Shown here: positions 1 through 27,479 of the stretch, one piece after another
Position numbering within the stretch: the first letter of the stretch is position 1
How the letters are laid out: the number at the start of each line of letters is the position of its first letter
From: a virus
Reading direction: 5' to 3' (one strand)
IMG/VR virus record: IMGVR_UViG_3300046467_000802
Coordinates: 1 to 27,479 of that record
Length of the DNA stretch: 27,479 nt
Translations under genes and position numbers: made by a program
The notes under the pieces: model-generated
Database searches by the model: none
What the model was told of the DNA's origin: nothing
The model's input: only the letters and a program-made list of their open reading frames with translations

Positions 1-165
1 AGCATAATCTTCTATTAATGTTTTTATTTGTTCCCTGGACATTTTTACTCCTCTGTATTCTTTATCCTTACTCAGCCATGTATATGGACACATAAAACAA
101 GCGGCGTTACATAATTGTATTGGTTCAAAACAAAGTTGAGTAGGTATAGGAAAATGGTATGCCAT
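1..165 (-). CDS. radical SAM enzyme, N-terminal part (cut by window edge)
   Basis: This is an open frame of 55 codons on the minus strand running off the left edge of the window. The start ATG (165-163) shares one base with the stop of the upstream gene (TAATG), so the two are translationally coupled. Residues 19-26 read CNAACFMC, the Cx3Cx2C cysteine triad that binds the 4Fe-4S cluster of radical SAM enzymes, preceded by the usual 'xxEPIQLCN' strand. It is followed by a K-M-S-R-E-Q helix typical of radical SAM/SPASM-like proteins. These enzymes cleave S-adenosylmethionine to a deoxyadenosyl radical; the substrate cannot be inferred here. The rest of the protein, including any C-terminal SPASM or twitch cluster, lies outside the window. 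The partner gene is a 2OG-oxygenase-like protein, so a joint modification role is possible. Confidence 0.85.
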   Translation of the reverse strand, partial: MAYHFPIPTQLCFEPIQLCNAACFMCPYTWLSKDKEYRGVKMSREQIKTLIEDYA

Positions 166-797
166 TATGGATAAAAGGCATCCTTAGTGCCTGATTTTTG
201 TTTAATAAAAAGGTTAAGTGTGATTCTATTTGAATGTTCTGTACTTTCATAACTGTGCCAAGTCTTTTTTTCCACCCCACAAAAAATCATTGAATTATTT
301 GGTTTCCAAGGTGCTTCTTTTGCTAGATAGTCTTGATGGCCTTCAGTATACATCATTGTACCACAATTAATATCTGGAGTAACGTATGTAACACTTGACC
401 AAATCTTTGATTCTGTCTCGTCATGTATTTCATGTTTGTAAGGTTTAGGTGGCTGTACTCCGATGTAGGCTGTAACACATAAATCATCAAACCACCGGTG
501 CATTGGAAAATGATTAGTTAACTCTTTACGATTTTCATAAATTTTTGTAGAAATTTCTAATATCTGATCATACCAATCAATCCCAAAATCTTTAAAATGT
601 TTTGGTGTAATTTGATTTTCAGTTTGTCCTTTGTATGTAGGCATATCTTTCATTTTAATGTCTAATAATTTTTCACACTGCGATCTAAGGTTATCAAATT
701 CGGCTTGATCTATATGATTTTTTGTGACCGTATGATGCCACGGATTACTTATTATTTCTGATTGTAAACATTGATCAACAAAATCTTTTCCTAACAT
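165..797 (-). CDS. 2OG-Fe(II) oxygenase-like protein
   Basis: A 210-residue protein starting at ATG 797. The longer open frame up to 887 would run into the divergent gene, and its extra 30 residues look non-coding. The C-terminal half has the double-stranded beta-helix pattern of 2-oxoglutarate/Fe(II) dioxygenases. H125-x-E127 (in IHDETESK) is followed by an aromatic beta-strand, a distal H181 in TWHSYES and R191 in NRITLNLF, where family members bind the 2OG carboxylate. The first metal motif appears as HxE rather than the commoner HxD, a variant known in some members. Phages often carry such enzymes for hydroxylation of protein or nucleic acid, but no substrate is visible. A late-type AATAAATA motif lies 5 nt before the ATG and there is no Shine-Dalgarno. 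The gene overlaps the radical SAM gene downstream by one base. The family assignment rests on motifs only. Confidence 0.7.
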   Translation of the reverse strand: MLGKDFVDQCLQSEIISNPWHHTVTKNHIDQAEFDNLRSQCEKLLDIKMKDMPTYKGQTENQITPKHFKDFGIDWYDQILEISTKIYENRKELTNHFPMHRWFDDLCVTAYIGVQPPKPYKHEIHDETESKIWSSVTYVTPDINCGTMMYTEGHQDYLAKEAPWKPNNSMIFCGVEKKTWHSYESTEHSNRITLNLFIKQKSGTKDAFYP

Positions 798-802
798 ACC
801 AA

Positions 803-810
803 TATTTATT
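803..810 (-). promoter_or_regulatory. late promoter-like motif AATAAATA
   Basis: On the minus strand AATAAATA matches the T4 late consensus TATAAATA at 7 of 8 positions. It lies 5 nt before the ATG at 797. In T4 the octamer spans about -13 to -6, so transcription would start at about the start codon itself. No Shine-Dalgarno intervenes. Confidence 0.5.
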
Positions 811-825
811 TTAATAACTATTAAT

Positions 826-1077
826 ATGAACCACCGTGAAAGAATGTTAAAATGGATAGATGATCTAGGGCTAATTGTAATACACACTGAGATTAAACCC
901 TATGGTAAAGGCACAAGAAGATACGTAATAGGCCGACATATTGAAGAACCAAAAGAATTCCGTTCCGGAAGTGGTAAGATTCACAAGACGCCAGGCGAAC
1001 AGGAATGGTTGACTCCACTGCCACTGACTGGTGTTCAACTTGAAGAATGGTTGAAGGAATGGCAAAAAAATCAGTAA
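826..1077 (+). CDS. small conserved-looking hypothetical protein
   Basis: An 83-residue frame reading away from the oxygenase gene. It is rich in charged residues and tryptophan and has no transmembrane segment or known motif. The first half has an alternating hydrophobic pattern (LGLIVIHTEIKP) that looks like beta-strands, followed by a basic stretch (KGTRRYVIGRH) and a C-terminal amphipathic helix (LEEWLKEWQKN). The composition fits a real soluble protein, while the antisense frame at 871-1128 is hydrophobic and odd. No clear Shine-Dalgarno precedes the ATG; the upstream bases are only AT-rich. I do not recognise the family. It shares an AT-rich divergent intergenic spacer of 28 bases with the oxygenase gene. 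Confidence 0.55.
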   Translation: MNHRERMLKWIDDLGLIVIHTEIKPYGKGTRRYVIGRHIEEPKEFRSGSGKIHKTPGEQEWLTPLPLTGVQLEEWLKEWQKNQ

Positions 1078-1157
1078 ATTAAAGACATAGATAATTTTTT
1101 TTTCACCATCACAAGGTTCACAGACCAAATAGTGTAGTTTTACTTATAAATTAAACT

Positions 1158-1165
1158 TCTAAATA
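1158..1165 (+). promoter_or_regulatory. late promoter-like motif TCTAAATA with 5' hairpin
   Basis: TCTAAATA matches the late consensus at 7 of 8 positions. The start predicted by T4 geometry is about 1171, which is exactly where a 7-bp hairpin begins: AAGGTTC at 1171-1177 pairs with GAATCTT at 1182-1188 (one G-U), with loop ATAT. A second, weaker candidate, TATAAATT, lies at 1145-1152. The ATG at 1180 falls in the hairpin loop, which argues for translation starting at 1210. Confidence 0.5.
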
Positions 1166-1209
1166 ATTCTAAGGTTCATATGAATCTTAACATCAAGGGA
1201 GGTCCAACT

Positions 1210-1443
1210 ATGGATATCATGATGAAAATAAAAGGATGGGCAAAAGGATTAGCCGATGTGGGCGTAAGTCTAATAGCATTAGGAATCGTTTTAGAAATTC
1301 TTTTCAGTGGTCAAGGTGTTCCGTTCTGGCCAAATGTTTCTGTAATAGGAAATATCCAGGGCGTACTGACTGGCTTTTCTGATCAAGGTTTGATTGGTTT
1401 AGTAGCAGTTTGGATTTTATATCATATCTACAATCGAAAATAA
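1210..1443 (+). CDS. small membrane protein with two TM segments (holin-like candidate)
   Basis: A 77-residue protein. I chose ATG 1210 over the in-frame ATG 1180 because a strong Shine-Dalgarno (AAGGGAGG, 1196-1203) lies at the right distance. The N-terminus (MDIMMKIKGWAKG) is a short basic amphipathic helix. Transmembrane segment 1 covers about residues 19-34 (VSLIALGIVLEILF). A polar, aromatic loop (PFWPNVSVIGNIQG) follows. Transmembrane segment 2 is about residues 58-73 (GLIGLVAVWILYHIY), and the end is basic (NRK). Size, two TM helices and basic tail are compatible with a class II holin, but equally with a small membrane protein of unknown role. No lysin gene lies nearby. The gene has its own late-type promoter and is closed by a strong terminator, so it is an independent late unit. 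Confidence 0.7.
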   Translation: MDIMMKIKGWAKGLADVGVSLIALGIVLEILFSGQGVPFWPNVSVIGNIQGVLTGFSDQGLIGLVAVWILYHIYNRK

Positions 1444-1475
1444 TATATATAAAAATCTAGAAATACGTTAATCTC

Positions 1476-1517
1476 AAAGAGTGGTGTGAATATTTTTTGT
1501 TTGCACCACTCTTTTTT
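1476..1517 (+). terminator. rho-independent terminator after the membrane protein gene
   Basis: AAAGAGTGGTG (1476-1486) is perfectly complementary to CACCACTCTTT (1504-1514). The 11-bp stem has a 17-nt AT-rich loop and is followed by a T tract to 1517. It sits 33 nt after the stop codon of the small membrane protein. Confidence 0.85.
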
Positions 1518-1544
1518 ATGAGCATTTTATCTTTACCAAAAAAT

Positions 1545-1552
1545 GATAAATA
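1545..1552 (+). promoter_or_regulatory. late promoter-like motif GATAAATA
   Basis: GATAAATA matches the T4 late consensus at 7 of 8 positions and lies just after the previous terminator. The predicted start is near 1558, giving a leader of about 95 nt with several hairpins ahead of the 1654 gene. Confidence 0.6.
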
Positions 1553-1568
1553 TTAACAGTCAATTGAA

Positions 1569-1645
1569 CTTTTACACAGTGTAAAAGACTTATGCGGATT
1601 AAACCGCGTAGCAAGTAGAACTTGCATTTGGCTCCATGTAAGGAG
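1569..1645 (+). promoter_or_regulatory. structured 5' leader: three tandem hairpins plus Shine-Dalgarno hairpin
   Basis: Three perfect or near-perfect stems lie back to back. CTTTTACA (1569-1576) pairs with TGTAAAAG (1580-1587). TATGCGG (1591-1597) pairs with CCGCGTA (1604-1610) with one G-U. GCAAGT (1611-1616) pairs with ACTTGC (1620-1625). A weaker stem, CTCC (1632-1635) with GGAG (1642-1645), would cover the Shine-Dalgarno itself. It looks like a stabilising or regulatory leader of a highly expressed late mRNA. It does not fold as a tRNA. Confidence 0.6.
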
Positions 1646-1653
1646 AAAACAAT

Positions 1654-2073
1654 ATGGGAAGACCAATCAGATCAGACAGAATGTCGGCAACAACAGACCA
1701 AGGTGGAGACGGTACTTCAGGTAGACTTGCAGTAACGGCTTATTACCCAGTGGGTGGTTCATTACAGCAAGAAGATGATTCTTTTATCATTTCGCAAAGA
1801 GGATCTAAAAGATTTAAGATCCAACAAATGAACGATTCATCTACAGCGGTATACACACTAATGGCAGTAGCACCAGGCTCATTATCAGCAGGTGAAATGT
1901 GCGTTAGAGTAGTATTAAGTGACTCTACTGATTCATATGTTGAAAGATTCCATAATAGAACTATACGTCACGGTAATGGTTCTGTAACGGGTCAAGTAAC
2001 ATACACATTAGGAACTGAAGCAACTGACCAAGGTGTTGGTGCATCAGGTACTGGTACGCTAGACGTAGTCTAA
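1654..2073 (+). CDS. putative virion structural/decoration protein
   Basis: A 139-residue soluble protein with a strong Shine-Dalgarno (AAGGAG, 1640-1645). It is rich in Gly, Ser and Thr and shows alternating beta-strand patterns (FIISQRGSKRFKIQQM, AVYTLMAVAP, MCVRVVLSD, VTGQVTYTLG). The N-terminus (MGRPIRSDRMSATTDQ) is basic and disordered. The compact all-beta character, the location among fibre-type genes, an own late promoter, an elaborate 5' leader and a very strong terminator all point to an abundant virion protein such as a head or tail decoration protein. I know similar short 'MxRPxxS' proteins in marine T4-like phages only as hypothetical or structural. No catalytic motif is visible. 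The function is inferred from context. Confidence 0.65.
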   Translation: MGRPIRSDRMSATTDQGGDGTSGRLAVTAYYPVGGSLQQEDDSFIISQRGSKRFKIQQMNDSSTAVYTLMAVAPGSLSAGEMCVRVVLSDSTDSYVERFHNRTIRHGNGSVTGQVTYTLGTEATDQGVGASGTGTLDVV

Positions 2074-2101
2074 TCAATCGACACGTGCTTATAAGAATAT
2101 T

Positions 2102-2128
2102 GGGGGAGTTTAGGCTCCCCCTTTCTTT
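2102..2128 (+). terminator. rho-independent terminator
   Basis: GGGGGAG (2102-2108) pairs perfectly with CTCCCCC (2115-2121) across a 6-nt loop and is followed by TTTCTTT. It is one of the strongest GC stems in this AT-rich window and lies 28 nt after the stop of the 1654 gene. Confidence 0.9.
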
Positions 2129-2129
2129 A

Positions 2130-2137
2130 TATAAATA
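2130..2137 (+). promoter_or_regulatory. T4-type late promoter TATAAATA, leaderless geometry
   Basis: An exact TATAAATA lies 7 nt before the ATG at 2145. T4 geometry puts the transcript start 1-2 nt before the start codon. No Shine-Dalgarno is present in the 7-nt gap (ATAACAA). Confidence 0.75.
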
Positions 2138-2144
2138 ATAACAA

Positions 2145-3182
2145 ATGTCAAAAACTCTACGTACATCAGGTGATTACACAATAAAAGCAGGAGATGGATG
2201 GAATTCCGGATCCGGCGTAAATTCAATCACTTTTGATAGTTTAAACGTAAGTGTAAGTGGTAATTTAACTGTTGGTGGTTCATCTACAACTGTTAACACA
2301 ACCAATACAACAATTGAAGATAATATTATAGAATTAAATTCAGGATTATCCCAAAGTTTAAATGACTCAGGAATTATAATTGAGCGTGGCTCAACAGGTG
2401 ATAATGCGGCAATTGTTTGGGATGAATCTGGAGATATATTTAAACTTGGAACAACAACTTCCACAGGTGCAGACAAATCAGGTGGAATAACTGTTACTGC
2501 TGGAGCATTAGAAGTTGCGGCATTTACAGCAACAACAGGAACATTTAGTGGTGCTATTACAGCAACAACAGGAACATTTAGTGGTGCTATGACTAGTGTG
2601 GGTGGAACAGTAACTGGAAGCCTTACAGCAGGTTCATTAACAACAAACGTTATATCAGCAAATGGATCTAATGCTGAATTATCTATTCAGCCAAGTGGAA
2701 CTGGAAATGTTGTTTTAGGTGCGTTAACAATTAACGGTACTGCTATAAGTTCTGTAGACTCTTCTTTAATTCAACTTAATGAAGCAGTAAACATTTCAGG
2801 CGCAACAGACATAGGTGGTGCATTAACTATAGGTGGTTCACTTGATTTTGGAAGTGCAATAATAAGCAATGGTACAGTAACACACTCAGGTTCCTCAGGA
2901 CAACAACCACTTGATGAATTTGCACACGCAACTTATAGATCAGCAAAATATATTGTTAGTATTACAGATTCAACTAACACAAAATATGAAATGGTAGAAA
3001 TTTATATTACTCATGACGGAACCAATGCTTACATAACTTCACAAGGTGTTAAATCTACTTCGGCTGGTACTTTAGCAGTATTTGCCGCAGATATAAGCGG
3101 TACTAATCTTAGAGTGTTAATAGTTCCATCAAGTTCTGAAAGTGTTACATACAAGTTCTTAAGAACACTTGTTGTTGTATAA
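2145..3182 (+). CDS. fibre-like virion structural protein with repeats
   Basis: A 345-residue, Ser/Thr/Gly-rich, beta-rich protein. Residues about 35-105 hold a module (SGNLTVGGSSTTVN, then EDNIIELN and a VWDESGD strand) that I know from fibre/structural proteins of marine T4-like phages; a second copy occurs in the next gene. Residues 128-149 are two copies of TATTGTFSGA(I/M), encoded by a 33-bp tandem DNA repeat. The middle is a run of 'GxLTxxGx' beta-type repeats. The C-terminal domain (about 255-345: FAHATYRSAKYIVSIT, EMVEIYITHDGTNAYITS, RVLIVPSSSESVTYKFLRT) is a compact beta-domain also typical of these virion proteins. Probable role: tail fibre, whisker or head surface fibre subunit contacting the host. 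The late promoter lies 7 nt upstream and there is no Shine-Dalgarno. The exact location on the virion is unknown. Confidence 0.75.
   Translation: MSKTLRTSGDYTIKAGDGWNSGSGVNSITFDSLNVSVSGNLTVGGSSTTVNTTNTTIEDNIIELNSGLSQSLNDSGIIIERGSTGDNAAIVWDESGDIFKLGTTTSTGADKSGGITVTAGALEVAAFTATTGTFSGAITATTGTFSGAMTSVGGTVTGSLTAGSLTTNVISANGSNAELSIQPSGTGNVVLGALTINGTAISSVDSSLIQLNEAVNISGATDIGGALTIGGSLDFGSAIISNGTVTHSGSSGQQPLDEFAHATYRSAKYIVSITDSTNTKYEMVEIYITHDGTNAYITSQGVKSTSAGTLAVFAADISGTNLRVLIVPSSSESVTYKFLRTLVVV
2524..2589 (+). repeat. 33-bp perfect tandem duplication, two copies
   Basis: The unit at 2524-2556 is repeated exactly at 2557-2589. It keeps the reading frame and duplicates 11 residues (TATTGTFSGAI / TATTGTFSGAM, differing only at the codon after the repeat). 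The perfect identity suggests a recent duplication. Confidence 0.95.
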
Positions 3183-3196
3183 TTTAATAAAATTAC

Positions 3197-3204
3197 TATA
3201 AATA
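3197..3204 (+). promoter_or_regulatory. T4-type late promoter TATAAATA
   Basis: This is an exact consensus octamer. The predicted start, about 3210, falls at the 5' end of a perfect palindrome (3208-3227) that would form the 5' end of the mRNA of the next fibre-like gene. Confidence 0.8.
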
Positions 3205-3207
3205 CCC

Positions 3208-3227
3208 ATGTAAGATTAATCTTACAT
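3208..3227 (+). repeat. perfect 20-bp palindrome at predicted mRNA 5' end
   Basis: ATGTAAGATT (3208-3217) is followed directly by its reverse complement AATCTTACAT. As RNA it gives a hairpin of about 8 bp starting at or near +1. As DNA it could also be a binding site for a dimeric protein. No T tract follows, so it is not a terminator. Confidence 0.8.
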
Positions 3228-3256
3228 AAATTAACAATCATGCGGGAGAATGAACC

Positions 3257-4309
3257 ATGACAACAAGAAACTTTAGAGTCAATAACGGTCTCGAAGTTGG
3301 TGATATAGCTATTACTGCGTCTACAAATGCCATTACAGGCGTAGATGCTTGTGTATTAAGCACAACAACAGCACCAACAGCAGACGGGGAATTGGCTAAT
3401 AAAAAATACGTAGATGACCAAGTAGGTGGTATATCTACAACAGCAATCTTATCTGGAACTACAAACGTAACTTGCAGTGGAACTGCGGTAGTCGTTACAG
3501 CATCAGGTAATGCTGAATTAACTGTAAATGATGGCGGTGTAAGAGTACACGGTGACTTGGTGGTAGACGGTGGTACAACAACTATCAATACTACTACATT
3601 ATCAGTTCAAGATAACATAATTGAATGTAACAGAAACGTTTCGGCGGCTTCTGGTATGCCTGACTATTCAGGAATTAAAGTAAACAGAGGTGGAGTATCC
3701 ACAGCCACAGAAGAAGATCTTTGGTGGGTTTGGGATGAAGGATTTGCAGATGACGGTACAACTACTCACGGTAACGCGGGTGGTGCCTGGACTGCTTTAA
3801 GAGCATCTGGAGGCCCTGCTGATGGAGCCAATGTAGAGACACCAACAAGAACAGAAACCAACCTAGTTGATATTGCTTGTAACGTAATTCACGCAACATC
3901 TACTTCAGCACTATACGCTGACGTTGCTGAGCGTTTCGAAGCAGACGCTCCAATGGCAGAAGGTGCAGTAGTAATGGTAGGCGGTGACGCTGAAATTACT
4001 GAAGTAACTTCAGACTTAAACACAGATGTTTTTGGTGTTATATCTAAACAACCAGCATACGCAATGAACTCTGGCGCAGGAAACAATGATTCACATCCAT
4101 TTGTTGCAATGACAGGAAGAACTCCAGTAAGAGTTACTGGCACTGTTGACAAAGGACAAAGACTTGTTTCTAGTTCTATAAAAGGAACTGCAAGAGCAGT
4201 TGCTACTGGTGAAACATATAGTCCATTCCATGTAATTGGTAGAGCACTTGAGGATAAAACTGAAGACGGAATTGGTTTGGTAAATTGTGCAGTGAGAACT
4301 AACAACTAA
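3257..4309 (+). CDS. fibre-like structural protein with C-terminal Peptidase_G2-like domain
   Basis: A 350-residue protein with Shine-Dalgarno GGGAG (3243-3247). Residues 38-56 carry the fibre motif ADGELANKKYVDDQV. Residues about 95-182 repeat the module of the preceding gene (VHGDLVVDGGTTTIN, then QDNIIECN and WWVWDEG). The C-terminal 130 residues (from YADVAERFEADAPMAEGAVV, through FGVISKQPAYAMNS, to FHVIGRALED) resemble a beta-rich domain often found at the end of phage fibre proteins and related to the Peptidase_G2/intramolecular-chaperone type. I infer that family from pattern only and did not identify its catalytic residues. Likely role: trimeric tail or head fibre. The gene is the last of three structural units and is closed by a bidirectional terminator. 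Confidence 0.75.
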   Translation: MTTRNFRVNNGLEVGDIAITASTNAITGVDACVLSTTTAPTADGELANKKYVDDQVGGISTTAILSGTTNVTCSGTAVVVTASGNAELTVNDGGVRVHGDLVVDGGTTTINTTTLSVQDNIIECNRNVSAASGMPDYSGIKVNRGGVSTATEEDLWWVWDEGFADDGTTTHGNAGGAWTALRASGGPADGANVETPTRTETNLVDIACNVIHATSTSALYADVAERFEADAPMAEGAVVMVGGDAEITEVTSDLNTDVFGVISKQPAYAMNSGAGNNDSHPFVAMTGRTPVRVTGTVDKGQRLVSSSIKGTARAVATGETYSPFHVIGRALEDKTEDGIGLVNCAVRTNN

Positions 4310-4336
4310 TAAATATTAATACTTTTTAGTAAAATT

Positions 4337-4366
4337 AAAAGGCGGCTTTCGGGTCGCCTTTTTTTT
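4337..4366. terminator. bidirectional rho-independent terminator between convergent genes
   Basis: AAAAGGCGGC (4337-4346) pairs with GTCGCCTTTT (4353-4362; one G-U) around a 6-nt loop, with T tracts on the plus side and A-rich sequence on the other, so it can act on both strands. It separates the fibre-like gene from the convergent Nudix gene, whose stop codon lies in the T tract. Confidence 0.9.
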
Positions 4367-4793
4367 AGGTTATTAAATCTAAAATAGTTTGTAACTTACC
4401 TTTAATTGCTTTATTGTTTAAAGTATTTCTTAATCCCCCGTGTAAATTTTTAGGCCAACACTCAAAATTACACCAACAATATCCCGAATGTTCACTGTTT
4501 AATTTAGGAATAAATTCTGATTCAATTGCAATAAGATATGTATGAAAGAAAAACTTTTGATCATTTGATGTAAACAATTCTAAAGGAATAACTTTTTTAA
4601 ATGCTGGAGTACTACTAACTTCCTCTTCTATTTCTCTTTTTAAACCGTCAAATGCTGATTCTGTATATCGCATTCTACCACCAACTAAACCCCATAATCC
4701 TTGAGTTTTCTCCGCAGTTCGTTGCAAAAATAAAAAACGTTTTGTTGACGTGCTATAAAATAGAGCACCGGAACAAATTATATTTTCTTTCAT
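4365..4793 (-). CDS. Nudix hydrolase
   Basis: A 142-residue protein with a nearly complete Nudix box, Gx5Ex7REUxEExGU. It has G39, E45 and R53-E54, then EEE (56-58) that supplies the Mg-binding glutamates. The usual Gly near the end of the box is Ser60. The upstream strand GLWGLVGGR is also typical. Nudix enzymes hydrolyse nucleoside diphosphates linked to another moiety; in phages they may act on (d)NTPs, Ap4A, NAD-type compounds or mRNA caps, and T4 has NudE. The substrate cannot be told here. A sigma70-type promoter ends 5 nt before the ATG and there is no Shine-Dalgarno. The gene lies downstream of gp15 on the same strand but has its own promoter, consistent with early expression. Confidence 0.9.
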   Translation of the reverse strand: MKENIICSGALFYSTSTKRFLFLQRTAEKTQGLWGLVGGRMRYTESAFDGLKREIEEEVSSTPAFKKVIPLELFTSNDQKFFFHTYLIAIESEFIPKLNSEHSGYCWCNFECWPKNLHGGLRNTLNNKAIKGKLQTILDLIT

Positions 4794-4798
4794 AATTT

Positions 4799-4827
4799 AT
4801 TATAACAATTTATTTGTTTTTTATCAA
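4799..4827 (-). promoter_or_regulatory. sigma70-type promoter of the Nudix gene, leaderless geometry
   Basis: On the minus strand TTGATA (4827-4822), 17 nt and TATAAT (4804-4799) form a near-consensus host promoter. Only 5 nt separate the -10 box from the ATG at 4793, so the start of transcription should fall on the start codon. The -35 box overlaps the stop codon of gp15 (4826-4824). Confidence 0.75.
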
Positions 4828-6281
4828 GGAGTTGTTGCGTCTACACTAGCATCATATCCAGTATTTCCGCCGCCATCTAATACAATACTCCAATTACCAG
4901 CAGTATAAATCCCTTCATAAGATTTTACCCACTCTGTTCCATTGAATCTATATTGTATTCCTGTATTAGTGTTTGTAACATAATGTTGCGTAGAATCAGG
5001 ATGTGAAGCATCAAATACTTTTAACCATCTTGCTCCAGCACTTAAATTTTCATTATACTCTATAATATCTCCTACATTAGCAATTAACGCCCCCCACGCA
5101 TCACTTACATATGTTGCTGTAGAATCTCCTACATCATTTATAATCATATATCTAGTACCATTTATAGGAGTTGATCCTGGATCATATGTAGAAGGATTAA
5201 TAATTTTGTCAACTGCTGACAATGTATTTGCAGGAATAGTATCCTGGTCAATGTTATATAATAAAATTGTATCGTTTAAAGTACTGGTAGCAATTGTTCC
5301 AATTATTTCTTTTCCATTTGGTTGCATTAATCTTACTTGTGATGTATCGTTTTGTACTTTTCCGTATTGATCTAATAATATTTTCCAGTTAACTGGTGGA
5401 CCAAAAGTTTCAAAAGGATCATAATTGCTTGGTGCGTTTGCTCCTGTATAGAATCCTGAAGCACCTGATGTAGTACTAGTACCTGTTGTTCCTAATAATC
5501 TTAATTGGTTTCCAGTAACTAATAATCCAAAATTATTTGGTGTAACATACGTTCTTGAAATCATAGAACCGTCTATTAATCCTGCTGTAATTCCGCCATC
5601 ATCATCATATATGCTCATAATAATTTTTTGTATAACCCCTAATTTTTTAACTTTAACAGGTGGTGATAACCATATTGGCATAGAAAAAGTTATTGTTGCA
5701 ATATCAATTTCTGTATCTGCACCTATAGGAATAGTTCTTGAACTAAACGTTGTTCCTGTTAGTTCAACATAACTTAAACTTGTCCAATCAATATAATTGT
5801 CTGTTTTTTGTATTTCAAAATCGGGGTTAAACAAATATAAAATTTGTTCCATTATTTGTAATTTTTGATCTGTATTTGTTGTCCAAATATCTGCTGTAAC
5901 TTCTAATCTAAAAGGTGACGGCATCATTTTTTCTATTGTATACCCTGCACCTAATTGATTATCATACTGTTCTGTATCTGTGTCGTAATTTCTTTCTTTT
6001 AAATGTTGTTTTTCAACATGATAAGGATTTTGCATTCTTTCCCTATCAAAATTTAATTCTCTAACATAAGCGGCAATTCTTGGAGCATATTGTAATGCGT
6101 TTTCACTATTATTTCTAATAATGTTTGCAACTTGTCTTGTTGGGTCTCCGTAAACAACCGGCACTGCTCTTAAAGTTACAGTATCATCTTTGCCTTTTCC
6201 TGTTTCTACAGAAAAATTACTCAAAATTCTTATAAATTGAGTTAAAAATTTTCTAATTTGCCCTTCGTAAAAGTGTAACAT
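4824..6281 (-). CDS. 15: tail terminator / sheath stabiliser gp15 with C-terminal extension
   Basis: A 485-residue protein. Residues 1-220 match the pattern of T4 gp15 (about 272 aa), which caps the finished tail and joins it to the neck. Visible matches are the start MLHFYEGQIRKFL with FIRILSNFSVET, the strand LRAVPVVYGD, the block RIAAYVRELNFD, MPSPFRLEVTADIWT followed by QKLQIMEQILYLFNPDF, and a final SMPIWLSPPVK strand. The C-terminal 260 residues are an addition. Residues 375-457 contain two or three copies of the motif (Y/F)R(F/Y)(N/D)GxxWVK (YRFNGTEWVKSYEG; IIEYNENLSAGARWLKVFD), a surface-type module also present in gp14 and the sheath. The gene follows gp14 with a 2-nt gap, as a gp14-gp15 operon read from the divergent promoter near 7460. 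Confidence 0.8.
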   Translation of the reverse strand: MLHFYEGQIRKFLTQFIRILSNFSVETGKGKDDTVTLRAVPVVYGDPTRQVANIIRNNSENALQYAPRIAAYVRELNFDRERMQNPYHVEKQHLKERNYDTDTEQYDNQLGAGYTIEKMMPSPFRLEVTADIWTTNTDQKLQIMEQILYLFNPDFEIQKTDNYIDWTSLSYVELTGTTFSSRTIPIGADTEIDIATITFSMPIWLSPPVKVKKLGVIQKIIMSIYDDDGGITAGLIDGSMISRTYVTPNNFGLLVTGNQLRLLGTTGTSTTSGASGFYTGANAPSNYDPFETFGPPVNWKILLDQYGKVQNDTSQVRLMQPNGKEIIGTIATSTLNDTILLYNIDQDTIPANTLSAVDKIINPSTYDPGSTPINGTRYMIINDVGDSTATYVSDAWGALIANVGDIIEYNENLSAGARWLKVFDASHPDSTQHYVTNTNTGIQYRFNGTEWVKSYEGIYTAGNWSIVLDGGGNTGYDASVDATTP

Positions 6282-6283
6282 TT

Positions 6284-7450
6284 TTAATTGTCAGCCTTTG
6301 GTTTTAATGCATCTGATAACGATTGTCGTTGCGTTACTGTTAATCCATTTATTGTACTTGTTGTCGAGTTATTAACAAAACTAGTTTTTTGTGTTGCTCG
6401 ACTATCTGTATTTGTAGTAGTTACTCTAACAGAGTCTTCAACCTTAATCCATCTGATTCCATCAAAACGGAATAATCTATTTGGTAGGTAATCTGTTCTT
6501 AAGAAATAATCACCGTTATCAACATTACTACTAGGAAACGTTATTCCAAATCCTGCAGGATGACCATTTGGTGCAACTCCATCTCCATCTAAATAGAAAC
6601 CATAATGCGATGCCGCTGGTGTATCTATTACTGCATTTATCTGTTTGTCTGAACTAATTCTTTCAGTTGTATTAACGTTATCAGTTCTAATATTTCCTCT
6701 TTCATCAATTGGAGCAACATAATACTGTTTATAATTAAATCCTGCTTTTGGAGAGTCTGACTCTGCCTGTGCAACAATTTGATCATTAATAGTTTTTTCT
6801 CTATTATATGTACTCATGTAACTTGCTAAAGAACCACTTGTAGTTGCATCTCCAATAATATCTCTAAACTCTTGTGAGTCAACCATTGTTTTTAATTTTA
6901 ATCTTAACAAGTGCGGCCACCAAGTTTGCGAGAATCCTTCTGCCGCTCTGTTTACATCTTCTACAACATAATATCTTTTTAATGCAATTGGTATACTTTC
7001 ATCTAATGAATAGTCTTCTTTCATATGTGGAAATTCAATAACATCTCCAGACATAGGTTTTCTACCTAATCTTTCAACAATATCATTCATGTGTACAGTT
7101 AAGAATATTGTATCATTTTGTAAAAACATACCAAATTGTGATAAATTAAAATCAATATCTTGTACATTGTATATTCCTCTTACAACGTACACGTCATCAG
7201 CGTATTTTCTATCTCTATTTTCTAAAAATAATAAGTCTTGTATTGTTCTTTCGTTTAGACTGTCACCTGAATATTGTGGTTGTGTCGGTGATGACTCACC
7301 ATCTTTTTGTGTAGTACCTTGATCGTAAGGTCCTAAGTATTTGTGGAAATGTAAATCAGTTCCACCCACAGTAAACAGCTCTTTAATGTTACGATCAAAG
7401 AACTTATAGTCGTTGCCTTTCTCTGGCTTGAAAATGGATAATCTTGGCAT
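6284..7450 (-). CDS. 14: neck protein gp14
   Basis: A 388-residue protein from ATG 7450. The frame extends 8 residues further, but that would overlap the promoter region. T4 gp14 (256 aa) forms the neck with gp13 and closes the head portal. Matching features are TIQDLLFLENRDRKYADDVYVVRG, then a 'FGMFLQNDTIFLTVHM' strand equivalent to T4's NFGMQVQDEVTLSI, then GDVIEFPH equivalent to GDLIYFP, and RYYVVEDVNRA. The C-terminal 120 residues are additional and contain NGDYFLRTD with LFRFDGIRWIKVED (residues 312-339), the same surface module as in gp15 and gp18. It is transcribed divergently from gp13 and is followed by gp15 2 nt downstream. The identification relies on pattern and neighbours. Confidence 0.75.
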   Translation of the reverse strand: MPRLSIFKPEKGNDYKFFDRNIKELFTVGGTDLHFHKYLGPYDQGTTQKDGESSPTQPQYSGDSLNERTIQDLLFLENRDRKYADDVYVVRGIYNVQDIDFNLSQFGMFLQNDTIFLTVHMNDIVERLGRKPMSGDVIEFPHMKEDYSLDESIPIALKRYYVVEDVNRAAEGFSQTWWPHLLRLKLKTMVDSQEFRDIIGDATTSGSLASYMSTYNREKTINDQIVAQAESDSPKAGFNYKQYYVAPIDERGNIRTDNVNTTERISSDKQINAVIDTPAASHYGFYLDGDGVAPNGHPAGFGITFPSSNVDNGDYFLRTDYLPNRLFRFDGIRWIKVEDSVRVTTTNTDSRATQKTSFVNNSTTSTINGLTVTQRQSLSDALKPKADN

Positions 7451-7458
7451 ATCACACA

Positions 7459-7466
7459 TATTTATT
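7459..7466 (-). promoter_or_regulatory. late promoter-like motif AATAAATA (gp14-gp15)
   Basis: On the minus strand AATAAATA matches 7 of 8 positions of the late consensus. It lies 8 nt before the gp14 start at 7450, without a Shine-Dalgarno. It forms a back-to-back divergent pair with the exact late promoter at 7481-7488, so gp13 and gp14-gp15 can be switched on together. Confidence 0.6.
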
Positions 7467-7480
7467 GATTGCACAACTAC

Positions 7481-7488
7481 TATAAATA
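7481..7488 (+). promoter_or_regulatory. T4-type late promoter TATAAATA of gp13
   Basis: This is an exact octamer. Its last base is the A of a possible ATG at 7488, and the next in-frame ATG is at 7494, 5 nt after the motif, where T4 geometry would place +1. This strongly favours 7494 as the gp13 start on a leaderless mRNA. Confidence 0.75.
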
Positions 7489-7493
7489 TGAGT

Positions 7494-8255
7494 ATGTCAG
7501 AACTACAAACAGGTCAACAGGATATATATGATTACGTAAAAAATAATCTAGGCGAGGGTATGATAGATGTTGAATTAGACCCAAAACACTATAAAACAGC
7601 ACTAGAAAGAGCAATCAACAGATACAGACAGCGTTCGTCAAATGCTGTGGAAGAATCTTATGCTTTTTTACAATTAAACGAAAATCAGAACTCATATATT
7701 TTACCAGATGAAATAATCAACGTAAGAAGATTACATCGTAGAACTGTAGGCTCTCGTACATCGGGTGGAGAAGGTGGTACTTTATTTGAACCATTTAACT
7801 TGGCCTATACAAATACATACTTGTTAAGAGCAGGAGCAACAGGTGGTCTCGCAACCTATTATGCTTTTGCATCTTATCAGGAATTAGTAGGTAAAATGTT
7901 TGGATCGTTTATACAATTTCATTTTGATGTAGCAACTAAAAAACTTACAATTACACAAAGACCTAGAGCAGACAACGAAACTGTATTAATGCATACTGAT
8001 AATTTTAGACCTGATATTACTTTATTCAAAGACATTTATGCAAAACCGTGGGTTAGAGATTACACCCTTGCAGTATGTAAAATAATGCTAGGAGAAGCAA
8101 GAGGTAAATTTAATACTATTGCTGGACCACAAGGTGGTACTACACTTAACGGTGGTGAACTAAAAGCACAAGGCGTTGTTGAAATAGAAAAACTAGATCT
8201 AGAAATTAATAATTTTGCAGAAGGTGGAACACCGCATAGTTTTGTAATAGGTTAA
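7494..8255 (+). CDS. 13: neck protein gp13
   Basis: A 253-residue protein (T4 gp13 has 309). It begins with DIYDYVKNNLGEGMIDVELDPKHYKTALERAINRYRQRSS; this helical N-terminus followed by a predicted 'YxLPDEIxxVRRxHR' strand is the pattern I know for gp13 of marine T4-like phages. Further typical features are FEPFNLAYTN, the beta-hairpin FDVATKKLTITQRP, and the C-terminal helix WVRDYTLAVCKIMLGEARGKF with GGTTLNGGELKAQG. gp13 binds the portal after packaging and, with gp14, forms the neck platform for the tail. The late promoter overlaps ATG 7488, so I prefer ATG 7494. The longest open frame, from 7413, antisense to gp14, is not used. The gene is divergent from gp14, unlike in T4. Confidence 0.8.
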   Translation: MSELQTGQQDIYDYVKNNLGEGMIDVELDPKHYKTALERAINRYRQRSSNAVEESYAFLQLNENQNSYILPDEIINVRRLHRRTVGSRTSGGEGGTLFEPFNLAYTNTYLLRAGATGGLATYYAFASYQELVGKMFGSFIQFHFDVATKKLTITQRPRADNETVLMHTDNFRPDITLFKDIYAKPWVRDYTLAVCKIMLGEARGKFNTIAGPQGGTTLNGGELKAQGVVEIEKLDLEINNFAEGGTPHSFVIG

Positions 8256-8271
8256 TTCGTTTTCACTTTGT

Positions 8272-8279
8272 TTTAAATA
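8272..8279 (+). promoter_or_regulatory. possible late promoter TTTAAATA
   Basis: TTTAAATA matches the late consensus at 7 of 8 positions and is 8 nt before the ATG at 8288. The T-rich surroundings make a chance match possible. A weak GGTGA precedes the ATG. Confidence 0.4.
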
Positions 8280-8287
8280 CAGGTGAC

Positions 8288-8470
8288 ATGGAAACTCCCA
8301 AATATAAAAAATATTCAGACTGTACAATAGACGAATTAGAAGAAATTGTAGATAATTTAGAGAATATGTCTATTCACGCTTTAAAAAAAAAGAAACTTGA
8401 ATTACGTAAAACAATTCTTAGAGCGGTAAAAGAAGCAAAAATAGAGATTGAAAAACGCTTAAAAAAATAG
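8288..8470 (+). CDS. small basic helical protein, unknown function
   Basis: A 60-residue protein, largely helical and highly charged (many Lys and Glu). The second half (ALKKKKLELRKTILRAVKEAKIEIEKRLKK) has a heptad-like pattern that could form a coiled coil or bind nucleic acid. It lies between gp13 and the dNMP kinase gene, and its 3' end holds the -35 box of the kinase promoter. The family is not recognised. Charge bias, tight packing and an upstream late-type motif support a real gene. Confidence 0.55.
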   Translation: METPKYKKYSDCTIDELEEIVDNLENMSIHALKKKKLELRKTILRAVKEAKIEIEKRLKK

Positions 8471-8476
8471 TATAAT
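8448..8476 (+). promoter_or_regulatory. sigma70-type promoter of the dNMP kinase gene, leaderless geometry
   Basis: TTGAAA (8448-8453), 17 nt and a perfect TATAAT (8471-8476). The -10 box is followed by only 6 nt before ATG 8483, so +1 should coincide with the start codon. It overlaps the 3' end of the preceding small gene. This is a host-type promoter for expression early in infection. Confidence 0.75.
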
Positions 8477-8482
8477 CAATTA

Positions 8483-9079
8483 ATGTTAATAGGATTAGTA
8501 GGACTAATAGGTTCTGGTAAAGATACAGTTGCGGAAAAACTAGTTGAAGAACACGGATACATAAGAGATTCGTTTGCTAAAAGTCTTAAAGATGCTGTTA
8601 GTTCAATGTTTAATTGGGATAGAGAATTACTTGAAGGTAACACATCAGAAAGCAGAAAATGGCGAGAACAACCTGATACTTTTTGGAGTGAAAAAATGGG
8701 CAAAGAAGTAACACCACGTTGGATATTACAATACTTTGGTACTGAAGTAATGCGTGGTAAGGTGTATGACGGCATATGGGTTGACTCTGTTATTGGAAGA
8801 TACAAAGGTGAAAACACAGTAATTTCAGACACAAGATTTATAAACGAAATAAAAACAATCAAAGCACACGGTGGTAAAATTGTATGTGTAAAAAGAGGCG
8901 AATTACCTACACAAAAAGAAATGCAAGAACAAGGTGCTCATCAATCTGAATGGGATTGGCTAGATTCTAAATTTGATTATACTATTGAAAATACAGGCAC
9001 TAAAGAAGAATTATATGTTAAAATTAACGACCTTAATCGTCTGCTACAAGATCACCAATCTTCCAACCTAGACGTTTAA
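8483..9079 (+). CDS. 1: deoxynucleoside monophosphate kinase (gp1-like)
   Basis: A 198-residue P-loop kinase. Residues 7-15 read GLIGSGKDT, the Walker A loop characteristic of the T4 gp1/dNMP kinase family. The substrate/LID region includes DSFAKSLKDAVSSMFNWDRELLEG and KWREQPDTFWSEKMG, then TPRWILQYFGTEVMR and the strand VISDTRFINEIKTIK, which carries the family's D-T-R. The enzyme phosphorylates dNMPs to dNDPs to feed phage replication. T4 gp1 is 241 aa, so this is a compact version. The sigma70-type promoter directly upstream suggests early transcription. Its last 47 bases overlap the 3' end of the convergent gene at 9033-9392. Confidence 0.9.
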   Translation: MLIGLVGLIGSGKDTVAEKLVEEHGYIRDSFAKSLKDAVSSMFNWDRELLEGNTSESRKWREQPDTFWSEKMGKEVTPRWILQYFGTEVMRGKVYDGIWVDSVIGRYKGENTVISDTRFINEIKTIKAHGGKIVCVKRGELPTQKEMQEQGAHQSEWDWLDSKFDYTIENTGTKEELYVKINDLNRLLQDHQSSNLDV

Positions 9080-9392
9080 TCCCACTTAATCGTTGACAAT
9101 TAGCACATACAGTTTTTAAGTTAGAGGTATTTGTGTTTCTTAAATTCCCATCAAGAAAATAAACATCTAATTGAATTACCTTTTCTGCTTTAAATCCACA
9201 CAACTCACATTTATTTTTCTTATGATACCCCGAACGTTGTAATGCTGTTATTCCACCAATACGTAATTTCTTTTTTTTACGAATACAAGTATCACACATT
9301 CTACGCCAATATATCTTATTTCCTTTACGATAGCCGTATGCTCTTGGTTTAGCCTTACATTGTATACATAATGGTCTGAGTCTATTCAACAT
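9033..9392 (-). CDS. zinc-binding HNH-like protein of marine T4-like phages
   Basis: A 119-residue protein from ATG 9392; the frame continues upstream to 9572 but that part is antisense to the gp18 start and looks spurious. Two cysteine pairs near the N-terminus (C-I-Q-C and C-D-T-C) form one zinc knuckle. A second pair of knuckles, CELC and CANC, brackets 'QLDVYFLDGNLRNTNTSNLKTVCANCQR', which is an HNH-endonuclease-like arrangement: beta-hairpin with D/H-x-D-G-N, then N-L-x-x-x-C-x-x-C. In canonical HNH enzymes the first catalytic residue is His; here it is Asp in 'LDVYFLDGN', so cleavage activity is uncertain. I know this protein as a conserved small gene in marine T4-like phages without a proven function. 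The motif CGTAAATA lies 5 nt before the start. The 3' end overlaps the convergent kinase gene. Confidence 0.8.
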   Translation of the reverse strand: MLNRLRPLCIQCKAKPRAYGYRKGNKIYWRRMCDTCIRKKKKLRIGGITALQRSGYHKKNKCELCGFKAEKVIQLDVYFLDGNLRNTNTSNLKTVCANCQRLSGIKRLGWKIGDLVADD

Positions 9393-9397
9393 ATTAG

Positions 9398-9405
9398 TAT
9401 TTACG
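9398..9405 (-). promoter_or_regulatory. possible late promoter CGTAAATA
   Basis: On the minus strand the TAAATA core lies 5 nt before ATG 9392, the same geometry as other late motifs here, but only 6 of 8 positions match. No Shine-Dalgarno is visible. Confidence 0.35.
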
Positions 9406-9460
9406 TCACCTATATAGGCACCTAAATTCTGCAGGTATTGTCGTAAAAACCAAATGATTA

Positions 9461-9468
9461 CATAAATA
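9461..9468 (+). promoter_or_regulatory. late promoter-like motif CATAAATA (gp18)
   Basis: CATAAATA matches the late consensus at 7 of 8 positions. The predicted start near 9474 gives a 35-nt leader with a strong AAGGAG (9494-9499) before the ATG. A weak 5-bp stem TATTC/GAATA (9469-9485) is at the 5' end. Confidence 0.6.
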
Positions 9469-9508
9469 TATTCAGTATACGAATAAACTTGCAAGGAGAA
9501 GACGTAAT

Positions 9509-12500
9509 ATGGCAACATTAACATCACCAGGAGTAGAAGTTTCAGTAATAAACGAAAGTTTTTACGTACCATCAGATGCGGGTACTACACCACTTTTTTT
9601 AGTAGCATCAGGACAAGACAAAACACCAGGTTCAGGATCAGGCACAGCTTCAGGAACAACAACTGCAACTGCTGATACTTGTTACTTGATTTCGTCTCAA
9701 AGAGAATTAACAGAAACATTTGGAGATCCAAAATTTTATTTAGATTCATCTTCTAATCCAATACATGGATGTGAATTAAATGAATGGGGTCTACAAGCGG
9801 CTTACTCATTTTTAGGACTTGCTAACAGAGCATACATTCTAAGAGTAAACACAAACTTAACAGATTTAGTTGGAAGTGCGACACCTCCAACAGCAGACCC
9901 AACAGATGGAACATACTGGTTTGACCTTGCATCAACTAGTTTTGGTATACATGAATGGGATAAAACAAATCAAAAATTTGTAGCAAAAACACCAACTATT
10001 AGTACAGCAGTTACTGACCTTGTAGGTAACAGTTCAACAGGTGCACCTAAAACATCAATAGGTTCACAAGGTGATTATTTAATTAATACAACACACGTTA
10101 GTAACAAGATTTATTACAAGTCTACTGAAAACGCTTGGGTACAACTTGGGTCAGAAGGATGGCACAAAGCAGTACCAGTAGTAAGTGTAGCAAGTGGAAC
10201 TACTGTATCTAGTGGTCAAACTATGGTCATTAATGGTGTGACAGTAACAGTTAGTGGTACAGCATTATCAAATGTTGCAACAGCAATTAACATAAATGCA
10301 GACGGCGGAGACGGCATAAGTTTTGCAGGTGTTTCGGCGGCAGTACATTCAATAACAGGTAACTTAGAAATATTCCATAATGGATTAGACCTAGGTGATT
10401 CGGCGGGTGGAAGAAATACAATTAATTTTCAAGAAGGTACAGGTATACTTGCTTCTTTAGGAATTACAGCAGGCACTTATAAAGGTGCTACATTCTTACA
10501 GGCGGCACACACTTCTAGACCTACTTGGAAAACAGCAGACGATAACAGACCAGGTGGTTCAGTTTGGTTGAAAACAAGCACAGCAAACAGTGGAGCAGAT
10601 ATTGTTGCAAAACTTTGGAGTGATTCAAGTGCAACTTGGACTACTGTAAGTTCTCCTTTATACTCAACTAACAATCAAGCAATTTATAAAATAGATCCAA
10701 CAAATGGTGGTACTTCAATTGCGGCTGGTACATTATACACACAATACAATATTACTGAGGATTCGGCAGGCGGTGCAAACTCAACTAACGCATTAGGTGA
10801 CTTACAATTATTTAGATACGTAGGTGGTACAACAGTTATTCAATCTAAAACAACTGCACCAAGTTTCACAGCAACTGAAACATTTACTTGTGCAGAAACA
10901 TTAAAAAATCAATCAGCATTAGACACTGCGAAACAAATAACTATGGTTTCTGGAGACGGTTCAACACTAGGTGATGCAGACGATTTCGTAACTGCATTTA
11001 CAGCGGCTGGCTTTACTAACTTAACAGCAGAAATTATAAGTTCAGGTGAATACAAAGGTGCAATTAAAATTACACATAAATTAGGTGGTGATTTCAGAAT
11101 GAACGATGGTGCAACATCAGCTGATCCAACAGCAACAGGTGGAACTCCACTTGCAGATGCAGGATTAAGTACTGGTCAAGCACACTCTTATGGTGGATAC
11201 ACTGCAAACAGTTCAACATTAATTGATAACTTATATGTTTCACCAGCAGGTGACTTAAATGACTCAACTTTGGGTAACGAAGTAATGGCTACTAACTGGA
11301 AACGTTTAAGTTACACAGCAAGTGCAAGTTCACCAAGTAATGAACCAACAGATGGTACATTATGGTATGATTCATCTACAGACATAGCAGATATTATGGC
11401 ACACAATGGTACAACTTGGGTAGGTTACGTTTCAGCATACTCATCTACAGATCCAGAAGGTCCTCAATTTAGTGCAACAGCACCAAATACACAATCAGAT
11501 GGAACACCACTTGTAACAAACGATTTATGGATTGATACAAGTGATTTAGAGAACTATCCAAAACTTTACAAATACAATACATCAGCAACATTAAGTTCGA
11601 CTAACACAGCAAACCAAGTAGCAGTTACAACATCAGGTGCGGCTTGGGAACTAACTGACAAAACAGATCAAACAACAGAAGATGGTATTATATTTGCAGA
11701 CGCTAGATGGCATACATCAGTAGAAAAAGCGGCTGATGGCAATTCTACTGCAGGTACGGCAAGTACAATTAAAGATTTATTAAGTGATAACTTCTTAGAT
11801 CCAGATTCACCTGATCCAACATTATATCCACAAGGTATTATGTTATGGAACACTAGACGTTCTGGTTACAATGTTAAAGAATACAAAAACAATCACGTAA
11901 CAACAACAAAATATCCAGGTTCAGGATCAAGTGGATTAGGTAACATTAGATACAATAGTAACGAATCAGTATCAACTTACTATCCAGACAGATGGGTTAT
12001 TAAATCATCTAACAATGCTGATGGTTCTGGTACTTTTGGAAGAAAAGCACAAAGACAAGTTGTTGTACAACAATTAAAATCTGAGATAGACACTAACCAA
12101 GCAATTAGAGAAGACCAAAGAGGTTTTAACGTTGTTGCTTGTCCTGGATATCCAGAAGTTATGCAAAATATGATTAACTTAAACACTGATCGAAATAGCA
12201 CAGCATTTATTGTTGGTGATACTCCAATGAGATTGGCAGGCACAGCAACAGCAATTACAGATTGGGCAAATAACTCAGCGGCGGCAACTGATAATGGTGA
12301 TGACGGTTTAGTAAGTTCAAGTGATTACTTGGGCGTATTTTATCCATCAGGATTAACTACTGACAATTCAGGAACATCAATTGTAGTTCCAGCATCACAC
12401 ATGATGATGAGAACTTTAGCAAATAATGACAACTTGGCATATCCATGGTTTGCACCAGCAGGTACAAGACGTGGTGTTGTAGACAATGCAACAGCAGTTG

Positions 12501-12985
12501 GTTATATTGACGCAAGTGAAGGCGAATTTAAAACAATATCTGTTACTGAATCTATAAGAGATTCAATGCATACAGTCAAAGTTAATCCAATTACTTTCTT
12601 CTCAGGAGCAGGAATTGTTAACTTTGGTAACTTAACTATGACATCGTCAAGTTCAGCATTAGACAGAATAAACGTTTCAAGATTAACAGTATATCTAAGA
12701 AATCAATTAGATGCTATTGCTAAACCATTTATATTCGAACCAAATGATGAATTAACAAGAAATGAGATCAAACAAGCAATTGAATCATTCTGTTTAGAAT
12801 TAGTTGGACAAAGAGCATTATATGACTTCCTAGTAGTTTGTGACGAAACTAACAACACGTCTACTAGAATAGACAGAAATGAACTTTATGTAGATATAGC
12901 AATTGAACCTGTGAAATCAGTTGAATTTATTTACATACCATTAAGAATTAAAAACACAGGGGAAATAGCAAAATTAGGGAACTAA
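9509..12985 (+). CDS. 18: tail sheath protein gp18 with giant insertion
   Basis: A 1158-residue protein; T4 gp18 has 659 and cyanophage versions are somewhat larger. The N-terminus (SPGVEVSVINES...) and C-terminus (GRKAQRQVVVQQLKSEID, FIVGDTP, DNLAYPWFAPAGTRRG, RLTVYLRNQLDAIAKPFIFEPND, YIPLRIKNT) are unmistakable contractile-sheath sequence. The fold is split by an insertion of roughly residues 120-750. It holds five 'W-D...W' surface-type modules (about 126-162, 183-219, 335-382, 608-641, 661-716; e.g. PTDGTYWFDLAS and PTDGTLWYDSST). Residues about 226-325 resemble a flagellin/hook 'IN' motif (VTVTVSGTALSNVATAINI...LASLGITAG), and 458-534 may be a second, degenerate copy. The insertion would project from the tail surface. 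The sheath contracts around the gp19 tube to drive DNA injection. Confidence 0.9.
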   Translation: MATLTSPGVEVSVINESFYVPSDAGTTPLFLVASGQDKTPGSGSGTASGTTTATADTCYLISSQRELTETFGDPKFYLDSSSNPIHGCELNEWGLQAAYSFLGLANRAYILRVNTNLTDLVGSATPPTADPTDGTYWFDLASTSFGIHEWDKTNQKFVAKTPTISTAVTDLVGNSSTGAPKTSIGSQGDYLINTTHVSNKIYYKSTENAWVQLGSEGWHKAVPVVSVASGTTVSSGQTMVINGVTVTVSGTALSNVATAININADGGDGISFAGVSAAVHSITGNLEIFHNGLDLGDSAGGRNTINFQEGTGILASLGITAGTYKGATFLQAAHTSRPTWKTADDNRPGGSVWLKTSTANSGADIVAKLWSDSSATWTTVSSPLYSTNNQAIYKIDPTNGGTSIAAGTLYTQYNITEDSAGGANSTNALGDLQLFRYVGGTTVIQSKTTAPSFTATETFTCAETLKNQSALDTAKQITMVSGDGSTLGDADDFVTAFTAAGFTNLTAEIISSGEYKGAIKITHKLGGDFRMNDGATSADPTATGGTPLADAGLSTGQAHSYGGYTANSSTLIDNLYVSPAGDLNDSTLGNEVMATNWKRLSYTASASSPSNEPTDGTLWYDSSTDIADIMAHNGTTWVGYVSAYSSTDPEGPQFSATAPNTQSDGTPLVTNDLWIDTSDLENYPKLYKYNTSATLSSTNTANQVAVTTSGAAWELTDKTDQTTEDGIIFADARWHTSVEKAADGNSTAGTASTIKDLLSDNFLDPDSPDPTLYPQGIMLWNTRRSGYNVKEYKNNHVTTTKYPGSGSSGLGNIRYNSNESVSTYYPDRWVIKSSNNADGSGTFGRKAQRQVVVQQLKSEIDTNQAIREDQRGFNVVACPGYPEVMQNMINLNTDRNSTAFIVGDTPMRLAGTATAITDWANNSAAATDNGDDGLVSSSDYLGVFYPSGLTTDNSGTSIVVPASHMMMRTLANNDNLAYPWFAPAGTRRGVVDNATAVGYIDASEGEFKTISVTESIRDSMHTVKVNPITFFSGAGIVNFGNLTMTSSSSALDRINVSRLTVYLRNQLDAIAKPFIFEPNDELTRNEIKQAIESFCLELVGQRALYDFLVVCDETNNTSTRIDRNELYVDIAIEPVKSVEFIYIPLRIKNTGEIAKLGN

Positions 12986-12991
12986 TTTTTG

Positions 12992-12999
12992 GATAAATA
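12992..12999 (+). promoter_or_regulatory. possible weak late promoter GATAAATA before gp19
   Basis: GATAAATA matches 7 of 8 late positions, but a start at about 13005 would remove the Shine-Dalgarno AGGAGAG at 12999-13005. gp19 is more likely translated from the gp18 transcript using that Shine-Dalgarno. Confidence 0.3.
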
Positions 13000-13012
13000 G
13001 GAGAGAAAACAT

Positions 13013-13639
13013 ATGGCAATATCAACATTATCAAAATTTACAGTACCTTTAGCAAACGATCAAAGTTCAGCATCACAAGGCTTGTTGATGCCAAAACTAC
13101 AATATCGTTTTAGATGTATCCTAGAAAATTTTGGAGTATCAACACCAAGATCAGAAGTTACAAAACAAGTAATGGATGTTACGAGACCAAACTTATCTTT
13201 TGATAAAGTAACACTAGACGTTTACAACTCAAAAGTATTTGTAGCAGGTAAACACACTTGGGAACCAATTACAATCACATTAAGAGATGACGTTAACAAC
13301 TCAGTTACTAAACTAGTTGGTGAACAAATTCAAAAACAATTTGATTTCTTTGAACAAGCAAGTGCGGCATCTGGTATTGACTATAAATTTACAACTAGAA
13401 TTGAAATGCTAGATGGTGGTAACGGAGCAAGTGCACCAAATGTATTAGAAACATTTGAATTATATGGTGCATACATTGAATCTGTTAACTACAATTCACT
13501 AGCATATAACACATCAGACCCAGCAACAATTACATTATCAATAAGTTATGACAACTGTGTACAAACACCTACAGGAACAGGTATTGGTACAGCGGTAGCA
13601 AGAACAATTGGTACACTATCTACTGGCGGTGGACAATAA
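13013..13639 (+). CDS. 19: tail tube protein gp19
   Basis: A 208-residue protein; T4 gp19 has 163. It lies 27 nt after the sheath gene with Shine-Dalgarno AGGAGAG. The pattern is that of tail-tube subunits: LMPKLQYRFRCILENFG, the strand KQVMDVTRPNLSFDKVTLDVYNSKVFVAGKHTW, EPITITLRDDVNNSV, helix VGEQIQKQFDFFEQ, and the last strands FELYGAYIESVNYN and TITLSISYDNCVQ. Hexameric rings of gp19 stack into the inner tube inside the sheath. The extra length is mainly a Gly/Thr-rich C-terminal tail (TGTGIGTAVARTIGTLSTGGGQ region). It is followed by a terminator, so gp18-gp19 form one late operon. Confidence 0.92.
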   Translation: MAISTLSKFTVPLANDQSSASQGLLMPKLQYRFRCILENFGVSTPRSEVTKQVMDVTRPNLSFDKVTLDVYNSKVFVAGKHTWEPITITLRDDVNNSVTKLVGEQIQKQFDFFEQASAASGIDYKFTTRIEMLDGGNGASAPNVLETFELYGAYIESVNYNSLAYNTSDPATITLSISYDNCVQTPTGTGIGTAVARTIGTLSTGGGQ

Positions 13640-13664
13640 TAATTAAAATTGCAATTATAATAAG

Positions 13665-13691
13665 AAAAGCGTCTTTATAGGCGCTTTTTTT
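13665..13691 (+). terminator. rho-independent terminator after gp19
   Basis: AAAAGCG (13665-13671) pairs with CGCTTTT (13682-13688) across a 10-nt loop, followed by more T's to 13691. It closes the gp18-gp19 operon, 25 nt after the gp19 stop. Confidence 0.85.
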
Positions 13692-13696
13692 GTGGC

Positions 13697-13704
13697 TATA
13701 AATA
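13697..13704 (+). promoter_or_regulatory. T4-type late promoter TATAAATA, leaderless geometry
   Basis: An exact octamer 7 nt before ATG 13712, with no Shine-Dalgarno in the gap (CAAGTGT). It has the same spacing as the promoter at 2130-2137 and lies 6 nt after the gp19 terminator. Confidence 0.8.
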
Positions 13705-13711
13705 CAAGTGT

Positions 13712-15103
13712 ATGCCAAAGATTAATGACTTTTTAAGAGGGTTCCAAGATGGTCTTCCAGGGATGAAAGACTATCGTCACGCAAATAGATTATTCACCGA
13801 CGACGATTTTAAATTATTACCTAAACAGAAATTTTTATTTTACTGTGTTATACGTACAAATGAAGATGTGTCAATGGACGATCTTACTAGAGTTGAAAGA
13901 ATGCATTTGAATATGTTATGCAAAACAGTTGAGTTACCTCGATTTGGTATGAATGTTCAAGAAAAAATTCAATATAACAAAAAAGTGTATCCAATGACAC
14001 GTATACAATATGAACCAGTAAACATAACTTTCCATGATGATCATGCTGATACTGTAACTGCATTTTGGAAAAAATATTACGAACATTATGTTGCTGATGC
14101 TCATCTAGTTGGCGATACTGCAACAAGAATAGCAACAAAGGATTCATACTTTGATGATCCTGATCAAAAACAAACTGGAACAACTAAATGGGGTTTAGAT
14201 ACTCCTGTGCAAAGAAGAAAGCCATATTTAGACAATATAGAAATTTTTATGTTTCACAGACAAAGATTTACGTCAATGATGTTGATTAATCCTGTTATTG
14301 GATCGTTTAATCATGATACTTTAGACGTTGCAGATGGTACTGGCACAGTATCAAGTACAATGCAAGTATTATACGAATCAGTAGTATATGCGTCTGGTGT
14401 AATTAAAAATAGTAAAGAAAAAATACATGGGTTTACAGAACTTCATTATGATCACGAACCGTCACCTTTAAGTGTACTAGGTGGTGGAACAAATAGTATA
14501 TTTGGACCTGGCGGTGTAGTTGATGGTGTAGGGTCAGTTATTAGAAATATTGGCAATAAAAATATTTTAGGTGCAATTTTAAGTGCATCTAATACATATA
14601 ACAATGCTAAAAAAATTAAAAAGGCCGGAGTTAAAGAAGAATTAAAAGGTCTTGGTAAAAAAGGTATTCAAGAAATTGGCAAACATCGTTCATTGGCTTC
14701 AAGTGGCGTTGGACAATTTGCTATAGGTGCAATGGCTCTTGGTGTGGGAAGAACGTTGGCTACAGAATCAGGCAAGACTACATCAAACAATCCAAGAATA
14801 AACAACGCAACACCCGATAGTGTAAATTATCTAACAGCAGATGAATCTTATAATTTAGTTATTTCTAATAGCACACTTAAAAATGCAATTGCCGCTGGTA
14901 TATATTATAAAGATATTGGTTCTAGAAAAGGTTTAACAATAGCAGAAAGTGATGTAGAATATACTGGATCTACTGCTACGGCAAAAACTGTATACAGAAA
15001 TAAAGCAATCACAGATATTCGTAAACTTGTAACAGAAGGATATATAAAAATTAGTAGAGACGCACAAAACGTATCTATTGTAACTGAGAAGGCAAATCTA
15101 TAA
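13712..15103 (+). CDS. baseplate-tail tube protein, gp54/gp48-like
   Basis: A 463-residue protein. Residues about 35-260 have the tail-tube-like fold pattern of the gp19 paralogues that start the tube on the baseplate: KFLFYCVIRTN, LNMLCKTVELPRFGMNVQEKIQYNKKVYPMTRIQYEPVNITFHDDHADTVTAFWKKYYEHY, then YLDNIEIFMFHRQRFTSMMLINPVIGSF and the 'YASGVIKN...GFTELHYDHEPSPL' ending. T4 has two such proteins, gp54 (tube initiator, 320 aa) and gp48 (tube cap, 364 aa); from sequence alone I cannot tell which this is. The C-terminal 200 residues are Gly-rich and partly hydrophobic (GVGQFAIGAMALGVG) and then helical. The gene overlaps the next by one base (TAATG) in a short assembly operon with gp4. Confidence 0.75.
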   Translation: MPKINDFLRGFQDGLPGMKDYRHANRLFTDDDFKLLPKQKFLFYCVIRTNEDVSMDDLTRVERMHLNMLCKTVELPRFGMNVQEKIQYNKKVYPMTRIQYEPVNITFHDDHADTVTAFWKKYYEHYVADAHLVGDTATRIATKDSYFDDPDQKQTGTTKWGLDTPVQRRKPYLDNIEIFMFHRQRFTSMMLINPVIGSFNHDTLDVADGTGTVSSTMQVLYESVVYASGVIKNSKEKIHGFTELHYDHEPSPLSVLGGGTNSIFGPGGVVDGVGSVIRNIGNKNILGAILSASNTYNNAKKIKKAGVKEELKGLGKKGIQEIGKHRSLASSGVGQFAIGAMALGVGRTLATESGKTTSNNPRINNATPDSVNYLTADESYNLVISNSTLKNAIAAGIYYKDIGSRKGLTIAESDVEYTGSTATAKTVYRNKAITDIRKLVTEGYIKISRDAQNVSIVTEKANL

Positions 15104-15480
15104 TGGCTGATTTTTACACAAATTTACCTCCAAAAGATAAAGACAATCTTGAAGCAACAATTAATAAATTAAAAGATCAACAATATCAAGAAGAATTTCA
15201 ATTTAATACTGGTGAATGGGACGCCGCTATTGGATTTTTTGTTAAAAGAGGATTTAAAAGATCGTCAGCGGAATCAACTGCTTACGTTATTTTACAACAA
15301 GCAAAAATTGATAGTATAAGACCGCAAGAAATACTTGACAAATTAACTTACGCCGATCCTGCCTTATTAAATGAATTAATAACACTCGTACTTAACGCAA
15401 ATAGATATAAGTCCAGTAGATTGGGTGTAAGACAAAATCTAACTACAAAAGGAACTGTGTCTAGAAATATAATAGACTAA
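15103..15480 (+). CDS. small conserved structural/assembly protein
   Basis: A 125-residue helical protein. It starts with ADFYTNLPPKDKDNLEATINKLKDQQ, then ELQFNTGEWDAAIGFFVKRGFKRSSAESTAYVILQQAKIDSIRPQEILDKL (F for L in the first part), and ends with NANRYKSSRLGVRQ. The pattern 'MKGFFxxRGFxxxSAESxAYxIxxQAK' is known to me from marine T4-like phages next to gp4 and baseplate genes, where it is annotated only as a structural or hypothetical protein. It may be a gp53-like baseplate component or a head/tail chaperone; neither is shown by the sequence. Both ends overlap neighbouring genes by one base (TAATG), implying translational coupling and matched amounts. Confidence 0.7.
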   Translation: MADFYTNLPPKDKDNLEATINKLKDQQYQEEFQFNTGEWDAAIGFFVKRGFKRSSAESTAYVILQQAKIDSIRPQEILDKLTYADPALLNELITLVLNANRYKSSRLGVRQNLTTKGTVSRNIID

Positions 15481-15920
15481 TGTTACCTAGATTCGCTAGA
15501 GGAAAATTTCTTCCTAAAAATCAAGAAAAATATGTAGGTTTAAAAACACCAACTTACAGGTCAAGTTGGGAACACGCATTTATGAGATTATGTGATGAAC
15601 ATCCTAACGTATATCAATGGGCAAGTGAAAGTATTAAAATTCCTTATAGACATCCGCTTACAGGCAAATATACAGTATACGTACCTGATTTTTTTGTTGT
15701 TTATAATGATAAAAACGGACGTAAACACGCAGAACTAATTGAAGTTAAACCTGCATCGCAAACTACTTTAGAAGCGGCAGGAAAAAGTATGGGAAAGAAA
15801 AAACAAGTTGTAATAAACATGGCTAAATGGGAGGCGGCAAGTGCTTACGCAAAACAACATAAAATTAGATTTAGAGTGGTATCAGAAGAACAACTTTTCC
15901 ACCAAGGTAAGCGTAAGTAA
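15480..15920 (+). CDS. 4: head completion protein gp4 (PD-(D/E)xK nuclease fold)
   Basis: A 146-residue protein, close to the 150 residues of T4 gp4. Shared signatures are GKFLPKNQEKYVG, YRSSWEHAFMRLCD, IPYRHPLTGKYTVYVPDF and LIEVKPASQT, then NMAKWEAASAYAKQ. The catalytic-type residues of the TnsA-like nuclease fold are present: E31 in SSWE, D70 in VPDF, and E88-V-K90. gp4 (also called gp50 or gp65 in older literature) acts with gp2 and gp13/14 to finish filled heads before tail joining. The start ATG overlaps the previous stop (TAATG), and gp16 follows 7 nt downstream. Confidence 0.88.
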   Translation: MLPRFARGKFLPKNQEKYVGLKTPTYRSSWEHAFMRLCDEHPNVYQWASESIKIPYRHPLTGKYTVYVPDFFVVYNDKNGRKHAELIEVKPASQTTLEAAGKSMGKKKQVVINMAKWEAASAYAKQHKIRFRVVSEEQLFHQGKRK

Positions 15921-15923
15921 ATA
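15916..15923 (+). promoter_or_regulatory. weak late promoter-like motif AGTAAATA
   Basis: This is a TAAATA core only 4 nt before ATG 15928, with 6 of 8 positions matching. It overlaps the gp4 stop codon. No Shine-Dalgarno is present, so gp16 is either coupled to gp4 translation or read from this site. Confidence 0.3.
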
Positions 15924-15927
15924 GACA

Positions 15928-16476
15928 ATGACAAAGAAATTAGAAGACATACTTAATTTACCAAACGTCAAAGAAGCATTTAAACAAGTAGACGCTAAAG
16001 AAAAAACAAAAAACTCTAAAGGAATCAATGGTGTATCTACTAAAAATTTAGATCCGCAAACTGCAAAAAATTTAGAAAAAACATACGCTGAATTTGATAA
16101 AATATCTGCTTCTTTACCACAAGTAAAAGGACTTGGAGACCTTTCAGATTTAGAATTAGATAAATTAGCCGTTGAAGCAGAAGAGTCTTATAAAAACTTA
16201 ATGGACTTGGGTATGAATGTCGATTCACGTTACTCTGGACGTATTTTTGAAGTTGCAAGTACTATGTTACGTAATGCCATAGATGCTAAAGGATCTAAAA
16301 TAGATAAAAAACTTAAAATGGTTGAACTTCAACTTAAAAAATTAAAAATCGATAAAGACGGCAAAGATGGTGGGCCTATAGAAGAAAGTGATGGTTTTGT
16401 AATTTCAGATCGTAATGAATTAATGAAAAAACTATTAAAATCTAATGCCACAAAGTCTAAGGATGCCGACAGTTAA
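15928..16476 (+). CDS. 16: terminase small subunit, gp16-like
   Basis: A 182-residue protein; T4 gp16 has 164. The central helical hairpin (DLSDLELDKLAVEAEESYKNLMDLGMNVDSRYSGRIFEVASTMLRNAIDAKGSKIDKKLKMVELQLKKLKI) matches the gp16 oligomerising coiled-coil core, including the 'R-x-x-E-V-x-S-T-M-x-x-N' segment. The C-terminus has GFVISDRNELMKKLL, corresponding to the T4 'VFVGSTAELM' tail. The N-terminal 60 residues are Lys-rich and probably flexible. The small subunit recognises concatemeric DNA and stimulates the gp17 motor. Its last 32 bases overlap the start of the radical SAM gene. Unlike in T4, gp17 is not adjacent but lies about 3.4 kb downstream. Confidence 0.75.
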   Translation: MTKKLEDILNLPNVKEAFKQVDAKEKTKNSKGINGVSTKNLDPQTAKNLEKTYAEFDKISASLPQVKGLGDLSDLELDKLAVEAEESYKNLMDLGMNVDSRYSGRIFEVASTMLRNAIDAKGSKIDKKLKMVELQLKKLKIDKDGKDGGPIEESDGFVISDRNELMKKLLKSNATKSKDADS

Positions 16477-17626
16477 ACAAGATACTTTTTGTCCCAATCC
16501 CTTTACTCAGTTACAAGTAGGTAAAGAAAAGTGTGGGCCGTGTCCTTATATTCATAACACTTGGGATTTAAATGGAACAATAAAAGAAAAATGGCTATCA
16601 GACGAACTAATAGAATTTAGAAGAAAAAAACTAAACGGTGAAAGAGACCCAATATGTATTAATTGTTACAGAGAAGAAGACGCTGGAAAATTAAGTCTTA
16701 GACAAAGAAAACTTAATTGGCAAAAAGGCTCTGATCCTACAGGACAAAAACTTAAAGAAAATATATTTTCTAAATTTATTGCAAATAAAACTTGGGAAAA
16801 ATTTCCTAGAATTGTAACAATAGAACCAAGTAATACTTGTAATCTAGCCTGTGTAACTTGCAATGGATCCTTATCCTCTAAATGGAACAGTGAACTTAAC
16901 AAAATGCCTATGATTGAACATAAATCAGTTAGTAAAAATTGGGGTATAAGTGAAGAAACATATCAAGAAATTGTTGATAATTCTGAACATTTACAAAGAA
17001 TAGAACTATTTGGTGGAGAGCCTTTTTATGAAAAGAAAAATAAAGAATTATTAATTAACAAAATTATTGAAAGGGGAACTGCAAAAAATATAACTCTTTA
17101 CTTTAATACAAATGGTACCATATATGATGAGAAATTTATTAAAAAAATTGAGGATAACTTTAAAAAAATTGAAATAAGAATTTCCATAGATGGAATTAAT
17201 GAACAATTTGAATACATTAGATATGGTGCTAACTTTAAAAATGTTATGGAAAACACTAAAAAGTTTTGTAATATGTCAAATGGCGATGTTGAAGTTATTT
17301 GTACAGTATCTCCTTACAACGTTTTATACCTAGAGGAGTACGATAACTTCTTTAAAGAAAATAATTTACCTGTTTTTTTTAATTTAACAAAACATCCGAA
17401 CGAAATGTTGCTGTTTAATATACCCGATGCTGTTAAACCAATGATAAACTTACCTGAAAAGTTTAAAGATATACAATCATATATTAACAATAAACCATGT
17501 AATTTAAACGATTGGCACAAATTTGTACGTTATACCAAACTTATAGACAAACACCGTAATTTAAACGTTAAAGATATATTTCCTCGTTTTTATAGCCTAA
17601 TTAAGGCATTTGGATTTGAACAATAA
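16445..17626 (+). CDS. radical SAM protein with extra N-terminal cysteines
   Basis: A 393-residue protein (387 if it starts at ATG 16463, which has AAGG just upstream). C132-x3-C136-x2-C139 in TCNLACVTC is the radical SAM cluster motif, followed by the GGEP motif (ELFGGEPFYEK) and a SAM-binding strand with FNTNGT. Before the core, residues 16-74 hold five more cysteines (C16, C30-x2-C33, C71-x2-C74), a twitch/SPASM-like auxiliary cluster placed N-terminally. Proteins of this layout are frequent in marine phages but their substrate is unknown to me. It overlaps gp16 by 32 bases, so it is translationally tied to the terminase small subunit, an unusual partner. The composition is close to that of its neighbours. 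Confidence 0.88.
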   Translation: MPQSLRMPTVKQDTFCPNPFTQLQVGKEKCGPCPYIHNTWDLNGTIKEKWLSDELIEFRRKKLNGERDPICINCYREEDAGKLSLRQRKLNWQKGSDPTGQKLKENIFSKFIANKTWEKFPRIVTIEPSNTCNLACVTCNGSLSSKWNSELNKMPMIEHKSVSKNWGISEETYQEIVDNSEHLQRIELFGGEPFYEKKNKELLINKIIERGTAKNITLYFNTNGTIYDEKFIKKIEDNFKKIEIRISIDGINEQFEYIRYGANFKNVMENTKKFCNMSNGDVEVICTVSPYNVLYLEEYDNFFKENNLPVFFNLTKHPNEMLLFNIPDAVKPMINLPEKFKDIQSYINNKPCNLNDWHKFVRYTKLIDKHRNLNVKDIFPRFYSLIKAFGFEQ

Positions 17627-17639
17627 GAAAAGAAAAATG

Positions 17640-17647
17640 ACTAAATA
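17640..17647 (+). promoter_or_regulatory. late promoter-like motif ACTAAATA
   Basis: The TAAATA core lies 8 nt before ATG 17656, with 6 of 8 positions matching the consensus. The gap (CTTCTAAT) has no Shine-Dalgarno. Confidence 0.4.
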
Positions 17648-17655
17648 CTTCTAAT

Positions 17656-18282
17656 ATGAGCACGTTTAAGCATTACCTAACAGAGGCAACTACAACATAC
17701 GACTACAAAGTTAAAATAGCGGGTGATATTGATAAAGACTTTGCAACTCGAATGGAGACTTGTCTTCAAAAATTTGAAGTTGCTAAAATGTCAGCAGGAA
17801 AGAAAACTCCTATACAATCACTACCTTTAGATTTCCCAGCATTATCAAATGAGGCTGTAACAATTTATGATGTTTCAACAAATTATCCAACATCAGTTAG
17901 AGAAATGCAAGAATACCTAGCAGATTATTTGAGAATTTCGCCAGCACACGTAGTTGTAAGAAAACCGGGAGAACCAACAGAAGAATATCAAGAGCAAATG
18001 GCAGTTGCAGGTAAATCAGAATACAAAAACAAACTACAAGATATTGAAATGTCTGACGCACCAAAAGTAACAGCCGCAGATTGGCATTCTACACAAGCAA
18101 ACATGAGTTTGTTAAAAGAATTATTAAAAGACAAAAAACCACAAGAAGGTATAAAACAAGAATTAAAAGATATTAAAGGTGTAACAACTAAAGAAGACGA
18201 AAAAGCGGATTCACCGTTGACAAAAGCGGCACATGATGGACCTATTAAAGGTAATCCACACCCGGATCCAAAGAGGAAATAA
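17656..18282 (+). CDS. putative packaged internal head protein with capsid-targeting sequence
   Basis: A 208-residue soluble protein. The N-terminus MSTFKHYLTEATT closely follows the capsid-targeting sequence of T4 internal proteins: T4 IPIII begins MKTYQEFIAEA. It ends in LTE|A, the gp21 prohead protease consensus (L/I)xE|(A/G). By that analogy residues 1-10 would be removed when the prohead matures and the protein would be enclosed with the DNA. The body (residues 15-115) looks like an alpha/beta domain (YKVKIAGDIDKDF, TRMETCLQKFEVAKMS, then AVTIYDVSTNYPTSVREMQEYLADYL, HVVVRK). The last 90 residues are Lys/Glu-rich and disordered. I recall similar proteins in marine T4-like phages without an assigned function. 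The next gene encodes a scaffold-like acidic protein, which fits a head-interior role. Function inferred. Confidence 0.65.
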   Translation: MSTFKHYLTEATTTYDYKVKIAGDIDKDFATRMETCLQKFEVAKMSAGKKTPIQSLPLDFPALSNEAVTIYDVSTNYPTSVREMQEYLADYLRISPAHVVVRKPGEPTEEYQEQMAVAGKSEYKNKLQDIEMSDAPKVTAADWHSTQANMSLLKELLKDKKPQEGIKQELKDIKGVTTKEDEKADSPLTKAAHDGPIKGNPHPDPKRK

Positions 18283-18286
18283 CATT

Positions 18287-19606
18287 ATGGAAATGATAGA
18301 CGTTTTAAACAAATTACAAGAAATCGCAGACAGAAGTCCTGAAGTTGCAAAAGCCATTGAAAGTGTTAAGCAAACTAATCCAAAAGAAGTAAGTGAAAAT
18401 GCTGTAGAAAGTGAAACACCTGCTAATAAAGAACCAGTTAAAGAATACGAAGATAAAATTCAAGAATATAAAGTTGGAAGTTTTAAAGATTTCTTAGCAT
18501 CTAAAGGCAGAGACATTTACAAATTAAAATCAGATGAGTATTCAAAATATGCTCAAGAATATAAAGCGGAAAAAGGCATGGCACAACAAGATGCAACTGT
18601 ACATAAAGGCACAGACGATCATAGAGAATTATCTCGAATAGCGAAATACGACGACGTAGATTCTAATACAACAGAAGGTGGTATGTCAGATATACATATT
18701 GGTGCTGAAGAAGTTGTAGGCGAATTTATTGATGATGATGGAAATTTAAAAATGCCAAAAGCACAAGTCTTACAAGCAATGAAAGCAGAAGCTGAAAAAG
18801 CACCTTTTCCAAAATCATACGAAATTGAAACAGCTATGCAAATGGTACAAAACGACTTTGAAAATAGTGGTGGTAGAAAACACGAAATAGACGATCCAGA
18901 ACGAGATGCTATGCCATCAGAACCGTATCAACATCCAGATATGAAAGTTGATAGTGTAGAAGCAACACTAAATACAAATACAATGAAAACAGAAGACAAA
19001 AAACAAGTAAACGAAAGCAAAAAGCCAATTAAAGAAGCAATAACAATGAGTGCTGATTCTCCAGAAGAAGCAGGTATGTTAATGCAAATTATGAAACTTG
19101 CAGGTGTACAACAAGTAACACCTGATATGCTTGGCGGACAAGAACCAGAAGCAGGACAAGAACCAGAAGCAAATCCAGAACACGGCGACGAAGGACATGA
19201 CCACAGTGATTGTCCAGTGTGTAGTGACGATGCTGTTGGATCAAACGAAATGGGACAAATGAGAAATATGATTTCTAAAAATGATGGTGGAGAACAAGCA
19301 GAAGAAACGTTTGCAAACGAGCCAGAAGAAAAAGTATCAGATGTTGACACACTAGTTAATGTTCATTCTGGAGGTTTAAACAAACAAAAACAACAAGTAA
19401 GAAAAGAATATCCAGGTGATAATCCACTTGCAGTAAAAGAAGATACAATTACTGAAGAGGATTTAGCAAATAGTTTTAGAGCACAATACGAAGACTTTAA
19501 AACTGCATATCAAGAAGCGGCAAAGCCAGACTTTTTAGATATGGATAAAGACGGCGATGAAAAAGAAACAATGAAAAAAGCTGTTAAAGACAAAGAAGCG
19601 AAATAA
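18287..19606 (+). CDS. acidic core/scaffold-like protein with EF-hand-like tail
   Basis: A 439-residue protein from ATG 18287, with GAGG at 18273-18276 and a distance of 10; the frame runs further up into the previous gene but lacks a signal there. It is rich in Glu, Lys, Asp and Gln with almost no hydrophobic core. Features in order: N-terminal helix EMIDVLNKLQEIADR; 'GSFKDFLASKGRDIYKLKSDEYSKYAQEY'; an 'ITMSADSPEEAGMLMQIMKLAGVQQVTPDMLG' segment; a His/Cys patch (HGDEGHDHSDCPVC) that could bind metal; and the C-terminal DMDKDGDEKE, an EF-hand-like loop repeatedly seen in marine T4-like phages. PIKE|A is a possible gp21 cleavage site. This composition suits a prohead core or internal protein, but homology to gp22 is not shown. 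Confidence 0.65.
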   Translation: MEMIDVLNKLQEIADRSPEVAKAIESVKQTNPKEVSENAVESETPANKEPVKEYEDKIQEYKVGSFKDFLASKGRDIYKLKSDEYSKYAQEYKAEKGMAQQDATVHKGTDDHRELSRIAKYDDVDSNTTEGGMSDIHIGAEEVVGEFIDDDGNLKMPKAQVLQAMKAEAEKAPFPKSYEIETAMQMVQNDFENSGGRKHEIDDPERDAMPSEPYQHPDMKVDSVEATLNTNTMKTEDKKQVNESKKPIKEAITMSADSPEEAGMLMQIMKLAGVQQVTPDMLGGQEPEAGQEPEANPEHGDEGHDHSDCPVCSDDAVGSNEMGQMRNMISKNDGGEQAEETFANEPEEKVSDVDTLVNVHSGGLNKQKQQVRKEYPGDNPLAVKEDTITEEDLANSFRAQYEDFKTAYQEAAKPDFLDMDKDGDEKETMKKAVKDKEAK

Positions 19607-19624
19607 TTTATTAAAAATCAAATC

Positions 19625-19855
19625 ATGAGTGTAAACGGTAAAGTAAAATGGTATAATTCGACAAAAGGTTTCGGATTTATAGCCAGAGACGATAAAGAAA
19701 AAGATGTGTTTGTTCATAGAACTTCTGTTACAGAAGCAGGATTCAACGAATTAAAACCAGGACAAAGTATTATATTTGATGTAGATTTAGCAGAAAAAGG
19801 ACCAGTTGCTGTTAATTTACAAATACCTGATATAAACCCTGATATAAACAGTTAG
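19625..19855 (+). CDS. cold-shock domain protein (CspA-like)
   Basis: A 76-residue protein, about the length of CspA. It has both RNA-binding motifs: KGFGFI (residues 14-19, RNP1) and DVFVH (27-31, RNP2), plus the leading KVKWYN and the aromatic/basic surface. Cold-shock proteins bind single-stranded nucleic acid and melt RNA structure. A phage copy could help translation of late mRNAs, several of which in this window begin with stable hairpins, or act as an ssDNA/RNA chaperone; that link is inference. No Shine-Dalgarno is clear in front of the ATG. It lies 18 nt after the acidic protein and just upstream of gp17. Confidence 0.93.
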   Translation: MSVNGKVKWYNSTKGFGFIARDDKEKDVFVHRTSVTEAGFNELKPGQSIIFDVDLAEKGPVAVNLQIPDINPDINS

Positions 19856-19876
19856 TTTTCTTAACATATTAATAGT

Positions 19877-19884
19877 ATTAAATA
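19877..19884 (+). promoter_or_regulatory. late promoter-like motif ATTAAATA (gp17)
   Basis: The TAAATA core is 8 nt before ATG 19893. The gap GTGTTACT has no Shine-Dalgarno, so a start at T4 distance would give a leader of about 3 nt. Confidence 0.45.
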
Positions 19885-19892
19885 GTGTTACT

Positions 19893-21488
19893 ATGGCCTA
19901 TGTATCATTAGATTCAGAGCAAATTAAAAAAGCTCACAAAAAACACAAATACAATAAAACTCAGGTTGAACAACTTGAGAAGTGTATGGATCCTAAAACA
20001 GGACCGTTGTTTTTCATGGAAAATTTTATGAGGATACAACATCCTACCAAAGGTGAAATGGCATTTCATCCTTATCCTTATCAAAAAAGGTTAATTGAAG
20101 CATATAATACTCACAGATTTAGTATATCAATGCTACCAAGACAAACAGGAAAAACAACCTGTGCATCAGGATACCTTATTTGGTATGCTATGTTCCATCC
20201 AGATTCATCTATACTAATTGCGGCACACAAATACGCAGGTGCATCAGACATTATGTCTAGGGTGCGTTATGCTTATGAAATGTTACCTAGTTGGATTAAA
20301 GCAGGTGTTGTACAATACAATAGAAATTCAATTGAGTTTGATAATGGCTCAAAAATAATGGCAACTACTACAACTGAAAACACTGGACGGGGTATGTCCT
20401 TAACAATGATTTATTGTGATGAGTTTGCTTTCGTGCAACCACCAGATAAAGCAAAAGAGTTTTGGACTTCACTATCTCCAACACTGTCAACTGGAGGTAA
20501 ATGTTTAATTACTTCAACACCAAACAGTGATGAAGATCAATTTGCTATGATTTGGAAAGAAGCAAATAAAAGATTTGACGACTATGGCAATGATAAAATT
20601 GTAGGTACTAATGGTTTCTATGCCATGAAAGCACACTGGTCAGAACACCCTGAACGAGACGAAGAATGGGCAGACACTGAAAAAGCAAGAATTGGTGAAG
20701 AAAGATTTAGACGGGAACACGAATGTGAATTCTTAATTTTTGATGAAACATTAATTAATTCAATAACACTAGCAGATATGGAAGGTACACTTCCAATTGA
20801 AAACACAGGACAAGTACGTTGGTATAAAAGACCTACGCCTGGACATACATATATGGTTTCATTAGATCCTGCTATGGGTACAGGTGGGGACTTTGCGGCA
20901 ATACAAGTATTTGAACTACCAACATTTGATCAAGTTGCGGAATGGCATCATAATACAACACCTATGAATCATCAAGTTAGAATATTGCAAGGAATTAATA
21001 AACATATTCACGATACTATAATGGAAAAAGATACAACAGCAACACCACAAATATTTTATAGTATGGAAAATAATACAATAGGTGAAGCGGCATTAATGCG
21101 TGTAATGGATATTGGTGAAGAAAATATTCAAGGTATGTTCTTATCAGAACCTATTAGAAAAGGACATAGAAGAAAATTTAGAAGAGGGTTCAATACTACT
21201 GCTAAATTTAAAATAGATGCTTGTACTAAATTTAAAGAACTTGTAGAAGCCGGAAAAATGAAAATTTGTTCTCAATTATTAATATCAGAATTAAAAGACT
21301 TTGTTGCAACAGGTATGAGTTATAAAGCAAAACCAGGACAACACGATGACCTTGTTAGTGCTTGTTTATTAATGACACGTATGATGAAAGTATTAGCAGA
21401 TTTTGACCCTAAAATATTTGAAAGATGGACCAATAGGACCTCAGAATACACGGCACCAATGCCTATCTTTGCAAACCTATACGGATAA
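19893..21488 (+). CDS. 17: terminase large subunit gp17
   Basis: A 531-residue packaging motor; T4 gp17 has 610. ATPase domain: Walker A LPRQTGKTT (81-89), Walker B MIYCDE (172-177, D176 and catalytic E177), and coupling motif ITSTPN (207-211). Nuclease domain (RNase H fold): VSLDPAMGTGGDFAA (D325 and D333), acidic E392 in SMENN, and D485-D486 in QHDDLVSA. It pumps DNA through the portal and cuts concatemers in a headful mode. The N-terminus is shorter than in T4. No Shine-Dalgarno is visible; the late-type motif lies 8 nt upstream. It is separated from gp16 by radical SAM, internal-protein, acidic-protein and cold-shock genes. Confidence 0.96.
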   Translation: MAYVSLDSEQIKKAHKKHKYNKTQVEQLEKCMDPKTGPLFFMENFMRIQHPTKGEMAFHPYPYQKRLIEAYNTHRFSISMLPRQTGKTTCASGYLIWYAMFHPDSSILIAAHKYAGASDIMSRVRYAYEMLPSWIKAGVVQYNRNSIEFDNGSKIMATTTTENTGRGMSLTMIYCDEFAFVQPPDKAKEFWTSLSPTLSTGGKCLITSTPNSDEDQFAMIWKEANKRFDDYGNDKIVGTNGFYAMKAHWSEHPERDEEWADTEKARIGEERFRREHECEFLIFDETLINSITLADMEGTLPIENTGQVRWYKRPTPGHTYMVSLDPAMGTGGDFAAIQVFELPTFDQVAEWHHNTTPMNHQVRILQGINKHIHDTIMEKDTTATPQIFYSMENNTIGEAALMRVMDIGEENIQGMFLSEPIRKGHRRKFRRGFNTTAKFKIDACTKFKELVEAGKMKICSQLLISELKDFVATGMSYKAKPGQHDDLVSACLLMTRMMKVLADFDPKIFERWTNRTSEYTAPMPIFANLYG

Positions 21489-21494
21489 TAAATA
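21487..21494 (+). promoter_or_regulatory. late promoter-like motif AATAAATA
   Basis: Matches 7 of 8 late positions and lies 6 nt before ATG 21501. It overlaps the gp17 stop codon. The gap CAATAT lacks a Shine-Dalgarno. Confidence 0.5.
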
Positions 21495-21500
21495 CAATAT

Positions 21501-23417
21501 ATGAATCCAAAAACGTCTACAGACTTGTTTAATAAAATTAGATCACAATTCTCTAATATTCAAATAGGTGACTCTACAGGACAACCTACAGCAGATTCTA
21601 CAGGTGCAGTATTTTTTGACTTTGAATTTAAAGAAGATTCTGACACATATGGACGTGTAAGTGTATCAATTGCTGACGGTGAAAGTATGAAAGTATTTTA
21701 TAACCGTAATTTAGTAGACAAAATAGACGAGGACAGCAAGGACGAATGGTATGCTTTTTTAAAAGAACTAAAAGACTTTGCAATAGAACATCAATTGTCA
21801 TTTGATGTACGTGATATAACTAAATCGAACCTAACGAAGCAAGATTATCAAAATCTAGCAGATACGAACAAAACGGTAAATACTGATGAAATGTCAGAGG
21901 AACTAAACAGAATTACAAAATTAGCAGGTGTTGAAGCACAAGTTAAAGAAGGCTTAACAGGCACAGCAAGAAGATCATACGAAAACCTAGACAAAACAAG
22001 ATTAATAATTAGACACTCGGGCAAAGTAGATGAAGAAATTCCTGGCTCTAGATCAAGACACATTGATTCACTATACATTGAAAACGATGATGGTGAAAGA
22101 TTCAAATATCCAGTTACACATTTAGCAGGTGCAAGAGCGATGCAAAGACACGTTGCTAATGGTGGAAGACCACATGACGATTTTGGACAACACATTATAG
22201 AAACTTCAGAAGATATTGCAAAACTAAATTCATTTTCAAGATACGTTTCTCATAAAGATCAATTAAATGATAATGCAGGTGACATTATTGAACAAACAAA
22301 ATTAAGTTTAGAAAATTTAAGAACATACGTTAAAAATTTAAGCAAACAATCGCACTACGATGAAACAGTAAAGAGTTTTAAAACAGCAGAAGATAGAGTT
22401 CTAGATGACGAAACTAGAAATACCTATAGAGAGAAGTTTACGCTTAAATCTTTAGACGACAGAGTTGAAGAAGCATTACCACTAATACATAGAATTATGA
22501 GTGAGTACAAACCAGAAGAGCCAAAAGATATTGGTGAACCAATTGATGCACCTGTTGAACCACAAGTAGATCATGGTGCAGTAGTACAATCATTTTTAAC
22601 TGATCCTGATAAAAAATTAGTATTGAGAAAAGATGATTCAGCTGATAAAATGTTGGCTGTAACAAAATTTAACGACAAAACTACAATGCTTGGCTCAATT
22701 CTATCAGATATTGCTTCAAGAATGCTTACAAAAACTCCTGAAGAAGACAGAGTGGCAAACTTTGCTTCTAGAGTTGCAGATGGTATCGAACAAGAAGGTT
22801 CTGGTATGTTTAAACCTGCTCCAGATTGGGATAGTAATAAAAAAATAGCAGTACAATTAGCAAGAAGATATATTGATGACTATAAAAAAATGCAAAAAGA
22901 TTCAGGATATGAAAGCGAAGTAAGAATGGATCCAGATGATTACAATCCTAAAAAACATCCTAAACTAGACAAAAGAGCAAGAGGCGAAACAGCAGGATTT
23001 GAAGATTGGGTTGACGACACAGTTAATCCTAAAGAAAGTATGCCAGCACCAGAAGATGGCAGAGCACAAGTGGCACAAGATCAATGGAATGCTAATAAAG
23101 AGTTACAAGCAGAATATAAAACTTGGCAAGATTGGATGAACTCGGAAGATTTTGAAAATGAACTTGATAGATTAAGAAGCAAGTTTGAAGGAACATTTGA
23201 AGATATTAAACCTTTTATTGAACAACATTTAAAAGAAGGCGGTGACAAAACTACTGCAATTAAAACTGCAATTGAAAATTTTAATGCAGATAAATTAAAA
23301 GAGTCTAGAGGCAAAATAGTAGAATCAATTAAAGCCAAAGCAGAAGACCACGCACAAGATATCGCAGGCATCGAAGGCGAAGTTGAAAGAATAACTCAAC
23401 TAGCAAATTACCAATAA
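21501..23417 (+). CDS. large conserved protein of marine T4-like phages, unknown function
   Basis: A 638-residue acidic, mainly helical protein. N-terminal domain (about 35-115): VFFDFEFKEDSDTYGRVSVSIADGESMKVFYNRNLVDK, then WYAFLKELKDFAIEHQLSFDVRDITKSNLTKQDY. Then comes a 'LNRITKLAGV' linker and a second domain with TRLIIRHSGKVDEEIPGSRSRHIDSLYIENDDGERFKYPVTHLAGARAMQRHVANGG, followed by long helices and a charged tail ending VERITQLANYQ. I recognise this signature order from other marine T4-like phages, where it is annotated as hypothetical; it has no T4 counterpart I know. The position directly after gp17 and a late-type promoter suggest a role in the virion, packaging or DNA ends. There is no signal peptide, membrane segment or catalytic motif. 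Confidence 0.8.
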   Translation: MNPKTSTDLFNKIRSQFSNIQIGDSTGQPTADSTGAVFFDFEFKEDSDTYGRVSVSIADGESMKVFYNRNLVDKIDEDSKDEWYAFLKELKDFAIEHQLSFDVRDITKSNLTKQDYQNLADTNKTVNTDEMSEELNRITKLAGVEAQVKEGLTGTARRSYENLDKTRLIIRHSGKVDEEIPGSRSRHIDSLYIENDDGERFKYPVTHLAGARAMQRHVANGGRPHDDFGQHIIETSEDIAKLNSFSRYVSHKDQLNDNAGDIIEQTKLSLENLRTYVKNLSKQSHYDETVKSFKTAEDRVLDDETRNTYREKFTLKSLDDRVEEALPLIHRIMSEYKPEEPKDIGEPIDAPVEPQVDHGAVVQSFLTDPDKKLVLRKDDSADKMLAVTKFNDKTTMLGSILSDIASRMLTKTPEEDRVANFASRVADGIEQEGSGMFKPAPDWDSNKKIAVQLARRYIDDYKKMQKDSGYESEVRMDPDDYNPKKHPKLDKRARGETAGFEDWVDDTVNPKESMPAPEDGRAQVAQDQWNANKELQAEYKTWQDWMNSEDFENELDRLRSKFEGTFEDIKPFIEQHLKEGGDKTTAIKTAIENFNADKLKESRGKIVESIKAKAEDHAQDIAGIEGEVERITQLANYQ

Positions 23418-23437
23418 TAGCACATTACCAATAATAG
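23407..23437 (+). repeat. 14-bp direct repeat across a stop codon
   Basis: ATTACCAATAATAG occurs at 23407-23420, containing the last codons and stop of the 638-residue protein, and again at 23424-23437, 3 bp later. It is likely a small slippage duplication of the gene's 3' end. Confidence 0.8.
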
Positions 23438-23449
23438 TAGTAGACAATA

Positions 23450-23457
23450 GATAAATA
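23450..23457 (+). promoter_or_regulatory. late promoter-like motif GATAAATA upstream of gp32
   Basis: Matches 7 of 8 late positions. The predicted start, about 23463, coincides with the first base of a hairpin (23462-23492). The leader to gp32 is about 77 nt long. An early promoter for gp32 must exist elsewhere or be unrecognised. Confidence 0.5.
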
Positions 23458-23461
23458 TAGT

Positions 23462-23492
23462 TGTATATTATGTACTATATGTCTAATATACA
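23462..23492 (+). promoter_or_regulatory. 5' leader hairpin of gp32 mRNA
   Basis: TGTATATTA (23462-23470) is perfectly complementary to TAATATACA (23484-23492), with a 13-nt loop. It lies at the predicted 5' end of the gp32 transcript. In T4, gp32 mRNA is autoregulated through a leader pseudoknot, so this may be an analogous structure. The Shine-Dalgarno AAGGAGG (23525-23531) is free. Confidence 0.5.
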
Positions 23493-23539
23493 TTTAGGCA
23501 CATTAAAAGCAAACATAGGCACACAAGGAGGCTTACATT

Positions 23540-24523
23540 ATGGCTACATTGGCTGAAATAAGGGCGAAGTTAAAATCTCAAGAAGTGAATCGCTCCACTT
23601 CATCAACAGGCGGAGACAACGCCATTTACCCACACTGGAATATAAACGAAGGCTCAGAAGCAGTCGTTAGATTCTTACCTGATAGAGATAAAGGTAACAC
23701 TTTTTTCTGGACTGAAAGAAATATGATCAAACTACCTTTTGCAGGTATTAAAGGTCAATCTGATTCTAGACCAGTACAAGTACAAGTACCGTGTATGGAA
23801 ATGTATGGCAAAACTTGTCCAGTACTAACTGAAGTTAGACCATGGTTTAAAGATAAAAGCATGGAAGACATGGGCAGAAAATATTGGAAAAAGAAAAGTT
23901 ATATTTTCCAAGGTTTTGTTGTAACTAACCCGTTGAACGAAGATATAACACCTGAGAATCCAATTAGAAGATTTATTATTGGACCTCAAATTTTTAACAT
24001 TATTAGATCGGCATTACTTGATCCTGAAATGGAAGAGTTACCAACTGATTATGTAAAAGGCGTGGACTTTAGAGTTAATAAAACTACTAAAGGTGGATAT
24101 GCTGACTACTCAACATCAAAATGGTCAAGAAGAGAACGTGCTCTAGACGAAACGGAAAGAGCCGCTATTGATAAGAATGGTTTACATAACTTATCAGACT
24201 ATAGACCAAAAGAACCATCAGAAGCAGAAGTAAAAATAATCAAAGAATTATTTGAAAAATCTGTTGAAGGTGAGGCTTATGATCTTGAGAAGTATGGACA
24301 ATACTTTAGACCTGCAGGAATGAGTTCTAGAATAAATGTACCAACAGCAAGTAGACCTGTTGCAACAGAAAAAACTTCAGATGTACCAAATTCTGAGGTA
24401 AAAGTTGCAGAACCAGTAACAGAATCGGCTCCAGCGGCACAACCAGTGGCACAACCAACTGGTGATAGCGCCAAAAGAGCAGAAGACATTTTGAAACTTA
24501 TAAGATCAAGACAAGCAAAATAA
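23540..24523 (+). CDS. 32: single-stranded DNA-binding protein gp32
   Basis: A 327-residue protein; T4 gp32 has 301. N-terminal 'LAEIRAKLKSQE' corresponds to the basic cooperativity (LAST-like) region. The OB-fold core contains YPHWNINEGSEAVVRFLPDRD, PFAGIKG, RKYWKKKSYIFQGFV, NPIRRFIIGPQIFNII and the 'VDFRVNKTTKGGYADYSTSKW' DNA-binding stretch. The C-terminal domain is acidic and Ala/Pro-rich and ends in a short basic helix, whereas T4 ends acidic. Of the T4 zinc ligands (one His, three Cys) only C85 and C93 are evident, as I recall for cyanophage gp32, so zinc is probably not bound. It coats ssDNA during replication and recombination and works with UvsX/UvsY encoded downstream. Shine-Dalgarno AAGGAGG is strong. 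Confidence 0.93.
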   Translation: MATLAEIRAKLKSQEVNRSTSSTGGDNAIYPHWNINEGSEAVVRFLPDRDKGNTFFWTERNMIKLPFAGIKGQSDSRPVQVQVPCMEMYGKTCPVLTEVRPWFKDKSMEDMGRKYWKKKSYIFQGFVVTNPLNEDITPENPIRRFIIGPQIFNIIRSALLDPEMEELPTDYVKGVDFRVNKTTKGGYADYSTSKWSRRERALDETERAAIDKNGLHNLSDYRPKEPSEAEVKIIKELFEKSVEGEAYDLEKYGQYFRPAGMSSRINVPTASRPVATEKTSDVPNSEVKVAEPVTESAPAAQPVAQPTGDSAKRAEDILKLIRSRQAK

Positions 24524-24534
24524 TCTGACATTAC

Positions 24535-24569
24535 CAAGGCCTTAATATTATTGACAAGTTAAGGCCTTG
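24535..24569 (+). terminator. 11-bp hairpin after gp32 overlapping the uvsX promoter
   Basis: CAAGGCCTTAA (24535-24545) pairs perfectly with TTAAGGCCTTG (24559-24569). The loop contains TTGACA, the -35 box of the uvsX promoter. The following bases, TGTATTAT, are a poor T tract, so it may act as a weak terminator, an attenuator or an RNA end-stabiliser between gp32 and uvsX. Confidence 0.6.
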
Positions 24570-24580
24570 TGTATTATAAT
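24551..24580 (+). promoter_or_regulatory. consensus sigma70 promoter of uvsX
   Basis: Perfect TTGACA (24551-24556) and TATAAT (24575-24580) boxes, 18 nt apart. A start at about 24586-24587 would leave a 5-nt leader, downstream of the GAGG at 24583-24586. It is the best host-type promoter in the window and supports early expression of the recombination operon. Confidence 0.85.
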
Positions 24581-24591
24581 AAGAGGAAACT

Positions 24592-25647
24592 ATGACAAGA
24601 CCATTTGACGTAACAAAATTTAGAAAAAGTATAACAAAGTCCATACAAGGACTTGGCATAGGATTTAGTGATCCAACTGATTGGATAAGCACAGGAAACT
24701 ATGCTTTAAATTATTTAATGACTGGTGATTTTAATAAAGGAATTCCACTAGGTAAAGTAACTGTACTTGCAGGTGAATCTGGGTCAGGAAAATCATACGT
24801 AGCGGCAGGAAATATTATTAAGAATGCACAGGATCAAGGTATATTTGTTATACTAATTGATACAGAAAACGCATTAGACGAAATTTGGCTACAAGCATTA
24901 AAAGTAGATACATCAGAAAATAAACTTTTAAAATTAAGTTTATCAATGGTAGATGATGTTGCAAAAACTATTTCAGAGTTTATGAAAGGTTACAAAGACG
25001 AACACGCAGACGACAAAGAAGGTGCTCCAAAAATATTATTTGTTATAGATAGTTTGGGTATGTTATTAACTCCAACTGATGTTAATCAGTTTGAAAAAGG
25101 TGAGATGAAAGGTGACTTAGGTAGAAAACCTAAAGCCTTAACAGCACTTGTAAGAAACTGTGTTAATATGTTTGGCTCTTGGAACGTTGGCCTTATAGCA
25201 ACCAATCACACATACGCATCACAAGATATGTTTAATCCTGATGATAAAATATCAGGTGGACAGGGATTTATATATGCAAGTTCAATTGTAATTGCAATGA
25301 AGAAACTAAAATTAAAAGAAGATGAAAAAGGTAACAAAATTACTGACGTAAGAGGTATTAGAGCCGCTTGTAAAGTTATGAAAACAAGATATGCTAAACC
25401 TTTTGAGTCTGTGCAAGTTAAAATCCCGTATGATACAGGAATGGATCCATATAGCGGGTTAGTAGACTTATTTGAGAAAAAAGGTGTACTAGTACAAACA
25501 GGAAACAGGTTAAAATACGTAGATAGTGCTAAGAAAGAGCATATAGAGTTCAGAAAAGCCTGGGTCGGAGATAAATTAATGATGTTGATGAAAGATTTTG
25601 ATAAATTATCAACAACAACCGAACCCAAGGAAAAGAAGAATGGCTGA
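24592..25647 (+). CDS. uvsX: RecA-like recombinase UvsX
   Basis: A 351-residue protein; T4 UvsX has 391. Walker A GESGSGKS (61-68), Walker B ILFVIDSLG (148-156), and the L2 DNA-binding/ATP-sensing region GLIATNHTYASQDMF with SGGQGFIYASS are all intact. The C-terminus has the UvsX-type 'TRYAKPFESVQVKIPYDTGMDPYSGLVDLFEK' segment. UvsX forms filaments on ssDNA displacing gp32 and promotes strand exchange for recombination-dependent replication. The gene has its own sigma70 promoter and is followed by three overlapping genes including uvsY, so the recombination functions form one operon. Confidence 0.96.
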   Translation: MTRPFDVTKFRKSITKSIQGLGIGFSDPTDWISTGNYALNYLMTGDFNKGIPLGKVTVLAGESGSGKSYVAAGNIIKNAQDQGIFVILIDTENALDEIWLQALKVDTSENKLLKLSLSMVDDVAKTISEFMKGYKDEHADDKEGAPKILFVIDSLGMLLTPTDVNQFEKGEMKGDLGRKPKALTALVRNCVNMFGSWNVGLIATNHTYASQDMFNPDDKISGGQGFIYASSIVIAMKKLKLKEDEKGNKITDVRGIRAACKVMKTRYAKPFESVQVKIPYDTGMDPYSGLVDLFEKKGVLVQTGNRLKYVDSAKKEHIEFRKAWVGDKLMMLMKDFDKLSTTTEPKEKKNG

Positions 25648-25870
25648 CATGACTCATGAGAATATCGAACGTATATGGAACTCACTACTACATTATCTAC
25701 CAGAAAGAACTAAATCAGACGCGGCAATTGACTTTGTAAAAAGTTTAGAAGATATAGGTGTTGAAGAAGATGAAATTAAAGCATCTGCAGAATATGACCC
25801 TAAACTAGAAGAAGCAATTAATACTGTGTTTGAAGAAGAAGAGAACGATGATTATAATAGTGAGGAATAA
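25640..25870 (+). CDS. small acidic protein between uvsX and uvsY
   Basis: A 76-residue protein starting at ATG 25640 (MADMTHENIERIW); AAGGA at 25627-25631 and the 8-nt overlap with the uvsX stop favour this over the earlier frame start at 25598. It is helical and acidic, with a tail of almost only Glu, Asp and Asn (EEEENDDYNSEE). It may be a DNA mimic or a partner of UvsX/UvsY or gp32, but nothing in the sequence shows this. It ends in TAATG shared with the uvsY start. The family is not recognised. Confidence 0.75.
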   Translation: MADMTHENIERIWNSLLHYLPERTKSDAAIDFVKSLEDIGVEEDEIKASAEYDPKLEEAINTVFEEEENDDYNSEE

Positions 25871-26328
25871 TGAATTGGTATAACGAAGTAAGTAGAAATT
25901 TAGATAAAATTCCTGATTGTATCAACTATTTTGATACAGAATTAGTACAAGCAAAAAAAGAAGTTAGAATATTTGGTAGCCTTGAAAAAGCAAGTGCTTC
26001 TTTACCAGGTATTGTTGAGCAAAGATTTTCACAATTACAACAATTAGAAGCAATATTAGAATACCTTAATATAGAGTTACGAAGAGTAAGATCCAAAACA
26101 TTTATTAAATTTTTTGAACACTATCAAAGAGCGTTAACAAGTAGAGATGCAGAAAAGTATGTTGACGGAGATCAAGAAGTAATTGATATGGAAAAAGTTA
26201 TAAACGAATTTGCGTTAATAAGAAATCAATGGTTAGGCATTACCAAAGGATTAGATCAAAAACAATGGCAAATAACAAACATTGTTAAACTGCGAGTAGC
26301 AGGTATGGAAGATGCCACAATCAAATAG
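25870..26328 (+). CDS. uvsY: recombination mediator UvsY
   Basis: A 152-residue helical protein; T4 UvsY has 137. The signature region VDGDQEVIDMEKVINEFALIRNQWLGITKGLDQKQWQITNIVKLRVAGMEDA is the form of UvsY known from marine T4-like phages. The N-terminal part (LRRVRSKTFIKFFEHYQRALTSRDAEKYV) carries the basic ssDNA-binding face. UvsY loads UvsX on gp32-covered ssDNA. The start overlaps the previous stop by one base (TAATG) with GTGAGGAA just upstream, and its end overlaps the following small gene by 17 bases. Confidence 0.88.
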   Translation: MNWYNEVSRNLDKIPDCINYFDTELVQAKKEVRIFGSLEKASASLPGIVEQRFSQLQQLEAILEYLNIELRRVRSKTFIKFFEHYQRALTSRDAEKYVDGDQEVIDMEKVINEFALIRNQWLGITKGLDQKQWQITNIVKLRVAGMEDATIK

Positions 26329-26563
26329 AAAAAAATATTACACAATTGCCAAACTGCAACTGTATGGGCCAGATATGGAACCACAATTTGTATTTGAGGG
26401 TTGGGTAGAGGATTATCCAGAAATAAAAAAATTGTATGATGACGATAAACTTAAAATGATTTCTGATATAGATGAAATAATGACCATTAAAGCAAAATTT
26501 ACAGAAAAAGAATTTTTAATATGGCGTCTTAAAAATTCACACTGGTTAACATATGAACGATAG
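26312..26563 (+). CDS. small conserved-type hypothetical protein after uvsY
   Basis: An 83-residue protein in the recombination operon, overlapping uvsY by 17 bases and the HAD gene by 11. The first half looks like beta-strands (KYYTIAKLQLYGP, PQFVFEGWVED), the second is helical (YDDDKLKMISDIDEIMTIKAKFTEKEFLIWRLK). It contains many aromatic residues and no known motif. Overlap with both neighbours in consistent reading order supports a real gene translated by coupling. The function is unknown. Confidence 0.7.
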   Translation: MPQSNRKKYYTIAKLQLYGPDMEPQFVFEGWVEDYPEIKKLYDDDKLKMISDIDEIMTIKAKFTEKEFLIWRLKNSHWLTYER

Positions 26564-27173
26564 AATTATACTTACAGATGTCGACGGCGTACTATTGGAA
26601 TGGGAACACCATTTCACTAAATGGATGTTACAACGTACATACTTTGACAAAAAAGGAAGTAGAGTTCACCCATATAGATTGTTAGAAGATAAAGAAAACA
26701 CTTACGAAATGGCAGAACGTTTTGGTGTTACCATACCAGAAATTAGAAAAGAGATTAGAGAGTTTAACAGAAGTGCTTGGATGGGAACACAACGACCTAT
26801 GCTAGAATCACAAACGTGGGTTAAACTACTACACGCAGAAGGTTGGACATTTATACCAATTACTTCACAAACATCTGACAAGCCAGCACAAGAATTACGT
26901 AAAAAACGACTAGAAGAACTATTTGGCAAACAAGTTTTTTCAAACTACCACATATTAGGCACAGGAGCAGACAAAGATTCAGCACTAGCAGAGTTTCATA
27001 ACACTGGCTTGTATTGGGTCGAGGACAAGCCTAAGAACGCTCTAGCCGGGCTCAATTACGGTTTAAAGGTGTTATTATACGACCGTCCATATAACCGAGA
27101 CTTTAATCACCCAGAGATTACCAGAGTAAATAATTGGAAACAAATACACAAAATTGTTACAGGAAAAAAATGA
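26553..27173 (+). CDS. HAD-superfamily phosphatase (5'-nucleotidase-like)
   Basis: A 206-residue protein. HAD motif I is TDVDG (D9 and D11, nucleophile and acid). Motif II is Thr/Ser in IPITSQTS (104-105). Motif III lysine is probably K141 in GADKDSAL. Motif IV is E157-D158 in YWVEDKPKNA. The cap region between motifs I and II (about residues 20-90) is helical. The layout resembles phage and bacterial 5'(3')-deoxyribonucleotidases, which would fit nucleotide metabolism, but polynucleotide 3'-phosphatase or sugar-phosphate activity cannot be excluded. It overlaps the previous gene by 11 bases, and its stop (TGA) overlaps the glycosyltransferase start (ATGA). Confidence 0.85.
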   Translation: MNDRIILTDVDGVLLEWEHHFTKWMLQRTYFDKKGSRVHPYRLLEDKENTYEMAERFGVTIPEIRKEIREFNRSAWMGTQRPMLESQTWVKLLHAEGWTFIPITSQTSDKPAQELRKKRLEELFGKQVFSNYHILGTGADKDSALAEFHNTGLYWVEDKPKNALAGLNYGLKVLLYDRPYNRDFNHPEITRVNNWKQIHKIVTGKK

Positions 27174-27479
27174 AAGTTTACGTAGGTTACGACACTAGAG
27201 AAGATATAGCATATCAAGTTTGCGAACATTCAATTAAAAGACGAAATGGACAAACTGAAGTTATTCCTTTAAAACAAAAAGATTTAAGAGAGCAAGGGTT
27301 ATACACTAGAGAACCTGATAAACTTGCATCAACAGAATTTACATTTACAAGATTTTTTGTTCCTCACCTTAACAACTATAAAGGGTGGGCAGTGTTTTGT
27401 GATTTAGACTTTGTTTGGAAAGTACCTGCAAAAGAACTAGAACAGTTTTGTGATGATTCTAAAGCAGTAGTTTGTGTGC
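27170..27479 (+). CDS. glycosyltransferase, N-terminal part (cut by window edge)
   Basis: An open frame of 103 complete codons from ATG 27170, running off the right edge. It begins MKVYVGYDTREDIAYQVCEHSI, followed by PLKQKDLREQGLYTREPD, FTFTRFFVPHL and then GWAVFCDLDFVW. The CDLDF element is the D-x-D metal/sugar-nucleotide motif of GT-A glycosyltransferases (GT8-like). I know this sequence type as a common gene in marine T4-like phages. The acceptor (DNA base, host surface or virion) is unknown. The start overlaps the HAD stop (ATGA), so the two are coupled. Confidence 0.9.
   Translation, partial: MKVYVGYDTREDIAYQVCEHSIKRRNGQTEVIPLKQKDLREQGLYTREPDKLASTEFTFTRFFVPHLNNYKGWAVFCDLDFVWKVPAKELEQFCDDSKAVVCV

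Follow-up and report, generated by a model that had tools for sequence, protein, structure and literature searches.

The window, meaning the whole stretch of DNA analysed here, is a virus sequence of 27,479 bases in which a single open frame, without stops, encodes a contractile phage tail sheath protein of the gp18 type (Table 1). The protein has 1158 residues, the length given in an earlier note on this DNA, against 659 in T4 gp18. It matches the PHROG tail sheath family 10581 over residues 1–1151 (E 1e-209) and carries Phage_sheath_1C of Pfam at its C-terminus (residues 1047–1147; 60.9 bits against a cut-off of 26.9). Aligned with T4-like sheaths by hhalign, residues 2–115 correspond to T4 1–85 and residues 845–1151 to T4 344–648. 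Moreover, the AlphaFold model of the full-length protein (pLDDT 85.3, pTM 0.72) matches the sheath of a T4-like phage with a Z-score of 34.5 over 339 residues at 2.6 A, spanning model residues 24–1138. The N- and C-terminal parts of the sheath are therefore intact, as had been claimed, and in the model the core fold is built from both chain ends. Matches in a PDB sequence-profile search were confined to this core.

The gene lies among other virion genes. The tail tube gene that follows it has a second paralogue directly behind it, 463 aa long (13712–15103, plus strand), whose first half matches tail tube families and leaves about 230 extra residues. On the strand opposite to the sheath are found a virion structural protein (phrog_11591; 6284–7474), a 485 aa protein with a family match to the gp15-like tail sheath stabilizer (4824–6281) and, adjoining the stabilizer gene, a MutT/NUDIX hydrolase (4365–4793). 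A Radical SAM domain protein is encoded amid the virion genes at 16445–17626 on the plus strand. Several relatives have an opposite-strand ORF of 369–406 aa upstream of the sheath, probably the counterpart of the phrog_11591 gene; near its C-terminus a weak stretch resembles the W-modules described below (E 0.005–0.04).

Table 1. Features of the sheath gene and of the adjoining tube gene, with residue numbers of the sheath protein and positions in the window.
Feature	Residues	Position	Strand	Basis
Tail sheath protein gene (gp18 homologue), 1158 aa		9509..12985	+	ORF, PHROG, Pfam, structure match
N-terminal sheath core (T4 gp18 1–85)	1–115	9509..9853	+	hhalign to T4-like sheaths; structure match from model residue 24
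Non-core middle region, replacing T4 gp18 domains I and II (T4 86–343)	116–844	9854..12040	+	hhalign and T4 domain limits (PMC3004832)
W-module 1, PTDGTYWFD	126–163 (profile match 122–166)	9884..9997	+	hhalign, pooled profile
W-module 2, degenerate	179–217	10043..10159	+	weak support
IN-like domain 1 (IN1), missing as a block in many relatives	221–328	10169..10492	+	hhalign, relatives including L014
W-module 3	337–384 (profile match 333–393)	10517..10660	+	hhalign, pooled profile
W-module 4	about 397–440 (profile match 396–448)	10697..10828	+	hhalign, pooled profile
IN-like domain 2 (IN2), structural match to FliD D2-D3	440–594	10826..11290	+	hhalign, structure match
W-module 5, PTDGTLWYD	600–645 (profile match 600–648)	11306..11443	+	hhalign, pooled profile
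W-module 6, NDLWIDTSDLENYPKLY	652–732	11462..11704	+	hhalign, pooled profile
Variable-length arm returning to core	736–844	11714..12040	+	alignment of relatives, hhalign
C-terminal sheath core (T4 gp18 344–648 and end)	845–1158	12041..12985	+	Pfam, PDB profile, hhalign
Tail tube protein (gp19-like), 208 aa, directly downstream of sheath		13013..13639	+	family match

The earlier note had described an insertion of about 630 residues, between residues 120 and 750. The extra region is real and is not part of a normal sheath core, which here comprises residues 1–115 and 845–1158, but both its extent and its description need correction. Residues 736–844 are also non-core, so that the region runs on past residue 750 to 844. 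Since 729 residues of this sheath stand in the place of 258 residues of T4 gp18, a replacement of domains I and II is a more exact description than an insertion. In T4 gp18, domain I comprises residues 98–188 and domain II residues 88–97 and 189–345; a protease-resistant fragment of the two domains is solution-exposed, and domain I protrudes, is not in contact with other subunits, and is where the baseplate and the retracted long fibres bind (PMC3004832). By analogy with T4, we infer that the middle region would form the outward layer of the tail.

The middle region was divided into pieces using an alignment of 48 relatives, and the pieces, compared with one another by hhalign, fell into two repeat types. 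The first comprises five or six modules of about 40 residues in this sheath (W-modules). W-modules 1, 3, 4, 5 and 6 match one another through several hhalign pairs, and a pooled profile, trained on family members including this sheath, recovered five modules, the number that the earlier note had given for those with a P-T-D-G-T motif. At a domain E below 1, this profile found nothing in 200 shuffled inserts, in T4 or in any of four cyanophage sheaths, and it matched the isolates Atu_ph07, Phosso, PAC2, SCTP-2, Vibrio 2.275.O, RaK2 and XaC1. A tight form of the motif occurs four times in the insert, against a mean of 0.015 and a maximum of 1 in 5000 shuffles. No solved structure was matched by the W-modules in the model of residues 329–736, for which the structural list falls mainly on IN2.

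The second repeat type corresponds to what had been described as one or two segments like the flagellin/hook IN motif. Two of these are present, and hhalign gives their homology a probability of 96.5, against 0.1–1.1 for pairs of a W-module with an IN-like domain. Pfam returned nothing above cut-off for the insert pieces of this sheath, Flagellin_IN (PF07196) included; their sub-threshold matches are chance-like (for example, an immune evasion family at E 0.035) and were set aside. The Flagellin_IN cut-off of 22.7 bits is passed by the relative L014 (22.8) and by Atu_ph07 (26.7), and 9 of the 48 family members match this family at E ≤ 0.1. A pooled IN profile had E. coli FliD 113–184 as its top match, at 10.1 bits and barely above shuffles (8.6). 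Residues 329–736 were also modelled alone (pLDDT 76.7, pTM 0.64), and all 11 structural matches of this model are flagellar, ten of them FliD or filament-cap proteins and one FliC D2/D3. The best reaches a Z-score of 6.7 over 105 residues at 3.0 A and about 15% identity, a score in the range possible from shared arrangement alone. The FliD matches fall on model residues 111–270, that is, sheath residues 439–598, or IN2. Foldseek with the same model against the PDB gave nothing significant, with antibodies and T4 gp15 at E > 0.1.

The Pfam passes in relatives, the all-flagellar structural list and the FliD profile match, combined, make it likely, if not proven, that the IN-like domains are homologous to flagellar outer domains. 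We regard it as rather unlikely that they are unrelated to flagellar proteins and merely share a common small alpha/beta arrangement. Such a coincidence would fit a Z-score below 8, a Foldseek search without significance and the position of this sheath's own domains under the Pfam cut-off; it sits poorly with the agreement of Pfam and structure on both the family and the part of FliD (profile 113–184, structure 103–225) and with a structural list free of any unrelated protein.

Domains were counted in 144 related proteins in which the two ends of the core could be placed. These carry three to six W-modules and zero to three IN-like domains, the one exception being CM1 (L009), whose middle of 285 residues contains no W-module and no IN-like domain. 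Among the distant members listed, the middle measures 367–459 residues where W-modules occur without IN (exceptions being L136 with 496 and Vibrio 2.275.O with 566), 454–601 with one IN, 626–721 with two and 779 with three. The largest sheath among the relatives found, L162:286-3918 on the plus strand, has 1211 aa and three IN-like domains. A tree of the core only, quickly made and with some long branches, requires nine or more changes in IN number and six or more in IN1, counts that cannot separate gain from loss. For example, a one-IN group (L114, L116, L124 and L118) is nested within the well-supported set of 13 to which this sheath belongs. The W-modules are a near-constant scaffold and the IN-like domains optional plug-ins, and the repeated change of IN1 indicates that sheaths are made in nature without it.

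Purifying selection acts on the middle region. By a simple counting method applied to 228 close pairs, dN/dS was 0.19–0.27 in the middle region and 0.12–0.14 in the core among 76 close relatives, a set drawn from the best 80 of at least 564 relatives and therefore narrowed in spread. On these values, which give no sign of hypervariability, we rejected a hypervariable host-range domain. Within the outer region of the close relatives, conservation is highest in W5-W6, with a mean identity of 0.84 against 0.87–0.88 in the core, and lowest in IN1.

Relatives were found on at least 564 contigs in a scan of viral contigs, so the lineage is common among viral metagenome contigs, and the nearest isolates are jumbo phages. 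W-modules are common to Atu_ph07, Phosso, PA5oct/PAC2, SCTP-2 and RaK2. The region is no oddity of a single phage: a widespread lineage and several jumbo phages normally have such a sheath, and that of Atu_ph07 had already been modelled (PMC9230969). Probably it is an ordinary contractile sheath protein of large phages related to T4, from a lineage that is widespread, mostly uncultured and, as the relatives together with a remark in the earlier note suggest, marine. It is not general to marine T4-like phages: the pelagiphage HTVC008M (667 aa frame) and four cyanophages (669–754 aa) have sheaths without the middle region. Large sheaths occur in other marine phages, such as S-TIM5 (1137 aa) and S-CBWM1 (1492 aa). 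An assembly chimera or frame error fusing the sheath gene to another gene found no support and is hardly conceivable, given one stop-free frame and the same architecture in isolated phages and many independent contigs (73–81% identity in the best 80 of at least 564).

Most likely the middle region is an accessory layer, facing outward, on a normal contractile core. In the arrangement that we propose, residues 1–115 and 845–1158 would carry out assembly and contraction, and T4 domains I and II would be replaced by a ladder of W-modules, roughly 620 residues long and bearing two IN domains of flagellar type, followed by the arm back to the core. The W-modules would serve as the constant scaffold on which the IN-like domains sit as optional plug-ins, and the whole would form an outer layer round the tail with one copy per sheath subunit. 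The likeliest task of this layer would be an accessory one at the surface, foremost a weak, many-fold contact with the host surface or with surrounding polymers. On balance we favour this reading of a T4-like core whose outer domain has given way to a W-module/IN ladder that would make weak, many-fold contact, and an adhesin role is plausible. Weak adhesion is ranked first because the domains that vary are dispensable surface domains of flagellar type. Above the Pfam cut-off, the insert pieces of this sheath matched neither a sugar-binding family nor any known adhesin family. We know of no experiment that assigns a role to the middle region in any family member.

Two other tasks were weighed against adhesion. 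The outer modules might act as cement, contacting neighbouring subunits and rings and stabilising a tail that is long or under stress, while taking no part in host binding. Purifying selection throughout, the conservation of W5-W6 close to that of the core and a near-constant number of W-modules beside a varying number of IN-like domains all suit this idea, and stabilisation is among the roles proposed for additional sheath domains by Evseev et al. (PMC9230969). We nevertheless consider it the less probable explanation, for repeated loss or gain of IN1 is hard to reconcile with needed contacts and T4 domain I makes none with other subunits (PMC3004832). It seems improbable to us that the modules serve as a dock for further virion components, for example tail fibres in their retracted state or the hair-like whiskers that some phages with related sheaths carry. 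Such docking has a precedent in T4 domain I, to which the retracted long fibres and the baseplate bind (PMC3004832), and tail whiskers are seen on CBB (PMC5259590), a RaK2-like phage whose sheath matches this one. The whisker proteins of CBB have not been identified, however (PMC5259590), the hairs of phAPEC6 occur at just three ring positions along the sheath and not at every subunit (PMC7247149), and the whiskers of Atu_ph07 are mostly on the capsid (PMC6102473). Since related phages bear their whiskers on the capsid or at a small number of rings, we rejected whiskers as the main explanation.

Oversized sheaths of giant phages were already known. Evseev et al. (2022) modelled 112 sheaths and described a conserved core made from both chain ends, with extra domains, mostly Ig-like, away from the tube; they suggest adhesion, stability or appendage formation as functions of these domains (PMC9230969). 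Their list includes Atu_ph07 (1086 aa, five or more domains), SCTP-2 (955 aa), RaK2 (888 aa) and sheaths of 1248 and 1283 aa from metagenome phages. The present sheath fits their multi-domain type 3 in having at least three domains, with the extras between the N- and C-terminal core parts and, by analogy with T4, probably away from the tube (PMC9230969). In the accessible part of that paper we found no description of IN domains or W-modules, and relative to the literature found, it is the modular make-up that is newly spelled out. Size, put down there mainly to "additional, often Ig-like, domains" (PMC9230969), is here resolved into a near-constant W-module ladder and zero to three plug-ins, whose number largely sets it. 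The natural single-domain deletions offer a ready experiment on the role of the outer sheath layer.

The likeness to flagellar domains gives a lead that can be tested. Evseev et al. also describe flagellin, like the sheath, as a tube protein with a core from both chain ends (PMC9230969). A literature search returned no report joining a phage sheath with flagellin IN, a weak negative from an imprecise search. We put forward only tentatively, as something that may well hold, the fuller statement that, in a large marine lineage, the tail sheaths expose genuine homologues of the outer domains of the flagellar cap and of flagellin as interchangeable plug-ins on the W scaffold, repeatedly gained and lost. 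If true, one kind of surface domain would be common to two unrelated tubular machines, perhaps serving a similar kind of contact or mimicry in both.

Compared with known systems, this sheath has the core fold and outer-domain location in common with T4 gp18 (659 aa), which differs in its 258-residue domain I and II part, where no W-modules or IN domains were found. The IN-like domains resemble FliD D2-D3 and flagellin D2/D3 in sequence (in some members) and in fold, but they are carried by a phage sheath and the likeness is distant (Z 6.7). The family PHROG 10581 (PA5oct, PAC2 and Paride; SCTP-2; RaK2-like phages being more distant) matches as a profile over nearly the whole protein, its isolates being assigned as a group and not singly; PAC2, SCTP-2 and RaK2 also have W-modules, and the isolates differ in a shorter middle with one IN domain or none detected. 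Closest in design are the sheaths of Atu_ph07, a phage of Agrobacterium (1086 aa), and of Phosso, a phage of the symbiont Sinorhizobium (1091 aa). Both have this core and, in the middle region, W-modules with a pair of IN-like domains, at about 45% identity across 61–63% of the length. Relative to this sheath, Atu_ph07 has a 92-residue insert at position 174 and lacks the block 440–594 in register, which places its two IN domains elsewhere in the ladder.
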